Assembly (NCBI RefSeq): GCF_021021555.1
Contig: NZ_JAINWA010000001.1
Span: forward strand, 1,240,001-1,304,000
Length of the DNA stretch: 64,000 nucleotides
From: Teretinema zuelzerae
GTDB taxonomy: Bacteria > Spirochaetota > Spirochaetia > Treponematales > Treponemataceae
Direction: 5' to 3'
Shown: positions 1 to 64,000 of the stretch, one piece after another
Numbering within the stretch: the stretch's first letter is position 1
Layout of the letters: each line of letters starts with the position of its first letter
The notes under the pieces: generated by a model
The model's input: the letters and a program-made list of their open reading frames with translations, nothing else
Told to the model about the DNA's origin: nothing
Databases searched by the model: none
Position numbers and translations under genes: made by a program

Positions 1-1
1 G

Positions 2-130
2 CCGGGACTCAACGAGCTGATGATACTCGGCGGCATCGTCATTTTGCGAACCGTGCTTTCCTTCTTTCTCGACAGGGAAATCAGGCTGCTCGAGCAGGAA
101 GCCCGGCAGTTTCCCAAAATGCCCCACTGA
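2..130 (+). CDS. C-terminal fragment of a DUF1622-like membrane protein
   Basis: Only the last 42 codons are inside the window, ending at the TGA at 128-130. The frame reads through a hydrophobic stretch (LMILGGIVILRTVLSFFL) followed by a charged, Glu-rich helix. The pattern of a short hydrophobic segment containing ILRTVLSFFL and then an acidic tail resembles the end of DUF1622 small membrane proteins. That is recognition from memory on a short piece, so the family call is tentative. The next gene is convergent, ending 29 bases away. Confidence 0.45.
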   Translation, partial: PGLNELMILGGIVILRTVLSFFLDREIRLLEQEARQFPKMPH

Positions 131-158
131 GGCAGAACGCTCTCGACTTCGGCGCTCA

Positions 159-986
159 TCAGGCAAAGCCGAGAGCTGTCGATGCTTCGACCGGCGTAAT
201 GCCGATATCGAGGGCGAACCGCTCGGCTCGCCGCGCGCCTTCGATCGCCTCTTCCGGCTGGTGGGCGTCGGAATTGCATATGATAACCGCGCCGGCGTCA
301 GCCGCCATTTCCCAGAACTCCCGCACCGGATAGGGAGACCGCATGCCGTTGTCCCCCTGAATCTGAGGCCGCAGCAGGCCGAGACCGTTCACTTCCATCG
401 GAATTTTTGCGGCTATCGCGGCGTCGATAATATCGCGGCATGCCGCCTTCACCTCGGACGTCATGCGGGTAAACCCCGCCAAAAACAAATCGGGATGGGC
501 GAAGCAATCGTAGAGGCCCGTAGACAGGGCCTCCAGGGTCAGCGCGACATAGCGTTTTAACAGAGGCTCGTCGGTAACGTCGGGAATATAATAAAACTCG
601 CCTCCGTCGGGAACCCAATGAGACCCGTACACCAGATACTCGGCGCCGTACTCCCCTTTCAGCACATCCCGATACCAGGAACCGAAGGCCGGATGCCATT
701 CGCATTCGAACCCCCAGCGAACGGGGATCGGAGATGCGGCTTTCGCCTTCTCGAGAAGGCCGAGATATTCGGGAACCGATGAAACGGCCATCCGGCTCCC
801 CGGCCAGACGGAATCGTCGGGATAGGGGCAATGATCGGAAATGCCGAGAAAGGAAGCTCCTCCGGCGACAGCCTCACGGATGTAATCCGCAGGTTCGCCG
901 GAAGCGTGTTTGCATAATCGCGTATGAGTATGAAAAGATGAATGTACCACGATCCGAACTATATCAACTTCGCACAGGTCGGGCAA
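159..986 (-). CDS. PHP-domain phosphatase, histidinol-phosphatase-like
   Basis: The 275-residue protein is a complete PHP metal-dependent phosphoesterase. It has the N-terminal HTHT motif (residues about 19-22), SDHCP near residue 50, a conserved Glu in the GFECEWHP segment, FAHPD and a late NSDAH motif. These are the metal ligands of the PHP fold. The family includes HisK-type histidinol phosphatases, but no other his genes lie here, so the substrate is unknown. The start chosen is TTG at 984-986 because GGAGG lies four bases upstream. A GTG a few codons later, just before the HTHT motif, is the alternative. It is transcribed divergently from metN. Confidence 0.75.
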   Translation of the reverse strand: MPDLCEVDIVRIVVHSSFHTHTRLCKHASGEPADYIREAVAGGASFLGISDHCPYPDDSVWPGSRMAVSSVPEYLGLLEKAKAASPIPVRWGFECEWHPAFGSWYRDVLKGEYGAEYLVYGSHWVPDGGEFYYIPDVTDEPLLKRYVALTLEALSTGLYDCFAHPDLFLAGFTRMTSEVKAACRDIIDAAIAAKIPMEVNGLGLLRPQIQGDNGMRSPYPVREFWEMAADAGAVIICNSDAHQPEEAIEGARRAERFALDIGITPVEASTALGFA

Positions 987-1008
987 TCAGCCTCCGGGAA
1001 AACGGCTC

Positions 1009-1037
1009 TTGACATCGGCTTTTCTTTCTGTTTAGAT
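1009..1037 (+). promoter_or_regulatory. Sigma-70-type promoter of metNIQ
   Basis: TTGACA at 1009-1014, a 17-base spacer and TTAGAT at 1032-1037. Transcription would begin near 1044, just where the SAM riboswitch begins. Confidence 0.7.
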
Positions 1038-1045
1038 TGCCTCAT

Positions 1046-1126
1046 CTCTTATCAAGAGCGGCAGAGGGACTGGCCCTATGAAGCCCGGCAACCGATTTTC
1101 ACGGTGCCAATTCCAGAAGATGAGAG
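1046..1126 (+). promoter_or_regulatory. SAM-I (S-box) riboswitch
   Basis: The leader carries the conserved S-box core. P1 is formed by CTCTTATC (1046-1053) with GATGAGAG (1119-1126), with one G-U pair. It is followed by CAAGAG, then AGAGGGACTGGCCC, then a P3 containing CCCGGCAACC, and GGTGCCAATTCC. An intrinsic terminator follows at 1148-1174. In this class, S-adenosylmethionine binding stabilises the aptamer and favours termination, so metNIQ should be off when SAM is plentiful. The downstream methionine transporter fits this exactly. Confidence 0.95.
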
Positions 1127-1147
1127 AGGTAATGATTATTATCAGAA

Positions 1148-1174
1148 GCCTCCCGTACGGGAGGCTTTTTTTTT
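1148..1174 (+). terminator. Riboswitch-controlled intrinsic terminator
   Basis: Seven-base stem GCCTCCC/GGGAGGC with a GTAC loop (1148-1165), followed by nine T. It sits between the SAM aptamer and the metN ribosome binding site (AGGAGGT, 1176-1182), the usual position for the expression platform. Confidence 0.93.
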
Positions 1175-1187
1175 CAGGAGGTCCGGA

Positions 1188-2201
1188 ATGATTCAACTCC
1201 GCAATGTTTCGAGACGGTACGGAGAGCGAACGGCTGTGAACGCAGTCGATCTCGACATTCCCGGAAACACCATATACGGCATAATCGGGAAAAGCGGCGC
1301 GGGAAAGTCCACGCTGATACGGCTCATCAGCCTGCTGGAAAAGCCGGACTCGGGCGAAATCCGTTTCGGCGAAGACAGGGTCGACAATCTGACAGGAGAC
1401 GCCCTCATCGGGCAACGCCGGAAAATCGGCATGATCTTCCAGAATTTCAACCTTTTCGGATCCCGCACAGCCGGCGGAAACATAGCCTATCCCCTGGAAA
1501 TCTCGGGAAAGCCCCGCAAGGAAACAGAACGCCGCGTGCAGGAGCTCCTTGAACTGGTCGGACTGGAAGGCAGGGGGAACGCTCCCGTCAGCACCCTCTC
1601 CGGAGGACAGAAGCAGAGGGTCGCCATCGCCCGAGCCCTCGCGGTCGAACCGGACATTCTGTTCTGCGACGAAGCGACGAGCGCCCTCGATCCCCAGACG
1701 ACGCGGTCGATCCTCGAATTATTAAAGAATCTCCAGAAAAACATGAATCTCAGCATCGTCATGATAACCCATCAGATGGAGGTAGTGAGGGACGCCTGCC
1801 GGTCCGTGGCCGTTCTGGACGAAGGCAAAATCGCGGAAACGGGTCTCGTCGCGGATATTTTCTCGCGTCCGCAAGCGGCCGTTACCCGCGAATTCCTGAC
1901 TCACCTCAACCCGCTGGAAAGCATCGCCGAATCGTCCTGCCCGGATCTGGTGCGCTGGTCGCATGAGGGAGGCGCGTACATCCTCCGGTTCAGAGGCGCC
2001 GTAACCGGAGAGCCGGTATTAAGCCGGCTCGCAAGAAAGTTCGATATCGATGTCAACATCAGAGCCGGCGGCGTTCAGGACGTATCGGGAATCGCAGTCG
2101 GAACGATGATTGCCGATCTCGCGGGGAAACCCGACGAAGTCGCTCAAGCCAGGGCCTGGCTCGAAAGCCAGGGCGTTTCCGTAGAGGAGAACAAAGAATG
2201 A
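1188..2201 (+). CDS. metN: Methionine ABC transporter ATP-binding protein MetN
   Basis: MetN (337 residues) is the ATPase of the D/L-methionine importer, on the inner face of the membrane. It has a Walker A (GKSGAGKST), a Q-loop (FQNFNLF), the signature LSGGQKQR, a Walker B (ILFCDEATSALD) and a switch His (THQ). The C-terminal ~80 residues form the NIL domain that senses methionine. The start is the ATG at 1188 with AGGAGGT six bases upstream. An in-frame ATG at 942 is rejected because it would translate through the riboswitch. It overlaps metI by four bases. Confidence 0.95.
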   Translation: MIQLRNVSRRYGERTAVNAVDLDIPGNTIYGIIGKSGAGKSTLIRLISLLEKPDSGEIRFGEDRVDNLTGDALIGQRRKIGMIFQNFNLFGSRTAGGNIAYPLEISGKPRKETERRVQELLELVGLEGRGNAPVSTLSGGQKQRVAIARALAVEPDILFCDEATSALDPQTTRSILELLKNLQKNMNLSIVMITHQMEVVRDACRSVAVLDEGKIAETGLVADIFSRPQAAVTREFLTHLNPLESIAESSCPDLVRWSHEGGAYILRFRGAVTGEPVLSRLARKFDIDVNIRAGGVQDVSGIAVGTMIADLAGKPDEVAQARAWLESQGVSVEENKE

Positions 2202-2860
2202 CGCCGATAGACGCTTTTATCCAGCTGGTGGGAACCGCGACGGTTCAAACCCTCGCAATGGTCGGATTATCGACCTTCTTCTCGCTTCTTCTCGGTTTTC
2301 CGCTGGGGATACTCCTGTGCATAACAGATCCGGCGGGCATCGCTCCGCGCCCCCTGCTCAATCAGATTCTCAGCAGAGTGGTGAACGTGCTGCGGTCGTT
2401 TCCCTTCATCATTCTCATGATCCTTCTTTTTCCGCTTTCCCGTGTACTCATCGGGACGAGCATCGGTACGACGGCGACGATCGTCCCGCTTTCAATAGCC
2501 GCGGCGCCCTTCGTCGCGAGAATAATCGAATCTGCGATAAAGGAGGTGGATCCGGGGGTCGTTCAGGCCGCCCGTGCCATGGGAAGCACGAACGCCCAGA
2601 TCGTTTTCAAGGTGCTGATTCCCGAAGCCCTTCCCTCCCTGGCATCGGGAGTCACGCTCACCGTGATCAACCTCATCGGCTATTCCGCGATGGCAGGAGC
2701 CATAGGCGGAGGCGGTCTCGGAGATCTCGCGATCCGCTACGGCTACCAACGATTTCGGGGCGACATCATGATCGCCTCCGTCGTCATCATACTCATTCTG
2801 GTCGAGCTCATTCAGCTCGCCGGAAACAAAATAAGAGACATCCTCATCGCTCGTCGATGA
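2198..2860 (+). CDS. metI: Methionine ABC transporter permease MetI
   Basis: The 220-residue permease of the methionine importer has five or so hydrophobic helices. It carries the EAA-type cytoplasmic loop (AARAMGSTNAQIVFKVLIPEALPS) that docks on MetN, and the conserved GYSAMAGAIGGGGLGDLAIRYGY region near the C-terminus typical of MetI. The ATGA overlap with metN indicates translational coupling. Regulation is through the upstream SAM riboswitch. Confidence 0.95.
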   Translation: MTPIDAFIQLVGTATVQTLAMVGLSTFFSLLLGFPLGILLCITDPAGIAPRPLLNQILSRVVNVLRSFPFIILMILLFPLSRVLIGTSIGTTATIVPLSIAAAPFVARIIESAIKEVDPGVVQAARAMGSTNAQIVFKVLIPEALPSLASGVTLTVINLIGYSAMAGAIGGGGLGDLAIRYGYQRFRGDIMIASVVIILILVELIQLAGNKIRDILIARR

Positions 2861-2885
2861 GGTTCTTGAAATACAGGAGAAACAC

Positions 2886-3680
2886 ATGAACAAGAAAACG
2901 CTTCTGCTCGCATGCGCCGCTTCCGCCGCGATTCTTGCCGGCTGCGCGAAAAAAGACCCGGCCGTACTGACGGTCGGAGCCACGCCGGAACCCCATGCGA
3001 ACATACTCGCCCTGATCGCGGACGACCTCGCGAAAGAGGGCATCACCCTAAAAATCGTAGAATTCAACGACTACGTCACCCCGAACGAAGCGGTTGAGTC
3101 CGGACAGATCGACGCCAACTTCTTCCAGCACGTCCCGTACATGAACACCTTCAACAAGGACAGAGGCTACCACCTGGCAAGCGTCGCCGGAACCCATGTC
3201 GAGCCGCTGGCCCTCTACTCCGGAAAATACGACTCCCTTACCGCGATTCCCGACGGCGCCGTCATAGCCGTTCCCAACGATCCGACGAACGAAGGAAGAG
3301 CCCTGCTGCTCCTGCAATCCGCAGGACTGTTGAAGCTCGACGCGAACGCCGGCCTCGAAGCTACGCCGCAAAACATAGTCGAAAATCCCCGCAACTTCAA
3401 ATTCCGCGAGATCGAAGCGGCTTCGCTTCCCCGAATCCTCGCCGATGTGGATGCCGCGGTCATCAACGGCAATTACGCGATCCCCGCCGGCCTTTCAACA
3501 GCAAAGGACGGACTGCTGGTCGAAGGCGCGGACTCTCCCTATGTAAACATCGTTACGGTAAAGGCAGGCAACGAGGCGGACCCCAAGATACAGGCCCTGG
3601 TCAAAGCCGTGCTGAGCGACGAGGTGCGCGAATGGATCAAAACCACCTATCCGGACGGAGACGTGGTTCCGGTTTTCTGA
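2886..3680 (+). CDS. metQ: Methionine-binding lipoprotein MetQ
   Basis: This 264-residue NlpA/MetQ-family solute-binding lipoprotein delivers methionine to MetNI. The N-terminus is a lipoprotein signal with lipobox LAGC (Cys20). The mature protein has the family features GATPEPHANIL near its start, IDANFFQHVPYM in the middle, and AVINGNYAI later. ACAGGAGAAAC lies just upstream of the ATG. It is the last gene of the metNIQ operon, with a terminator about 35 bases downstream. Confidence 0.95.
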   Translation: MNKKTLLLACAASAAILAGCAKKDPAVLTVGATPEPHANILALIADDLAKEGITLKIVEFNDYVTPNEAVESGQIDANFFQHVPYMNTFNKDRGYHLASVAGTHVEPLALYSGKYDSLTAIPDGAVIAVPNDPTNEGRALLLLQSAGLLKLDANAGLEATPQNIVENPRNFKFREIEAASLPRILADVDAAVINGNYAIPAGLSTAKDGLLVEGADSPYVNIVTVKAGNEADPKIQALVKAVLSDEVREWIKTTYPDGDVVPVF

Positions 3681-3716
3681 TTAGCATATAACAACTGAGC
3701 CGATTAATAAGGGGGC

Positions 3717-3751
3717 GTCCGGCAAGCAACTGCCGGACAGCTCCTTTTTTT
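3717..3751 (+). terminator. Intrinsic terminator of metNIQ
   Basis: GTCCGGCA (3717-3724) pairs with TGCCGGAC (3731-3738). It is followed by a T-run at 3745-3751. The T-run overlaps the stop codon of the convergent gene. Confidence 0.85.
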
Positions 3752-4517
3752 ATCGTACGCCGGAATACTCGCCGAGGATCCGGTCTATAGTACCGTCTGC
3801 GAGCATATCTGAGAGAGCCTGGTCAAGTTCGGCAATTCTTGATGCGAGCGGAGATTTTTTGCTTACCAGGAAATGAAAAGAGCTTCTTCCTAAAATCCCT
3901 TCAGTGGCTTCAATCCTATCAAGCACTTCCTTGCGAGAAACCGAATCGTAAACGAGAAACGGATCCTCGATCAGTATGTCCGCCCGCTTAACCGACAGCA
4001 TTTGATACATGCCTTCGACTGAAACGGCATTGATAACCGGCACGCCCATATCTTCGAGAGTAATCCGCGACCAATCGTTCCCGATGTAGGATATTACGGT
4101 CAGTCCATCCCTGAGTATATCATTGACGCTTCTAATTGAATCCATTTCTTTCGCGCGGGGATGTCCGGCCCATGTCCAGACAAGGTACTCCTTCACCCAA
4201 AACGGCCGGGAAGTCTGTACGGAATACTCCAGCCGCTCCGGAGTGGGGATCGTCGCCATGATGTCGGCCGAACCATCTCTCACCATCACTTGGCAGCGGG
4301 CCCAGGGATAGGTTTCCATGACCAGTACGGAACCCAGGCGCTTTTCGATCAATTCGCGAAGTATATCGCAAAAAAAACCGGAAGATTTTCCATCCGGGGT
4401 TTTATAGTTCGCTGGAGGATAGGACGCATACACGAATCGGTACGACTCGGCTGCGACAGGCAAGGAAAGAAAATACAAACAGGTTAGAACAAGCAATCCG
4501 GGTTTCCGCACTTTCAT
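3750..4517 (-). CDS. Periplasmic solute-binding protein, family 3-like
   Basis: A 255-residue secreted protein with a signal peptide (hydrophobic LLVLTCLYFLSLPVAAES, cleavage near residue 23). The fold pattern is that of extracellular solute-binding family 3: FVYASYPPANYK at the start of the mature part, GFFCDILRELIEKR, GSADIMATIPTPERLEY, and ADILIEDPFLVYDSV. No permease or ATPase is adjacent, so it may be an orphan binding protein or a sensor-type protein. TACAAT lies 11 bases before the ATG and GAGG sits only one base before it. The leader is therefore very short, probably without a working SD. Confidence 0.7.
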   Translation of the reverse strand: MKVRKPGLLVLTCLYFLSLPVAAESYRFVYASYPPANYKTPDGKSSGFFCDILRELIEKRLGSVLVMETYPWARCQVMVRDGSADIMATIPTPERLEYSVQTSRPFWVKEYLVWTWAGHPRAKEMDSIRSVNDILRDGLTVISYIGNDWSRITLEDMGVPVINAVSVEGMYQMLSVKRADILIEDPFLVYDSVSRKEVLDRIEATEGILGRSSFHFLVSKKSPLASRIAELDQALSDMLADGTIDRILGEYSGVR

Positions 4518-4574
4518 ACCTCACTACCATTGTAGTTTCAGGCGAAAGAGGATTCCAGTTCCAGCGGAAAAAAA

Positions 4575-6104
4575 TCAGTCGTCTTTCAGGAAAAGCTGCA
4601 TGAGCATCACAAATGCGTATATCTGTTTGTAGACTTCAACCACCCATTCCTTGATGGGCCGATCGGAATTAAGCTCAAGCTCTTTCCAGTTCGTAATCAT
4701 CTCGTGCGGGCTTTTTTCGTAATCCTCTACGATCGCCTTGAGGCTGCGCGCGATCGAAATCAAATGCTGGGTGCCCGTGGTCAGATACTTGAGGGCAAGA
4801 TCGTTGACGTCCTTCAGCTGAGTCCTCAGCTGCTTCACCACTTCCTTGTCGCGGTCTGCGCGGGAGAGCATGGTTTTCAGCTTTGCGCCGAGATCCTCGT
4901 CCTCGGCCAGAGAGTCGTCGAACGCGGTGATTTTATCCGACAATTCCAGAAGCTCGTGAAAGCTCCCCGAATACGCGGTCGAAAGGCCGGGCAGAGACCA
5001 CTTTCCGCGCACGAGAAAGAGATCGGTAAGAGCGCGGATGTCTCGCTTAAAGTAATCGATAAGAAACGCTTTGAGATAATTCAGGGCATCGACATGGAGA
5101 TATCCGCCGAGCATTTTCTTTTCGAAGGCGGGATTCGCCTTGTCGGCGTAATTCTTCAACCGCAGGACTGATTCGGTTCCGAAGACCTGCCTCAGCAATT
5201 CGCCCACCTTGTTCATCTTCGTTTCCTGCTGAATCTGCTGAAGAGTCATTTCGGTTTGCGTTTTAATCTTCGTTATGTACGTATCTACGATTCTGTCGGC
5301 AACCGGCTCGGTCGTCACATGATAGGAGGGGTCGTGGGAAAGATGGCAGATTATCTGTTCCATCACTCCGGTTTTCTTTATATCGGACAAGATGTTGACG
5401 AGCTTGTTCCATTGTCCGATCGCGACAGGCTCAACTTCCCGATAGGCCTTCACGATCGCGAAAATACGGGCCCAATCGGCCTCAAGCGGCAGCGTATAGG
5501 CGACAAGTGCGAAATCCTTGAGATCCTCCAGGACGTATTCTCCCCTAATGGTTTCAAATTTCGGCGTATATGAAAAATTGCGCTCGGGGAGGGATGAATC
5601 GAATTTCTTCAATAGAAATAAATAATCGAACGAGACGAAATTAACGAGCATTTCGAGCTGGGAATACAGGGCGTCGATCTTTTTCACCGTATCGGCGCTG
5701 AACTCGGACATGAAGGCCGAAAGCTCGTCGCGAATCTGCGTAGACAATTCCTTGGGCGAAGAGGTTTTGCTCCGTTCCTTTATCGCTTCTTCGGTAAGCC
5801 TGTCCCGCAAGGAAGTCTGCTTGTCGGAAAACGACATTTCCACCAATACGTTTTTCAGCACAGTCGACGAATTGGCGTTCGCCAGTATAACCTGGGCGGA
5901 ACCGACGACCTTATACACTTCCCAAAAAAACTTTCCCATCCCGGGCAACGCTTCTTCAGAATTCGGCCGATACCATTTATACCTGCTTTTAGACAGTTCT
6001 TTCGCTATGAGTTTTAGCTGGCGTTTTTTTTCAACCTCAGGATCCCGGGTTGACAGGAAGATATTCACAATCTTCTGAAAAAAGTTCTCGGTATCTGCTG
6101 CCAT
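4575..6104 (-). CDS. Unrecognised spirochaetal cytoplasmic protein
   Basis: A 509-residue soluble protein without a signal peptide or membrane segment. It is rich in Lys, Glu and Leu and predicted mostly helical by eye. I recognise no catalytic motif. It resembles large treponemal proteins of unknown function. The start is placed at ATG 6104 rather than at the TTG 13 codons upstream. That TTG is embedded in a promoter (TTGACA-17-GATATT), and the ATG lies six bases after the -10. No SD is present, so the mRNA is probably leaderless. It is divergent from rex. No function can be assigned. Confidence 0.75.
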   Translation of the reverse strand: MAADTENFFQKIVNIFLSTRDPEVEKKRQLKLIAKELSKSRYKWYRPNSEEALPGMGKFFWEVYKVVGSAQVILANANSSTVLKNVLVEMSFSDKQTSLRDRLTEEAIKERSKTSSPKELSTQIRDELSAFMSEFSADTVKKIDALYSQLEMLVNFVSFDYLFLLKKFDSSLPERNFSYTPKFETIRGEYVLEDLKDFALVAYTLPLEADWARIFAIVKAYREVEPVAIGQWNKLVNILSDIKKTGVMEQIICHLSHDPSYHVTTEPVADRIVDTYITKIKTQTEMTLQQIQQETKMNKVGELLRQVFGTESVLRLKNYADKANPAFEKKMLGGYLHVDALNYLKAFLIDYFKRDIRALTDLFLVRGKWSLPGLSTAYSGSFHELLELSDKITAFDDSLAEDEDLGAKLKTMLSRADRDKEVVKQLRTQLKDVNDLALKYLTTGTQHLISIARSLKAIVEDYEKSPHEMITNWKELELNSDRPIKEWVVEVYKQIYAFVMLMQLFLKDD

Positions 6105-6110
6105 TACTCT

Positions 6111-6139
6111 AATATCTGATAATTCCCCTACCCTGTCAA
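6111..6139 (-). promoter_or_regulatory. Leaderless-type promoter of the 4575-6104 gene
   Basis: On the minus strand: TTGACA (6134-6139), 17-base spacer, GATATT (6111-6116), six bases, then ATG at 6104. A transcript would start at or next to the ATG. Confidence 0.65.
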
Positions 6140-6186
6140 TCAAAGTTTACCGGTATATACGCTCGCAGACCGCATTGTTGGACAAC

Positions 6187-6204
6187 TTGTGAATTATTTC
6201 ACAG
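6187..6204. promoter_or_regulatory. Rex operator, upstream copy
   Basis: TTGTGAATTATTTCACAG matches the Rex consensus (TTGTGAA-N4-TTCACAA) in all but the last base. It lies about 61 bases upstream of the predicted rex start site and 66 bases centre to centre from the second operator, between the divergent promoters. Confidence 0.85.
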
Positions 6205-6221
6205 CTTGAGGCTTTTTTTTC

Positions 6222-6250
6222 TTGACAACCTTTTTCCCTCCTGCTATTCT
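6222..6250 (+). promoter_or_regulatory. Promoter of rex-serC-serA
   Basis: TTGACA (6222-6227), 17-base spacer, TATTCT (6245-6250). The downstream Rex operator covers the expected start site. Confidence 0.8.
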
Positions 6251-6252
6251 AA

Positions 6253-6270
6253 CTGTGAAATTATTCACAA
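6253..6270. promoter_or_regulatory. Rex operator, overlapping the start site
   Basis: CTGTGAAATTATTCACAA fits the Rex consensus with one mismatch in the first base. It begins two bases after the -10 hexamer and ends at the AGGAGG of rex, so bound Rex would block transcription. This is autoregulation of the rex-serCA operon. Confidence 0.9.
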
Positions 6271-6282
6271 AGGAGGAATAAG

Positions 6283-6918
6283 ATGCCGATCCCCAGACCG
6301 ACAGCAGAACGGCTTTCACAGCTCGCCCGTCTTTTGGACCAGCATAGCCATGCGGCTGCGATCTCATCCTCCGAGATCGAACATAAAACCGGATGGCCGA
6401 GCCATACCATCAGAAAAGACATATCCTTCCTCGAGCTTGATGCCGATATTTCCACGACGGCCGGCTACAACCCGGTCGCCCTTGCCAAAGCGATTCGAAA
6501 AACGCTCAACCTCGCCGAAACAGACTCGAAATGCTGCATCGTCGGACTCGGACGCCTCGGTTCTGCATTTCTCGAATATTCCGGTTTCGCAGGCAGCCCG
6601 TTTTCCCTGTGCGCCGGATTCGATTCGAACGTTAACCGGGTGGAAATTCTCAAGGCAGACTTTCCCCTCTATCCATCCTTCAAAATGAAGGAAATCATTC
6701 CTCGCTTCGGAATAAAATTCGCGATTCTCTGCGTGCCTCCCCAGCAGGCCCAGGCAACCGCCGACAAACTCATCGAATGCGGAATAACCGGAATCGTCAA
6801 CTTCACCCCGTCTCTGCTCTCGGTTCCCTCGGGAATCGAGGTTGAAAATGTTTCAATTATCGACGCGCTCGGAGCCCTAGCCGCCCGTTTAGCCGCCGAA
6901 AACGCACATAAGGAGTAA
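6283..6918 (+). CDS. rex: Redox-sensing transcriptional repressor Rex
   Basis: The 211-residue protein has an N-terminal winged helix (PTAERLSQLARLL...SHTIRKDISFL, residues about 5-55) and a Rossmann domain with a glycine-rich loop (CIVGLGRLGSAF, residues about 85-96). That is the Rex layout. Rex senses NADH/NAD+ and leaves its operator when NADH rises. Two matching operators flank its promoter. The AGGAGG SD is six bases upstream of the ATG. It is co-transcribed with serC, four bases downstream, and serA, which ties serine synthesis (an NAD-dependent step) to redox state. Confidence 0.93.
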   Translation: MPIPRPTAERLSQLARLLDQHSHAAAISSSEIEHKTGWPSHTIRKDISFLELDADISTTAGYNPVALAKAIRKTLNLAETDSKCCIVGLGRLGSAFLEYSGFAGSPFSLCAGFDSNVNRVEILKADFPLYPSFKMKEIIPRFGIKFAILCVPPQQAQATADKLIECGITGIVNFTPSLLSVPSGIEVENVSIIDALGALAARLAAENAHKE

Positions 6919-6922
6919 TCAA

Positions 6923-8035
6923 ATGAATCGTGTCTACAATTTTTCTGCAGGACCTTCAATGCTTCCCCAGGCCGTTCTCGAGCGAGCCGCAGCGGAAATG
7001 CTCGACTGCAACGGAACAGGGCAGTCGGTTATGGAAATGAGCCATCGCTCGAAGGCTTTCGAGCCGATAATCGCTAACACCGAAGCCCTGCTCCGGGAGC
7101 TGATGCAGATTCCGGCGAACTACAAGGTTCTCTTTCTCCAGGGCGGTGCAAGCCTCCAGTTCGCGATGATTCCGCTGAACCTCAAAAAGAAGGGAAAAGC
7201 AGCCTACATCGACACCGGAGTATGGTCGGGCAAGGCTATCAAGGAAGCGAAAAAATGGCTCGCCGTAGACACTGTCGCTTCGTCGAAAGATAAAAACTAC
7301 ACCTATGTTCCGAAGGTACAGAAGGTCGAAGGCGAATACGATTTCGTACACGTCACCTCGAACAACACCATCTTCGGCACCAAGATGAACCAGTTTCCTG
7401 AAACCGGCGGCATTCCGCTCGTCTGCGACGCTTCGTCCAACATTCTGTCAGAACCGATGGACGTATCGAAGTTCGGAATCATCTACGCGGGAGCTCAAAA
7501 AAACCTCGCTCCGGCAGGAGTCACCGTTGTGATTATACGGGAAGACCTCATCCGGGGACCCGAACACAAGGACGGAGACCTTCCCGCGGACGTGCCGACC
7601 ATGCTCCGCTTCGACACCCATGCGGCCGAAGGCTCGATGTACAACACCCCGCCGTGCTATTCGATTTATATGATGGGACTCGTCCTCGACCACATCAAGA
7701 AAACAGGCGGCCTCGCGGCGGTAACCGCGGCGAACAAGGAAAAAGCCGCTGTTCTCTACGATTTCCTCGATCAAAGCGCATTCTTCCGGGCTACTACCGC
7801 CAAGGAAGACCGGTCCATCATGAATATCCCCTTCGTCACCTCGATAACAGAAGCCGAAAAGGCCGACGCGATGAACAAAAAGTTCGTTTCAGAAGCGGCT
7901 AAGGCCGGCTTGGTCAATCTGGCAGGACACCGCCTTGTCGGCGGAATGCGCGCATCCATCTACAACGCCATGCCCCTCGACGGAGTGAAGGCCCTGGTCG
8001 CGTTCATGAAAAAATTCGAAGCCGAAAACGCATAA
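6923..8035 (+). CDS. serC: Phosphoserine aminotransferase SerC
   Basis: The 370-residue fold-type I PLP enzyme converts 3-phosphohydroxypyruvate and glutamate to phosphoserine. It opens with YNFSAGPSMLP, the family signature, and has MEMSHRS, a PLP-binding region FLQGGASLQF, and the catalytic Lys in YAGAQKNLAPAG. The length is normal. AAGGAG precedes the ATG. It sits between rex and serA in one operon, so its expression should follow Rex. Confidence 0.95.
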   Translation: MNRVYNFSAGPSMLPQAVLERAAAEMLDCNGTGQSVMEMSHRSKAFEPIIANTEALLRELMQIPANYKVLFLQGGASLQFAMIPLNLKKKGKAAYIDTGVWSGKAIKEAKKWLAVDTVASSKDKNYTYVPKVQKVEGEYDFVHVTSNNTIFGTKMNQFPETGGIPLVCDASSNILSEPMDVSKFGIIYAGAQKNLAPAGVTVVIIREDLIRGPEHKDGDLPADVPTMLRFDTHAAEGSMYNTPPCYSIYMMGLVLDHIKKTGGLAAVTAANKEKAAVLYDFLDQSAFFRATTAKEDRSIMNIPFVTSITEAEKADAMNKKFVSEAAKAGLVNLAGHRLVGGMRASIYNAMPLDGVKALVAFMKKFEAENA

Positions 8036-8046
8036 GGAGACTCAAA

Positions 8047-9258
8047 ATGTACAAGATTCAAACCCTCAATAAAATTTCTCCGGACGGACTCGCGCTTTTC
8101 CCCCGGGATTCGTATGAAATCGCGAGCGAAATACTTAATCCCGAAGCAATCCTGGTCCGCTCAGCGGAGATGCACGAGCTTGAGCTGCCGAAAAGCGTAA
8201 AAGCCATCGCCCGCGCCGGCGCCGGAGTCAACAATATCCCCGTAGCGAAGTGCACGGAACAAGGCATCGTAGTGTTCAACACCCCGGGCGCAAACGCGAA
8301 CGCGGTCAAGGAGCTCGTGATCGGAGCCCTCATCTTCTCAAGCCGGCCGGTTCACAAGGCCGCGTCCTGGGCGAAAGGACTCGCGGGCAAGGGAGACGAA
8401 ATTCCGGAATTAGCGGAGAAAGGAAAAAGCCAGTTCGTTGGACCGGAGATCAAGGGGAAAACGCTCGGAATCATCGGACTCGGAGCCATCGGAGCCATGG
8501 TCGCCAACGACGCGGTCGCTCTGGGCATGAACGTCATAGGATTCGATCCCTTCATCTCCGTAGACGCGGCATGGTCCCTCTCGCGGGCGGTGCATAAGGC
8601 GGAAAGCCTGGACGCCCTCCTCGCCAAGTCCGACTATATCTCCATCCACGTGCCGCAAACCAACGACACCAAGGGATTCATCAACGCCGACAAGCTCAGA
8701 ATCATGAAAAAAGGGGTGCGCATCCTCAATTTCGCCCGCGGCGGCCTCGTGAACAACGCAGACATGATCCAGGCAGTTAAAGACGGCAAGGTAGCCTGCC
8801 ATGTCACCGATTTCGCGGATGAAGCGATGCTCGACTGCGAAGGCGTTGTCTGCCTCCCGCACCTGGGAGCCTCGACCCCGGAAGCCGAGGAAAACTGCGC
8901 GTACATGGCAGTGAATCAGCTCATCGACTTCCTGGAAAACGGAAACATCGTCAACTCCGTCAATTTCCCGAAATGCAAGATCGACGGCTGCATTCCCGAA
9001 AAAGGCGCCAGATTATGCATCGCGAACAAGAATGTTCCCAACATGATCGGCCAGATTACCAGCATTCTGGCGGGAGCAAAGCTCAATATCGCCTCCATGA
9101 CGAATCAGAACAGGGCCGACGTGGCGTACAACCTGATCGACGTGGAAGACCGCGTGAGCGAGAACGTTTTGGCCAATCTGAGGGACATCGACGGAGTGAT
9201 CGGAGTCCGCATGATACCCGGCGGAAACGCCTGTCCTGTTCCGGTTGAAGAAGAGTAA
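8047..9258 (+). CDS. serA: D-3-phosphoglycerate dehydrogenase SerA
   Basis: The 403-residue NAD-dependent dehydrogenase carries out the first step of serine synthesis. It has the NAD-binding loop LGIIGLGAIGAMVA, the catalytic Arg in NFARGGLVN, Glu in the DEAML region and the CLPHLGAS His. The C-terminal ~75 residues (from about LCIANKNVPNMIG) form an ACT regulatory domain, which usually binds serine. AGGAGA precedes the ATG, and the gap to serC is 11 bases. The pairing with Rex is sensible because the enzyme produces NADH. Confidence 0.95.
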   Translation: MYKIQTLNKISPDGLALFPRDSYEIASEILNPEAILVRSAEMHELELPKSVKAIARAGAGVNNIPVAKCTEQGIVVFNTPGANANAVKELVIGALIFSSRPVHKAASWAKGLAGKGDEIPELAEKGKSQFVGPEIKGKTLGIIGLGAIGAMVANDAVALGMNVIGFDPFISVDAAWSLSRAVHKAESLDALLAKSDYISIHVPQTNDTKGFINADKLRIMKKGVRILNFARGGLVNNADMIQAVKDGKVACHVTDFADEAMLDCEGVVCLPHLGASTPEAEENCAYMAVNQLIDFLENGNIVNSVNFPKCKIDGCIPEKGARLCIANKNVPNMIGQITSILAGAKLNIASMTNQNRADVAYNLIDVEDRVSENVLANLRDIDGVIGVRMIPGGNACPVPVEEE

Positions 9259-9286
9259 CCGAACCGATTAAAAGTCGCGAAAACAG

Positions 9287-9325
9287 GGCGCAGGCTGTTT
9301 TTTTAACAGTCTGCGCCTTTATTTT
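9287..9325 (+). terminator. Intrinsic terminator of rex-serC-serA
   Basis: GGCGCAG (9287-9293) and CTGCGCC (9311-9317), extended by CTGTT/AACAG, form a hairpin with a T-rich loop. It is followed by TTTATTTT. Confidence 0.85.
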
Positions 9326-9368
9326 GTAAAAAAAAGCTGTTTTTCAACTGAATCGTCGCATTCGGGAC

Positions 9369-9397
9369 TTGAACTCCTACACCTCAGCCAGTATATT
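9369..9397 (+). promoter_or_regulatory. Promoter of the lytic transglycosylase gene
   Basis: TTGAAC (9369-9374), 17-base spacer, TATATT (9392-9397). It excludes the upstream GTG at 9400 as start, since transcription would begin after it. Confidence 0.65.
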
Positions 9398-9432
9398 CCG
9401 TGGTAATTCGAAAACGACGGAGTATTTCGCAT

Positions 9433-10179
9433 ATGACGCAAAAGAACGCAACAACATCGCATTTTCCCGGAAAAATCTTTCTTGCGATGTTTATATTCGG
9501 ACTTCTCGTTCTCTCAGGAAGATTCCTGTTTTCCCGTTTTTTCTCTCTTGCGACGACTTTTCAGGAAATCGCGAACGAACCGGACCTCGCATCCGTGGCG
9601 GGACCTGAGTTTTTTCATCAATCGGCGATAAACACCGGTCGAGAAGAAGAACTCGGCCTTCCCCTCTATCAATCGGAAATCTCGAGAGCGGACGTTCTGT
9701 GGTTTTATTCTCATATCACGAAAAACGAAGAGATGGCGAGGATTATTCTCGAGAACGCAAGCAAAAACAGCATCGACCCGCCGCTCGCATTCGCCCTGGC
9801 CTGGGAGGAAAGCCGCTACACTCCCAGGGCAGTGAACAAAAACGCTGCTTCCATAGACCGGGGTCTGTTTCAGCTGAACAACAAGGCCTTTCCGAAGTTG
9901 ACGGAAAAAGACTTTTTCAACGCGGCGACTAATGCGAAATTCGGACTTTCGCACCTCCGCTACTGCATCGATCTTTCGGGAAACGAAGTAGCGGCCCTCG
10001 CGATGTATAACGCCGGAACGACGAAAGTCAGGAACGACAACACGCCGAAACGCACGCTGGACTACATTTCCCGGATCATGGCTTACAAGGAAGGCCTCGA
10101 AAAGACCTTCGCCCGCGAAGTTGCCGGCCGCTATTCAGTGGACAAAAAAGGCAACGTGCGCCTTAAATCCGGCAACTGA
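9433..10179 (+). CDS. Membrane-anchored lytic transglycosylase (SLT domain)
   Basis: A 248-residue protein with one N-terminal membrane segment (FLAMFIFGLLVLSG) and a C-terminal SLT domain of about 130 residues. The catalytic Glu lies in ALAWEESRYTP. GLFQLNNKAFP and ALAMYNAGTTKV are further domain motifs. The enzyme should cleave peptidoglycan glycan strands from the periplasmic side of the inner membrane. The ATG at 9433 is preferred over the GTG at 9400 because CGGAG lies ten bases upstream and the GTG would precede the start of transcription. It is a single gene that converges on the GH5 gene. Confidence 0.85.
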   Translation: MTQKNATTSHFPGKIFLAMFIFGLLVLSGRFLFSRFFSLATTFQEIANEPDLASVAGPEFFHQSAINTGREEELGLPLYQSEISRADVLWFYSHITKNEEMARIILENASKNSIDPPLAFALAWEESRYTPRAVNKNAASIDRGLFQLNNKAFPKLTEKDFFNAATNAKFGLSHLRYCIDLSGNEVAALAMYNAGTTKVRNDNTPKRTLDYISRIMAYKEGLEKTFAREVAGRYSVDKKGNVRLKSGN

Positions 10180-10197
10180 AAAAAACGGATAAAACCG

Positions 10198-12087
10198 CTA
10201 CGCTCTGCCTTCTTTCCCGGCAGGCGTAACGACAACGCGTGCCCTTCCCGGATTTTTTACCGTAACGAAGAGGCGATTCGCTTCAGGCCGCTCTTCAACC
10301 ACGGCAGATTCGCCCTTGAAATCGGACTTCCAACCGTCTGAATACCACGCCTTCGGAACATAGATTTCGGTGATTCCAGCTTCCCCGTCTGCCGGAACGG
10401 CGTCCCATTCAAAAACGAACTCGCGCTTCTTTCTGTCGAAACGCATTTTCGCCGGAACGCCGGCAACGGCCATCGCGTAGGGCCGGCAGAACCCCTTAAC
10501 CGCCCGGCCTCCGCCCTGGGAAATCGAATACAAAGAAAGATCCTCCGTATTCCAGCCGTCCCCGGCTTCATTCGTGTTGGAAGCGGAATAATTCCAGATA
10601 GTGGACGGAAGAAGCGATGCATCGACCGCGTCGTAATACACGCCGAGAGCTTCTTCCTGAGCCGACCAGTCCCCCGTTTTAAAAGACTTTCCTCCGTCGA
10701 GATCGAATTGAACGCCGAACTCGCCCAGCAACGCGGGAATCCCCTCAGAACGCGGATACGAGGCCATGCGATCGATTTGATTCATCACGCTTTCGACCGC
10801 CTTGCGCGGACCTACGCTGACTTTTCCGGTTTCTCCGTCCGCCATAAGCCAGGGCCGCCATTTTTTGAAAAGCAGAGTAAGTCCGTCGTACCAGTGAAAA
10901 GCCTCGACCATCGCAAACGGCTTTCCGTCTTTTCGCACAGCCTCTCCGGACATCCATCGAGACCTGTTCCCCATCGGCACGCCTTCGATGAAAAAGATAT
11001 AGTGTTCGTGTTTTTTAGAAAGCGTTTCCATGTACCTGAGCTGGAAAGGCTTCAGGAAATCCTGCGCGAAATCGTACGAACGGCCGTCGGGAGCGGTGGA
11101 GAACCAGGAGTTTTTCTTTGCAACCGGTTCCCCGTTTTCGATTCCCCATACCCCTGCTTCCATCCAGGGACAGCCGAATCCCTCGCGAAAGAGCGAGACG
11201 CCGTCAGGATTCAGGGTTTCCAGACCCTTTTGCGGCAGAGCCCCGGCCATCGCGACCCGGCGGACATTGCGCGAAAAGCCCGAAGCGGAGGCCATTGTAT
11301 CGAGCGCCGAAGGGACGGCGCCGCCTGAAGCGGTAACGCGTTGATGCGAGGCCAAATCCTTCAATCCGATGTATCCCATGTGCGGTTCGTTCAAGGTGCC
11401 GAAGCCGACTATCGCCGCGCAGTCCTTGAGCCTGCGGGCCGTATGATTCATAGCGTCTATGAAATGAGACTGCAGCCATTCCTGAGCTGGGACGCCCATA
11501 ATATACCGGCCGGGGGCAAACGCGTTTCCGCCGAAGAACAGGGTCCACATGGTCGCGTTTGCGTATCGCAGGTAATTCATGCCCCAGGACATCGGCCGGT
11601 AATCCGCCCCCTGAGATTGAACAGTGAACGCGGCCCCCGTTTGTGCGATGCGGGACAGGTCGAAGCCGGCAGCCTCGAGAGTCCAGGCAGGGGCTCCGTC
11701 GCCTCCGGTCCAGCGGCTCCACACATCCTGATGGGGATCGATGAATACCGATATTCCGAATTCTTCAGCTTTTTTCAGGATAGCCCGTACATAGGAGAGA
11801 TACTCTTCGTCGTAGACTCCGGGTCCCGCGTGTTCAACCGCTTCCCAGGTAACGACGAATCGAAGGAAGGTAAATCCCCACTCGGCAAGACGGGCAAAAT
11901 GATCAGCCGCATCTTGTTCGGGGAAAGGCCTGCCCACGAAAGACACATCGTAGTCGAGGGGGTTTCCCGGCGGAGCGAAGGGAATCTTGCTGTCCCCGCC
12001 CAGATTGCATCCCCGCGGCAGAACCACTCTGCCGAACCTGTCGCGGATATATAAGCCGTCCACGGTGAACAGTGCTTCTGCCTTCAT
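10198..12087 (-). CDS. GH5 subfamily 12-like beta-glucosidase (EGCrP type)
   Basis: This 629-residue glycosidase looks like the GH5_12 endoglycoceramidase-related group. Known members, mainly fungal, hydrolyse glucosylceramide, sterol glucoside or flavonol glucoside. Matching motifs are LPRGCNLGG (24-32), FVVTWEAVEHAGPG (77-90), FIDPHQDVWSRWTGGDGAP (115-133) and SWGMNYLRYANATMWTLFFGG (167-187). The acid/base is Glu234 (TLNEPH) and the nucleophile Glu456 (LGEFGVQ). A C-terminal beta domain follows. There is no signal peptide, so it should be cytoplasmic. AGGAGAG precedes the ATG. It is monocistronic. The substrate is an inference from subfamily resemblance. Confidence 0.8.
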   Translation of the reverse strand: MKAEALFTVDGLYIRDRFGRVVLPRGCNLGGDSKIPFAPPGNPLDYDVSFVGRPFPEQDAADHFARLAEWGFTFLRFVVTWEAVEHAGPGVYDEEYLSYVRAILKKAEEFGISVFIDPHQDVWSRWTGGDGAPAWTLEAAGFDLSRIAQTGAAFTVQSQGADYRPMSWGMNYLRYANATMWTLFFGGNAFAPGRYIMGVPAQEWLQSHFIDAMNHTARRLKDCAAIVGFGTLNEPHMGYIGLKDLASHQRVTASGGAVPSALDTMASASGFSRNVRRVAMAGALPQKGLETLNPDGVSLFREGFGCPWMEAGVWGIENGEPVAKKNSWFSTAPDGRSYDFAQDFLKPFQLRYMETLSKKHEHYIFFIEGVPMGNRSRWMSGEAVRKDGKPFAMVEAFHWYDGLTLLFKKWRPWLMADGETGKVSVGPRKAVESVMNQIDRMASYPRSEGIPALLGEFGVQFDLDGGKSFKTGDWSAQEEALGVYYDAVDASLLPSTIWNYSASNTNEAGDGWNTEDLSLYSISQGGGRAVKGFCRPYAMAVAGVPAKMRFDRKKREFVFEWDAVPADGEAGITEIYVPKAWYSDGWKSDFKGESAVVEERPEANRLFVTVKNPGRARVVVTPAGKEGRA

Positions 12088-12160
12088 ATTTCTCTCCTAT
12101 CCATGAATATTGAACATTCTCTCCGTCGGGAACGGACGTTGTATTCCAGCACCCGAGTTT

Positions 12161-12185
12161 AAAAAAAAAGGACCCTGACGGGTCC
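12161..12185 (-). terminator. Intrinsic terminator of the EIIA gene
   Basis: On the minus strand, GGACCC and GGGTCC (12170-12185) form a hairpin followed by a T-run (A-run at 12161-12169 on the plus strand). It separates the EIIA gene from the GH5 gene. Confidence 0.85.
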
Positions 12186-12229
12186 TCCAGAGCCGGACTA
12201 TTCGCCGGCATAACGCGTCCCTTTCGGAA

Positions 12230-12676
12230 CTATTCGGTAAGAATGCGGATTACCTCTGACTTATCGGTCGTCTTGAGGATCTCCTGCCGCTTCTCGGCGC
12301 TCTTGAACAGAAGGCTCACTTCCGCCAGGAATTGCAAATGGGGACCGGTCTTATCTACCGGAGAAAGAGTCATAATAAATATTCTGCACGGTTCCTGATC
12401 CAGCGAATCAAAATCCACGGGAGTTTCGGAGATGCCCATGCAGGCAACCAAATCGTCAACCGAGTCAGTCTTGCCATGGGGAATTGCGATACCATGCTTC
12501 ATACCGGTGGACATTTTCCGTTCACGGTCGAGTACGCATGCACGAGCGGCAGCCTTATCTTTCACTTTTCCTGCCTGGACAAGGACATCAAGCAGCTCAT
12601 CGATGATCGCCTCTTTGGAGGTTCCTTTGAGGTGCAGATTGACTGTATCAGTAGTCAACACGGTTTTCAGGTTCAT
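12230..12676 (-). CDS. PTS EIIA domain protein, PtsN-like
   Basis: The 148-residue single-domain EIIA of the fructose/nitrogen type has the phosphorylatable His in GIAIPHGKT (His66) and the family segment TGPHLQFLAEVSLLF. No EIIB, EIIC or other PTS gene adjoins it. In spirochaetes such proteins usually act in a regulatory phosphorelay with HPr rather than sugar uptake. The promoter TTGACT-17-TAAACT ends six bases before the ATG and there is no SD, so it is probably leaderless. A second EIIA is at 43086-43550. Confidence 0.85.
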   Translation of the reverse strand: MNLKTVLTTDTVNLHLKGTSKEAIIDELLDVLVQAGKVKDKAAARACVLDRERKMSTGMKHGIAIPHGKTDSVDDLVACMGISETPVDFDSLDQEPCRIFIMTLSPVDKTGPHLQFLAEVSLLFKSAEKRQEILKTTDKSEVIRILTE

Positions 12677-12682
12677 AGTGCC

Positions 12683-12711
12683 AGTTTACGTTCGATCATA
12701 GGAAAAGTCAA
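12683..12711 (-). promoter_or_regulatory. Leaderless-type promoter of the EIIA gene
   Basis: Minus strand: TTGACT (12706-12711), 17-base spacer, TAAACT (12683-12688), six bases, ATG at 12676. No SD can fit. Confidence 0.7.
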
Positions 12712-12733
12712 GGTTTTTGTGTACAATAATCGG

Positions 12734-13126
12734 ATGACAGACACCGACAAATTCAACTCAGACCTTGATCGCCTTCTCTCGCGCGCGGCCGCGCCCGGCG
12801 CGATGACTCCCGGAGCTCTTGCACGGGAAATGTCCCGTCTCTTTCAGATCAACGCCCGCGATTTCGGAAATCTGGGAGAGGCCCTCTCCGATTATTGGAC
12901 CGAACGCTACGGCCCTTCTCTTGCTCAGCCGGAAATGAGAAAACCCGCCGCTGACTGGCTTGTTCATGCATACTGCCTCCTTTCCGGCTGTTTCGAACCG
13001 GCCATGGACTTTCCCGACGAAGACTGGGAATCCATACGCGAAATCGTATCCGCAGAAGCAGACGATCTGGACATACAGGTCCTGACGGAAATTTTGACGG
13101 TCATCGTAGACCGCGGCAAGGCTTGA
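12734..13126 (+). CDS. Small acidic protein of unknown function
   Basis: A 130-residue acidic cytoplasmic protein. It has no recognised motif, signal or membrane segment. The C-terminal third is strongly acidic (DFPDEDWESIREIVSAEADDLD). TACAAT lies at 12722-12727, six bases before the ATG, with only a poor -35 (TAGGAA) and no SD, so this is another probable leaderless start. It is divergent from the EIIA gene, with overlapping promoters. Confidence 0.65.
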   Translation: MTDTDKFNSDLDRLLSRAAAPGAMTPGALAREMSRLFQINARDFGNLGEALSDYWTERYGPSLAQPEMRKPAADWLVHAYCLLSGCFEPAMDFPDEDWESIREIVSAEADDLDIQVLTEILTVIVDRGKA

Positions 13127-13156
13127 TCATTTTACAATTCTTCTGTCGCGATTTTC

Positions 13157-13185
13157 TTGACAACCAAAGAGTCTGCTACGATATT
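13157..13185 (+). promoter_or_regulatory. Promoter of the structured RNA
   Basis: TTGACA (13157-13162), 17-base spacer, GATATT (13180-13185). Same hexamers and spacing as the promoter at 6111-6139. Confidence 0.65.
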
Positions 13186-13189
13186 TGGG

Positions 13190-13475
13190 GTGTAGGGAAA
13201 TGATCGACAGGAGACGATCCCCGGACAACCATAGACGGACATCGGAGAGCTTCCGGATGGGACAGCCGATGACAACAACGGGTTTTTACGCAAAAGGGGG
13301 CCATATGGATACTCCGCCTGACAGTTTTTGCCGGATTTGGTCCGGCGCACAGTGACAGATTCCCGCCTGCGCGCGACGCTTGAGCAGGAAGACATAGATT
13401 GGCCGAAGTTCAGCACGGACAGCCCCGATGGGGTAATTAAGGCCATCACAAGCCGGTGAGAGACCGGCTTTTTTA
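13190..13475 (+). ncRNA. Candidate structured non-coding RNA, class unknown
   Basis: A 380-base gap between protein genes holds a promoter (13157-13185), about 280 bases with many perfect hairpins, and an intrinsic terminator. Hairpins visible are GATCG/CGATC, CATCGG/CCGATG, GCAAAA/TTTTGC, GCCGGA/TCCGGC with a TTTGG loop, CCTGC/GCAGG and CCCC/GGGG, plus a longer GATTGGCC/GGCCATC pairing around the last. No start codon with an SD opens a credible reading frame on either strand. I find no tmRNA tag or tRNA-like end, no SRP core loop and no RNase P core. A 6S-like or other regulatory RNA is possible. The exact 5' end is inferred from the promoter. Confidence 0.6.
13451..13474 (+). terminator. 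Intrinsic terminator of the structured RNA
   Basis: AGCCGGT (13451-13457) pairs with ACCGGCT (13463-13469), followed by a T-run. It lies 33 bases before the next start codon, which seems to have its own -10. Confidence 0.85.
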
Positions 13476-13506
13476 TTTTAAAACCCCCTGCTATACTTCC
13501 CATCCG

Positions 13507-14481
13507 ATGGAAAAAGAATACGAGTCATGCACATTATGCCCCAGAAACTGCGGTATCGACCGAAATTCAGGAGAAACGGGATTTTGCGGCGAAACAGCCG
13601 ATATTAGGGTCGCCTGGGCAGGATTTCACTTCGGCGAAGAGCCTCCGATAACCGGCAAAAACGGTTCCGGAACGATATTCATCACCGGATGCAATCTGCG
13701 TTGCGCTTTTTGCCAAAACTACCAGATTTCCCAGGAAGGCATGGGGAGGGTCGTAACGCGGGACGAATTCGCGGAGCTCTGCCTCCTCCTTGAACGCGAA
13801 GGAGCGGAAAACATCAATATCGTGACAGGCAGCCACGCTATTCCGGGAATAGCGACCGGCTTGCGGCTCGCGAAAAACAAAGGGCTTGCCGTTCCGGTGC
13901 TCTGGAACACATCGGCATACGAAACCGAAGAAGCGATTGAACTCTTGAAGGGGCTCGTCGACGGATGGATGCCGGATCTAAAAACACTGAACCCACTTCT
14001 TTCCGAATCGGTATTCCAAGCGGCCGATTATCCGTCTACGGCAAAAAAGGCAATCAGAAAAATGGTAGAACTCTCTCCGTTGAAGAAAACAGCTGCAGGA
14101 GAAGGCGGGTATCCCCAGGGGAAGCTGCTTTCCGGGGTCATCGTCCGCCATCTGGCGATTCCAGGAAAACTTGCAGATACGGAACTGGTGCTCAAATGGT
14201 TTGCCGAACATCTGAAAGGAAGGGCAGTGCTTTCCCTGATGACACAGTACACCCCCGTCAAGGCTAATCCGAAAAATCAAACCATAGACGCATTCCCGAA
14301 CCGGCTCATCCAACAAAACGAGTACGAACGATTAACCGAAATTCTTTCAGAGCTCGATATCGAAGACGGGTACATGCAGGAATTGGTTGAGGATACCGAG
14401 TGGCTCCCAGACTTTGCCCGCCCGCAGCCCTTTTCAAACGAGCTGGCCCGGCCGGTCTGGCATTGGAAATCCGACAGGTAA
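13507..14481 (+). CDS. Radical SAM protein, PflX/pyruvate formate-lyase-activating-like
   Basis: A 324-residue radical SAM enzyme of the PflX group. An N-terminal Cys cluster (CTLCPRNCGIDR...GFCG, residues 6-26) precedes the CNLRCAFCQNYQIS motif, whose three Cys bind the SAM-coordinating 4Fe-4S cluster. Later motifs are NIVTGSHAIPG and MPDLKTL. No glycyl radical enzyme adjoins it, so the target is unknown. ATG 13507 follows TATACT (13492-13497) by nine bases with no SD, suggesting a leader of only a few bases. The RNA terminator upstream makes read-through unlikely. Confidence 0.85.
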   Translation: MEKEYESCTLCPRNCGIDRNSGETGFCGETADIRVAWAGFHFGEEPPITGKNGSGTIFITGCNLRCAFCQNYQISQEGMGRVVTRDEFAELCLLLEREGAENINIVTGSHAIPGIATGLRLAKNKGLAVPVLWNTSAYETEEAIELLKGLVDGWMPDLKTLNPLLSESVFQAADYPSTAKKAIRKMVELSPLKKTAAGEGGYPQGKLLSGVIVRHLAIPGKLADTELVLKWFAEHLKGRAVLSLMTQYTPVKANPKNQTIDAFPNRLIQQNEYERLTEILSELDIEDGYMQELVEDTEWLPDFARPQPFSNELARPVWHWKSDR

Positions 14482-14584
14482 ACCGGTTAAGCTTTGTTCT
14501 TTCTTTTTTAGATAAACTGATTTATACTCTTATCACGTGCGCGCCTTTCATTTTATGCACACAGCATCAATCCCGGAGGCCTCC

Positions 14585-16585
14585 ATGCAATTCCCCTTCA
14601 TGTCTCAAGCCGTAACAGGAACCGCGATTCCGGTTGGAGCCTTACGAACCGATGAAAGCGTCGGATGCGGCGAGTTCCTTGATCTCATACCCTTTGCACA
14701 GTTTTGCAATAAAGCCGGAATGAACCTCATCCAGCTTCTCCCCGTCAACGATACAGGCACGGAAAGCTCGCCCTACAGCGCACTCTCGGCCTTCGCCCTG
14801 CACCCCCTGTACATCAGGCTGCAGGACCTTCCCGAAGCCAAATCCTTCAAGGATGACATCGCCGCTCTCCGCACCGCGCATGCCGCGGCGCCGCGGTTCG
14901 ACTACAAAACTCTTCGAAACGCGAAAATAGATCTCCTCCATCGGATCTTCGAAAAAAACGAAAAACAGATCGTCGAAAGCCGGGAATTGGCGGACTGGAT
15001 CGCGAACAACCCCTGGATCGTCATTTACGCGGTGTTCATGAACCTGAAAAGACGCAATTTCGACGCTTCCTGGAAAGCCTGGGATAAATTGAAGAATCCT
15101 ACCCATGCCGAGATTCAGGACCGATGGAAAAGCGACAAGCGCAAGGCTGACCATCTGTTCTTCGCCTGGGTACAGATGCGTCTGGACGAACAGTTTACCC
15201 TCGCGGTCAAGGAGTGCGAAAAACTCGGCGTCGCCCTGAAAGGCGACATTCCCATCATGATGAACGAAGATTCGTGCGACGCCTGGGCGAATCCGGAATT
15301 TTTCCGCGACGACCTGCGCGCAGGAAGCCCTCCCGACGGAAGCAATCCTCTGGGCCAGAACTGGGGCTTCCCCATCTACAACTGGGACAATCTAGAGGCC
15401 GACGATTACAGCTGGTGGAAGGCTCGCCTGAGACACGCTGAACGATATTACCATGCGTATAGAATCGATCACATTCTCGGTTTCTTCCGCATCTGGTCGA
15501 TCCCGTACGGAGAAAACTCCGGCGCCCTGGGCTGGTCGAATCCGCAGGAATTCATCGCCAGCGCCGAGCTGGCGGAACTCGGCTTCACCGGCGACCGGTT
15601 GCGATGGATACGGGAGCCCCATGTCCCGACGAGGGCTGTAGAAGAAGTGAATAATTTCGACTATCTCGGAAGCCACGGAATCATGCGCGTCTTGATGGAT
15701 AGAATCGGGGAAGAAGAACTCTGGCTATTCAAGGACAGCGTCCGCTGCGAGCAGGACATCTGGAACGCCGACATCCCGCATCCGGTAAAGGAAGTTCTCG
15801 CCCGGTCTTGGCGGGACCGCATGATCCTTTCTACGGGAAGAGACGCTGCGGGAAAACCGCTATACGCCCCGGCCTGGTTCTTCCGGGAATCCACCGCATG
15901 GAAGTCTCTGGCCGACTGGGATAAGGAACGCTTCAACGCGCTGACCGCCGCCAAGGCCGCGAAAAACGAACAGTTATGGAAAGAACATGCGGAAAAACTG
16001 CTGGGAACCCTGACGAAGTCGGTGAAGATGCTCGCCTGCGCGGAAGATCTGGGAACCATCCCGGAGACGGTGCCGGAGGTGCTCGGAAAGCTCAAGATTC
16101 TGGGACTCAAGGTTGTTCGCTGGGAACGGAAATGGAATGAAAACGGCCAGCCCTTCCGCGATCTCGCAGACTATCCGCAGTTGTCAGTCGCGACAACCTC
16201 TGTTCACGATTCCTCGACCATGCGGGGCTGGTGGGAAAACGAGGGCGGAGCGCGCGGCTTCCTCGACAAATGGAATCCGGATCCCTCCGACGGCGTCGCA
16301 GAGGACATTCGCACGAATCCGACCGCCTACACTCCCCGCGCGGCGTCCTTCGCTTTGAAGACTATTGCAGCGGCCAAGTCGAGTCTATTCGTCATACCGT
16401 TCCAGGATTTGCTCGCTCTTTCTCAATACTATGCGCCGCGGAATTCGGACGATGAAAGAATAAACATACCGGGAAGCGTTACCGCCTTTAACTGGACATG
16501 GCGCATTCCCGCCGAAATTTCGCATTTTCTGGGAGACCGGGAGCTAATCTCGAAAATCAAGGAAATCGCCAAGCAGCGCAGTTAA
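14585..16585 (+). CDS. malQ: 4-alpha-glucanotransferase (amylomaltase, GH77)
   Basis: This 666-residue GH77 enzyme transfers alpha-1,4-glucan segments between maltodextrins. Motifs include NLIQLLPVNDTG near the start, SSPYSALSAFALHPLYI, KGDIPIMMNEDSCDAW, the catalytic region YRIDHILGFFRIW, and ACAEDLGTIPETVP with the conserved Glu. The start at 14585 follows GGAGGCC. The next gene, a GH13 protein, begins 26 bases downstream. The two form a maltodextrin/glycogen metabolism operon in the cytoplasm. TATACT at 14523-14528 may be the -10. Confidence 0.93.
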   Translation: MQFPFMSQAVTGTAIPVGALRTDESVGCGEFLDLIPFAQFCNKAGMNLIQLLPVNDTGTESSPYSALSAFALHPLYIRLQDLPEAKSFKDDIAALRTAHAAAPRFDYKTLRNAKIDLLHRIFEKNEKQIVESRELADWIANNPWIVIYAVFMNLKRRNFDASWKAWDKLKNPTHAEIQDRWKSDKRKADHLFFAWVQMRLDEQFTLAVKECEKLGVALKGDIPIMMNEDSCDAWANPEFFRDDLRAGSPPDGSNPLGQNWGFPIYNWDNLEADDYSWWKARLRHAERYYHAYRIDHILGFFRIWSIPYGENSGALGWSNPQEFIASAELAELGFTGDRLRWIREPHVPTRAVEEVNNFDYLGSHGIMRVLMDRIGEEELWLFKDSVRCEQDIWNADIPHPVKEVLARSWRDRMILSTGRDAAGKPLYAPAWFFRESTAWKSLADWDKERFNALTAAKAAKNEQLWKEHAEKLLGTLTKSVKMLACAEDLGTIPETVPEVLGKLKILGLKVVRWERKWNENGQPFRDLADYPQLSVATTSVHDSSTMRGWWENEGGARGFLDKWNPDPSDGVAEDIRTNPTAYTPRAASFALKTIAAAKSSLFVIPFQDLLALSQYYAPRNSDDERINIPGSVTAFNWTWRIPAEISHFLGDRELISKIKEIAKQRS

Positions 16586-16611
16586 GAATCACATTCATCA
16601 GGAGAGGTACA

Positions 16612-19600
16612 ATGAAACAGGATTTTCGCACTCGAGTTCTTCCGATCGGCGCAGAGAAAGTCGGCGACTTCCGCGTAATGGAATTCCATATCAGGGGAGA
16701 AATCAGAAAGAAATGCGAGTTTAACCGGTCGCTCTTCGCCTCTTCGGGGAATGTGATTTTCACGAACCAGACAGAAGTTCATCGCTTCGTTAAAACGTAT
16801 AACCGGGTAATGAACAGCAGCAACCGTCCCGAGCTCTTCCTGAAGGCGAGCCAGTTGAACGCGATGGGGCTCATAGACGAAATATTCCATTATATTTGCA
16901 GGCTCTATCGAAAAGACGTCAGAAAATCGTTCTTCTCCGGCGCGCTCGCCGCTATGGAAAAGGCGATCGGAAAGGATCGTGCAGACGGTTTGCTTGCCGC
17001 CTTTGCCTCGGAGTTTCCTCCTCTCGGAGTATACGACGGAAACGACGATGCCGCCGCATGGCTTGCAAAGGCTGACGGAGACGGAATATCCCACCGGGAG
17101 ATCGCGCTCGAAGAAATGATGATGCTTCGGCTCGCAAACGAGAATCCGGCCTTCGCGCCGTTCTTCCCGCTGTTTGAAGACTCCGCGCTGAAGAAAAATC
17201 CCGACTATGAAGCAGTCTGGGACGTGCTTCGCTCTTGGTCTTCCGCGAATCCTCCGTTCGGTCCGGAAGGAAGAGACCTCGTTTCCATGTTCAAGGCTCC
17301 CGTGGAATATTCGCCCTACGACCTCAAGGGACAGCTCGATTACATCAGAACGAGATGGTTCGCCCTCCTCGGCGACTGGCTCTTAAAGCTCCTTTCAGGA
17401 CTCGATTTCATTTCCGAAGAGGAAAAGGCCGGCTGGTCCGGAGGCGTCGGATCGGGAACTCCCGACATGGACCCCTACAGTTTCGGAGACATCAGCAAGG
17501 AATACGAGCGGTTCAGCCCGGACCGGGAGTGGATGCCGAACGTTATGCTTATGGCGAAAAGCGTTCTCGTGTGGCTGAGCCAGCTCACAAAGAAATACAA
17601 CCGGCCTATAACCCGACTGGACCAGATACCGGACGAAGAACTCGATTTTCTCGCCTCGGCCGGATTCACCGGACTCTGGCTCATCGGTCTATGGGAGAGA
17701 TCTCCCGCAAGCGCAAGAATCAAGCAGATTTGCGGAAACCCGGAAGCGGCCGCCAGCGCCTACAGTCTCGACGATTACGAAATAGCCGCTGAGCTTGGGG
17801 GATGGGAAGCCCTCTCGAGCCTTCGCCACCGCGCGTGGAAACGGGGCATCAGGATGGCTTCTGACATGGTGCCGAATCATACGGGCATGGACGCGAAATG
17901 GGTTATCGAAAAACCGGATCTCTTCGTCCAGACAAGAGACTGCCCCTACCCGTCCTACGACTTTCAGGGAGAAAACCTTTCCCATGACGGCAGGGTCGGC
18001 ATATTCCTGGAGAATAAATACTACTCGAAATCGGATTGCGCCGTTGTATTCAAACGGGTCGACAACCAGACCGGGGACGTCAGATACATCTATCACGGAA
18101 ACGACGGAACAGGAATGCCGTGGAACGATACGGCCCAGATCGACTTTCTCAATCCCCAGGCGAGAGAAGAGGTCATCCAGAAGATTCTCCATGTTGCGCG
18201 GAATTTTCCTATTATCAGATTCGACGCCGCGATGGTTCTCGCTAAAAAACACATACAGAGACTGTGGTATCCGGAGCCGGGAGCGGGAGGGGACATCGCG
18301 AGCCGCTCAAGATTCGCCATCGGAAGGGAGGAATTCGAAAAACGGATTCCCGAGGAGTTCTGGCGCGAGGTGGTGGACCGGTGCGCCAGGGAGATACCGG
18401 ATACGCTGCTCCTTGCCGAAGCGTTCTGGATGATGGAAGGATATTTCGTCCGCACCCTCGGAATGCACCGCGTATACAACTCGGCCTTCATGAACATGCT
18501 AAAAAGAGAGGACAACGCGAAGTACCGCGCCACGATAAAGAATACGATCGAATTCGATCCTGAAATTCTCAAGCGGTACGTAAATTTCATGAACAACCCG
18601 GACGAGGAAACGGCGGTGACCCAGTTCGGCAAGGGAGACAAATACTTCGGCGTATGCACCATGATGGTCGCGATGCCCGGACTCCCCATGTTCGGGCACG
18701 GACAGGTCGAAGGCTTCGAGGAAAAATACGGAATGGAGTACCGCAAGGCGTATCGGGACGAAACGCCGGACGAAGATCTGCTAAACAGACACCGTCATGA
18801 AATATTCCCCCTCATGAAAAAACGATATCTGTTCGCGGGCGTGGAGCATTTCTGCCTCTACGATTTTTACGAGAACGGCAGGATCAACGAAAACGTCTTC
18901 GCATGGTCGAACAGGCGCGGAGATGAACGGGCCCTCATCATGTTCAACAACGTGTACGGCCAAACAAGCGGATGGGTCCGCGTATCGGTTCCTTCCGCGG
19001 TAAAGAATCCGGACGGATCGAAAACCCTGGTCCAGAAAACGCTGGCGGAAGGGCTCGGACTCCAGGTAAAGCGCGATAGATTCTGCATCATGCAGGAACA
19101 GCGTTCAGGATTATGGTATTTGCGAACCACCGAGGAAATCGCGTCTGCAGGGCTTTATGCGTCGCTGCAGGGCTTCCAGACGCAGGTATTCGTCAACATA
19201 CATGAGATAGACGACAACGAATGGGGCCACTACCGGGCTCTCTACGACTCGCTCGGAGGAAAGGGCGTACGCGACATTCAGATGGGAATCAAGAATATTT
19301 TCCTGAAGGATCTCTACGACGCTCTTCAACGCGTATTCAGCACAGAAAATATCGACTCGATCAAGAACCTTTTCTCGACCGCGAAGTCCGAAGGAATCTC
19401 GAAAGAACTGAAAGAGTTTCTTGCAGAAACATGGAAAAAGCCTGCGGAAAATTTCTACCGGGTTGCCGCGGATTTTCTTAAAACAAGAGCGGAAACAGCG
19501 CCGATCGTCGAAGGAAAAAAGATCGCGGATTCAATTGAAATTACGAAAACTGCCGGAAAATTCCTCGACAGCATTGAAGCCCTTGCGACGATTCACGCCG

Positions 19601-20337
19601 AAATCAGCGAGAACAAAAACGAGGCCTTCCCGCCGAAACGCATATTCGACGGTGGCATACGCGCTTTGGATCTTGCCGCCGCCGCCCTTTGCGCGGGGCT
19701 CAGGCATTTGACGATTCCTCCGGGCAACGGAACCGCTCTGGCCGACATAGTCGACCTGTGGAGCCTCGACCGCAAAATCGCCGATATCTTTACGGATTCG
19801 GGAATAGGCGACGGGAAAACCGAAGAAGTACTCGGAATCATGAAAAAAACCGCGCTGATTTTCAACGAACGTAAAACGGGCAAGAAAATGGGATGCAAGG
19901 ATTACGCGGCTCTTGTCTTCGCGCATCCGGAAGCAGGCGCTTTGGCCGGAGTTCATGAATGGGACGGAATACAGTGGTTTAACAAGGAACGCGCCGAATC
20001 GATCATCGATCTCATTGCGAGCCTTGCGCTCATCGGCACGATTCGCGATCAGGATTCGAAACCGCTGAAAACTGCCGAGGTCAAGAAGAACTATGCCTCA
20101 GCGCAGGACATGATCTCAGAATCCGGATATAAAACGTCGTTCTTTCCGCTTCCGGAAATAAAAGCCGAGATGACGAAAAAGCCGGCGGGCAAATCGGAAA
20201 AAACCGCGAAAAAGGCCGCCCCGAAAACCGCCAAGACTGATAAAAAGTCCGCAACAACCGTCGATAGAAAAAAAGCATCAAAAACGGAACCCGCTTCGAA
20301 AAGCGTCGGGGCTGAAACGAAGAAACCCAAGAAATAA
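16612..20337 (+). CDS. Very long GH13 (alpha-amylase superfamily) protein with a Lys-rich tail
   Basis: A 1241-residue protein. Residues 1-330 are a helical N-terminal region of unknown role. A GH13 barrel follows, with GFTGLWLIGLWERSP, MASDMVPNHTGMD, nucleophile Asp538 (RFDAAMV), acid/base Glu603 (LAEAFW) and Asp664 (NNPDEETA, replacing the usual NHD). After the barrel comes a beta domain and about 300 helical residues. The last ~55 residues are a Lys/Ala/Thr-rich tail like histone H1. It has no signal peptide. AGGAGAGG precedes the ATG at 16612. The malQ neighbour suggests alpha-glucan metabolism, but the exact reaction is unknown. It is twice the usual GH13 length. Confidence 0.8.
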   Translation: MKQDFRTRVLPIGAEKVGDFRVMEFHIRGEIRKKCEFNRSLFASSGNVIFTNQTEVHRFVKTYNRVMNSSNRPELFLKASQLNAMGLIDEIFHYICRLYRKDVRKSFFSGALAAMEKAIGKDRADGLLAAFASEFPPLGVYDGNDDAAAWLAKADGDGISHREIALEEMMMLRLANENPAFAPFFPLFEDSALKKNPDYEAVWDVLRSWSSANPPFGPEGRDLVSMFKAPVEYSPYDLKGQLDYIRTRWFALLGDWLLKLLSGLDFISEEEKAGWSGGVGSGTPDMDPYSFGDISKEYERFSPDREWMPNVMLMAKSVLVWLSQLTKKYNRPITRLDQIPDEELDFLASAGFTGLWLIGLWERSPASARIKQICGNPEAAASAYSLDDYEIAAELGGWEALSSLRHRAWKRGIRMASDMVPNHTGMDAKWVIEKPDLFVQTRDCPYPSYDFQGENLSHDGRVGIFLENKYYSKSDCAVVFKRVDNQTGDVRYIYHGNDGTGMPWNDTAQIDFLNPQAREEVIQKILHVARNFPIIRFDAAMVLAKKHIQRLWYPEPGAGGDIASRSRFAIGREEFEKRIPEEFWREVVDRCAREIPDTLLLAEAFWMMEGYFVRTLGMHRVYNSAFMNMLKREDNAKYRATIKNTIEFDPEILKRYVNFMNNPDEETAVTQFGKGDKYFGVCTMMVAMPGLPMFGHGQVEGFEEKYGMEYRKAYRDETPDEDLLNRHRHEIFPLMKKRYLFAGVEHFCLYDFYENGRINENVFAWSNRRGDERALIMFNNVYGQTSGWVRVSVPSAVKNPDGSKTLVQKTLAEGLGLQVKRDRFCIMQEQRSGLWYLRTTEEIASAGLYASLQGFQTQVFVNIHEIDDNEWGHYRALYDSLGGKGVRDIQMGIKNIFLKDLYDALQRVFSTENIDSIKNLFSTAKSEGISKELKEFLAETWKKPAENFYRVAADFLKTRAETAPIVEGKKIADSIEITKTAGKFLDSIEALATIHAEISENKNEAFPPKRIFDGGIRALDLAAAALCAGLRHLTIPPGNGTALADIVDLWSLDRKIADIFTDSGIGDGKTEEVLGIMKKTALIFNERKTGKKMGCKDYAALVFAHPEAGALAGVHEWDGIQWFNKERAESIIDLIASLALIGTIRDQDSKPLKTAEVKKNYASAQDMISESGYKTSFFPLPEIKAEMTKKPAGKSEKTAKKAAPKTAKTDKKSATTVDRKKASKTEPASKSVGAETKKPKK

Positions 20338-20340
20338 CGT

Positions 20341-20382
20341 AAAAAAAAAGCACCCTGCCGGCTTTGCAAGCGGCCAGGGTGC
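20341..20382 (-). terminator. Intrinsic terminator of the 44-residue protein gene
   Basis: GCACCCTG...CAGGGTGC hairpin (20350-20382) with an inner GC-rich stem. On the minus strand it is followed by nine T. On the plus strand it lacks a good T-run, but it may still help end the malQ operon. Confidence 0.8.
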
Positions 20383-20405
20383 TTCAATGTGTGGAACGAG
20401 AAAAA

Positions 20406-20540
20406 TCAGGTTTGAACCGAGTTTTCTTCTGCGTACTTTTTAAATTCTTCTTCAGACATCTTGTCGGAATACAGGGGGTATAGCGCCTCCACTAATTCTT
20501 CGATGGTGTCGAATTTCGCTCCGTCCAGTTTATAAGACAT
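20406..20540 (-). CDS. Small acidic protein, 44 residues
   Basis: A short frame starting MSYKLDGAKFDTIEEL and ending at TGA 20406-20408. It has its own full gene signals: promoter TTGCGA-17-TATAAT (20568-20596), an SD AGGGGG ahead of the ATG at 20538-20540, and a terminator at 20341-20382. The sequence is acidic and amphipathic, with no Cys and no membrane segment, and is probably helical. Complete expression signals around so short a frame make it a likely real gene. The function is unknown. Confidence 0.75.
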   Translation of the reverse strand: MSYKLDGAKFDTIEELVEALYPLYSDKMSEEEFKKYAEENSVQT

Positions 20541-20567
20541 GGGATCCCCCTATTAGTTTCGAGCGTC

Positions 20568-20596
20568 ATTATAAAACTTTTACCTATCCATCGCAA
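20568..20596 (-). promoter_or_regulatory. Promoter of the 44-residue protein gene
   Basis: Minus strand: TTGCGA (20591-20596), 17-base spacer, TATAAT (20568-20573). Confidence 0.7.
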
Positions 20597-20627
20597 GGTT
20601 AATCTAAATCCAGATCGCAGAAAAAAA

Positions 20628-21941
20628 TCAGGCAAAGTCCTTCAAGATGGACTCCAGCACGGACTTGTCTTTGGCAATAAGACGCGCGCCTTGTATCGGT
20701 TCCCTCGCAAGCTTCAGAAATTCCGGCTGTTCCGGAGACTGGCCGCAGGCAACCCGCAATTTGTCCGACTCGAACGCAGGGTGATCCTTCGACACGAGAA
20801 CCACGGTTCCCTCGTCAGAGTTGATTCTATCCTGCATTCCGAAAGAAGCGCCGTAGGCCGCGGCAGTCGCGCTGTCCAGCATTACGCCGTACTTTTTCCA
20901 CGCGTCGAACATCAGGCCGGAGATAGCATCCGGCTTTACTTCGGCCGGAAAAACCAAACCCCTAAGCATGAGCGGATTAACCTCGAAAACCTGTTCAAGC
21001 CGTTCGAGATTCGACGGGCTTGCGGGATCGGCCGGTCCGCGCCGCATGAGGGGAACCATCGAATCGAGACAGGAACAGCGGCCGGTTGCGTCGCAGGAAA
21101 GGCCCGCGGTCGCGTCGGTGATAAAGCCGTTCACCGGCAGCGAAAACTTCCACGCGTATAAACCCGCGACGAGGTTTCCGTAATTTCCGGAAGGAACGGC
21201 ATAAAAAATATCGCCGCGAACCTTTCGCCTCAGCCGGGTGAAGGCGAACATGTAGAAGAACACCTGGGGGAGCAGCCGGCCGATATTCATCGTATTCGCC
21301 AGCGTGAGTCCGTATTTTTCCACGATGCTCCGGTCTTTGTACATGTCGCGCACCAGATTCTTGGCATCGAGCAGGTCTCCGTCCACTTCGACGGGAAGTA
21401 TGTTTCCGCCGTTCCATGCAAGGACGGAAGGATCGAGTCCTACGAGCGAACCCTTTGGAAACACCAAAATCATCTTCAGCCGTTTTTTTCCGGCGAAGGC
21501 GGCCGCCATGCTCCTGCCGCCCAAACCCGATGTCGCGGCCATAACCACGGAGGTGCGATCTTCCATTGTTAAAATATGCTCAAGAGCGGAGGCGAACCAG
21601 AGCAGACCGAAGTCTTTATGGCTTCCCGTCGGTCCGTGATACAGCTCGAGGGAATAGGTTCTTTCGTCCAATTGCCGTAATTCAGGACTGTACAAATCGA
21701 AGGCGGCGGCGGCGATTCGCTCCGATACGACCGGGCTGAACTCTTCCTTCAACAAAGCAGACGTCAAGGTGCCGGCGATCGACGAGAATTTGGTATTTTC
21801 ATCCATATATAAGACCCAGGGCCGAAGATCTTCTTCCCGGGCGGGAACAAACAAGCCGCCGTCCTGGGGTATACAATCAAGAACCGCATTTCTAAAACTG
21901 ACTTTCTTTTCAGCATTGCGGGTACTGACCAATTCCATCAC
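20628..21941 (-). CDS. thrC: Threonine synthase
   Basis: The 437-residue PLP enzyme converts O-phosphohomoserine to threonine. The PLP Lys is in the GPTGSHKDFGLLW motif near residue 110, and the phosphate-binding loop is VPSGNYGN. DRTSVVMAATSGLGG is also typical. The start has GGGAGG upstream. It follows lysO on the same strand by 47 bases, in which a TATAAT (21983-21988, minus strand) might give it an extra promoter. The order DUF2156-lysO-thrC puts lysine export beside threonine synthesis, both branches of the aspartate family. Confidence 0.93.
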   Translation of the reverse strand: MMELVSTRNAEKKVSFRNAVLDCIPQDGGLFVPAREEDLRPWVLYMDENTKFSSIAGTLTSALLKEEFSPVVSERIAAAAFDLYSPELRQLDERTYSLELYHGPTGSHKDFGLLWFASALEHILTMEDRTSVVMAATSGLGGRSMAAAFAGKKRLKMILVFPKGSLVGLDPSVLAWNGGNILPVEVDGDLLDAKNLVRDMYKDRSIVEKYGLTLANTMNIGRLLPQVFFYMFAFTRLRRKVRGDIFYAVPSGNYGNLVAGLYAWKFSLPVNGFITDATAGLSCDATGRCSCLDSMVPLMRRGPADPASPSNLERLEQVFEVNPLMLRGLVFPAEVKPDAISGLMFDAWKKYGVMLDSATAAAYGASFGMQDRINSDEGTVVLVSKDHPAFESDKLRVACGQSPEQPEFLKLAREPIQGARLIAKDKSVLESILKDFA

Positions 21942-21988
21942 AACCTCCCGGAACTCGGTTACAAAACAAAGAGTCTACTGCGATTATA

Positions 21989-22969
21989 CTAGAAACTCAT
22001 GAAGAAAGGGACTAAAAACGGCACAAGAAAGCTTAAAACGACTCCGTGGATGACGGCGGAGGGAACGCTGGAAGGTCCCCAGATTTCTTCAATCACCGGC
22101 AACGTGACATCCATGCTCGTAGCTCCCGCGACGCCGATGCCGCTTTCCTTTCTTCCAGTCAACCGCAAGAGCGGTATGGCGACGAAAGCGATGGTTTCGC
22201 GCGCCAGATTCGATAAAAAGGCCGCGGCTCCCAGAAGAGGATCGCCCAGATCCGCGATTAAAACGCCCGAAAGGCTGTACCAGCCGAAACCGCCGCCCAG
22301 AGCCAACGCTCTGCCGGGAGACAGGCCGAACAACGGCACAAGAGCGAGCGAGCCGGCAAGAGTTCCGGCAATCGTCACTATCGGCAGGACCAGCACAGAG
22401 GGATTTGAAAAGCTTTTTTTCAGGTCCGCGCCGGCCCCGGCCATTTGAATGCCGATGCAGAATAATAGTCCGTATAAAAGCCAGGAAGCGATGCTTCCGT
22501 CATGCAGAATTTGAATCGAGGGGAGAGCAAGGCCGGCGGCTACGCCGCACAGCACTAACGCAAGCAGCCAGCCGGGCTGCCGAAGATTGAGCAAGAGCCG
22601 CAGAAGCTTGTTTCTCCGGTTCGCCCGCGAAAATGCGAAAGAGTCGCCGACTGAGCCCGGATCGACGGACGGGGACTCTCCCTGCGGGTCGAATTTTTCG
22701 TACAGAGGCTTCGCGAAAAGGTGGGCGGCGACGGTGCCGGCGCTGGCGAGAACGGCAGAAGAAACGGATAGAAGACCGATCAGGGAAAGCTGATCCAGTA
22801 TTTCGCGGCTTTGCCCGAGGCGCAATCCCATCGAAAAAAGAAGAAGCCAGAGCAATAGAGTAAAGATTCGGGAGATAGCGGAAGACCACTGAAGAACGCG
22901 CAGCCTCGCGACGGCAAAACCCGCGCCCAGATACACAAGAAGCCAGAGCAGAGACCAGAGAGTGTTCAT
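21989..22969 (-). CDS. Lysine exporter LysO (YbjE) family protein
   Basis: A 326-residue inner-membrane protein with about eight to ten hydrophobic helices. The second half has the LysO hallmark GGGFGWYSLSGVLIADLG, then AAFLSNLARETIAF and GVAGATSMDVTLPVI. The family exports L-lysine. The central hydrophilic stretch (residues about 95-125) divides two halves. The start overlaps the end of the DUF2156 gene by four bases (ATGA). Pairing with a DUF2156 acyltransferase, some of which use lysyl-tRNA, is suggestive but unproven. Confidence 0.85.
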   Translation of the reverse strand: MNTLWSLLWLLVYLGAGFAVARLRVLQWSSAISRIFTLLLWLLLFSMGLRLGQSREILDQLSLIGLLSVSSAVLASAGTVAAHLFAKPLYEKFDPQGESPSVDPGSVGDSFAFSRANRRNKLLRLLLNLRQPGWLLALVLCGVAAGLALPSIQILHDGSIASWLLYGLLFCIGIQMAGAGADLKKSFSNPSVLVLPIVTIAGTLAGSLALVPLFGLSPGRALALGGGFGWYSLSGVLIADLGDPLLGAAAFLSNLARETIAFVAIPLLRLTGRKESGIGVAGATSMDVTLPVIEEIWGPSSVPSAVIHGVVLSFLVPFLVPFFMSF

Positions 22970-23853
22970 TGCGCGTGCTTCTCCAGCCGATATTTTTCCA
23001 CGAAGCCGCAGGGCCGATACGTCATTTTAGCCTGGCGCATTCCCTCGTCGCCCAAATCCTGTTCGCGATTAATGAACTCGACGGTTTCGGGAAGCGATCG
23101 GGCGAATGCGTAATTGATATATTGATAGGAACCGCGGTATTCGATCCGGGCCTTTTCGAAATGGACGGCCGCTATTTTTCCGTCTGCGACCAGCTCAGCC
23201 ATGGTCCAGGCCACCGGTTCAGAATCGACGTACAGCACAAGACCCGACATCGAAAAGTGTTCCATAAGATCCAGCGCTTCCGCCGCCGCTTGATAATCGG
23301 TCTCCTCGGGAAGGGCTTCGTGCGAGACCCAGGACTCCAGGACGGCGCGGGCGTCGTCTCTTGTAGAGAAATCGAGAGGTTTCAGCGAAAACACGGGATA
23401 CGTATTCTCGAAAGCGTTTACGTGATTCCGCTTCTTGTGAAACCGCTTTCCCGAAAGGGTCGCCAGATCCGTTCTGAGATAGAGATAATCGAAATTATCC
23501 CTATCCTGCTCGGGAACCAGGCCGGCAGAGGCGAGCATATCGCGGTTCTTTTCCAGGAAAGCCGGAGATATGAGCTTCCACAAATCGTGATCCTGAAACA
23601 ATTCGTTCACGATTTCGATGCCGGTTTTACAACATGGAGTGATAAAAAAACGCTTACCATCCCGTTCGCCGGATATAATCAGCACTTCGTCTTTTAACGA
23701 CGCTTTATACCCGTACCTATGCCGAAATAGATACAAACCGGCAAATGTGTATTCCGAGACGCCGTCGGGGAGCTTTACTAAATGAGGGAGCAATTCGCGC
23801 GCCATTTCGAGGGAAAGAGGGGCGAAATTAGGGTAGGAAGGCAAAGAAGTCAT
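22966..23853 (-). CDS. DUF2156 acyltransferase-like protein
   Basis: A 295-residue cytoplasmic protein of the DUF2156 group, a GNAT-type fold related to the C-terminal domain of the lysyl-phosphatidylglycerol synthase MprF. Family-like stretches are SGKRFHKKRNHVNAFE, AWTMAELVADGKIAAVHFEKA, and YQYINYAFARSLPE. It lacks the membrane flippase part of MprF. ATG 23853 is chosen because it lies six bases after TACCAT of a promoter facing the pepT promoter. An upstream in-frame ATG at 23877 would fall within the promoter. There is no SD. Confidence 0.75.
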   Translation of the reverse strand: MTSLPSYPNFAPLSLEMARELLPHLVKLPDGVSEYTFAGLYLFRHRYGYKASLKDEVLIISGERDGKRFFITPCCKTGIEIVNELFQDHDLWKLISPAFLEKNRDMLASAGLVPEQDRDNFDYLYLRTDLATLSGKRFHKKRNHVNAFENTYPVFSLKPLDFSTRDDARAVLESWVSHEALPEETDYQAAAEALDLMEHFSMSGLVLYVDSEPVAWTMAELVADGKIAAVHFEKARIEYRGSYQYINYAFARSLPETVEFINREQDLGDEGMRQAKMTYRPCGFVEKYRLEKHAQ

Positions 23854-23859
23854 ATGTAT

Positions 23860-23888
23860 ATGGTACTCTTTTAGCATCAAAACGGCAA
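23860..23888 (-). promoter_or_regulatory. Leaderless-type promoter of the DUF2156-lysO-thrC operon
   Basis: Minus strand: TTGCCG (23883-23888), 17-base spacer, TACCAT (23860-23865), six bases, ATG 23853. Confidence 0.55.
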
Positions 23889-23889
23889 G

Positions 23890-23918
23890 TTGACGGGCGG
23901 ATTCAAATATCGTACTCT
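23890..23918 (+). promoter_or_regulatory. Promoter of pepT-murA
   Basis: TTGACG (23890-23895), 17-base spacer, TACTCT (23913-23918), ten bases, ATG 23929. Its -35 is one base away from the -35 of the divergent promoter. Confidence 0.6.
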
Positions 23919-23928
23919 GATTCGGACT

Positions 23929-25176
23929 ATGCACAGCACATCATTTCAGGAACGACTCCTTGAGCGTTTCGTAACATACGCGGCGATCGGAACACAGAGC
24001 AGCAGCGCCTCGGCGGAAGCGGGCGTTTTTCCCTCGACTGATAATCAAAAAGCCTTCGCGCGAACGCTCGCGGAGGAACTGGAGAATATCGGAGCGGAAA
24101 ACGTCCATCTCGACGATTTCTATTATGTACATGCGGTGATCCCGGCCTCTGCGGGGAAGGAGAATCTTCCTTCCTTCGGACTATGCGCGCATATGGATAC
24201 GGCAAGCGACGCCCCGGGAGACAACGTTAAGCCGCTGGTCCACCGCGGATGGAACGGCGCGCCGATCCTTTTACACAACGGATTTTCCATTGATCCGGCG
24301 AGCGATCGCGATCTGGCAGGCTGCATCGGCGATACGATTATCACTTCGGATGGAACGACGCTTCTGGGAGCCGACGACAAGGCAGGCATCGCGGGGATCA
24401 TGACTCTGGCGGAAGTGCTTCTATCAAACAAGGAAATTCAACACGGTACCATAGAGATCCTATTCAGTCCGGACGAAGAAACCGGTCACGGAATGGACCG
24501 CATCGACCTCTCCAAGCTGAAATCGAAAGCATTCTACACGGTAGACGGAGGCCAGCTCGGCGAGGTGGAATCGGAGTGCTTCAACGCATGGAGAGCGGAT
24601 ATTGTCTTTACCGGAAAGGCGGCGCACCTCGGATCAGCGCGCGGAAAAATGATTAACGCGCTCACCATGGCCTCGAATTTCATCTCTGATCTTCCATCGG
24701 CGGAAGCGCCGGAAACGACAGACGGATACGGCGGATATTTCTGTCCGCTGGAGCTCCACGGCGGGGCCGAAAAAGCCGAATTGACCGTCTATCTCAGAGA
24801 CTTTTCCGCGGAAGGAATGGAAAATAGGCTTAAGCGGATCGAAGTGTTCGCTAAGGCCGCCGAAGCGCGCTATCCCGGTTCTACGGTGTCGGTCAAAACG
24901 CTGTGCCAATATAAAAACATGAAAGAAAAGCTCGATCAAAATCCGAGAATTCTCGAACTGCTCAATTCGGCGGTCGAGAGAGCCGGAGTGACGCCCGTCC
25001 ACAAACCGATCCGGGGAGGAACCGACGGTTCCAGGCTCACTGAAATGGGCATCCCGACGCCGAACATCTTTACCGGCGGGCATAACTATCATTCGCGCAC
25101 CGAATGGGCCTCGCTGTCCCAAATGACGGCGATGGTCAACACATTAATCGAACTCGCAAAACTCTGGGGAGAATAA
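23929..25176 (+). CDS. pepT: Peptidase T (tripeptide aminopeptidase)
   Basis: The 415-residue M20B zinc aminopeptidase removes N-terminal residues from tripeptides in the cytoplasm. Metal and catalytic motifs are [23 protein letters not shown], the [11 protein letters not shown] Glu pair, [10 protein letters not shown] and [12 protein letters not shown], with the final His in [11 protein letters not shown]. The length is usual for PepT. ATG 23929 has no SD; TACTCT lies ten bases upstream. murA follows two bases downstream. Confidence 0.93.
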
Positions 25177-25178
25177 CA

Positions 25179-26462
25179 ATGTACCAATACCTGATCGAAG
25201 GCGGGTTTCCGCTGAAAGGGACGATAAAAGCCAGCGGAAACAAGAACGCCGCCCTTCCCTGCATCGCCGCGGCCCTCCTTACAGAGGAGAGAGTAATCCT
25301 CAGAAACCTCCCGGACATCGAAGACATGCACGTTATGCTCGAGATCTTCGCCGCGCTCGGAGGAGAAGTCGAAAACATCGGAGCGAACGACTACGCCCTG
25401 CGCATACAGAAAGTCGAACGCAACGATATTCCGCTGGACCTTTCAAAGAAAATCAGAGCCTCGATCCTCTTCGCGGGCCCGCTGCTTGCACGTTCGGGAA
25501 AAGCGGTTCTCCCGCCTCCCGGCGGAGACGTCATCGGCAGAAGGCGTCTCGACACCCACTTTCTTGCCCTGACGGAACTGGGAGCCCGGGTGGATATCGA
25601 CGGACAATTCACCTTCACTGCGAACAAACTCATCGGCCAGGATATTTTTCTCGACGAAGCTTCCGTCACCGCGACGGAGAACGCCGTTATGGCGGCCGTG
25701 CTCGCCGAGGGAACCACGATAATTACCAACGCGGCCAGCGAGCCCCATGTGCAGGATGTATGCAAAATGCTCAATTCCATGGGCGCGAAGATCTCCGGAA
25801 TCGGTTCGAACATTCTCACCATTAGCGGAGTCCAGGCTCTTTCCGGCACGGACTATAAGATCGGGCCCGATTTTATGGAAATCGGCTCGTTCATAGGCCT
25901 CGCCGCCGTTACCCACGGCAGCATAACAATCACCGATATCGAGCCCGCTGACATGCGGCCGATCAGGCTCGCTTTCGGAAAACTTGGCATCCGCTGGAAC
26001 ATCGAAGGAACGACGCTGACGGTTCCCACGCAGCAGGACCTTCAGATCAACAGCGATCTCGGCGGCATGATCCCGAAAATCGACGACGCGCCCTGGCCCG
26101 GATTTCCGCCTGATCTCACAAGCATCATGACCGTCGTCGCCACGCAGGTCGAGGGAACCGTTCTCATTCATGAAAAAATGTTCGAATCGAGGATGTTCTT
26201 CGTCGATAAGCTGATCGGCATGGGAGCGCGGATTACCTTGTGCGATCCCCATCGAGCCGTCGTCTCCGGGCCGAGCGTCCTTCACGGATCCGATCTGGTA
26301 TCTCCTGACGTCCGGGCGGGCATGGCTATGGTCATCGCAGCGCTATGCGCTCGGGGCGAGAGCGTTATCCGCAACGTATACCAGATCGAGCGGGGCTACG
26401 AAAATCTGACGACGCGCCTCAAATCCCTCGGCGCCAAGATAGAACGAATATCGTCCTGCTGA
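25179..26462 (+). CDS. murA: UDP-N-acetylglucosamine 1-carboxyvinyltransferase MurA
   Basis: The 427-residue enzyme adds enolpyruvate to UDP-GlcNAc, the first committed step of peptidoglycan synthesis. It starts with the [11 protein letters not shown] motif. The active-site loop reads [11 protein letters not shown]. The residue at position 117 is Asp where most bacterial MurA have the catalytic Cys that fosfomycin alkylates. The natural Cys-to-Asp change is known from Borrelia, Chlamydia and mycobacteria and gives intrinsic fosfomycin resistance. GGGGAG precedes the ATG. It is co-transcribed with pepT. Confidence 0.95.
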
Positions 26463-26489
26463 CGATGCGGCTCATGCGTTCCGGGAAAA

Positions 26490-28277
26490 CTACTCGGTGC
26501 GCTGAGCGAAAAAGAGGGCGGAAACTCCGAACAAACCGGCAAAAAGCACAGCCAATATCAAAATAATCGGCTGGGACGGAAAAACCTGCACGATGTGGGA
26601 TATAACGATCCGCGCAAGATACCGAACCGTCTCGACCGCATAGATGCACGCAAAGGGAAAAAGCGGTACCGCTATAACCCACCATGCCTTGAAAAGACTG
26701 TTCTGCCCGAGCCGGTATCTCCAGGCGAGAACCAGGGCAAACACAGCTAAAATCATAAGAAGAAAGGGTTCCGACAGGCGGCTTATCAATTCGATCGACA
26801 ACTCATGTTTCGGGAAGCCATAGAGTTCGCTCCGGTTTATAAAGCGGATTATGTCTGCCAGCTGCATTGTCCTGATTCCGCGGTTCGCGGAAACCACAAG
26901 GGCGAAATCATCATACGGCATATCAAGAACCTGGATTGCCGATTCCGCTTCCGAAGGAGAGCCCTTTTTAACGATGGGTCTCCAAGTAACTCCTTCAGAC
27001 TCCCTGGACACTGCGCGAAGCAAAACCTGCGGCCTCTCCTTGCCGTCCATCCCCCTGGCCGCGAACATTTTTGCATACGGAGTTTCGAAATGAAATCGGA
27101 TCGAACCGTCCTTTTCAAGACGAACAAGCTCGAATCCCCGCAAATACGCCATATCGCGTCCGGACGACCGCAAATACGTGATTCCCCTGACGAATACATA
27201 GTCGGCAGACCCGTCCGGATGATGCATCGTGAAAAAAACATCGCGCGATGATTCGAAAGGCCGCGCGTTTTCGGTCTCGTCTATGAAAAAATGCGTCTCT
27301 GCCAAAGCGTTAAGCGATATGACCAAGAAACGATCAACATCGGTATCGATGCGCCCGTCTATCGATTTTATCCGCTCCTGCAGTTCCGAAAATATATAAT
27401 ACGCTCGAAGGGCGTCGCCGGATTGAAGAGCCGAATAGCCCGCGAGCTTGTCGGAATACACGCTCTTCTCTTCCGAATCGATAAAACGGCTGGAACCCTC
27501 GCCGATCTCGTTCCAGGCATGCGCGGCATAATCCATCGCCGCGATTTTATTCGGATCGGTATCCGAGGCCAGGGACCACGCCTTCATGGCGTAATAATGC
27601 GCCGCAAAATAATCCCGTTCCTCCAGCGCCTGTTCAGTCTTCTTCAACAATTCCAGAACCCCGAAAGAATCGGCTCCCGGGGGAATCAGATCGAGCGGCT
27701 TTACGGGAACGCTTGCAACTTCTGCGATGCGCCCGGCAGTATCCGCCCGCGAATACCGTATGGATTCGAGAAGCTTCTCCGCTTCCGAGCTTTTCTTCCA
27801 AATTTGAAGAGCCGAGAGCGCGGCGCGTTCTCCTTCGTCGTAATCGCCCGAAGATTCGGCCGAAATACCCAAATGAATAAACTCGCGGTAATCGTCCGAT
27901 CTTGATCGGTATTGAATCAGTGAAGACTCGAGAGAAGGAGCGACTCCTTCGTCGAGGATCACCTGAAAGGCGACGCAGCCCAGAAAAAGCAGGAAGGCTC
28001 CCTTCAAATACTTTAAAAAGCGGGGCGACCAGCGCACATGAGGATCTTCCGCCGCTTTGCCGAAAGAAAGCGCATACCCAAGCAAAATGCCGCTGATCAT
28101 AAGAGCGGGAAAAAAACGTATAAATAGAAGGAAGGCCTCGTAAAGCCGGTGATTCAGAATAAACGGTTCGATCAGCGACTCAGGAGCCGGGGACACAAAC
28201 GTCCACAGGAGAGAAGCGCACAACCCGATGATGAAATGAGCGAGCAATACCGGGAGCGTTTTCGCGGTCTCAGTCAT
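26490..28277 (-). CDS. Large membrane protein, possibly LptF/LptG-like
   Basis: A 595-residue protein with about three hydrophobic helices in the first 125 residues, a hydrophilic domain of about 340 residues with TPR-like helical stretches, and three C-terminal membrane segments. The part before the last helices (IIRFINRSELYGFPKHELSI, then ELISRLSEPFLLMILAVF) is reminiscent of the YjgP/YjgQ (LptF/G) permeases. The central domain is much larger than usual for that family. It overlaps the upstream gene by eight bases, so the two are coupled and likely form a complex. The LptF/G assignment is inference only. Confidence 0.4.
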   Translation of the reverse strand: MTETAKTLPVLLAHFIIGLCASLLWTFVSPAPESLIEPFILNHRLYEAFLLFIRFFPALMISGILLGYALSFGKAAEDPHVRWSPRFLKYLKGAFLLFLGCVAFQVILDEGVAPSLESSLIQYRSRSDDYREFIHLGISAESSGDYDEGERAALSALQIWKKSSEAEKLLESIRYSRADTAGRIAEVASVPVKPLDLIPPGADSFGVLELLKKTEQALEERDYFAAHYYAMKAWSLASDTDPNKIAAMDYAAHAWNEIGEGSSRFIDSEEKSVYSDKLAGYSALQSGDALRAYYIFSELQERIKSIDGRIDTDVDRFLVISLNALAETHFFIDETENARPFESSRDVFFTMHHPDGSADYVFVRGITYLRSSGRDMAYLRGFELVRLEKDGSIRFHFETPYAKMFAARGMDGKERPQVLLRAVSRESEGVTWRPIVKKGSPSEAESAIQVLDMPYDDFALVVSANRGIRTMQLADIIRFINRSELYGFPKHELSIELISRLSEPFLLMILAVFALVLAWRYRLGQNSLFKAWWVIAVPLFPFACIYAVETVRYLARIVISHIVQVFPSQPIILILAVLFAGLFGVSALFFAQRTE

Positions 28278-29286
28278 ACAGCGGCCTCTCCGAAGCGGAC
28301 GTGACGCCGCGCCGCACTGCGAAAACTATGCCGACGGCATGCAACGCAAGAGCGAAAACAGCGAGAAATAGCGGATACATATAGGCTTCAGGGAGATAGT
28401 TCCCGACCGCTTCCTCGAAAAAATTCACCTTCCGCTCATACACTACCACTCTCCATAAAGTAAAAAACGCCCGCAATACAGCGAATAGGCAGACCGCGTT
28501 TAAAAGACGCCAGCTCGACCATAGCGTACAGGCGAATAAGGACAATATGAAGAAAAAGCATACGCCTGTTTGAAGCCAATATGCATAGGCATCCTCGTAC
28601 CACAATCTGTAAAAAGTATGGGACATCAAATGGACATCAGAAAGCAGAGCGGAAATGAACGGAGGCTGCCGCAGACCGACGAATGAGGACTTATCGACTA
28701 CAAGAGCGTGCATCGGATTTGCCTCGCCGTCAGGAAGGATTGTACGTGTTCCAGGAACATACGCTGCAGTCTGATACACCGAGAAGACCTCGTCTTCGGC
28801 GGTTTTCTCGTTCCGTACAACAGCAAGAGAATTCAGATCTCCGGCTGGAGTTTCCGAGAACCAAATCCACCGATTTCCCAAAGAATGATGAATGACTCCC
28901 GATGACGGCAATCTCTCGGAATAAATACGGGCCGAATCTATCAATTCAGCCCTGGCAGGAGCATATTCCGATAGAAGGGTGAACGACGCAGGAATTGCCC
29001 AGAAAACCAGCGCAGTTGAGAACAGAACAAAAAGAACGATTGAAACAGATACAAGCACCCTATGACGCATTATGTACAGGAAAAGGGTTGCGGTCGCAAC
29101 AAGAGACGCTGCGGGAAACAGCTGCAAGCCCTGATATATGATTTCTCCGAGAAAAAATGCATAACGCCCCTCCAAAAGAAGCTGCATCTGCAGGACATTC
29201 CCCAAAACCGAGAAAAGAGCTAATACTCCGATCCATAAACCCAAATAGGCTAAAAATACAATGGGCAGCATCAGGGTGTTTTTCAT
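28270..29286 (-). CDS. Membrane protein, partner of the downstream gene
   Basis: A 338-residue protein. It has three hydrophobic segments in the first 115 residues, an extracytoplasmic domain of about 110 residues, and three or four C-terminal helices. The topology and length resemble LptF/LptG permeases, and the overlapping downstream gene has the same layout, but no sequence motif fixes the family. ATG 29286 is seven bases after TAGGCT, with TTGAAA 17 bases further upstream and no SD. It borders the AT-rich gap with DnaA boxes. Confidence 0.45.
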   Translation of the reverse strand: MKNTLMLPIVFLAYLGLWIGVLALFSVLGNVLQMQLLLEGRYAFFLGEIIYQGLQLFPAASLVATATLFLYIMRHRVLVSVSIVLFVLFSTALVFWAIPASFTLLSEYAPARAELIDSARIYSERLPSSGVIHHSLGNRWIWFSETPAGDLNSLAVVRNEKTAEDEVFSVYQTAAYVPGTRTILPDGEANPMHALVVDKSSFVGLRQPPFISALLSDVHLMSHTFYRLWYEDAYAYWLQTGVCFFFILSLFACTLWSSWRLLNAVCLFAVLRAFFTLWRVVVYERKVNFFEEAVGNYLPEAYMYPLFLAVFALALHAVGIVFAVRRGVTSASERPLYD

Positions 29287-29293
29287 ATGCTCA

Positions 29294-29322
29294 AGCCTAA
29301 CATGAGCATTAGGCGATTTCAA
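29294..29322 (-). promoter_or_regulatory. Leaderless-type promoter of the membrane protein pair
   Basis: Minus strand: TTGAAA (29317-29322), 17-base spacer, TAGGCT (29294-29299), seven bases, ATG 29286. The -10 is weak. Confidence 0.45.
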
Positions 29323-29363
29323 GGACTTTTATTTACAGGATAAAGATTTCTTACCAAAAGGGC

Positions 29364-29614
29364 ACAAGTTATCCACAACTTGTCCCGGGAAAAAACACAT
29401 AGATTTTTACTATTTCTTTGTTAAGCATGAACTTATAAAAAATGTACGGTTTTCTTTACAGAAACCAAGACAAATGCTTATTTCTATACTATACAAAGAC
29501 TTAGCAAGTTCTTTTTTTTACTACAAAAAGTCAAGTAGGTATAATAAAAAAAATCCTTCTTTTTGTTACATTTTTTTATGAATTTAGTACAGGTTTGTAC
29601 ACAAGTTATCCACA
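29364..29614. other. AT-rich gap with two perfect DnaA boxes
   Basis: The 427 bases from 29287 to 29713 contain no gene. ACAAGTTATCCACA occurs exactly at 29364-29377 and 29601-29614, same orientation. Each holds a perfect DnaA box (TTATCCACA; 29369-29377 and 29606-29614). The first copy is also part of a 20-base inverted repeat, ACAAGTT/AACTTGT at 29364-29383. Between them lie about 200 very AT-rich bases with long A and T runs. This could be an origin-type or DnaA-regulated region. dnaA and dnaN are not in the window, so an oriC call is not secure. Confidence 0.5.
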
Positions 29615-29661
29615 CCCGCGACGAGAAGAGATTCACATCACAATCGAAATCTTCTGTCAAC

Positions 29662-29694
29662 AAAAAAAAAGCCGAAAGTCTTACGACTTTCGGC
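29662..29694 (-). terminator. Intrinsic terminator of the STAS gene
   Basis: Perfect ten-base stem GCCGAAAGTC/GACTTTCGGC (29671-29694). It is followed by nine T on the minus strand. Confidence 0.92.
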
Positions 29695-29713
29695 GAACAG
29701 GCAACATAAAAAA

Positions 29714-30265
29714 TTACCCAAGAAAAACCTGGCCGTTATTATCAATAGCCAGAATCGTCTTGCATTCTGAACACCGGAATCGGCCGGCTTTGGTGGCTTT
29801 CAGTTTTTTCGAGCAAATCGGACAAGCGAAAATCTTCGGAAACACTTCCGATTTCACTTCTGTTCCGCTCGTCTTAAAGAACTGGATGGAGTCGGCTAAG
29901 GAATCCTTAATATTGAAGAATTGAGAGAATCCGAGAAGCTGAAAAACCTCGTAAACCTTCGGCTGAATCTCAAGAAGAACTACGTCTCCGCCCTTGGGTT
30001 TTACCGTCTTCAGGAACGCGGTGAAGGATCCGATGCCGGTTGATGATACATAATTCAGAGCGCCGCAGTTGAACACGAGTCTGGTGTAACCTGACTCCAC
30101 TACTTTAGAAACGCGCTTTTGAAAGAAACTGGAATTATAGGTATCGATATATCCATTCAAGTAGAGAACTACACAATTCTCAATTTCAGAGATTTTCTCC
30201 AGACGGATTTTTAGACTATCATCTTTTTCTTCATCAAATCCTGGAATGATGGCGTTATTGTTCAT
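29714..30265 (-). CDS. STAS-domain (anti-sigma antagonist-like) protein with C-terminal zinc ribbon
   Basis: A 183-residue protein. Residues about 20-125 form a STAS domain (VVLYLNGYIDTYNSSFF, LVFNCGALNYVSSTGIGSF) with a phosphorylatable Ser/Thr region as in SpoIIAA-like antagonists. The C-terminus is a four-Cys zinc ribbon: CPIC, 15 residues, CSEC. The ribbon is not part of usual anti-sigma antagonists. GGAGAT precedes the ATG at 30265. It has its own promoter and terminator. Such proteins normally bind an anti-sigma kinase; none is adjacent. Confidence 0.8.
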   Translation of the reverse strand: MNNNAIIPGFDEEKDDSLKIRLEKISEIENCVVLYLNGYIDTYNSSFFQKRVSKVVESGYTRLVFNCGALNYVSSTGIGSFTAFLKTVKPKGGDVVLLEIQPKVYEVFQLLGFSQFFNIKDSLADSIQFFKTSGTEVKSEVFPKIFACPICSKKLKATKAGRFRCSECKTILAIDNNGQVFLG

Positions 30266-30310
30266 ATATCTCCTACCGTCCAGATTATCGGCATTTTCTC
30301 CAATATCATT

Positions 30311-30339
30311 ACTATAAACACATACAAAAAAATTGTCAA
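30311..30339 (-). promoter_or_regulatory. Promoter of the STAS gene
   Basis: Minus strand: TTGACA (30334-30339), 17-base spacer, TATAGT (30311-30316). The -35 overlaps the last codons of the upstream SDR gene. Confidence 0.75.
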
Positions 30340-31031
30340 ATAAGACCGGGAGCCCAACCTTTATCGACAGGCAACAAAACCCCATTATACACGGAATTCT
30401 CCATCAGCATAAGGGCTGCATCCGCAATTTCAGAGACCTCGACGAGCTTTCCGTCCGGGTTTTTAGAGCCGAGACTGCGAATCTGTTCAGCATCGAGATA
30501 CTCTGTTCTCACAAGCCCCGGACAAATGCCGTTGCATTGTATTCCTTCCGCAGCGTACGAAAGGGCTACGGAACGCACCAAGGACGTTATTCCTGCCTTA
30601 GCCGCGGCATACGCGGCGTTTGTCCGCGCCCCTCGCGACGTGTCCGTCCGAGTTCCTCCGAAAAGGAGAATTCGGCCCCATCCCCGGGAAAGCATATACG
30701 GCAGAGCGGCTGAAACAAGAGCCCCGGGAAGGGAGAGATTTGAAGAAACGACGTTCAGCCACTCTTCCGGACTTGTTTCATGCAGGGGCTTCTGTAAAAA
30801 AGGCCCCCAGGATGCACAGAGTATATCCGTTTGTTCGGCTAAATTCAGGACTTTTCGCCATTCTGCACTGTCGGAAAGATCGATCTTTCTGCAATCGAAA
30901 CCAGGGACCGAATGCCTGCCGACCAGAATCGCTTCTGCGCCGCGATCCTTCAAAGATTGCGCAATTCCGAACCCTATTCCGCCGGTGCCACCGACGACAA
31001 GAACTTTTTTACCAGATACGCTCGAAACCAT
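30336..31031 (-). CDS. Short-chain dehydrogenase/reductase
   Basis: A 231-residue classical SDR. It has the NAD(P) loop VVGGTGGIGFGIA (residues about 12-24), a Ser in LLFGGTRTDTS, and YAAAKAGITSL with the catalytic Tyr and Lys, then NGICPGLVRTEYL. The usual NNAG is replaced by CASWG. No substrate can be inferred from the neighbours. The ATG lies six bases after TATCTT with TTGTTA 17 bases further upstream and no SD. It is divergent from trmJ. Confidence 0.85.
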   Translation of the reverse strand: MVSSVSGKKVLVVGGTGGIGFGIAQSLKDRGAEAILVGRHSVPGFDCRKIDLSDSAEWRKVLNLAEQTDILCASWGPFLQKPLHETSPEEWLNVVSSNLSLPGALVSAALPYMLSRGWGRILLFGGTRTDTSRGARTNAAYAAAKAGITSLVRSVALSYAAEGIQCNGICPGLVRTEYLDAEQIRSLGSKNPDGKLVEVSEIADAALMLMENSVYNGVLLPVDKGWAPGLI

Positions 31032-31037
31032 TTACAA

Positions 31038-31066
31038 AAGATAACGCATCAATATTGACATAACAA
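31038..31066 (-). promoter_or_regulatory. Leaderless-type promoter of the SDR gene
   Basis: Minus strand: TTGTTA (31061-31066), 17-base spacer, TATCTT (31038-31043), six bases, ATG 31031. It overlaps the divergent trmJ promoter. Confidence 0.6.
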
Positions 31067-31083
31067 GGGCATTACGGGAGAAT
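31055..31083 (+). promoter_or_regulatory. Leaderless-type promoter of trmJ
   Basis: TTGACA (31055-31060), 17-base spacer, GAGAAT (31078-31083), six bases, GTG 31090. Its -35 abuts that of the SDR promoter. A GGGAG in the -10 region could instead act as an SD for a longer transcript. Confidence 0.5.
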
Positions 31084-31089
31084 TCGCGC

Positions 31090-31827
31090 GTGAAACCACT
31101 ACCATGCGTTATCGTACTCTGCAGACCGGAAGAAAGCAGAAACATCGGTTCAGTTTGCAGGGCCATGAAGAATATGGGATGCGTACAGCTCCGCATCGTC
31201 GGAGAAAAGAAAGATTTCGACGAAACGCAGGTTAAAACGCTTGCCGTTCATGCGCCGGAAATCTGGGAAGGGGCGGAGTTTTTCCCTCCTTCCGTGGAAG
31301 GCTTGAAGCAAGCGCTGGCAGACTGCAGCATCGCCGCAGGAACTACGAGGCGGATGGGCCAGAAACGCAAGTCTTGGGGGATGACGCCGGAACAATTCGC
31401 GTCCTTCGCGGCTTCCCATGAAAACGGCCTCGCCGCGGCGGTATTCGGAAACGAACGAACAGGCCTGACCGACGAAGAGCTTGAATGCTGCACCCTTGCG
31501 CTGAACATTCCGTCGAGCCCGGATTTTCCGTCTTTGAATCTCTCGCACGCGGTTCAAGTGGTTGCATACTCCTTGTTCCGCGCCTTTGAAACGCGAGGCA
31601 GGGGGTACCAGCCGATTTCCCTCGACAGGCTGAACGCGCTGTCGGAGAACCTCAGCGGACACCTTTCGCATATCGGGTTATATCGCCATTCCGGAAAAGA
31701 AGAAAACGAGCGGTTGTTGACCGGCATTCTCTCGCGAGCCGCGCTATCGGAGGGCGAGGCGGCGCACCTGGAAGCTCTGTTTCAGAGAATCGCCTATATT
31801 AAAACTGGATCAGATCAGGATCGATGA
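31090..31827 (+). CDS. trmJ: tRNA/rRNA methyltransferase of the SpoU family, TrmJ-like
   Basis: A 245-residue SPOUT methyltransferase. The N-terminus IVLCRPEESRNIGSVCRAMKNMG, AAGTTRRMGQKRK, AAVFGNERTGLTDEEL and LNIPSSPDFPSLNLSHAVQVVAY match TrmJ, which 2'-O-methylates position 32 of tRNA. The knotted C-terminal part of the fold is present. The start is GTG. It ends convergently, overlapping the sigma-54 activator gene by 29 bases. Confidence 0.88.
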   Translation: MKPLPCVIVLCRPEESRNIGSVCRAMKNMGCVQLRIVGEKKDFDETQVKTLAVHAPEIWEGAEFFPPSVEGLKQALADCSIAAGTTRRMGQKRKSWGMTPEQFASFAASHENGLAAAVFGNERTGLTDEELECCTLALNIPSSPDFPSLNLSHAVQVVAYSLFRAFETRGRGYQPISLDRLNALSENLSGHLSHIGLYRHSGKEENERLLTGILSRAALSEGEAAHLEALFQRIAYIKTGSDQDR

Positions 31828-32932
31828 GGCATGAGTCGGAATCCGCCGCCGCGCGGCGCAAGCATTGAAACAACTGCCGGACATTTCCCGGCCATTCATG
31901 CTTCATGATTTTTCTCAGCGCCGAATCGGAGAGATTCTTCCCGAGAGCGCCGAGGCAGTGTCCGGCCAGCAGAGGAATATCTTCCCGCCGTTCGCGAAGA
32001 GGGGGAATTTTCACTCGCAAACAATCGATCCTGAATAACAAATCTTCCCGGAACCGCTCGGTCGATTCAGCATCGCCGATTTTTGCGTTTGTCGCGCAGA
32101 CCAGCCGGCACGATACTTTTTTCTTCACCGCCGAACCGACTCTTGTGACGCAGCCCTCTTCGACCGCGCGCAGAAATCTGGGTTGAATGGCGACCGGCAT
32201 AGTTCCGATTTCATCAAGAAAAAGAGTTCCCGTATCTGCACGTTCGAAGCATCCGGGAAGGTCCTTGGAGCCGGTATACCCGCCGCGGAGCGAACCGAAT
32301 AAAAAGGTTTCAGCAAGGGACTCAGGAATGCAGCTGACGTTCACCGCCTCGTAGGGACCGTTAGCCCTGATCGAAATATCATGCAATAGCCTGGCCGCAA
32401 GGTCTTTTCCGCTCCCCGTCTCGCCGGTAATAAGTACGGGATGGGGCAAGGACGCATACCGTTTCAATCGGGAGCGGACATCGCGAATAGCAGGGCTTAT
32501 TCCCAGCAGAATTCGGGAGCACAGCGCTTCCTTATCGGCTTTTTCGCATGAATTGAGAACAGAAGTTTCGTTCCGGCGGGAATCGAGAACGGCAGATACG
32601 GCATGAATAAAACTGCGTACATCGCCCGACAGGGATATCATGGTAACCAGGCTGCTGGTTGCCGCACGTTCATGAGCTTGGGGAAATCCGCCGCGGCAAA
32701 CCAGAAATAAATGGGGAGCCTTATCGAGGCGGGTTATGAAACTGCACAAATCATATAAATCGATTCCCGAAACATCCAAATCTACGATTGCGGCGTCCCA
32801 ATGTTTTTCTGAAAGCAGCTTGTATGAGTCGCGAGGGTGTTCAACAGAATACACTTCCCATATTCTTCGGGCGACAGCGACAAGAGCGAGAAGATGCGCT
32901 TTGGACGAAGACAGAACAAATACCTGTTTCAT
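31799..32932 (-). CDS. Sigma-54 activator without a DNA-binding domain
   Basis: A 377-residue protein. Residues 1-115 look like a receiver-type domain (AAIVDLDVSG, Asp51/53). Residues about 140-365 are the AAA+ sigma-54 interaction domain: Walker A GETGSGKD (170-177), Walker B GTLFLDE (235-241), and the FREDLLFRID arginine-finger region. The sigma-54 contact loop, normally GAFTGA, is GGYTGS (217-222). The protein ends soon after the AAA+ domain and lacks the usual Fis-type HTH, as in FlgR-type activators. GGAGG precedes the ATG. It is the last gene of ctpA-rsmE-tagA. Confidence 0.88.
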   Translation of the reverse strand: MKQVFVLSSSKAHLLALVAVARRIWEVYSVEHPRDSYKLLSEKHWDAAIVDLDVSGIDLYDLCSFITRLDKAPHLFLVCRGGFPQAHERAATSSLVTMISLSGDVRSFIHAVSAVLDSRRNETSVLNSCEKADKEALCSRILLGISPAIRDVRSRLKRYASLPHPVLITGETGSGKDLAARLLHDISIRANGPYEAVNVSCIPESLAETFLFGSLRGGYTGSKDLPGCFERADTGTLFLDEIGTMPVAIQPRFLRAVEEGCVTRVGSAVKKKVSCRLVCATNAKIGDAESTERFREDLLFRIDCLRVKIPPLRERREDIPLLAGHCLGALGKNLSDSALRKIMKHEWPGNVRQLFQCLRRAAADSDSCLIDPDLIQF

Positions 32933-32971
32933 GGTCCTCCATCGCTACCGGAAGACCGTGAACAGCCGGGA

Positions 32972-33718
32972 TCAGGAACGGGCGGTTCTGAAAATCCGAT
33001 ATGCTAAAAGCAGGATGTTATACCACAAATATTGGAATATTCTAAAGAATCTTAAGGGATTTTTAAGAAGCAGGGGAAAATATTCCAATCCGCGCTCAAA
33101 GGTCTTCTCGGATACCCGCCGCTTCCGGTCGGAAAAAACGTCGATCACATCGCGGCTCCAGAGGAATATTCCAGTGCGAAAATTCTTTCTGTTGCGATGC
33201 ACCCACCGCTGTCCTCCGGGCATCCGGTCTCCGATGAGAACAAGAGACGGCTGGGCTTTGGCTATCGCGGTGAGAATGTTTTTTTCCATAGTTCGGTGAT
33301 ATCCGCCGGCAAACCGGCCGACGATGCCCAGATGAGGGAACGTACTCCGCACGTTTCTTTCCGCCTGCATCAGGCTCCGGTGCTGACCGCCGAGAAGATA
33401 GAGAGTTTTATAGTATTTTTCAAGGGTGCCGAGCACTGAAATCAAGAGCGAAAAAGGATAATAGCGAACCGGTTTTTTCTTCTTGAGGAAGGCGGCGCCG
33501 CGGATCAGGCTCTTCGAGACAGGAAGCACCAGGGCGGCGGAGGTCACCATCGACCGGAATTCGCCGCGACGGCGCGCGCGAAGCACGTCCCAGAGGGAAA
33601 CCAGCATTATCTGTTGGGGACCTTCGCGCGAAAGGAGTTCCAATATCGTCTGTTCGAGATCCTCGGGAGGCACTATATCCAGAGGAACCCGCATAAAATC
33701 TATTCTTTCAACTGCCAC
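32972..33718 (-). CDS. WecG/TagA/CpsF-family glycosyltransferase
   Basis: A 248-residue glycosyltransferase of the WecG/TagA/CpsF group, which transfers N-acetylmannosamine-type sugars to lipid-linked acceptors at the membrane surface. Motifs seen: LYLLGG followed by an Arg/Glu-rich helix, IVGRFAGGYH, LVLIGDRMPGGQRWVHRN (the family usually has GMGxPxQE), and a C-terminal basic amphipathic helix. The start GTG 33718 overlaps rsmE by 19 bases with GGAG upstream; ATG 33694 is an alternative. Acceptor and sugar are unknown. Confidence 0.75.
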   Translation of the reverse strand: MAVERIDFMRVPLDIVPPEDLEQTILELLSREGPQQIMLVSLWDVLRARRRGEFRSMVTSAALVLPVSKSLIRGAAFLKKKKPVRYYPFSLLISVLGTLEKYYKTLYLLGGQHRSLMQAERNVRSTFPHLGIVGRFAGGYHRTMEKNILTAIAKAQPSLVLIGDRMPGGQRWVHRNRKNFRTGIFLWSRDVIDVFSDRKRRVSEKTFERGLEYFPLLLKNPLRFFRIFQYLWYNILLLAYRIFRTARS

Positions 33719-34542
33719 TTTTCAGACTCCGTCAGCAATACCTGAACCGCCGCTATTCCATACAAGGCGGCCGTTTCGGCCCGCAGCACGTTTGTATTGA
33801 AATGCAGTCGATTAAACCCGGCGACGGCAAGAAGCTCCAATTCCCGGGAAGTCATTCCGCCTTCCGGGCCGATAGCTATTGCCGTCAACGAGGGTCCCCC
33901 ATCACAATACTCATGGAGAGTTTTTCGCGCAAGGGGGGCCTCGGTTAAAACCAGGGACAGGCATTTCGATCGGTCGACGGATTGAGCGGAAAGAAAAGAA
34001 TCCCAGAATTTCGGCATTGAAACCGATTCAACCGGATCGGCCAAATAGGTGCCTACCGGCGAACCGCTTTGCTGGCGGGCTTCCTTCGCGATGCGCTCCC
34101 ACCGGGACGCTTTCTCTCCCCCGATATCCCGTGAATCCTTCACCAGCGAACGCTCTCCCACGACAGGAATTATCGCGCAGACGCCGGCTTCAGTTGCCTG
34201 CCTCACGACTTGATCCATTTTCGGACCCTTTAGCACCCACTGAAGCAAAACGATCTTGGGAAACCCTTCGGCGGGAGCGGCAAGGGGAGGCATCGAGCGT
34301 CCGATTACCGGATCTACGTAGCAGGGATTCCCTTCGATGTCGAGACAGGAAAGCTGTATGGAACGGGCTTTCCGGTCTACCAGCAGAACTGTAGCTACCG
34401 AAAGCCCTCCGCCGGGAAGCCTCACATCGAGATGGTCGCCGGGGGCAACCCGCAACACGTTCACCAGATACCGGTATGCCGGTCCATCAAGGGAAATCGT
34501 TCCGTCGGCCGCCGGAAGACGCTCAAGCACCAGCTGTCTCAT
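33700..34542 (-). CDS. rsmE: 16S rRNA (uracil(1498)-N(3))-methyltransferase RsmE
   Basis: A 280-residue SPOUT enzyme that methylates N3 of U1498 in 16S rRNA. The N-terminal PUA-like part has YRYLVNVLRVAPGDHLDVR. The C-terminal knot has IAIGPEGGMTSRELELL and FNTNVLRAETAALYGIAAVQ. The start overlaps the last base of ctpA, so translation is coupled. Confidence 0.93.
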   Translation of the reverse strand: MRQLVLERLPAADGTISLDGPAYRYLVNVLRVAPGDHLDVRLPGGGLSVATVLLVDRKARSIQLSCLDIEGNPCYVDPVIGRSMPPLAAPAEGFPKIVLLQWVLKGPKMDQVVRQATEAGVCAIIPVVGERSLVKDSRDIGGEKASRWERIAKEARQQSGSPVGTYLADPVESVSMPKFWDSFLSAQSVDRSKCLSLVLTEAPLARKTLHEYCDGGPSLTAIAIGPEGGMTSRELELLAVAGFNRLHFNTNVLRAETAALYGIAAVQVLLTESEKWQLKE

Positions 34543-36041
34543 CAGATTTCCTGATCGGTTGTATCAGCTTTCTCTTCCAGAGAGGCGGCGTTCTTTTCTT
34601 CCTGAAGTTCTCTTACCGTCTTCGTGCCGGGAAGCAGCGAGGGAACAGATCCCGACAACAGCAGTTCGATGCCCCGAGAAAGCTGGATGTCGTACTCCAG
34701 ATCGTAGAGCGGGGCTATATGGGTTCTCCAATATTCCTGCTTGACCAGCTGCTTAAGCGTCCGGAGATTTACCGGGTACTGTTTTTGCAGCCGCAGGGCA
34801 AGATCGTCCGCGTCCTTGGACGAAAGGGCCGTCTTTCCCGCCACAAGATCTGCGAGCGCAGACGTTTGAAGCAGCTCGGTGAGGGCTTTTTCTTCTTCTT
34901 CCGTCAACTCGGGAGGAAGGATTTCAAGATCCGGGGGAATGCCCAGCTTGTCGATGTTCGCGTCGCTGGGGGTGTAGTACCGCGCCATTGTAATCTTCAT
35001 CGCGTCCGAATTGAGAAGATCGATCACCTGCTGAACGGACCCCTTCCCGTAGGTGGTTTCTCCTACGAGATAGGCCATCTTGTAATCCTTCAACGCGCCG
35101 GCGAGAATCTCTGAAGCGCTCGCCGAGCCCCGGTTCGAAAGAACGACTATCGGAATATCATGAGAAAAGACGGTTTTCGCCTTAGACGCGCGGAATTCGC
35201 GGTTTTCATTGTTGATCCGGGACCGGGTAGAGACTATAACCCCTTCGTCTATAAACAGATTCGCGACGTCCACTACGCTTGTTATGAGGCCGCCCGGATT
35301 GTTTCTGAGGTCTATCAGCAGCCCCGTGCACGATTCTTTTTGAAAGAGGGAGAGCGCTTCTTTAACCCTCTCGGCGGTTAACGGAGTAAATTCGATGATC
35401 CTGAGATAGCCGATTCCGTTCTCCATCACCGAGTATTTAACCGTAGGCACCTCGATAAGAGCCCTCTTCAAGGTAACGGGAAATTCGAGCGCCTTTCCCC
35501 GGCGAAGCGTAATTGTCACGGTAGTTCCTACGGGACCGCGCAGAAGAGAGAGGACCCTTTCCATCGTAATATCGGGGGTATCGACGCCTTCTATCGAAAG
35601 AATAAGATCGCCCGGCTGAACCCCGGCTTTCCATCCAGGGGTATCCTCTATCGGAGAAGCGACCTCTACCCACGCCGGCTTTTCAGGCGTGGACACAAGG
35701 GGCTTGGTGATGGACAACCCAACCCCGCCGAAAGCGCCGGTGGTGGTGTCCTTAAGATTCATCCCCATCAGGCTTTCCGAATCGATATATGATGTATAGG
35801 GATCCTCAAGAGAATCCAGCATCCCCTTCATTGCGCCTTCATACAGCACTTTCGGATCGACTTCATCGACGTAATTCGACTGTATAAAGGAAAAAACATA
35901 TTGAAAAAGCTGAAGATACCGGTCGGAGGAACGGTCTGAGCCTGAGTCCTGTTCGGCAAAGGCCGAAGGAGACGCGAGTACGAAAAAAAGGAGAGCCGAA
36001 GAAAAAAGAGCCGCTCCGAACCAGAGTTTTTTTGGATTCAT
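34542..36041 (-). CDS. C-terminal processing peptidase (S41), CtpA-like
   Basis: A 499-residue secreted Ser protease. It has a signal peptide (LWFGAALFSSALLFFVLASPSAFA), a PDZ domain (FGGVGLSI to the VPTVKYS region), and the S41 catalytic core with GYLRIIEF, the Ser in RGSASASEILAGALKDY, and the Lys in GETTYGKGSVQ. It cleaves proteins at their C-termini in the periplasm. ATG 36041 lies exactly six bases after GACAAT of a promoter TTGACA-17-GACAAT, so the mRNA should be leaderless. An in-frame ATG 15 codons upstream lies within that promoter and is rejected. Confidence 0.9.
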   Translation of the reverse strand: MNPKKLWFGAALFSSALLFFVLASPSAFAEQDSGSDRSSDRYLQLFQYVFSFIQSNYVDEVDPKVLYEGAMKGMLDSLEDPYTSYIDSESLMGMNLKDTTTGAFGGVGLSITKPLVSTPEKPAWVEVASPIEDTPGWKAGVQPGDLILSIEGVDTPDITMERVLSLLRGPVGTTVTITLRRGKALEFPVTLKRALIEVPTVKYSVMENGIGYLRIIEFTPLTAERVKEALSLFQKESCTGLLIDLRNNPGGLITSVVDVANLFIDEGVIVSTRSRINNENREFRASKAKTVFSHDIPIVVLSNRGSASASEILAGALKDYKMAYLVGETTYGKGSVQQVIDLLNSDAMKITMARYYTPSDANIDKLGIPPDLEILPPELTEEEEKALTELLQTSALADLVAGKTALSSKDADDLALRLQKQYPVNLRTLKQLVKQEYWRTHIAPLYDLEYDIQLSRGIELLLSGSVPSLLPGTKTVRELQEEKNAASLEEKADTTDQEI

Positions 36042-36047
36042 GTTTTC

Positions 36048-36076
36048 ATTGTCAGAGGAAGAAAGACCTTTGTCAA
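36048..36076 (-). promoter_or_regulatory. Leaderless-type promoter of ctpA-rsmE-tagA-activator
   Basis: Minus strand: TTGACA (36071-36076), 17-base spacer, GACAAT (36048-36053), six bases, ATG 36041. This is the clearest example of the class in the window. Confidence 0.75.
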
Positions 36077-36097
36077 GCACGCCCATGCTACTGCCAC

Positions 36098-36126
36098 TTG
36101 ACCGGAGACCACATGTTGCGTAGACT
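36098..36126 (+). promoter_or_regulatory. Promoter of the flhG-like/fapA/lgt operon
   Basis: TTGACC (36098-36103), 17-base spacer, TAGACT (36121-36126), eight bases, ATG 36135. No SD. Confidence 0.6.
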
Positions 36127-36134
36127 TAAATACA

Positions 36135-36533
36135 ATGCGGTTCAGATCGGTTTCCTTTCCCATCATGCTTTTTTATGAAATTGCGCGTCTAGGAATAATA
36201 CTCAAACAGGGAGCTGCTTCCTTCGCCGGCAGCCTGCCGATTTCGTGGTACGCCGCCGCGGGGACGCTTGTTCTGGCGCCGGTAATTATCTTCCTTATAA
36301 TAGCCGACGAAGAACGCTTTATCGGCTGGCTTCCGCTGCTCTGCCTCATCAAGGCCGCGGCGGTTCCGTCATTCGCGGTCTTCCTCTATCGCACCGCTCC
36401 GGAAGCGGTCATGCTTGTCTCGGCCGGAGACATTGCTCTCGCGGGAACCCTGCTGGCTGCGGTTTTATGCATTGCCGGCGACGCGTTCGTATTCATCTTT
36501 TGCTTGGGGAGACACCGTAGAGTATGCAAATAA
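36135..36533 (+). CDS. Small integral membrane protein of unknown function
   Basis: A 132-residue protein with four hydrophobic segments (around residues 8-20, 35-56, 61-80 and 95-125). It is unrecognised. It heads the operon with the FlhG-like ATPase, with which it overlaps by ten bases, suggesting a membrane partner of that ATPase. The start at 36135 matches a leaderless promoter; ATG 36165 is the alternative. Confidence 0.6.
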   Translation: MRFRSVSFPIMLFYEIARLGIILKQGAASFAGSLPISWYAAAGTLVLAPVIIFLIIADEERFIGWLPLLCLIKAAAVPSFAVFLYRTAPEAVMLVSAGDIALAGTLLAAVLCIAGDAFVFIFCLGRHRRVCK

Positions 36534-37660
36534 TTCCTGTCGCGAGCGGTAAAGGCGGCGTAGGCAAAAGCCTCCTCTCGGCAAACCTGGCGATCGCACT
36601 GGGTCAAGCCGGTAAAAAAGTGCTTCTCGCGGACCTTGATCTGGGAGCATCGAATCTGCATCTCGTCCTTGGAGTACAGGCGCCGAAAGCAGGACTGGGA
36701 ACGTTTCTCACCGGTTCATCGTCTTTTTCGGACATCGTGCTGCCGACTAACTATCCGAACGTTTCCTTCATCCCGGGAGATTCTGAAATACCGGGGCTTA
36801 CCGCCCTCCGGGCTCCGCAAAAAAACAGCTTAACGAAAAATTTTCTTTCTTCTAACGCTGACTATCTTATCCTGGATCTGGGAGCGGGAACGCACCTCGG
36901 CATCCTTGATTTCTTCCTGTTATCCGGACAGGGCATCGTCGTTACCGCGCCCTCTGTCACGGCGACGCTGAATGCCTACCTTTTTCTCAAAAACACCGTT
37001 TTCAGGCTGATGTACGGGTCGTTCAAAAAAGATTCTGCCGCATGGAAAAAACTGGAAGACCTGCGCCATGACAGCGCGGCCCTGCAGCGCATGTACATTC
37101 CCCGCATCATGGAAGAAATCGAAAAGGTAGATCCCGAAAGCGCCGCGAAATTCAAAAAAAAGGCGGCATCGTTCCGGCCTCGACTCGTCATGAACATGAT
37201 CGACGATCCGAAAGACGCCGACAAGGCGCTGAAAATCCGCCGATCCTGCAAGGAATATCTGAATATCGATCTGGAACACCTCGGCGTGATATATAGAGAT
37301 TCGATTCAGGATACCGCGCTTGCTTCCAGGCTGCCGGTCATCATTTACAAACCTCAGTGCATGCTCTCCCAGGCGGTGTACCGCATCGCCGACAAAATTC
37401 TGCAGGCTGAAACGGAGCCGATGGAAGACATCGCCGCCTTTTCGGACGACAGCTTCCAGGCCGCGGAAATGGAGGCGGCGATAGACCACGAGTCGCGCAT
37501 GAACTACGTAGAAGAGCTTGTCGGAAGCGGAGCGCTCTCGATGGGAGATCTCGCTGAAACCATCAAATCGCAACAGTACGAAATTTCCGTGTTAAGAAAG
37601 GAAAACCTCCTGCTTAAAAATAAAATCTCCAAAGCCTTGCAGCAGGGCTTTATTCTCTAG
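36524..37660 (+). CDS. MinD/ParA-superfamily ATPase, FlhG-like
   Basis: A 378-residue P-loop ATPase with the deviant Walker A GKGGVGKS near residue 9, a Walker A' region LLADLDLGASNLHLVLG, and LILDLGAGTHLGILDF as Walker B. The central insertion and a C-terminal helical extension of about 90 residues make it longer than MinD (~270). It is closest in style to FlhG/YlxH ATPases that set flagellar number. The position directly before a FapA/DUF342 gene supports a cell-pole or motility role. It is cytoplasmic or membrane-bound via partners. Confidence 0.75.
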   Translation: MQIIPVASGKGGVGKSLLSANLAIALGQAGKKVLLADLDLGASNLHLVLGVQAPKAGLGTFLTGSSSFSDIVLPTNYPNVSFIPGDSEIPGLTALRAPQKNSLTKNFLSSNADYLILDLGAGTHLGILDFFLLSGQGIVVTAPSVTATLNAYLFLKNTVFRLMYGSFKKDSAAWKKLEDLRHDSAALQRMYIPRIMEEIEKVDPESAAKFKKKAASFRPRLVMNMIDDPKDADKALKIRRSCKEYLNIDLEHLGVIYRDSIQDTALASRLPVIIYKPQCMLSQAVYRIADKILQAETEPMEDIAAFSDDSFQAAEMEAAIDHESRMNYVEELVGSGALSMGDLAETIKSQQYEISVLRKENLLLKNKISKALQQGFIL

Positions 37661-37677
37661 CGGAGGAGACCGGACAG

Positions 37678-39858
37678 ATGGCGCGAAATCTCTGGGATCT
37701 CTCATTCAATCAAAAAAGCCGTCGCTGGCATCTGACCGCTCCCGAGAACATTAAACCGGAGCAGCTGCCGACCCTTGAAGAGCTCAAAACCAGGACGGCC
37801 GAGCATAAGATTCATCCGCGCACCCTCCTGTCCGACGATGTTCTCGAGCGAAGCCTGGAAAAAGCGCGGAACATGCCCGGCGAAGCGATATCGTTCCCCG
37901 TTGTTCTGGAACCGACCTTCGACGTTCGCATTTCCGTAGCACCCGAGAAAACAAGCGCGACCTTGTATATCCGAAAATCAGACGATCCGAAAAACCCGAT
38001 CGACCTGAAACTCATCTCCACCGTATTGAACAATAGCCGGCTCGTCGGGATGAACCCGGAAAAAATTCAGGCAGCGATCGCGGAATTCAAAGACTCGGAC
38101 AATATGGAGCTTGCAAATCTCGTGTTGGCGCAGGGAACACCGCCTGGCAGGGGAAACGAAAGGGAGTTTGTGCCTCTTTTTGAACCTTTGCCCGACGAGC
38201 AGAAAAACGTTCTGCTAAAACGTTTGATAGACGCGCGGAATACACGCGCCTCTGCGTCGAACAAACCGCAAGTCGCCTTGAATTCGGAGACAGTGCTAGC
38301 CCCGGTTGAAAAGGGCGTCGTCGTTTTTTCGTTTTCGCCCATAGAACCGGGAACGCCCGGGATCGACGTCTATGGAAAGGAAATCCCGGGATTGCCGGGA
38401 AATGATCCATTCATCCATCTCCATGGAGGCTTGAGCCTCGGACCCTCGGGCGTAAAAACCGAGAGGGAAGGTCTTCTGATTACTTCCGGCACGGGACACG
38501 AGCTTCGAGCTGAGGTAGTCAGCTGCAAGCACGCGGAAGCAGAGATCTCCGTATCTGAAGACAAAATGACGGCTTTCCTGAAAATAACCCCCGAGATCGG
38601 GGCGGGAACTCCGCTCGATATAGAACTGGTCAAACAGGCGATTTCAAAGGAATCCATAAAAGGCTCGCTCAATTTCGAAGCGCTGGAAAAGGACATCCAA
38701 ACCGCGCGGAATCTTCGCAAATCCCTTGATATCATACTTTTATCCGGTTTGCCGGCCGTCAAGCCTAACGGAGTCCGCCTGGCATGGAAAAAACACCCCG
38801 GTAGCGCCGATAAACCGGCGCTGATCAACGCCGGAGACGAAATTGTGATTACAGAAACGCTGCCTGCGGGATCCGACGGCGTCGATGTATTCGGAACGGT
38901 AACGCCGGCGAATCAGGCGCAGGAAACGCGCGAACCGGACCACGACGAAAGCATCTTGAAGGAGCCGCACGGACAGGGATTCCGCTATGCCGCAGCGACA
39001 GGCGGCCTGCTCGTTCAACATGAAGGCAAGCTCAAGGTTTCGAAACAGTGGCGGATCGACGGAGACGTTGCGGAAGAGAATGGAGACATTGCCTTCCCTG
39101 GAGATATCGAAATAGCGGGCAACGTCGGAAACGGCCGATCCGTCAGGGCCGGGGGCGACTTGCAGGTTTTCGGGAACGCCGAAGTCGCGTTAATATCCGC
39201 GGACGAATCCGTTCGAATGCAGGGCGGAATCAAAGGAAAAGGACGGGGCACCGTCTGGGCGAAAAAAGAAATATATCTCCAGTACGCGGAGAATTCGCGC
39301 ATCCTCGCCGGAGGCAACATCAGCATCGACAACTATTGCTTCCAATGCACCGTTAAAACTAACGGAAAAATCATCATGCAGGGCAATCCGGCAGTTCTTC
39401 TCGGCGGAAACATCAGAGCGTCCCAGGGGCTCGAGGTCTTCGAACTGGGATCCTCGAAAACCATACGTACAAGCATCTCCTTCGGCCAGAATTACCTGGT
39501 CAGCGACCAGATAGAAGTGTGCGAGCGGGAAGTCGTTAAAATCAAGGAAACAATCGACAAAATCGACGCAGAAATGAAGCGCACCGCCAATACAAACCCG
39601 AGAATTCACGAACTGAGGCGAACCAAGCTCGAGCTCATGAAGCGCAACGACAAGCTGACGGTTCGAATTTTTACGCTGAAAGAACAGTTTGAAACGCACA
39701 TCATTTCTTCAATACGGGTCGAAAACACTGTATACCCGGGCGTGATCCTTGAAAGCCACGGCAGATACCATGAAGTACGCGAACAAAAGAACCATGTCAT
39801 TTTTTATTTTGATCTTGCCACCGGACAGATCATCTGCAAACCCATAGAAAACGAGTGA
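37678..39858 (+). CDS. FapA/DUF342-family polymer-forming protein
   Basis: A 726-residue protein of the DUF342 (FapA, flagellar assembly protein A) family. It has repeated N-terminal units with GxxGxDVFGxxxP motifs (PGTPGIDVYGKEIPG, PAGSDGVDVFGTVTP). It then has a right-handed beta-helix stretch (IAFPGDIEIAGNVGNGRSVRAGG, ISADESVRMQGGIKGKG), and a final coiled coil (EVVKIKETIDKIDAEM and following). GGAGGAG precedes the ATG. It follows the FlhG-like ATPase. In other bacteria FapA links polar FlhF to flagellar placement; that role here is inference. Confidence 0.85.
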   Translation: MARNLWDLSFNQKSRRWHLTAPENIKPEQLPTLEELKTRTAEHKIHPRTLLSDDVLERSLEKARNMPGEAISFPVVLEPTFDVRISVAPEKTSATLYIRKSDDPKNPIDLKLISTVLNNSRLVGMNPEKIQAAIAEFKDSDNMELANLVLAQGTPPGRGNEREFVPLFEPLPDEQKNVLLKRLIDARNTRASASNKPQVALNSETVLAPVEKGVVVFSFSPIEPGTPGIDVYGKEIPGLPGNDPFIHLHGGLSLGPSGVKTEREGLLITSGTGHELRAEVVSCKHAEAEISVSEDKMTAFLKITPEIGAGTPLDIELVKQAISKESIKGSLNFEALEKDIQTARNLRKSLDIILLSGLPAVKPNGVRLAWKKHPGSADKPALINAGDEIVITETLPAGSDGVDVFGTVTPANQAQETREPDHDESILKEPHGQGFRYAAATGGLLVQHEGKLKVSKQWRIDGDVAEENGDIAFPGDIEIAGNVGNGRSVRAGGDLQVFGNAEVALISADESVRMQGGIKGKGRGTVWAKKEIYLQYAENSRILAGGNISIDNYCFQCTVKTNGKIIMQGNPAVLLGGNIRASQGLEVFELGSSKTIRTSISFGQNYLVSDQIEVCEREVVKIKETIDKIDAEMKRTANTNPRIHELRRTKLELMKRNDKLTVRIFTLKEQFETHIISSIRVENTVYPGVILESHGRYHEVREQKNHVIFYFDLATGQIICKPIENE

Positions 39859-39865
39859 GGCCGCC

Positions 39866-40855
39866 ATGTTATTGTACATCACCTATCCTTCATGGATAAC
39901 GCCGGAGATAATACCCGGAATTCCGCTGCTTCGATGGTACGGGCTCATGTATCTTGTCGCGTTCACGACAGCTTGGGCATTGTTCCGCTTCCAGGTTAAG
40001 GCGGGAGACCTTCAAAAAGCTGAAAATCGTTCGCAACCGGTCACAGACGACGAAGTATTGAGTTTTTTCACCTGGGGCATCACCGGACTATTGATCGGCG
40101 CGCGGATTTTCGCGACCCTCGTCTACGATCCCTCAGGCGACTACTGGATGCGGCCCTGGCTGATTTTCTGGCCCTTCGGAAAAGACGGTTCCTGGACCGG
40201 ATTGCAGGGAATGTCCTATCATGGAGGGTTCATAGGCGGCATGATCGGCATGATCCTGTGGGCGCACCGCTACAAAAGAAGCTTTCTCGCCTGGTGCGAC
40301 ACCATGGGAGCATCAATACCGCTCGCCTACACCTTCGGGCGCCTCGGAAATTTCCTTAACGGCGAGCTCTACGGAAGGGTAACAACCAGCCCGCTCGGAA
40401 TGATATTTCCCGGAGCTCAGCGATTCCCCCTTTCGCAGGACTGGGTAAAGAAAACAGCCGACGCCCTCGGGATGGTCATACCCGAAGGAGCGCAGCTCGT
40501 GAACCTGCCGCGCCATCCGAGCCAGCTCTACGAAGCCTTCTTCGAAGGAATCTTCCTGTGGGCTCTCATCTGGCTCGTTTTCCGGAGAAAAAGACCCTTC
40601 AACGGATTCATAACCGCCGTCTATACGATCGGCTACGGAGCAGTCCGCTTCGTCATCGAATATTTCAGGGAACCGGACGCGGATATCGGCTACAGGATTA
40701 CGGCAAACGGCCAGCCCTCGCCGACATATCTGAACGAGTCCCTTCTGAATCTATCAACGGGCCAGATTCTCTGCCTCGTGATGATCGCGGCGGGCACGGC
40801 GTTTCTTGTCGTTCGTTTTCTGCAAACAGCCGGAGAAAGAAAAGACCATGGATAA
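39866..40855 (+). CDS. lgt: Prolipoprotein diacylglyceryl transferase
   Basis: The 329-residue inner-membrane enzyme attaches diacylglycerol to the lipobox Cys of prolipoproteins. Seven hydrophobic helices are visible. Signatures are LRWYGLMYLVAF, SYHGGFIGGMIG, GRLGNFLNGELYGR (with the essential Arg/Asn/Glu), HPSQLYEAFFEG and FVIEYFREPD. It lies in the operon eight bases after fapA. The products MetQ and the TPR lipoprotein in this window are likely substrates. Confidence 0.95.
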   Translation: MLLYITYPSWITPEIIPGIPLLRWYGLMYLVAFTTAWALFRFQVKAGDLQKAENRSQPVTDDEVLSFFTWGITGLLIGARIFATLVYDPSGDYWMRPWLIFWPFGKDGSWTGLQGMSYHGGFIGGMIGMILWAHRYKRSFLAWCDTMGASIPLAYTFGRLGNFLNGELYGRVTTSPLGMIFPGAQRFPLSQDWVKKTADALGMVIPEGAQLVNLPRHPSQLYEAFFEGIFLWALIWLVFRRKRPFNGFITAVYTIGYGAVRFVIEYFREPDADIGYRITANGQPSPTYLNESLLNLSTGQILCLVMIAAGTAFLVVRFLQTAGERKDHG

Positions 40856-41027
40856 CAACAGAACGCACCTCATGAGCGAATTTAATGATTATCTAGACGA
40901 GGTGAGATCGGGATTGTACCGCCTGCTGGAATTCAGCCAGGACGATTGGTCCGAAAAAAAAGACCTCGCGAAGCGCGAGGTCCAGAATGCGATTAACGAA
41001 CTGAGAATCCGGGTCGAGAACCTATAA
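40848..41027 (+). CDS. Small helical protein of 59 residues
   Basis: A 59-residue charged protein overlapping the end of lgt by eight bases. It is helical and rich in Glu, Lys and Arg, and ends in ELRIRVENL. There is no recognised family. The overlap with lgt and the absence of a gap argue for a real operon gene. AGAAAGAAAAG lies upstream of the ATG as a weak SD. Confidence 0.6.
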   Translation: MDNNRTHLMSEFNDYLDEVRSGLYRLLEFSQDDWSEKKDLAKREVQNAINELRIRVENL

Positions 41028-41084
41028 AGCCGGGAACCGCCGGCCGGGAACCTCAGGCTTCCCGAGCCGGAAACGCATCCAACC

Positions 41085-43073
41085 TTATTTCCTCAGTACC
41101 GCTGCCAACGCTTCCGCGGTGAAGCCGAGATGCTCGGCGACCTTGTTCGCGGGGCCGGACTCGCCGAAGCGTTCGATGGAGAAGTTGTCGGAAGCGTCGC
41201 GCGTCCAGCCTTCCCATCCCATGCGGATGCCGGCTTCCGCCGTGACGATTCGCACGGAGTTCTTCGAACCGCCTACGATGGCGTTGCGGATTACTTCGCT
41301 CTGGGATTCGAACAGCTCTTTGGAAACCACTGAAACGACCCGGATCTTCTTGCAGGGAACGAGATCGGCGGCGGCAAGGGCGAGGGACACCTCGGAACCG
41401 GTCGCGAGAACAGTTACATCCGGAGAATCGGAACCCTTGCGAACAATGTAGGCTCCGCACTCGATCGTGTGCTTCCAGTCCGGATCGTCTTTCGGGAACA
41501 CCGTAATGTTCTGCCGGGTGAGAGCGAGGCATACCGGTCCGTCTTTTCGGGCGAGAGCCATCTTCCATGCGTAGGAGGTTTCCTCGGCGTCTGCGGGGCG
41601 AAGCACCCAGACGTTGGGAATGCCCCGGAGTGAGGAAATGGTTTCAACGGGCTGATGGGTCGGGCCGTCTTCGCCTACATAGATGGAGTCGTGTGTAAGC
41701 ACGTAGATCGCCGGCAGCTTCATGAGGGCGGAGAGCCTGAGAGCCGGGCGCAGGTAATCGGCGAAGATCAGGAAGGTCGCGCAGAACGGGCGCAAGCCTC
41801 CGTGGAGCTGAATGCCGTTGGTGATGGCGGCCATGGCGAACTCGCGGATGCCGAAGTGAAGATATCTTCCGTCGCGGTGTTCTGCGGAGAAGGCGGCCGT
41901 GTTTTTTATGCCTACCGCGTTCGGACCCTGCAGGTCGGCGGAACCGCCGACAAGATTCGGAAGAACCGCGGCGAAAGCGTTAAGCGCGTTGTTCGAAGCG
42001 GTGCGGGTAGCCAGGCTGTCTCCGGTCTTGACGGGAGGAAGAACAGCGGCGTTCAGGCGTGCGTTATCGATACCGCCTTCGGCAAAAAAAGCATCCCATT
42101 CGGCGCGGAGCGCGGGGTTCGCCTTCGACCAGGCGTCGAATACGGACTTCCACGAGGCTTCGGCGGCCGCGAAATCGGCTTTGCGCGCGGCGAAATAGTC
42201 GTAGGCGGCGGGAACAACCTGGAAATCCTTTGCGGGATCAAGGCCGAGCGCAGTCTTCGCCGCGGCGATTCCTTCCGCGCCGATCGGCGCACCATGAGCT
42301 TTCGCGGTGCCGGCGACGGATGCGGCGCCCTTTCCGATGACGGACTTCAGCATGATCAGAGAGGGTCGGCCGTCTGCCTTCGCCTGTTTCACCAGACTCT
42401 CGATGCCGGCATAGTCGTACATGTCTCCGCGGAGAACCTGCCAGCCGTACGAAGCGTAGCGCGCCGCGACGTCTTCGGAGAAGGAAAGATCGGTCGAGCC
42501 ATCGATGGAGATCTTGTTTTCATCATAAAAAACGATGAGTTTTCCAAGCTTCAAGTGCCCTGCGAGGCTCGAAGCTTCCGAGGAGATTCCCTCCATCAGG
42601 CAGCCTTCGCCGACGAGAGAATAGGTGTAGTGGTCGACTACCGTGTGCGCGGCAGTGTTGAAACGAGCCGCCAGCATGGACTCGGCGATCGCCATTCCGA
42701 CAGCGGTTGCTACGCCCTGGCCCAGAGGGCCGCTCGTCGATTCGACGCCTTCGGTATAGCCGTACTCGGGATGTCCGGGACACTTAGAGCCGATTTGTCT
42801 GAAGTTCTTGATGTCGTCCATCGACACCTTATATCCTGATAGATGCAGAATTGAGTAGAGAAACATCGATCCATGGCCGGCCGACAGCACGAATCGGTCC
42901 CGATTCTTCCATTCCGGGTCGGCGGGATTGTGATTGAGTATCTTGCCGTAGAGGACGGCCGCCAGCTCGGCTGTTCCAAGAGGGAGGCCGGGATGGCCGG
43001 AATTCGCCTTTTGGATGGCATCCATTGAGAGGCTGCGGACCGAAAGGGCGACAGCGTCTAGTTCTTTGCTCAT
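41085..43073 (-). CDS. tkt: Transketolase
   Basis: The 662-residue thiamine-diphosphate enzyme of the non-oxidative pentose phosphate pathway. It has [26 protein letters not shown], the ThDP motif beginning [13 protein letters not shown], and in the second half [18 protein letters not shown]. The length is standard. AAGGAGT precedes the ATG. It is the last gene of an operon with a PtsN-like EIIA and an unknown protein. Confidence 0.95.
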
Positions 43074-43085
43074 TGCGTAGACTCC

Positions 43086-43550
43086 TTATAATAATTCTTT
43101 GATTGCGTGGATAAGCTCCGATGTATCGGGCTTTTGCTTCAGAAGGGCTCTGAACGAATCTTTTTGAAACAAAAAGGAAAGACGGGACAGCGCCCGCAGA
43201 TGGGAGCCCGATCCGGAAGACAGAATCATAAATAGCACATAGACCGGTTTCCCGTCCATAGCGTCGAAATTGACCGGCTTGTCGAGAAAACAGATGAAAA
43301 TGCGTTCGTCCTCTTCAGCATGGACGAGAGGAGTTCTGGGATGCGGGAGCGCGATGCCGTTTCCGATCGACGTAGTCATCAAGCCTTCGCGCTCTATCAA
43401 GCCCGCAAGAAGGGATTCGCGGGAAACGCATGCGGGAAGAACAAGCTCGGGAATGACGGAAGCGAAAACATCCGCGGGAGTCGCTCCGGAAATATTGTAA
43501 TACACTCCGCCGGTTTCGATCATTCTCACGATCGAATCAGATTCAGACAT
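43086..43550 (-). CDS. PTS EIIA domain protein, second copy
   Basis: A 154-residue PtsN/fructose-type EIIA with the phosphorylatable His in NGIALPHPRTP (His70) and the conserved HLRALSRLSFLF. There are no permease genes nearby. It sits between an unknown gene (eight-base overlap) and tkt (12-base gap), so the operon may couple PTS phosphorylation status to carbon flow. Compared with the copy at 12230-12676 it is divergent in the first 40 residues. Confidence 0.85.
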   Translation of the reverse strand: MSESDSIVRMIETGGVYYNISGATPADVFASVIPELVLPACVSRESLLAGLIEREGLMTTSIGNGIALPHPRTPLVHAEEDERIFICFLDKPVNFDAMDGKPVYVLFMILSSGSGSHLRALSRLSFLFQKDSFRALLKQKPDTSELIHAIKELL

Positions 43551-45018
43551 CAGGCTTCTCCTTCTTGATCACCGAGAAACGTTTCTTCTTCAACGAAGGC
43601 AGCGCTTCCATAATCGCCGTCCTGGTGTCGAAAAAGCTGTCTTCCATTCCTTCGATCGACGACCACAGAGCTTCGACGTCTCCGGACGTTTCCTCCGCAT
43701 AGCCCTCGAGATTTTCGATAGCCGAAACGGTATGCGTCATCAACTGCCCGAGCACTACCGCGCCCTGTTCGGGGATGTCGTCCGGCCGTATGCCGCTATG
43801 CTGCAGTTCGAATATGGTTCGGGACAATGCGGAATGAAGGGCTATGTAGCGATTGCGCAGCACGCCGACTTCATTATCCGCGAAACGGTTATAGGTTTTG
43901 CCGAGCTCGTTTTTTCTCGATTCGAGAGCTCGTTCGATGATGGGAACGCAAAAATGCGACTGAATAGTCCCGAAGGGCAGAAGCCGCTTCAACAACGCGT
44001 CAGAGGCCGCTTCCCTCAAGTACAGGCTGTCCTTTACGTACGAATCCATGACGATGAGATTTACGGGCAGGCCCAGAAGAACGAAGGATTCCTCCAGCAA
44101 GGAGGAAGGAGATGCTATCAGAGTCATCGCCCAGGAGGATTGGGCGGGTATAACGGAACCCTTATGCCAAAGCCTCGTTTCGACGCCGTACGGCTCCATG
44201 TCCACACGTTCGGACCAGCCGAGCAGATCGCCGACCGGAACCGCGTTTTCGTTGAAAAGCAGTTCCTGGCCCAGAAAGAAGGAAAAGGCCAGCTGTTCAT
44301 CCATGCTCGCCGAAGGGCCGATCGAATCGAACTCCTGAACAAGAGACTCTTCCAGCACGCCGAGCCATTCGTCCCGATCGGACTCCTCGGGAGCGGGCAC
44401 AACGGAGAGTTCGAAAATTCCGCCGGCCCAATCGACAACTTTTGCGGCGAGAAAATCGCCCGCGCGGAAAACGCCGGACCAGTACACGTCTCGAACGTCT
44501 ACCGCCATCAAACTGAAACACGACGGATCCGCGCCGTCCGAATCCGAGAAAAGAAGATCGTTCGCCGAATTATCGAGCGATAGATACTGAGGAACATATT
44601 CCTCGCCGAAGAAGGAATACAGAGGATAGGCTTCGTCGGGATCGGTTTCATACGGCACGCGCGGGAGTATTCGTCCGTTATGAATAAAGGTAAGTTCATG
44701 AGGAAGATACGAGGGATCTTGATAGGGAACCAGACGGGAGCCGGGAAGGAAAACGCCGGCCGCCAATTCTTTCTTGCCCGGACGAATCAATGCGGTCCTC
44801 CCGGTAAAGAGGCCGGCGCGGCTGATCCAGAGCGGCTCTTCTCCGTTCCAGGAGGGATTAAGATAGGCAAGCTGATTGTATGAAAGATAATCGGAAAGGT
44901 CTTCATAATTTTCCGCGGTTGCAGCTTCGCCCATGAATCGTAATAAGGCGGATAAGGGGAAAGGCTCGAGAGTGGACTCCAAAAAATCCATGAGAATATC
45001 ATCAAGACGGTCTTTCAT
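43543..45018 (-). CDS. Unrecognised protein of 491 residues
   Basis: A soluble, acidic cytoplasmic protein with no signal or clear motif. The C-terminal ~130 residues are helical and probably coiled. Nothing identifies a function. It begins the operon with EIIA and tkt. The ATG follows TATAGT (45029-45034 on the minus strand) by ten bases with no SD, so the transcript leader is only a few bases. It is divergent from hsp20. Confidence 0.7.
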   Translation of the reverse strand: MKDRLDDILMDFLESTLEPFPLSALLRFMGEAATAENYEDLSDYLSYNQLAYLNPSWNGEEPLWISRAGLFTGRTALIRPGKKELAAGVFLPGSRLVPYQDPSYLPHELTFIHNGRILPRVPYETDPDEAYPLYSFFGEEYVPQYLSLDNSANDLLFSDSDGADPSCFSLMAVDVRDVYWSGVFRAGDFLAAKVVDWAGGIFELSVVPAPEESDRDEWLGVLEESLVQEFDSIGPSASMDEQLAFSFFLGQELLFNENAVPVGDLLGWSERVDMEPYGVETRLWHKGSVIPAQSSWAMTLIASPSSLLEESFVLLGLPVNLIVMDSYVKDSLYLREAASDALLKRLLPFGTIQSHFCVPIIERALESRKNELGKTYNRFADNEVGVLRNRYIALHSALSRTIFELQHSGIRPDDIPEQGAVVLGQLMTHTVSAIENLEGYAEETSGDVEALWSSIEGMEDSFFDTRTAIMEALPSLKKKRFSVIKKEKPDV

Positions 45019-45104
45019 TACACTAAATACTATACCATTACACCCTCGCTGTACCAGTGCCCGAAGATACCCGCCGACAACCCGGAAGAGCCCAAAAATG
45101 TATC

Positions 45105-45140
45105 ATTGTGACACAATCGATCAAGAAAATGTGACACAAC
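45105..45140. promoter_or_regulatory. Paired upstream sites, putative activator binding
   Basis: ATTGTGACACAAT (45105-45117, palindromic around A45111) and AATGTGACACAAC (45128-45140, around A45134). The shared core is TGTGACACAA. Centres are 23 bases apart, about two helical turns. They lie 120-143 bases upstream of the sigma-54 -24 element, the usual place for enhancer-binding-protein sites. Confidence 0.6.
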
Positions 45141-45161
45141 AAGTGAAAAATGAAACAGAAA

Positions 45162-45170
45162 TTATCCACA
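45162..45170 (+). promoter_or_regulatory. Perfect DnaA box
   Basis: TTATCCACA, between the paired upstream sites and the sigma-54 promoter of hsp20. It is the third perfect box found in the window. A single isolated box may be chance. Confidence 0.4.
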
Positions 45171-45251
45171 AAAAGCAAAACCATTCCAAGATAAAACGAA
45201 ACAAATCCTTACATTACATAGAAATAAAACTAAACACCTATTGTCATCAAG

Positions 45252-45268
45252 TTGGCACGCATTTTGCT
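45252..45268 (+). promoter_or_regulatory. Sigma-54 (RpoN) promoter of hsp20
   Basis: TTGGCACG-CATT-TTGCT matches the sigma-54 consensus: GG at 45254-45255 and GC at 45266-45267, exactly 12 bases apart. Transcription should begin near 45279, about 45 bases before the hsp20 ATG. Confidence 0.88.
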
Positions 45269-45323
45269 GATATATTAATGTCCGGTACGGACGCACATAA
45301 CACAATACCATGGAGGTACTACC

Positions 45324-45761
45324 ATGAACGCATTAAGCCTTTTTTCACCCTCTTTCGCATCAAACGTGTTGGACGCCTTTGACAGAGATTTCGGATTCGT
45401 TGCCCCGCTTCCCGCGACAACCACAGCGCCGCGAGTAGACGTGAAGGAAACGAAAACCGCCTACGTTATGGAAATGGATCTTCCCGGCATGACGGAAAAA
45501 GATGTGGAAATCAACCTGAAAGACAGGGTGCTTTCCATTTCTTCGCTGGAAGAAGCGAACAAGGAAGAGAAGAAAAAAGAGGACGGAGTCGAGTACCTGA
45601 TTCGGGAAAGACGATCAACCTGCTTCTCCCGCCGATTCTCCCTTCCGGAAGACATCGACGCCGAGAAAGTCGAAGCGGACTTCAAGAACGGAGTACTCAC
45701 CGTAAATATTCCCCGCAAGCCCGAGTCGCAGCCCAGGCAGATTCAAATCCGCTCCGCATAA
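45324..45761 (+). CDS. Small heat shock protein, Hsp20/alpha-crystallin family
   Basis: A 145-residue ATP-independent chaperone. It has an N-terminal arm, an alpha-crystallin domain (APRVDVKETKTAYVMEMDLPG to FKNGVLTVNIPRK), and a C-terminal IQIRS segment in place of the IXI motif. TGGAGG precedes the ATG. No CIRCE or sigma-32-type element is seen; the promoter is sigma-54 type with paired upstream sites. A strong terminator follows. It is monocistronic. Confidence 0.92.
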   Translation: MNALSLFSPSFASNVLDAFDRDFGFVAPLPATTTAPRVDVKETKTAYVMEMDLPGMTEKDVEINLKDRVLSISSLEEANKEEKKKEDGVEYLIRERRSTCFSRRFSLPEDIDAEKVEADFKNGVLTVNIPRKPESQPRQIQIRSA

Positions 45762-45781
45762 ACCACGAATAACCGTTCGTT

Positions 45782-45820
45782 AAGCCGGTCCGGCCTCCTC
45801 CCCGGGCCGGCTTTTTTTTT
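45782..45820 (+). terminator. Intrinsic terminator of hsp20
   Basis: AAGCCGG (45782-45788) pairs with CCGGCTT (45807-45813), inner GGCC pairing, then eight or more T. A further GC-rich hairpin (CCCGGCG/CGCCGGG) follows at about 45831-45850. Confidence 0.88.
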
Positions 45821-45913
45821 AATACGTGTTGCCCGGCGCATGCCGCCGGGTGTTCGCAGCCCGCTGAGTAAACCTCATCTCACGGATCTCTTTGAATCAA
45901 TTTGCGAACGAGC

Positions 45914-45940
45914 TTGAAAGCCCTTCTTTTTTTCTATACA
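45914..45940 (+). promoter_or_regulatory. Promoter of the queuosine-precursor transporter gene
   Basis: TTGAAA (45914-45919), 15-base spacer, TATACA (45935-45940), ten bases, ATG 45951. The short spacer makes the -35 uncertain. Confidence 0.45.
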
Positions 45941-45950
45941 CTCACCCGCC

Positions 45951-46631
45951 ATGAACAACAACACGAAGAAAACATCTTTCTTGCCGGTTATCACCGGACT
46001 CTTTGTCGGCATCCTGGTTATTTCCAACATTCTGGCATCCAAAATGGTCCAGATCGGGCCCTTCGTCTTCGACGGCGGGACTCTCCTCTTTCCCCTGTCC
46101 TACATATTCGGCGACATACTCACCGAGGTGTACGGCTACAGGGAATCCAGAAAAGTCATTTGGACGGGGCTGATAATGCTGGTCCTCATGGCGGTAAACG
46201 TATGGCTCATCGGCTACCTGCCCGCGGAACCCAGCTGGGTATTTCAGGATGATTTCAACAACATCCTCATGCTGATGCCGCGCATCGTCATTGCAAGCAT
46301 AGTCGCGTACTTCGCCGGCGAATGGTCGAACTCGGCGGTTCTTTCCCGCTTGAAAGTAGCGACGAAGGGAAAACGGCTGTGGACGCGCACCATCGGCTCG
46401 ACGCTGGTCGGACAGCTTCTGGATTCGACGCTTTTCGTCTTCATCGCCTTTACCGGCATCTACCCGCTTTCTGTTCTCGTCGTGATGGCTCTTTCGAATT
46501 ACCTGTTCAAAACGGTAATAGAAGTCGTATTCACCCCCGCGACCTATATCGCAGTCGGGTTCGTGAAAAAATCTGAAGGAATCGACGTCTACGACTATCA
46601 GGTATCCTATAATCCGCTTCCCGTAAAATAA
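45951..46631 (+). CDS. Queuosine precursor transporter, YhhQ family
   Basis: A 226-residue inner-membrane protein of the YhhQ/VUT (DUF165) family, which imports queuosine precursors. It has about six hydrophobic helices and the conserved DGGTLLFPLSYIFGDILTEVYGY, TIGSTLVGQLLDSTLFVFIAF and SNYLFKTVIEVVFTPATYI. No preQ1 riboswitch is seen ahead of it. The ATG has no SD; TATACA lies ten bases upstream. Confidence 0.9.
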   Translation: MNNNTKKTSFLPVITGLFVGILVISNILASKMVQIGPFVFDGGTLLFPLSYIFGDILTEVYGYRESRKVIWTGLIMLVLMAVNVWLIGYLPAEPSWVFQDDFNNILMLMPRIVIASIVAYFAGEWSNSAVLSRLKVATKGKRLWTRTIGSTLVGQLLDSTLFVFIAFTGIYPLSVLVVMALSNYLFKTVIEVVFTPATYIAVGFVKKSEGIDVYDYQVSYNPLPVK

Positions 46632-46679
46632 AGCCCGCCAAAACCCTTCGCGAGAGCCGCTGTCTGCAAAGAAGAGACT

Positions 46680-46707
46680 TTCACAAAGGATGAAAATCCG
46701 GTATAAT
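46680..46707 (+). promoter_or_regulatory. Leaderless-type promoter of parAB
   Basis: TTCACA (46680-46685), 16-base spacer, perfect TATAAT (46702-46707), eight bases, ATG 46716. No SD. Confidence 0.7.
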
Positions 46708-46715
46708 ACCCGGAT

Positions 46716-47471
46716 ATGGGGAAAACCTTTGTTTTTGTGAACCAGAAAGGCGGGGTGGGCAAAACCACCTCAGCCATCAATATAGGCGCGTATCTTGCGC
46801 TGGAAGGCAAAAAAACCCTGCTGGTCGATTTCGACTCGCAGGGAAACATGACTTCCGGCGTGGGAGTGGACAGGGAAAAACCGACTGTATACGACCTGAT
46901 GGCCGGAACTTCCCCTGCGGCCGAGGTTATACGCGAATCGGCGATACCCGGACTTTCCGTCATTCCCGCCTCGATAGACCTTTCCGGAGCGGCGATCGAA
47001 CTCGTCGACCAGGAAGAACGCGAATACTTCCTGAAAAAAGCCCTTGCCCCCCTTCAAAGCACCTACGACTACATACTGATAGACTGCCCGCCCTCGCTTG
47101 GAATACTCACACTGAACGGACTCGTCGCAGCGGACGCCGTGCTTATCCCCCTGCAATGCGAATACTTCGCGCTTGAAGGGCTCACCCTCCTCCTGCAGAC
47201 GGTAAAGCGCGTCCAGAAAACGCTGAATCCCGAGCTGGAAATCGGCGGCATTTTCTTTACCATGTACGACTCGCGCACGAGATTGGCCCAGGACGTCGTG
47301 CATCAGGTAACATCCTATTTTAAAGACCGGGTTTTCCGAACAATAATTCCGCGCAATGTCCGTCTTTCAGAGGCTCCCTCGCACGGTCTGCCGATTTGCA
47401 AGTACGACGCCCTGTGCGTCGGTGCGAGAAGTTACGAAAAGCTGGCGAAAGAGGTATTGGAACGTGGCTAA
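46716..47471 (+). CDS. parA: Chromosome-partitioning ATPase ParA (Soj)
   Basis: A 251-residue Walker-type ATPase with the deviant Walker A KGGVGKTT (residues 8-15), VDFDSQGN, LIDCPPSLG and PLQCEYFALEG. These are the hallmarks of chromosomal ParA/Soj, which drives origin segregation with ParB. ATG 46716 follows TATAAT by eight bases. parB begins within its last codons. No consensus parS was found nearby. Confidence 0.95.
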   Translation: MGKTFVFVNQKGGVGKTTSAINIGAYLALEGKKTLLVDFDSQGNMTSGVGVDREKPTVYDLMAGTSPAAEVIRESAIPGLSVIPASIDLSGAAIELVDQEEREYFLKKALAPLQSTYDYILIDCPPSLGILTLNGLVAADAVLIPLQCEYFALEGLTLLLQTVKRVQKTLNPELEIGGIFFTMYDSRTRLAQDVVHQVTSYFKDRVFRTIIPRNVRLSEAPSHGLPICKYDALCVGARSYEKLAKEVLERG

Positions 47472-48387
47472 AACAGGCGGACTTGGACGCGGGCTCGGAG
47501 CCCTTCTTGACGATTCTGACGCGGAAAGCGGCGCAAGAACCGCTTATTCAGGCGAGAACGCCTCCGGAGCAGGCTCGGAACTTTTTATTAATCCCGCGTT
47601 TCTCAAACCGAATCCCCATCAGCCCAGGCGCGAATTCGACGAACAAGCCCTCCAGGAACTGGCGGACTCGATCCGCGAACACGGAATAATCCAGCCGATC
47701 ATCGTCGAGGACGCCGGAGACGGAACCTATTTCATCATAGCCGGAGAACGGAGAACGCGCGCCGCGAGGCTCGCGGGACTCGCCAGAGTGCCGGTCGTGG
47801 TAAAGAAATTTTCGGAAGAACGAAAGCTCGAAGTCGCCCTCATCGAAAACATACAGCGCGAAAACCTCAATCCGGTAGAAGAAGCCCAGGCCTACCACAA
47901 GCTTATGACCCTGGGAAATTTGAGCCAGGAGGAAGCGGCGGCCCGCGTCGGCAAAAACCGCTCGACCGTAGCGAACTCCCTGCGCCTGCTCAAACTCCCG
48001 GAAGACATGACGTCCTCGCTCGCGTCGGGGCAGATCACCCCCGGACACGCGAGAGCCATCCTCTCGGTGCTGAATCCGTCCGACCAGAGAATCCTCTTCG
48101 GGCGCATTCTGGGCAACGGTCTTTCGGTCAGAGAGACAGAACGCATGGCGGCGGAATTGAACGGCGGAAGCAGGGCGAATGCGGCATCCCCGAAAAAGGA
48201 CGCCAAGGCGCGCGGACAGGCAGACGACCCCGCCAAAAACATAGAAGTACGGAGCCTCGAACAGAAATTCATCGATATTCTTGGAACCAAGGTGTTGCTG
48301 AAAGGAAATCTGGATCGGGGAACGATTGAAATATCCTACTATTCGCGGGACGACCTCGACCGCATCTACGAAATACTCGGCAAGTGA
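47464..48387 (+). CDS. parB: Chromosome-partitioning protein ParB (Spo0J)
   Basis: A 307-residue ParB. GLGRGLGALL starts the protein, followed by the CTPase/ParB domain (NPHQPRREFDEQALQELADSI, IAGERRTRAARLAG with the GERR box). The HTH (LSQEEAAARVGKNRSTVANSLRLLKLP) and a C-terminal dimerisation region come next. The GTG start at 47464 overlaps parA by eight bases, with AGAGG upstream. Confidence 0.93.
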   Translation: MAKTGGLGRGLGALLDDSDAESGARTAYSGENASGAGSELFINPAFLKPNPHQPRREFDEQALQELADSIREHGIIQPIIVEDAGDGTYFIIAGERRTRAARLAGLARVPVVVKKFSEERKLEVALIENIQRENLNPVEEAQAYHKLMTLGNLSQEEAAARVGKNRSTVANSLRLLKLPEDMTSSLASGQITPGHARAILSVLNPSDQRILFGRILGNGLSVRETERMAAELNGGSRANAASPKKDAKARGQADDPAKNIEVRSLEQKFIDILGTKVLLKGNLDRGTIEISYYSRDDLDRIYEILGK

Positions 48388-48423
48388 TTCGGAGGAGGCA
48401 GAAGCCTCCCGACGCGGATCGTA

Positions 48424-50607
48424 TTACGGCTCTGCCCTGCGGACGATGAATTCCCGCTGAGGCTCCTGCTCGTACAGCTCGGTCCGTCTTTTTTCAGCCT
48501 CGTACAGAAGCTCCTGCACCCGGATGCGCTGCTCTCCCGCTTCGGGACTTCGGCGAAGCCAGGATCCGTTGGGCATAAGAAAGTGCGATTTCACGTTGTC
48601 CGCGAAGTACAGCTGGAGAACGTCCTTGATCGTCGCCTTGACCCCTTCCGCAAGAATGGGGAAGAGCAATTCGACCCGGCGGTCCAGATTGCGGGGCATC
48701 CAGTCCGCGCTCGACAGATATAATTCGTCGGCTCCTCCGTTCGCAAACCAGAAAATTCTCGAATGCTCCAGAAAACGGTCGATGACGCTCACCACCGTGA
48801 TGTTTTCGCTTTGCTTTGGAACTCCCGGAACGAGCATGCACACTCCGCGAATATTGAGCTGAATGCGGACGCCCGCCCGGCTCGCCCGGTACAGCGCGTC
48901 GATGATTTCGGGATCGGCGAGGCTGTTCATCTTCGCGATGATCAAGCCCGGCCGCTCCGGAGCGGACCTGCCGATTTCGCGGTCGATCAGGGAAATAAGC
49001 CGGCTCTTCATATCGATCGGAGCCATGACCAGGCGCTTGGTGGACAGAATGGCTGAACAGCCTGAAATCATGTTGAAAAAGAGGGTCGCGTCGTTGGCGA
49101 TTTCGTCGTTGGTCGTGAAAATCGACATGTCGACGTACAGACGGGCGGTCCTGTCGTTGTAGTTTCCGGTGGAAAGATGGACGTACCGCTTGATGCCTTC
49201 GATCTCGCGGCGTATCACCAGCAATATTTTCGCGTGAACCTTTAGCCGGGCGATGCCGTAGACGACGATGACGCCGGCTTTTTCAAGGCGGCCGGCCCAG
49301 GAGATGTTGCGTTCTTCGTCGAACCGCGCCTTGATCTCCACGAAGACCGTCACATGCTTGCCCGCTCGGGCGGCGCGCTCCAGAGCCCGCACTACGGGAG
49401 AATTGCCGCTCGTCCTGTACAGAGTCATCTTGATCGCGAGAACAGCGGGATCGTCGGCCGCATCGTTTATCATGCGCATAACCGGATCCCAGGATTGATA
49501 GGGCACATGGAGAAGGATGTCGCGCCGCTTCATCTCGTCCCACAGGGGTTCGTCGCGGGGCAGATCGACCGGCCACAAATGCTTCCAGGCGGGATTCCGC
49601 AAATGATCGAAGCCTTCCGCGTTCGCCAGCGCGGCGAGAGTCGGCAGATCGATCGGCCCGTTTACCGCGTAAATCTCGATATCCTGCAGCTTCATTCCGG
49701 ATTTCAGATAATCGGAGATGATAGGGCTCGTGCCGGTGCAGATCATGCGTACCGGAATGGAGGACATGCGCGATACAAGCACTTCTTCGATCGCGGCGAT
49801 GAAATCGGCGTCCCGGTCTTCGTCCACCGCGAAATCGGCGTCCCGGGTAATCTTGAACAAAAGGCTTTCTTCGACGGAAAAACCGGGAAACAACCGCTGA
49901 CCGAAGGTTTGCACGACATCGTCCAACAGCGCGAACTGCTTAACGCCCCGCTCCTCCGGCAGCCAGACGACGCGAGGGATGCTCGCGGGTATTTGCACGA
50001 CGGCAATAATGGGCTTTGACGGTTTTTGACTCGTGTCGCCCTCGTTTTCCGAAAGAATGCCGCTTTTCTCCAGAAAGGCCGTAAGAGGCCCGTCGGGAAG
50101 CGCAAGATTGTTTTTCAAGCAAAAAGCCGCGTGAAGGCGCAGATTGCCCAGGCTGCGGGCGAGCCCTTCCGCGTCCGTCTTCAACGGCGTAAGCAGGGGA
50201 AACACCTCGTTCATGAAAAAAGCGTCCAGAAAACGGTTTTGATTCGGGGTGTATTCCGCCGAAGGAACGTACTTCAAGCCTTCCGAGGCGAGACCGGGAA
50301 GAAGCTCGTTCATCAAGCACTGATACTGCGACTGAACCAGCTCATGCACCCGGGATGAAATGGCCGCGAGCTGCTGCGAAGCGGTAAGGCCGGCGGCATC
50401 CCTCCAATCGGGATTCGATTGATGCTGAGCCTTGAGGCTTGCCACGCGGACCATGAAGAACTCGTCGAAGTTGGACGATACGATCGTCAGGAAGCGCAGC
50501 CTCTCCAGCAGGGGAACATCGGGAGAACGCGCTTCGGTCAACACTCGCGCGTTGAACTCTATCCAGGACAATTCTCTGCTGAAATAGCGGTTCGATTCGG
50601 TATTCAT
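48424..50607 (-). CDS. ppk1: Polyphosphate kinase
   Basis: The 727-residue PPK1 reversibly transfers the gamma-phosphate of ATP to long-chain polyphosphate. It shows FSRELSWIEFNARVL at the N-terminus, FDEFFMVRVASL, the catalytic His in RLKVHAKILLV, a second in the PPK-C region, and HLSTGNYNDRTARLY. It follows ppx by ten bases on the same strand. The pair makes and breaks polyphosphate. Confidence 0.95.
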   Translation of the reverse strand: MNTESNRYFSRELSWIEFNARVLTEARSPDVPLLERLRFLTIVSSNFDEFFMVRVASLKAQHQSNPDWRDAAGLTASQQLAAISSRVHELVQSQYQCLMNELLPGLASEGLKYVPSAEYTPNQNRFLDAFFMNEVFPLLTPLKTDAEGLARSLGNLRLHAAFCLKNNLALPDGPLTAFLEKSGILSENEGDTSQKPSKPIIAVVQIPASIPRVVWLPEERGVKQFALLDDVVQTFGQRLFPGFSVEESLLFKITRDADFAVDEDRDADFIAAIEEVLVSRMSSIPVRMICTGTSPIISDYLKSGMKLQDIEIYAVNGPIDLPTLAALANAEGFDHLRNPAWKHLWPVDLPRDEPLWDEMKRRDILLHVPYQSWDPVMRMINDAADDPAVLAIKMTLYRTSGNSPVVRALERAARAGKHVTVFVEIKARFDEERNISWAGRLEKAGVIVVYGIARLKVHAKILLVIRREIEGIKRYVHLSTGNYNDRTARLYVDMSIFTTNDEIANDATLFFNMISGCSAILSTKRLVMAPIDMKSRLISLIDREIGRSAPERPGLIIAKMNSLADPEIIDALYRASRAGVRIQLNIRGVCMLVPGVPKQSENITVVSVIDRFLEHSRIFWFANGGADELYLSSADWMPRNLDRRVELLFPILAEGVKATIKDVLQLYFADNVKSHFLMPNGSWLRRSPEAGEQRIRVQELLYEAEKRRTELYEQEPQREFIVRRAEP

Positions 50608-50617
50608 GTCGGTTCCT

Positions 50618-52222
50618 TCAATTTAATACAAGACGATAGCCGAAGATCTCTTCGAAAAGATCGGCCTTTTCCTCAAGCGCCATCCGTTCCAGGGTAACGT
50701 CGTGAGTCCCCCGGGCGCGCAGATACAGCGTATCCTTTGAGAGCTCGATGTCGAAATCTTCGATATGCTGCGAATGCCCGCGATCGAGCGCGTCCGCGAT
50801 GCGCAGCAGAGCGGACAGCTTCAACACCATGGTGCGGTCCTGGCGGGCGAGAGTCGCGTAGGCATGATGCCCCGGATTCGGCTTTTCGGCCCGATGATAG
50901 CGCACGACATTGGACAGAATGTTCATGTCGTCCTTGTTAAGCCCGAAAATATCCGAGTGGGCGATGATGTACTGGCTGTGCAGATGATGGTCGGCCGGAC
51001 GGATGAAGCTGCCGACGTCGTGAAGGATCGCCGCGACCTCGAGAATGAGCCGGGCATGGCGGTCAAGGCCCAGTTCGGCCTCCAGGCAATTATATAAACC
51101 GAGGGCGATGCGGGTGACGTAGCGAGAATGGTCCTCGTCCACATGGTAGCGTTTGCCGAGATTTGCCGCGGAAGCGACGACCTGCGTATAAAATTCCTCG
51201 TTGACCAATGGATCCGGTCCCGACACGCAGGAAATAATGACGCCCTCGCGCAGGGTTAAAAACGGCACCAGAACGGTTTCAGCCTCGGTCATTTCCAGAA
51301 AATACTGGTAGGCAAGAAGGCCGGGAGTGAGGGATTCCGCTTCTCCGTAGCTGATGCGGAAGTTCCGCACGCATTCTTCCGGGGTGTACGAGGTTACCCG
51401 CTGAACGAAGGAAATGAATTCATGCCGGGGGATGACGGAAAGAAGATCGGTTACCGGAGTTCCGATGCTGCGCGCCGCGAGGCGGGCGTCGCTGCTGATG
51501 GCTATCAACTGATGGACGCGGTCGAGGCGGAGTTCCTTGTTCAGCGTTTCTCCGGTGGTCCTGATGTACTCGGCGAGAAAGCGGCGCATGTCCTTCGCGG
51601 AGCCCATCATCGCCTTGACCTGCTGCTCGATGATGACGGTGCCCATGCGGAAACTGTGGGCCGCGACCATCTTGCCCTTCTGCATCAGCATGATTTCGGT
51701 AGAGCCGCCGCCTACGTCCATGATGATCGAATTTATTTTTCCGAGCGCTCCCGGAGCTCCCCTGAGGGCCCTATTGACGACCAGATACATGAGGCGGTTT
51801 TCTTCGATTCCGTCTATAACCCGGACGCGAAAGCCCGTTTTAACGGAGAGCCGGTCCAGAATTGAATCCCGGTTTTTCGCTTCGCGGATGGCGCTGGTCG
51901 CGACGACGGTGACGTGAGCGTCCTCGACCGCCCAACTGCGCAAGATTTCGCGGTATCGGTTAAGAATAGCCAAACACTGCAGAAGGGAGTCGCGGGAAAT
52001 GCTCCCGATGGTGAACACGTCCCGGCCGAGAGCAAGAGCGCGCTCGGCGCGGTCGATCACGGCCCAGGAACCGTCGGCGGAAATTTCGGCTATAAGCAGC
52101 CGCAAACCCGTCGCGCCGATCTCGATTACCGCCTCGAGGCGGGGCCCGGCGGCCGCGCCCGCAAGCGGATCGCAGCAGGAACGGACGGGCTTTTGTATGT
52201 CAGAGGCGTCTTTCGTACGCAT
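50618..52222 (-). CDS. ppx: Exopolyphosphatase (Ppx/GppA) with HD domain
   Basis: A 534-residue Ppx/GppA phosphatase. The ASKHA core has IEIGATGLRLLIAEI, VVATSAIREAKN, and IMDVGGGSTEIMLM. The C-terminal half is an HD-type domain (EVAAILHDVGSFIRPADHHLHSQ), common in long forms. It degrades polyphosphate (or pppGpp in relatives). It lies between an alpha/alpha-barrel glycosidase and ppk1 on one strand. Confidence 0.92.
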   Translation of the reverse strand: MRTKDASDIQKPVRSCCDPLAGAAAGPRLEAVIEIGATGLRLLIAEISADGSWAVIDRAERALALGRDVFTIGSISRDSLLQCLAILNRYREILRSWAVEDAHVTVVATSAIREAKNRDSILDRLSVKTGFRVRVIDGIEENRLMYLVVNRALRGAPGALGKINSIIMDVGGGSTEIMLMQKGKMVAAHSFRMGTVIIEQQVKAMMGSAKDMRRFLAEYIRTTGETLNKELRLDRVHQLIAISSDARLAARSIGTPVTDLLSVIPRHEFISFVQRVTSYTPEECVRNFRISYGEAESLTPGLLAYQYFLEMTEAETVLVPFLTLREGVIISCVSGPDPLVNEEFYTQVVASAANLGKRYHVDEDHSRYVTRIALGLYNCLEAELGLDRHARLILEVAAILHDVGSFIRPADHHLHSQYIIAHSDIFGLNKDDMNILSNVVRYHRAEKPNPGHHAYATLARQDRTMVLKLSALLRIADALDRGHSQHIEDFDIELSKDTLYLRARGTHDVTLERMALEEKADLFEEIFGYRLVLN

Positions 52223-52284
52223 ATTGGGAGGTTCCTTTCAAAGAGAGTATCCCCTGCCCGTATGAGTTCTTCATGAGAAAATCG

Positions 52285-53715
52285 TCAGAGCTTGTCGATC
52301 AGCATCGAACATTTTCCGGACGGTATCGGCAGGGTTTTCTTTTTCTGTCCGAGTATGTTGATGGTGAAATAGTAAAGCTTTTCGCTCTCCATGTGAATCT
52401 CCCACCCGCGCTGGCTTTTGTTCGACAGAATCGTGATCAGGTTGCGCTTGAGGCTGAGATTCTCTATCCCCATCACTTCAAGATTGGGAATGATCCAGTC
52501 GACGGTTTTTCTGGGCAGGGAAATAGACAAGCCGATGATGTTTTCTATCATGAGGGCGATAGTCGACAGTCCCGCGTAGGGCAGATACTGCTTGCGTGGA
52601 AAGCCCTCTTTTCCCGGCCACTGGGCAGGGCCTTCCTTCTGGGGCATGTACGCCTCCCAGAGAAAACCCTTATTGTGCTCTCCGTTGGGAGACAGCGCGT
52701 CCAGAACATAATAGAGATGGCGGATAGCGCATTCGCGTGCGAGATCCCACCGCTGATATTTTTCCAAACCCTTTACGACCATGAAGGTGAAAGGCGCGAA
52801 AACGCTTCCGCGATAGCCCATGCCGCGTTCATCGTATTCCGGATCGTCGGCCGAAAGCGACGGAAACGGATGATCCACCCCGAAGGTATGGGGGTTGAGC
52901 AAATGGGAAATGAGCTTGTCTGCCTTGTCCTCGTTCGGAATTTCGGCAAGAAGCGGCCAAAAGCCCGCGATCGTTTTCTGGGGCTGGCGGACGAGGTCCG
53001 AATCGACATCGTGGTAGAAGCCGGTTTCAGGATCCCACATGTGGGAGTTGATTCGGGTCTTCAGCGAGAAATACATTCTCTTGTACTGAAAGCTCAGTTC
53101 CTTGTCGTTGAGAATATCTCCCAGGGCGGACATATACAGCGCGTTGATCGCGAGTGCGGTGTTGAAATCGACGAGAAAGTCGGCCTTCTTCCGGGGGGAA
53201 TTGATCATGGTGGTAGCCGCGAGCGGCACCTGGTACAAGCCGCATTCCTTCTTGAAGGTCGCGTCGATCCAGGACATATACTTCTGAAGCACCGGCATGA
53301 TGTCCTTGATGCGCTTCTTGTTCGCGGACTTGTGGAACAGATTGAATTCGGCCCAGGCGAACAGCGGCATGCCGATGCCCTCGGGATTATCCTTTGAAAG
53401 AACGGGATCGCCGGTCAGCAGGTTATATTTCCAGCGGATGGCTCCGTTCTCTTCCTGATGCTCGTAGAAAAAATCAAGGCTTTGGTTGGCGTGATAGTTT
53501 CGGTTCGAATACACGAAGAAAAATGATGAGAAAATGGTCTCGAACTGGTTGAGTATTGATTCTTCCCCTTCCGGGTAGATAAAATAACCCTCGGGAGATA
53601 AGCCATTAACATCGGGTGTTACCCAATAGTCCTGCACCCAGGCCCAGCTCCGGTCATAAATATCTACAAAGTCCTGATCGTAGAAGTGGACTTTGGGGAA
53701 ATCTCGCTTGTTCAC
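52285..53715 (-). CDS. (Alpha/alpha)6-barrel glycosidase, GH63/trehalase-like
   Basis: A 476-residue cytoplasmic protein with the pattern of the GH63/GH37 superfamily, which contains trehalases, mannosidases and glucosyl/mannosylglycerate hydrolases. Relevant stretches are EESILNQFETIFSSFF, IRWKYNLLTGDPVLSKDNPEG, FNTALAINALYMSALGDI, MWDPETGFYHDVD and MGYRGSVFAPF. The substrate cannot be told. The start GTG 53715 has GGAAGGAGC. It precedes ppx by 62 bases and may be in the same operon. It is divergent from the GatB fusion. Confidence 0.6.
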   Translation of the reverse strand: MNKRDFPKVHFYDQDFVDIYDRSWAWVQDYWVTPDVNGLSPEGYFIYPEGEESILNQFETIFSSFFFVYSNRNYHANQSLDFFYEHQEENGAIRWKYNLLTGDPVLSKDNPEGIGMPLFAWAEFNLFHKSANKKRIKDIMPVLQKYMSWIDATFKKECGLYQVPLAATTMINSPRKKADFLVDFNTALAINALYMSALGDILNDKELSFQYKRMYFSLKTRINSHMWDPETGFYHDVDSDLVRQPQKTIAGFWPLLAEIPNEDKADKLISHLLNPHTFGVDHPFPSLSADDPEYDERGMGYRGSVFAPFTFMVVKGLEKYQRWDLARECAIRHLYYVLDALSPNGEHNKGFLWEAYMPQKEGPAQWPGKEGFPRKQYLPYAGLSTIALMIENIIGLSISLPRKTVDWIIPNLEVMGIENLSLKRNLITILSNKSQRGWEIHMESEKLYYFTINILGQKKKTLPIPSGKCSMLIDKL

Positions 53716-53827
53716 GCTTGCTCCTTCCGCTTTTTTAATAGCTGCGTCAATTTACAAGTGTATCATATTTTAGTGCAAAATTATATACTTGCAAGGCGAA
53801 AAAAACCTCAATATGGGGAGACGAACG

Positions 53828-56221
53828 ATGTACCAGTCAAAAGTTTTTCTGGAAGTCAGGATACTGCTTTCCACCACGGAAAAGGCTTTCTGCTCATGCC
53901 ATATCGGCAATTCCGCCGGGAGCTGCCCTGTTTGCCGACGGGAAGAAGGCGCGCTGCCGGCGGTGAATTCCCAGACTGCGCGGCGAGCGTATCTCCTTGC
54001 CCACGCCCTTGATTGCGTACTTGCCGACAAAGCGGACTACGAGCGCCCCAAGGGGAGCCCGTCGCTCCCGCCGGAATACAGCCTCTCCGGCGCGTCTCTG
54101 AAAATCGGCTCGGACGGCGCGATGGACATCGAGTTTCACCGGAGAAAAAAGCGCATCAGCATCCGGGAGGTAAGAATCGAAGAGGACGCCGGCAGGCTCA
54201 CGCACCAGAACGGGGAAACCCGCATGGATTATTCCCAGGCCGGAGCTCCGAGCATCCGCATACGCACCGGAACGGAGTTCGAACTGGGAGAAGAGACCGA
54301 AATATTCCTCACCGAACTTCGCAGACGGATTCAATACATGGGAATCCTGAAAGGCGTTCCGCCTGAAAGCGTCATCAGATGCAACGCCTACGTTTCCCTC
54401 GCCAGATATCCGAATAATCCCGACTATACCGTTAAACTCAGGAATCTCAACTCCTTCAACTTCGCCCGGAAGGCAATAAACGCCGAGCTGCACCGCCAGG
54501 AAGAGATCCTGATCTCCGGCGGAACGGTCGAGTCCGAAAGCCGCATCTGGAACGAGAGGCAGGACAGGACCGAATTCCATCAGAGCCGCGAATCCGTTTC
54601 CGCCGTCTCTACAGTGCCGCTCCAGGGAAAGCCGTCCTTCGCTTGCCCGCCCGCCCTTCTCGCCGAGCTTCGCGCGTCGGCCATCGAACATCCCTCTGAA
54701 CGGCAGAATCGCTTGATCGAAGCATGGGGAATCGCGAGAACGCGAGCAGAGTTCATCTGCGACGAAAAGTCCCGGGCCGATTTCTACGAGGAATCGATCA
54801 AGGCCGGAGCCGATCCGATGGACGCGGCGCACTGGCTGATGTCCGACATCACGGGACTGCTGCGCAAGACTGGCAAAAAAATACAGGACTCGCCGCTTTC
54901 GCCGCGCAGATTCGCGTCGATCCTCGCGCTCTACCGCGAACGCACCATCAACAGCAGAATGGCGAAACAGATCCTCCTTGCCGTCCTTGAAACCGATAAG
55001 GACCCCGCGATTCTCATGCAGGAGCACGACTGGACTCAAATCTCCGACACGACGCAGCTAAGGCTCATCGTGCAGAAAACCATTTCGGACAACCCGCTGG
55101 AAGCGAACAGGCTCCGGGACGGCGACATGGCTCCGCTCGAGTTCCTTACCGGACTGATCATGAAAAAAACCCGAGGTCTGGCGGAGCCGGGCATCGTCAA
55201 GACGCTTCTCAAGGAAGAACTCCGAATCAGCCTGGTGTACATTCTAGCGATGGGGGGAACGATCACCGGAAGCGTCGATAACGGAGAGATCATCGGAGGA
55301 GACGCGAAAATACTCCGGACGATGATCGAGCCGGAACTCACGGCAGGACACATCAGCATCGAACCGGTCGCCCCGGACCGCCTTCTCAGCGAAGAAATAC
55401 AACCGATGGATTGGGCCAGGCTCGTCCACGCGATATCCCAGAAAATCGCCTCCGGAACGGCGAACGGCATAGTGGTCACCCACGGAACCGACACCCTCGC
55501 CTACACCGCGCCCCTTATATACTGGCTTTTCGCCGATTCTCCCGTTCCCATCGTCTTTACCACGTCGAATACGCCTCCGGCCGTTCTCGAACCGGGAGCG
55601 ACCCCCGACGAGGCCAGGCTGAATCTGAACAAGGCGATACGGCTCGCACGAGAAAAAGAGCGCGGAATCTACGTCGTTTTCGGCGACAGGGTGCTCTCTC
55701 CCATCAATCTGAAATTCCTTCGGCCGGCCCTCTACGGCTTTACGAACTGGAATTCGCAGGACCAGCACCGGGGCGCCGGATTCCTCAACGGCCTGGGCGA
55801 AACAGATCCGTACGTCATGGGAAGGCTTCTTGCGGAAGCGGCCGACAGGCTTCATCTAACCAGAATATACCCGGGTTTGCGCGCGGACAGGCTGCTCGCG
55901 CTCACCGAAACCGGAGTGACGCACTTTTTCCTGGAATTGTACGAAAAGGGAACGGGCAACATGAAGGACAGCGACTATTCCCTGAAGCAGCTTCTGATCC
56001 AGGGAAGACGGCGGGGATGCAGATTCTACTGCACCTCGCAGCAGGAAGGGGTCGTCGATTTTTCGGGGTATTCAACATCGAGGCGGATGTGGCGGGAGGG
56101 CGCGATTCCGATGGGTTCGCTCACCACTGAAACCGCGATGGCGCTCTATTTCGCGGCGAGCCTCGTATGCGACTCGCTCGAGGAAATCGACGAGCTGATG
56201 GAAGCCGCCGGCCAGAACTGA
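53828..56221 (+). CDS. Fusion of degenerate GatB/GatE-like domain to asparaginase/GatD-like domain
   Basis: A 797-residue single chain. Residues 1-465 match GatB: zinc ligands Cys22/24/33/36 (FCSC...CPVC), EEDAGRL (118-124), NLNSFNFARKAI (207-218), and a complete YqeY tail to ~465. Residues 466-797 are an asparaginase: AMGGTI with Thr478, THGTDTLAYT with Thr554/Asp555, then PVPIVFT. Archaeal GatDE is the same pair as two proteins. Lost GatB features are GLEVH (here FLEVR), the tyrosine-rich FxRKNYFYPD motif and DYRYFPDPD. Ammonia-dependent tRNA amidation or a new asparaginase role is open. GGGGAG precedes the ATG. Confidence 0.88.
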   Translation: MYQSKVFLEVRILLSTTEKAFCSCHIGNSAGSCPVCRREEGALPAVNSQTARRAYLLAHALDCVLADKADYERPKGSPSLPPEYSLSGASLKIGSDGAMDIEFHRRKKRISIREVRIEEDAGRLTHQNGETRMDYSQAGAPSIRIRTGTEFELGEETEIFLTELRRRIQYMGILKGVPPESVIRCNAYVSLARYPNNPDYTVKLRNLNSFNFARKAINAELHRQEEILISGGTVESESRIWNERQDRTEFHQSRESVSAVSTVPLQGKPSFACPPALLAELRASAIEHPSERQNRLIEAWGIARTRAEFICDEKSRADFYEESIKAGADPMDAAHWLMSDITGLLRKTGKKIQDSPLSPRRFASILALYRERTINSRMAKQILLAVLETDKDPAILMQEHDWTQISDTTQLRLIVQKTISDNPLEANRLRDGDMAPLEFLTGLIMKKTRGLAEPGIVKTLLKEELRISLVYILAMGGTITGSVDNGEIIGGDAKILRTMIEPELTAGHISIEPVAPDRLLSEEIQPMDWARLVHAISQKIASGTANGIVVTHGTDTLAYTAPLIYWLFADSPVPIVFTTSNTPPAVLEPGATPDEARLNLNKAIRLAREKERGIYVVFGDRVLSPINLKFLRPALYGFTNWNSQDQHRGAGFLNGLGETDPYVMGRLLAEAADRLHLTRIYPGLRADRLLALTETGVTHFFLELYEKGTGNMKDSDYSLKQLLIQGRRRGCRFYCTSQQEGVVDFSGYSTSRRMWREGAIPMGSLTTETAMALYFAASLVCDSLEEIDELMEAAGQN

Positions 56222-56246
56222 GCCGGAAGGCTCTGCCGCCGCAGAA

Positions 56247-56318
56247 TAGCGTTTTCGCTCGGGATAGCGCATTCAGCCGGAACAACCCTTTCGCTCGGAG
56301 TAGCGCTTTCAGCCGGAA
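56247..56318. repeat. Short imperfect tandem repeat, 36-base period
   Basis: TTTCGCTCGG occurs at 56253 and 56289, and AGCCGGAA at 56275 and 56311, also 36 bases apart. Unit core: TTTCGCTCGG, two bases, TAGCGC, one base, TTCAGCCGGAA. TAGCG also recurs at 18-base spacing, so the unit may be two halves. It lies between convergent genes just after a stop codon. Confidence 0.6.
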
Positions 56319-56353
56319 AAGGCGAAAGCGCTTGTCCGCACGCGCCGCGCAGG

Positions 56354-58267
56354 CTACTGGGCGGGAGCGGCAGGAAGGGCTTCAACCTCGGGAATCGGCA
56401 CCGGCGACGGGTTTTCAGGGGAAGCGCTTTCAACGGGAGCTTCCTTGAGAACGGCGCCCGGCCATATCACGACTTCTTCAATCTCGGCCTTATGCCGCAT
56501 TTTCAGATACAGGGTGCTCGTCTCTTCGTTATAGCGGTAGCCCGAGGAATTATAGCTTTCGAAGCGGGGATCCGTGCGGAAGTCCATTCCGTAAATCTGG
56601 ATGCGGTTGAAGGGCTTCACGCCGCGGACGACCATGTAATGCGTATCGCCCTGAGGAAAGCGAACCGTGAACGAGATAGATCCGTCGGTTCGGGTTTCAG
56701 CCTTGACCGACTGGGCGCTCGTCCACGCCCAGACTCCCGGGCCGAGCGACGATGACAGGGACAGCGCGTGCGGATACCATGAGTTGCCGCTCATAACCGC
56801 CGGATACACTTCTGCCGGGTCTAAAAGCTGCTCAGCCTTCGCGACGATGCCGGACTTCTCTCCGTTTCCCTCTCCCGCTACGAGGGCGAATTTTGCCGGC
56901 AATACCGCTCTGTCCCCGCCGAAGGCGAGAAGAGAGGTCGCCAGCAGACGCCCGGCCGAAGCCCAGGCGGAGCGCGATGAAAGCGAGGCGCCGTAGCGGA
57001 TCAGGATGTTGGCGGTCTGAATGCTCAGGAGCGTATCGATCTCCGTTCCGTCCCGGCTTACATACAGCTGATCGTCTACGCGAACCAGAGCGTCCTTGAG
57101 GATGCGTTCGCACGCGTCGACGAGGGGGCTGAACGGATTCTCGGCGGCTGAAGCAATCGCCGAGTAATCCATCGACACTTCAAGAAGTCCCGCGGCCTGG
57201 CGGGGAGTCAGGCGGGATACGTCGAGCGCGACGGCCAGCCTGGACAGGTCGGTTAACAGAACGGAACTTCCGCGGTCAACGAGATAGGGCACCAGAGAAG
57301 GGAACTCGAAACAGCCGAGATCGCCTTCGGAAATCTTGCGGGATAACAGCGAACGGTCTTCGCGCTCTTTAATAATCATGCCGGCGGTCGTTTTTTCCAG
57401 ATTGTTGAAGAAGGTGTTCGTCTGCCATGTCCTCGCCCGCCCGCTTCGGTAGGATTCCGGAACGGATTCGAGCCCGGCGGCGTACATGCCGGTCCGGCCC
57501 ATTTCGGCAATATACGAAGCGACGAGGGGCTCGGTCAGCTTTCCGGCCGTTATCGAGTCCCGGAACGAGGAGAGGGAACCGGCGGCGAACCGCTCGAGGG
57601 CCTTGCGATAGGCTGCCTCGGACGCGGCCGGAATGCCGGCCAATTCCTCGATGACGAGGCCCCTCACGGGAATCCAGGTCTTATAGAGGGCAACCGGAGA
57701 AGCCCGGGTGAGATTAAGCCGGCGGATTTCCGCGCGATCGATCGCGTCGATCGGAAAGCCCGGGAAATAATACCGATGCTGGCCGCTCGCTACCAGAATC
57801 TGGGAATCGTTTTTTTCAAGCTTCGCGCTTCTGATTATCTTGTACGGCAGGGCGGCTTTCTGGTATTTTTGGGTGAGGGAAGCGGACACGCTGATTATAT
57901 CGACATCGCCCCGGGTTTCGGACGCAAACGAAAGAGAAACTGAATCGGCGAAGAATACCGTAAACGAGTCGTCGTCTCTTTTTATCGCGGTCGCTTCCAG
58001 CGAATGCTGCTTGCCTGCCGGAGTCCACACCACGAGGGGATTCTGATCGTCGAGGAAAAAATCGACGCCGTTGGCGGATACATGAAGGGGCAAAACGGGT
58101 ACAATGCTTCCGTCGCCGCCCTGAACGCCGGTGCCGGAGACGCGGAGCTTTCCGAGGGTGTAAGAAAAAGAACCGCCCGAGGTAAACTGCAGCGCGAATA
58201 TGCCGAGAATAATGCAAAGGTAGAGCGCCGTGAGACCGAAAATCCTGCGGGGAACATGCTTCATCAT
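56354..58267 (-). CDS. Large secreted or membrane-anchored protein of unknown function
   Basis: A 637-residue protein with one N-terminal membrane segment (FGLTALYLCIILGIFALQF) that anchors or exports it. The body is mixed alpha/beta without a recognised motif. The C-terminus is Pro/Ala/Glu-rich. I cannot name a family. The start lies seven bases after TACACT (TTGATT-18-TACACT), leaderless type, with two ATGs in tandem. It is divergent from the TPR lipoprotein gene. Confidence 0.7.
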   Translation of the reverse strand: MMKHVPRRIFGLTALYLCIILGIFALQFTSGGSFSYTLGKLRVSGTGVQGGDGSIVPVLPLHVSANGVDFFLDDQNPLVVWTPAGKQHSLEATAIKRDDDSFTVFFADSVSLSFASETRGDVDIISVSASLTQKYQKAALPYKIIRSAKLEKNDSQILVASGQHRYYFPGFPIDAIDRAEIRRLNLTRASPVALYKTWIPVRGLVIEELAGIPAASEAAYRKALERFAAGSLSSFRDSITAGKLTEPLVASYIAEMGRTGMYAAGLESVPESYRSGRARTWQTNTFFNNLEKTTAGMIIKEREDRSLLSRKISEGDLGCFEFPSLVPYLVDRGSSVLLTDLSRLAVALDVSRLTPRQAAGLLEVSMDYSAIASAAENPFSPLVDACERILKDALVRVDDQLYVSRDGTEIDTLLSIQTANILIRYGASLSSRSAWASAGRLLATSLLAFGGDRAVLPAKFALVAGEGNGEKSGIVAKAEQLLDPAEVYPAVMSGNSWYPHALSLSSSLGPGVWAWTSAQSVKAETRTDGSISFTVRFPQGDTHYMVVRGVKPFNRIQIYGMDFRTDPRFESYNSSGYRYNEETSTLYLKMRHKAEIEEVVIWPGAVLKEAPVESASPENPSPVPIPEVEALPAAPAQ

Positions 58268-58274
58268 TTGCCTG

Positions 58275-58304
58275 AGTGTAGCTTAAAGCGCACGGATAAA
58301 TCAA
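58275..58304 (-). promoter_or_regulatory. Leaderless-type promoter of the 56354-58267 gene
   Basis: Minus strand: TTGATT (58299-58304), 18-base spacer, TACACT (58275-58280), seven bases, ATG 58267. Confidence 0.55.
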
Positions 58305-58321
58305 TGCTGAACGAGGGATAC

Positions 58322-59785
58322 ATGAAAAAGACGAACCGGACGATCACACATACATGCGTTCTCGCATTCGCCGCGGCGGCAGTCCTGGCCGCGGTCTCCT
58401 GTAAAACAGCTCCGGAAGCCCCGCGCGGGGACGGCCCGGCCGCAAGCGAGAAACAGGAACAAGCGGCTGAAGCGTACACCCGCGCGGGGTTCGCTGAAAA
58501 CCTGAAGAGGCTTCTCGAAGAGAAGCGGTTCGAAGAAGCTCTCGCCTCCTTCCGGAACGTACCCGAAGCGGACGCTTCGTCCTTCGAATTCAGAATGATG
58601 AAGCTCTCCATCATGATTTCCGCGGAAAAGCTTGCCGAAGCCGAAGAGCTTGCCGGAGCCCTCGCGACCGAACAGCCCTCGAATACCGACGTGATGTACG
58701 CGCGCGCCGTCATCGCGACCGCCGCCGGAGACATGAAGGGCAGAACAGCCCATCTCGAGGCTGTCCTCAAGGCCGACCCGAATCACAGCCAGGCGATGAC
58801 CGGCCTCGCCCTCGATCTGTTGGGGAAGAAGAGCTATAAAAAGGCCAAGGATCTTCTGGTGAAGGCAATCGCCTCGGATCCGCAGAATTCCGACGCGCTG
58901 CTGGGCCTTGCCCGCGTCTACTACATCCAGGCCGACCTTGAGAAAGCAGGGGACACCCTGAACCTGGCACTGAAAAAAGCGCCCGAAGACAGCATCCTCT
59001 GGGCCGAGCTGGCGCGGGTGAAATCCGAAACCATGGATCTCCCCGGAGCGATCGACGACATCGAAAAAGCGATCGACATAGACTCCGACATCTACGGACA
59101 CTGGATCGATTACGGAACCTATCTCATTTCCGGCTCCAAAAAAGCGGAAGCGCGGACCGCCTTCTCCCGCGCTATAGAACTGAAGCCGGCCGAATATCTT
59201 CCCTATATATACCGGGCGGGACTGAACGACGATCTCGGCAACGAAGACGAAGCCCTCTCCGACTACCGGAAGGTGACGGAGCTCTATCCGCAGTACTTTT
59301 ATGCGGCCGAAAGCCTGGGCATTCTCCTGTGGGGACGCGGAGACTACGCGGGGGCCCGTGCGGCCTTCCTCCTCGCGCTCGAGGGAAATCCGAAAAACGT
59401 TTCCTACGCGCTCATGGCCACGCTCTGCTCCTATCGCCAGGAAAAAGAAGACGAAGCGAAAAATTTCATGGGCAAATACATCACCACCCTCGACAGAAAC
59501 AGCACCGAATATTTTCTGTGCAGGCTCTTCGTCGACCGGGCCGGAGACTCGGAAGTGCTGAACAGAATCATGAAGGAAAAGAACCTCAACACGAGAAACC
59601 GGATGCTGTTCTATTCGGCCATGTATTACGACCTCTTCCAAAACAAATCGATAGCGCAGAAATATTTCATAGAAATCGTTTCCCTCCCGGCTCCCAACTT
59701 CTTCGAATTCCGCCTGAGCCAGTGGGAGCTCAAGAGGCTCGAAAGCGCAGCTGATACGAACAGTTCCCTGTCCGTTCAAGGCTGA
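58322..59785 (+). CDS. TPR-repeat lipoprotein
   Basis: A 487-residue lipoprotein. The signal peptide (TCVLAFAAAAVLAAVSC) ends at the lipobox AVSC. The rest is built of TPR helices, with at least seven repeat-like units such as NSDALLGLARVYYIQADLEKA and DSILWAELARVKSETMDLPGA. It probably acts as a scaffold at the inner or outer membrane. GAGGGATAC precedes the ATG. It is followed ten bases later by a DHH phosphoesterase in the same operon. Confidence 0.88.
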   Translation: MKKTNRTITHTCVLAFAAAAVLAAVSCKTAPEAPRGDGPAASEKQEQAAEAYTRAGFAENLKRLLEEKRFEEALASFRNVPEADASSFEFRMMKLSIMISAEKLAEAEELAGALATEQPSNTDVMYARAVIATAAGDMKGRTAHLEAVLKADPNHSQAMTGLALDLLGKKSYKKAKDLLVKAIASDPQNSDALLGLARVYYIQADLEKAGDTLNLALKKAPEDSILWAELARVKSETMDLPGAIDDIEKAIDIDSDIYGHWIDYGTYLISGSKKAEARTAFSRAIELKPAEYLPYIYRAGLNDDLGNEDEALSDYRKVTELYPQYFYAAESLGILLWGRGDYAGARAAFLLALEGNPKNVSYALMATLCSYRQEKEDEAKNFMGKYITTLDRNSTEYFLCRLFVDRAGDSEVLNRIMKEKNLNTRNRMLFYSAMYYDLFQNKSIAQKYFIEIVSLPAPNFFEFRLSQWELKRLESAADTNSSLSVQG

Positions 59786-59795
59786 GGCTACGGAG

Positions 59796-60788
59796 ATGGA
59801 AAGGCCTCTCGAACAGCTGCGCGCGGCCCTTGATTCCAAGATTCCCGTTTTGGTTCAAACCCATGATTTTCCCGATCACGACGCGATGGGAGCCGCGTAC
59901 GCCCTGTGCGAACTGCTGCTCCGGCTCGGCTACGAGTGCTCCATAACCTACGGGGGAATGATACAGAGCATTTCCCTCGCCTCGATGATCGATCAGCTGG
60001 ACATCCCCCTGCTTGCTTTCGAGGATGCGGTGAGCGGTCCTGAACGCCAGACCATCGTAGTCGACGGCTCGCCGGCCGCCGGAACGATCAAGGCTACGGC
60101 GGGAAGGCTCGTAGGCGTCATAGACCACCACCCTTCGAGGAAACCGATGAAGTGCCCCTTCGTCGACGTGCGCACGCAGACGGGTTCGTGCAGCGCGATA
60201 ATCTGGTCGTACTGGAAAGAGGCGGGGGAAGAGCCCGACAAGACGACGGCAACGGCCCTCCTGGCCGGCATCCAGCTCGACACCGATTTTCTTTCGCGCC
60301 GGGTGAGCGCCGAGGACCTTAACGCGCACTATGATCTTTTCTTCAAGGGAAACAGCAAGCTTGCGCGAGAAGTCGTCCGCACCGCGCTCAGCCTGGAACA
60401 GCTGCCTGAAATCGGGCGGGCGCTCATGGAATTCCGCGTAAACGGCGTGTTCCTGCTCACGGAGGTCCACGGCGACTACTCGAGCGAGCTTCTGTCCGTG
60501 CTGGCGGATTTTCTGCTGCGCCTCAAGGAAATCCAGTTCGTCACTGTTATAGAAGTATCGGGCGGAGAATACCGGCTTTCCGCCAGAAGCAGGAGCCACG
60601 ACATCGACGCGGGCGAAATAATCAGGCGGGTGCTTTCCGGAAAAGGCACCGGCGGAGGACACCCCCACATGGCGGGCGGATTCATCAAACCGAATAAATA
60701 TCCCGGAGCGGAGCGGCTCCTTTTGGACATAACGAATGCTGCGGCGGAGTACAGGAGCGAAAATGAAACAGACAGTCAGGGAAATTGA
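59796..60788 (+). CDS. DHH-family phosphoesterase (NrnA-like)
   Basis: A 330-residue bacterial NrnA-type enzyme. It has the DHH motifs QTHDFPDHDAMG (here DHD replaces the usual DGD), VVDGSP, IDHHPS, and GIQLDTDFLS, then a DHHA1 domain with GTGGGHPHMAGG. Such enzymes degrade nano-RNA and pAp or cyclic dinucleotide products. GGAG precedes the ATG. It overlaps the TraB gene by 26 bases. Confidence 0.85.
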   Translation: MERPLEQLRAALDSKIPVLVQTHDFPDHDAMGAAYALCELLLRLGYECSITYGGMIQSISLASMIDQLDIPLLAFEDAVSGPERQTIVVDGSPAAGTIKATAGRLVGVIDHHPSRKPMKCPFVDVRTQTGSCSAIIWSYWKEAGEEPDKTTATALLAGIQLDTDFLSRRVSAEDLNAHYDLFFKGNSKLAREVVRTALSLEQLPEIGRALMEFRVNGVFLLTEVHGDYSSELLSVLADFLLRLKEIQFVTVIEVSGGEYRLSARSRSHDIDAGEIIRRVLSGKGTGGGHPHMAGGFIKPNKYPGAERLLLDITNAAAEYRSENETDSQGN

Positions 60789-61941
60789 ACTTAACGGACG
60801 AAAATTCATCTTGGTGGGCACCGCCCACGTTTCCCGGGAAAGCATGGAGGAAGCCGCGGCGGTCATCCGCGGAGAACATCCGGACCGCGTATGCGTCGAA
60901 CTCGACGAAGGCCGGCTGCAGGCCCTGCAGAACGAAAAGGGGTGGCAGGAGCTGGACATTTCGAAGGTGCTTCGCGACGGCAAGGGCTTCCTTCTGCTCG
61001 CGAACCTCGTCCTATCGTCTTTCCAGAAAAAAATGGGCTCGGAAATCGGCGTGAAGCCGGGAGACGAAATGAAGGAATCGCTGAAGGTCGCCGGAGAGCT
61101 GTCCATTCCGACCTCTCTCGTAGACCGGCCGATCCAGATAACCCTCCAGCGCGCCTGGGCCAAGAACGGATTCATCGGAAAATCGAAGCTGCTGGCGACC
61201 CTTGTTTCCAGCGCGTTTTCCGACGAAAACATTTCCGAGGAAGATATTGAAGGACTGAAGGAACAGGGCGCGATGGACGCGATGATGAGCGAACTGGCCG
61301 CCTACCTTCCGACGGTAAAGGAAGTCCTGATCGACGAACGCGACCGCTACCTCGCCTCTCATATCTGGGAAGCTCCCGGAACTTGCTCGGTCTCCATTCT
61401 GGGCGCGGGACACCTTCCGGGAACGGAACAGGCTCTCCGGGACATAGCATCCGGGAAAATCTCGTCCGACGCGTCCGATATTTCGTCGCTCCCGCCGAAA
61501 ACCCTCGCATCGAAGCTCGGAGGGCTCGCGATTCCCGCGCTCATAATCGCCCTTTTGGGAGCGGGATTCTTCACCGGAGGAACCGCGGCGAGCCTGGACA
61601 TGCTCGTGCGATGGCTGCTGTGGAACGGATCGCTCGCTGCGGTCGGCACGATTTTGGCGTTCGGACACCCTGCCGCGGTAATCACCGCCTTCGTCGCCGC
61701 GCCCGTAGCGACGATAAACCCCTTCGTGGGAGTCGGCCTGTTCTCCGGCCTCGCTCAAGCCTGGGCGCGGAAACCGCGGGTGGTCGACATGGAAACCCTC
61801 GCAACCGACGCGGGAAGCGTGAAAGGCTTTTACCGGAACAGAATCTCGCATGTGCTTCTCGTGTTTTTCCTTTCAAGCCTCGGCGGAGCGATCGGAAACT
61901 TCATCGCGGTTCCGGCCCTCATCGGCACCCTCGTTAAATAA
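60763..61941 (+). CDS. TraB/PrgY-family membrane protein
   Basis: A 392-residue protein. The soluble N-terminal half has the TraB signatures (VGTAHVSRESMEEAAAVI, DRVCVELDEGRL, LIDERDRYLA, VSILGAGHLPG). These include the conserved His and Glu of the gumN/TraB metalloprotease-like fold. The C-terminal half has four hydrophobic segments. The family was first known for shutting down enterococcal pheromone; the cellular role in most bacteria is unknown. AGGAG precedes the ATG. It is the last gene of the lipoprotein-DHH-TraB operon. Confidence 0.85.
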   Translation: MKQTVREIELNGRKFILVGTAHVSRESMEEAAAVIRGEHPDRVCVELDEGRLQALQNEKGWQELDISKVLRDGKGFLLLANLVLSSFQKKMGSEIGVKPGDEMKESLKVAGELSIPTSLVDRPIQITLQRAWAKNGFIGKSKLLATLVSSAFSDENISEEDIEGLKEQGAMDAMMSELAAYLPTVKEVLIDERDRYLASHIWEAPGTCSVSILGAGHLPGTEQALRDIASGKISSDASDISSLPPKTLASKLGGLAIPALIIALLGAGFFTGGTAASLDMLVRWLLWNGSLAAVGTILAFGHPAAVITAFVAAPVATINPFVGVGLFSGLAQAWARKPRVVDMETLATDAGSVKGFYRNRISHVLLVFFLSSLGGAIGNFIAVPALIGTLVK

Positions 61942-62012
61942 AGCCCTCCGAGAAGGGAGGCTCCTGCTTCAAAGGAAACTCCCTTCGTTTTCAGCCTTTT
62001 TTCATCATTCGC

Positions 62013-62041
62013 TTGTGCCTTTTCATCCTGCCTGCTATAAT
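62013..62041 (+). promoter_or_regulatory. Promoter of the GH30 gene
   Basis: TTGTGC (62013-62018), 17-base spacer, perfect TATAAT (62036-62041). Confidence 0.7.
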
Positions 62042-62055
62042 TGTTTGCGTAAACA
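62042..62055. promoter_or_regulatory. LacI-family operator overlapping the GH30 start site
   Basis: TGTTTGCGTAAACA is palindromic apart from one mismatch, with the central CG typical of LacI-family operators. It begins directly after the -10 hexamer, so the repressor would block initiation. The LacI-type regulator encoded downstream is the obvious candidate. Confidence 0.7.
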
Positions 62056-62080
62056 TTTTAGTTTTTAACAGGAGAATCAA

Positions 62081-63463
62081 GTGAAACTAGTGAATATTCA
62101 TGAAACCGCGAAAGATTCAGCATCACGGCTGTCACAGCTCAATCCGGCAGAACGGGAGGCGTCTTCGCCGAAGCATCTTTCCTGCGTCGTTAAAATAGAC
62201 CCGAACAGAACCTACCAGACGGTCGAGGGATTCGGAGGCGCGCTGACGGAGGCCTCGGCCTATGTGCTCTCCGCCCTTCCGGAAGAAAAACGGGAGGAAG
62301 TGATAGCCTCGTTCTTCGATCCCGTTGCGGGGCACGGATGGACGCTCGCGCGGACGCACATCAACAGCTGCGATTTCTCGCTCGAGAACTGGGCCTGCGT
62401 CGAACAAACAGACGAAACACTGGAGTCGTTTTCGATGGAAAAGGTCGAACAGCGGCAGCTTCCCCTGATCAAACGGGCTATCGCCCATGCAGGAGGAAGC
62501 CTCAAACTCATGCTCACGCCCTGGAGTCCGCCCGCGTGGATGAAGGACAACAACGACATGAACCACGGCGGAGCCCTCCTGAAAAAATACTATCCGCTGT
62601 GGGCAGCGTACATCGTCCGTTTCATCGACGAACTGAAGGCGCGGAACGTTCCGGTATGGTGCATGAGCGTGCAAAACGAGCCGGAAGCGACTCAAACCTG
62701 GGACTCATGCCGGTGGACGGGAACGGAGGAGGCGGAGTTCGCCGTGAACAATCTCGGTCCGGCGCTGGAAAAGGCGGGATACCAGGACCTTCCGATCCTG
62801 GTTTGGGATCATAACCGGGACCGCCTGTTCGACCGGATGAAGGAAACAATGAGCGTTCCGGGGGCGGATGAGTACATCGGCGGGGCAGCCTTCCACTGGT
62901 ATTCGGGAGACCAGTACGATACGGTGCGGAAAACTTCGCTAACCTGGCCGGGAAAAAAGCTGCTGTTCACCGAAGGCTGCGTCGAAGGCGGAGCCCGTCC
63001 GGGCGCCTGGTTCCCGGGAGAGCGCTATGCGCACAACATCATCAACGATCTCAACTCAGGCTGCACCGGATGGATAGACTGGAACATCGCGCTCGACATG
63101 GAAGGCGGACCCAATCACGTGGGCAATTTCTGCGATGCGCCCGTACTCGTAGACACGGAAAACAAAACGGTTCTCTATCAGAGCAGCTGGTATTATCTGG
63201 GGCACTTCAGCAGATTCATCAAGCCCGGCGCGGTCCGCATAGATTGCGCGATGGATTCGTGGATGACGCCGGCAACCGTGGACGGCCGGATGGGAAACAC
63301 GATGGAATCCTGCGCCTTCCGCAACCCCGACGGCACGATCGCACTCGTATTGTGCAACCGTACCGAGGCTGATATGATTTATACCCTGGAGTGCCCGCAA
63401 CTGAGCGAAGACAAGGCTTTCCGCTGCCCGCCGAGGGGCATCCAGACTCTATTGATAGGCTGA
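62081..63463 (+). CDS. GH30 glucosylceramidase-type beta-glycosidase
   Basis: A 460-residue glycoside hydrolase of family 30 without a signal peptide, so cytoplasmic. Motifs are VEGFGGALTEAS, RTHINSCDFS, LTPWSPPAWMKDN, acid/base Glu200 in SVQNEPEATQTW, FHWYSGDQ and nucleophile Glu298 in LFTEGC. A C-terminal beta domain ends the protein. GH30 includes glucosylceramidases and beta-1,6-glucanases; the substrate here is open. GTG start with AGGAGAA. It is followed by a LacI-type regulator 37 bases downstream. Confidence 0.9.
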   Translation: MKLVNIHETAKDSASRLSQLNPAEREASSPKHLSCVVKIDPNRTYQTVEGFGGALTEASAYVLSALPEEKREEVIASFFDPVAGHGWTLARTHINSCDFSLENWACVEQTDETLESFSMEKVEQRQLPLIKRAIAHAGGSLKLMLTPWSPPAWMKDNNDMNHGGALLKKYYPLWAAYIVRFIDELKARNVPVWCMSVQNEPEATQTWDSCRWTGTEEAEFAVNNLGPALEKAGYQDLPILVWDHNRDRLFDRMKETMSVPGADEYIGGAAFHWYSGDQYDTVRKTSLTWPGKKLLFTEGCVEGGARPGAWFPGERYAHNIINDLNSGCTGWIDWNIALDMEGGPNHVGNFCDAPVLVDTENKTVLYQSSWYYLGHFSRFIKPGAVRIDCAMDSWMTPATVDGRMGNTMESCAFRNPDGTIALVLCNRTEADMIYTLECPQLSEDKAFRCPPRGIQTLLIG

Positions 63464-63500
63464 TGCTACAAAGCCGAAAACCCGCCCAGGAGGATTACCG

Positions 63501-64000
63501 ATGGCAACCCAAAAGGAAGTCGCGGAACTTGCAGGAGTTTCTTTTATCACCGTATCGCGCGTCGTAAACAACGAAGGGAACGTGAAGGAAGAAACCCGCC
63601 GGCGGGTGGAAGAGGCGATACGAACGCTCGGCTACGAGCCGAGCTTCGCGGGAAAGGCCCTGAATTCGGGAAAAAGCAGCACCATCGGCGTCATGACCCC
63701 GGCCCGCTTCGGGGACGGCATGGAAAACACCTATCTGATGAGCGTGCTGCGGGGAATACAGGACACCTGCAGGGACAAGGGCTACGACATTCTCTTGTCG
63801 CCGCTTTCCGAGAACGATCCCGGATTCGACTACCTCAGGCCGTACCGGCAGAAAAAGGCCGACGGGATGATCTACGTCGGGCTGCGGTCTCTCACCCCGG
63901 AACTGAGCGATGAAATCCGGGACAGAAAAATTCCCTGCGTGGTGATCGGAGACCGCCCGGCCGAATCATTCCTTTCCTGGATCGACACGGACAACGAAAC
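63501..64000 (+). CDS. LacI-family transcriptional regulator (truncated by window edge)
   Basis: The first 166 residues are present. The HTH and hinge (KEVAELAGVSFITVSRVVNNEG, YEPSFAGKALNSGKS) are LacI type, followed by the periplasmic-binding-protein-like effector domain. AGGAGG precedes ATG 63501. It likely controls the GH30 gene through the palindromic operator at 62042-62055. The gene runs off the window. Confidence 0.92.
   Translation, partial: MATQKEVAELAGVSFITVSRVVNNEGNVKEETRRRVEEAIRTLGYEPSFAGKALNSGKSSTIGVMTPARFGDGMENTYLMSVLRGIQDTCRDKGYDILLSPLSENDPGFDYLRPYRQKKADGMIYVGLRSLTPELSDEIRDRKIPCVVIGDRPAESFLSWIDTDNE

Follow-up and report, generated by a model that had tools for sequence, protein, structure and literature searches.

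In bacterial GatCAB, ammonia is already supplied by the GatA subunit, and a further, asparaginase-like module carried on GatB therefore calls for explanation. In Deinococcus and Thermus, a second AspRS acts together with GatCAB to make asparagine on tRNA(Asn) (PMC4206432). In the structure of yeast GatFAB, the GatB residues H36, E156 and E186 are assigned to Mg2+, and E34, T189, N230 and S232 to ATP (PMC4027206). No description of a GatB-asparaginase fusion was found in the open-access literature searched.

The window, by which we mean the whole stretch of 64,000 nucleotides analysed here, encodes such a fusion. We consider it to be probably a non-catalytic descendant of GatB, the orphan of an operon for tRNA-dependent asparagine synthesis, which would now serve as a binding protein. 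Its relatives form an ordered series from an active operonic GatB to an orphan with a rebuilt pocket, and thereby illustrate how a translation enzyme becomes a conserved apparent pseudoenzyme. The module is all the more puzzling in that it is fixed in a gatCAB-aspS operon and mostly lacks its nucleophile. There is also a warning for annotation, as the labels 'GatB' or 'asparaginase' are misleading for the fusion genes of Treponema genomes.

A conserved GatB-asparaginase fusion

The gene, its domains and its conserved neighbours are as follows (window coordinates).

53828-56221, plus strand: GatB-asparaginase fusion, 797 aa, orphan (form B, see below); ORF, Pfam, family models, homologues, predicted structure
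53828-54637, plus strand: GatB cradle (catalytic) domain, about aa 1-270, Mg2+/ATP residues replaced; Pfam, alignment, roles via yeast GatB (PMC4027206)
53891-53935, plus strand: zinc-ribbon cysteines C22, C24, C33 and C36; alignment
54638-55222, plus strand: GatB helical region and YqeY tail, about aa 271-465; Pfam GatB_Yqey 318-465, structure match
55226-56218, plus strand: asparaginase/GatD-like domain, aa 467-797, with GGT (T478), LSEE (520-523), HGTDT (552-556) and TSQQ (736-739); Pfam, alignment, structure
52285-53715, minus strand: MGH1/trehalase-like glycoside hydrolase (GH), divergent neighbour and anchor of the ancestral gatCAB locus; domain search, locus comparison
50618-52222, minus strand: Ppx/GppA-type exopolyphosphatase, conserved neighbour; locus comparison, L144 homologue named by models
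48424-50607, minus strand: polyphosphate kinase 1 (PPK1), conserved neighbour; locus comparison, L144 homologue named by models

The fusion is a single intact ORF in which GatB (aa 1-465) directly abuts the asparaginase/GatD-like domain (467-797). Its likely start is the ATG at 53828, M(Y/F)QS being the usual N-terminus among fusion homologues. Pfam analysis identified GatB_N at 6-256 (5e-39), GatB_Yqey at 318-465 (3e-35) and Asparaginase (PF00710) at 470-627 (3e-26; 92.7 bits for a cut-off of 22.5), followed by a weak Asparaginase_C match under the Pfam cut-off at 677-791 (1e-4). An AlphaFold model based on the family alignment (mean pLDDT 86.8, pTM 0.69) matched S. aureus GatB (3ip4, Z 36.3) over residues 1-468, and over residues 468-797 adopted the fold of the type I asparaginase 5ot0 (Z 31.4). 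Domain matches, predicted structure and the four cysteines confirm the preliminary description of a GatB module, with zinc ribbon and YqeY tail, joined to an asparaginase/GatD-like domain.

The resemblance to archaeal GatDE did not extend to descent. The N half is a bacterial GatB, scoring 301 bits with the bacterial GatB model NF004012; the GatB equivalog TIGR00133 gave 254.9 bits, under its cut-off of 314.8 (the form-A protein L144 reached 552.9). The GatE model TIGR00134 gave 27.3 bits (cut-off 319.6) and a second GatE model 56 bits, and the AspRS-like insertion of GatE was found neither in the alignment nor in the structure model of the window protein. In the C half, the GatD model TIGR02153 gave 83.7 bits (cut-off 324), its match starting right after YqeY with the GatD N-terminal domain absent, and the type I asparaginase model TIGR00519 gave 90.6 bits (cut-off 260.5).

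The RNA family search of the window found no RNA family adjoining the fusion gene; a SAM riboswitch (RF00162, 75.7 bits) lies at 1046-1126 (+). On the other side of the fusion, 56354-58267 (-) encodes a 637-aa protein without Pfam match, which some other members of the family also have as the downstream neighbour of their fusion. The only other PF00710 match of the window genome (G000:C3, L177 1462-1971, -) is a protein of 169 aa that covers the N-terminal part of asparaginase alone (ITGGT...HGTD).

Among 195 genomes belonging to the same family, 63 contained homologues (E < 1e-100), mostly full-length and of the same architecture, and canonical GatBs, 22-28% identical to the fusion, appeared as separate matches; the fusion gene was not found in most Treponemataceae sampled. 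In a phylum sample of 393 genomes, a profile of the C half recovered the fusion from 30, spread over several families of the class; a 31st match (G231) was weak and probably unrelated. The search covered Spirochaetota, and homologues in genome contigs were those found by an alignment scan, a single-protein scan having given nothing. The same junction in many genomes excludes a chance or assembly join, and a frameshift of two genes was rejected on the same full-length homologues.

Alignment of 84 full-length fusions with canonical GatBs revealed a clean split into two forms. Form A comprises 16 sequences (L130, L132, L134, L141, L144, L145, L147, L149, L152-L154, L157, L158, L161, L173 and L174) from other Spirochaetia. 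The 68 form-B sequences come from Treponemataceae and Breznakiellaceae; that of the window belongs here, as do those of Treponema porcinum (L129) and Breznakiella homolactica (L151). The 'Breznakiellaceae-type' and 'Treponemataceae-type' subgroups of form B follow trees and record titles rather than the formal taxonomy of every MAG.

A probable descent from gatCAB-aspS operon to orphan gene

Form A belongs to an operon. Directly upstream of the fusion, on the same contig, gatC and gatA are present in 14 of 15 genomes, a contig end intervening in G449, and the gene that directly follows the fusion is AspRS/AsnRS-like in all 15. In the L144 operon, every gene scores above the curated cut-off of its model: gatC with TIGR00135, gatA with TIGR00132, gatB with TIGR00133 (553 bits) and aspS with the non-discriminating TIGR00458 (410 bits). 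No GatB other than the fusion was found in 14 of the 15 genomes searched, some of which are MAGs of unknown completeness. The MAG G453 (L158/L197) combines a fused gatCAB-aspS operon with another gatCAB that is unfused, a situation which may represent an intermediate state or contamination. AsnRS exceeded its cut-off in all form-A genomes and GlnRS in 13 of 15 (not in G447 and G450). We infer from this gene content that the operon carries out tRNA-dependent asparagine synthesis on tRNA(Asn).

Form-A loci with enough flank read as a divergent GH gene followed by gatC, gatA, the fusion and aspS. Where the flank is long enough, almost every form-B locus shows the divergent GH gene followed by the fusion alone, usually with PPK and Ppx genes before, in the orientation of GH. 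DnaX-RecR lies upstream of GH in some loci of both forms (A: L132, L141, L158; B: L039, L044, L051, L138), and Ppx and PPK are found just downstream in the form-A loci L144 and L147. This shared gene order identifies A and B as the same locus, from which gatC, gatA and aspS are missing in B. The block of PPK1, Ppx/GppA and MGH1-like hydrolase (48424-53715 in the window) is kept beside the fusion across the order, and even in distant families the form-A operons have this hydrolase as their divergent neighbour. Form B is monophyletic (100/100), and in the asparaginase-half tree it is nested in A, beside L132, L141 and L158 (99/99).

That an operonic GatB fusion became an orphan stranded at the same locus is, on this evidence, very likely. 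In the proposed scenario, the GatB of GatCAB would have gained its C-terminal asparaginase/GatD-like domain in ancestral Spirochaetia and worked in a gatC-gatA-gatB(fusion)-aspS(non-discriminating) operon making asparagine on tRNA(Asn), which would persist in other families. In the order containing Treponemataceae and Breznakiellaceae, gatC, gatA and aspS would have vanished from the locus, leaving the fused gatB alone. A separate gatCAB would have taken over amidation, and the Mg2+/ATP pocket of the orphan would then have been rebuilt with Arg, Asn and Lys.

The window genome fits this description. Neither gatC nor gatA lies beside the fusion, and a search for canonical gatCAB in the same genome found a complete separate set at C1:903422-906631 (GatC by a weak model score, GatA and GatB). 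Since AsnRS was above its model cut-off and no GlnRS above cut-off was found in this genome, the separate gatCAB presumably makes Gln-tRNA(Gln), according to established pathway knowledge. Canonical GatB of Treponemataceae groups with the Thermotoga, Aquifex and S. aureus GatBs, apart from the fusions.

Two Breznakiellaceae genomes (G370 and G455) have both a form-B orphan and, elsewhere, a gatCAB-aspS operon whose unfused GatB has a pocket of canonical type and stops where aspS begins. The GatB tree weakly favors (30/92) that this GatB never had the domain; the GatA tree and the GatA+GatB tree (94/93) nest the unfused operon within the fused ones, AU tests of nesting against the alternative giving p values of 0.083 and 0.187, at which the alternative is not rejected. 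That duties were divided, catalysis staying with one copy and the extra domain with the other, is suggestive only. It touches on a more specific reading, in which the asparaginase-like domain of form A would, as a catalytically dead asparaginase, be a built-in asparagine sensor of the aspS-GatCAB system, and the orphan of Treponemataceae and Breznakiellaceae a freed pseudoenzyme responsive to asparagine or tRNA, its amidotransferase site erased. In Breznakiellaceae, where the operonic GatB lacks the domain, it looks as though one copy had taken catalysis and the other sensing. We hold this reading as a tentative one, rather doubtful as it stands.

The asparaginase-like half

All 16 form-A and all 26 Breznakiellaceae-type sequences carry alanine at the nucleophile position of the ASPARAGINASE-like half. 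The 42 Treponemataceae-type sequences display A in 25, S in 9, T in 6 and V in 2. Given the alanine throughout the first two groups, the ancestral state is best read as Ala and the Thr478 of the window as secondary. T554 and D555 are mostly kept in the family, with a lysine within one residue of the catalytic Lys (K629 in the window, one residue off in the alignment). The Thr-Thr-Asp site noted in the preliminary description is present in the window (T478, T554, D555); the claim of an intact ammonia-producing domain has to be set against a nucleophile that is ancestrally Ala in the family.

Foldseek matches of the same fold include asparaginase T-to-A mutants crystallised with Asn (PDB 5dnc and 7c8x). 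Since these mutants hold uncut Asn, a natural alanine would be compatible with binding without hydrolysis. The ligand of the asparaginase-like half would then be Asn, Asp or a similar compound, and contacts with tRNA or a partner may persist through the GatB tail. That the orphan acts as a ligand- or tRNA-binding regulator is on these grounds a serious possibility, if somewhat short of probable.

The window protein may retain weak hydrolysis, with T478 present and T554, D555 and K629 mostly kept. A stronger proposal is that this half is, perhaps again, an active amidohydrolase in the genus of the window, Thr having been regained at 478 and the GatB half serving as a scaffold. It would account for the full set of T478, T554, D555 and Lys at 629, for the Thr or Ser of 15 Treponemataceae-type sequences and for the purifying selection on both halves. 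However, the Tyr of the first triad is missing at the aligned position (as it also is in GatD), the DS(T/S/Q) substrate motif of asparaginases is replaced by LSEE, nearer to the [FL]SE(D/N) of GatD, the lysine is displaced by one residue, and close relatives vary among T, S and A at the nucleophile. We regard an active amidohydrolase as unlikely. In the phylogeny, this half sits on a long stem (3.34) that ties it firmly neither to GatD nor to the type I enzymes, and it does not group with GatD.

The GatB half and its pocket

The alignment shows that all 16 form-A sequences keep every canonical pocket and catalytic residue of GatB. In the 68 form-B sequences, His is replaced by R11 (68/68), Glu by R144 (67/68), Asp by N186 (66/68) and Glu by K203 (67/68), and position 188 harbors Tyr, His or Phe where GatB has Asn. 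Relative to Aquifex GatB, the window thus has R11, R144, N186, Y188 and K203 for H14, E153, D195, N197 and E213. By our own mapping through motif alignment, positions 11, 144 and 188 correspond to yeast GatB H36, E186 and N230. The alteration of the kinase pocket suggested by the preliminary description is hence borne out; also as described, GLEVH has become FLEVR, and the motifs YFYPD and DYRYFPDPD are missing. The cradle of the window protein retains the ATP-side residues E9 and T147 and an acidic pair, E118/E119.

With the Mg2+ ligands substituted in practically all orphan homologues, the working tRNA-dependent amidotransferase envisaged earlier is unlikely for the window. On these substitutions, form-B fusions, including that of the window, have in all likelihood ceased to be kinases or amidotransferases.

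The replacements are fixed, not random, and the Treponemataceae set shows R116 in 52 of 52 sequences and new invariants at H104, K108, E152 and G154. Such uniformity would be expected if the pocket had been converted to a new reaction or to a ligand rich in phosphate, with a metal-independent active site formed by the Arg/Lys set beside the kept acidic residues E118 and E119. Against this, the phosphate-binding YFYPD region and the zinc ribbon are variable or deleted in many homologues (the ribbon, kept in the window, is gone from most Treponemataceae homologues), and in form B conservation is lower in the cradle than in the asparaginase half. A retooled catalytic pocket is accordingly improbable in our view, and a non-catalytic binding protein is preferred.

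Selection and dispensability

Form-B pairs with unsaturated dS gave Nei-Gojobori dN/dS values of about 0.03-0.2, dS being saturated for distant pairs. Mean pairwise identity in form A is 0.78 for the cradle and 0.50/0.59 for the N/C parts of the asparaginase half; the corresponding values are 0.67 and 0.79/0.80 for Breznakiellaceae-type and 0.49 and 0.54/0.54 for Treponemataceae-type form B. By these measures, both halves evolve under purifying selection, and the strongest constraint, which in form A lies on the GatB cradle, has moved in form B to the asparaginase-like half.

Brucepastera parasyntrophica (G018/L086) and G003 carry the fusion as a pseudogene; a frameshift or stop breaks the gene at L086 8063-10392 and at L042 8091-10461. 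These pseudogenes, and its absence from most Treponemataceae sampled, make the fusion dispensable for some, useful but not essential. They and the patchy presence (63/195 family genomes) could also indicate a decaying relic without function, but the low dN/dS across many pairs and the uniform invariant residues across the order make this very unlikely.

Comparison with known systems

Bacterial GatB (TIGR00133; Aquifex 3h0l, S. aureus 3ip4) shares with the fusion the order of cradle, helical region and YqeY as well as the fold (Z 36), and the form-A relatives also share all catalytic residues and the gatCAB operon setting. In contrast to bacterial GatB, the window protein adds a C-terminal asparaginase-like domain, has its pocket replaced and lacks gatC and gatA partners at its locus.

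With archaeal GatDE (GatD 1zq1/2d6f; GatE), the fusion shares the pairing of a GatB-like and an asparaginase-like module, and with GatD the [FL]SE(D/N/E) and TSQ motifs of its C half. Unlike GatDE, it is one chain, has lost the kinase ligands and is of bacterial GatB ancestry, and in form A it occurs alongside GatA. A functional single-chain GatDE-like amidotransferase, as first proposed, would explain both modules in one chain and the presence of the GatD motifs instead of the type I DS motif, but it is hardly credible and was rejected on the pocket residues, with the Mg2+/ATP ligands lost, and on GatE and GatD model scores far under cut-off, the genome moreover having its own gatCAB and the C half not grouping with GatD.

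Type I L-asparaginases (AnsA; PhA 1wls, TkA 5ot0) have the same fold as the C half (Z 31) and the HGTDT motif; the fusion differs from them by an ancestral Ala nucleophile, the absent first-triad Tyr, LSEE in place of the DS motif and the fused GatB.

Finally, form-A genomes resemble Deinococcus and Thermus (PMC4206432) in having AsnRS, usually GlnRS, an ordinary-length AspRS match and a second AspRS of the non-discriminating type with gatCAB. They differ in that aspS adjoins gatCAB in an operon and GatB carries an extra domain, and the lineage of the window differs further in having lost the gatCAB-aspS operon.
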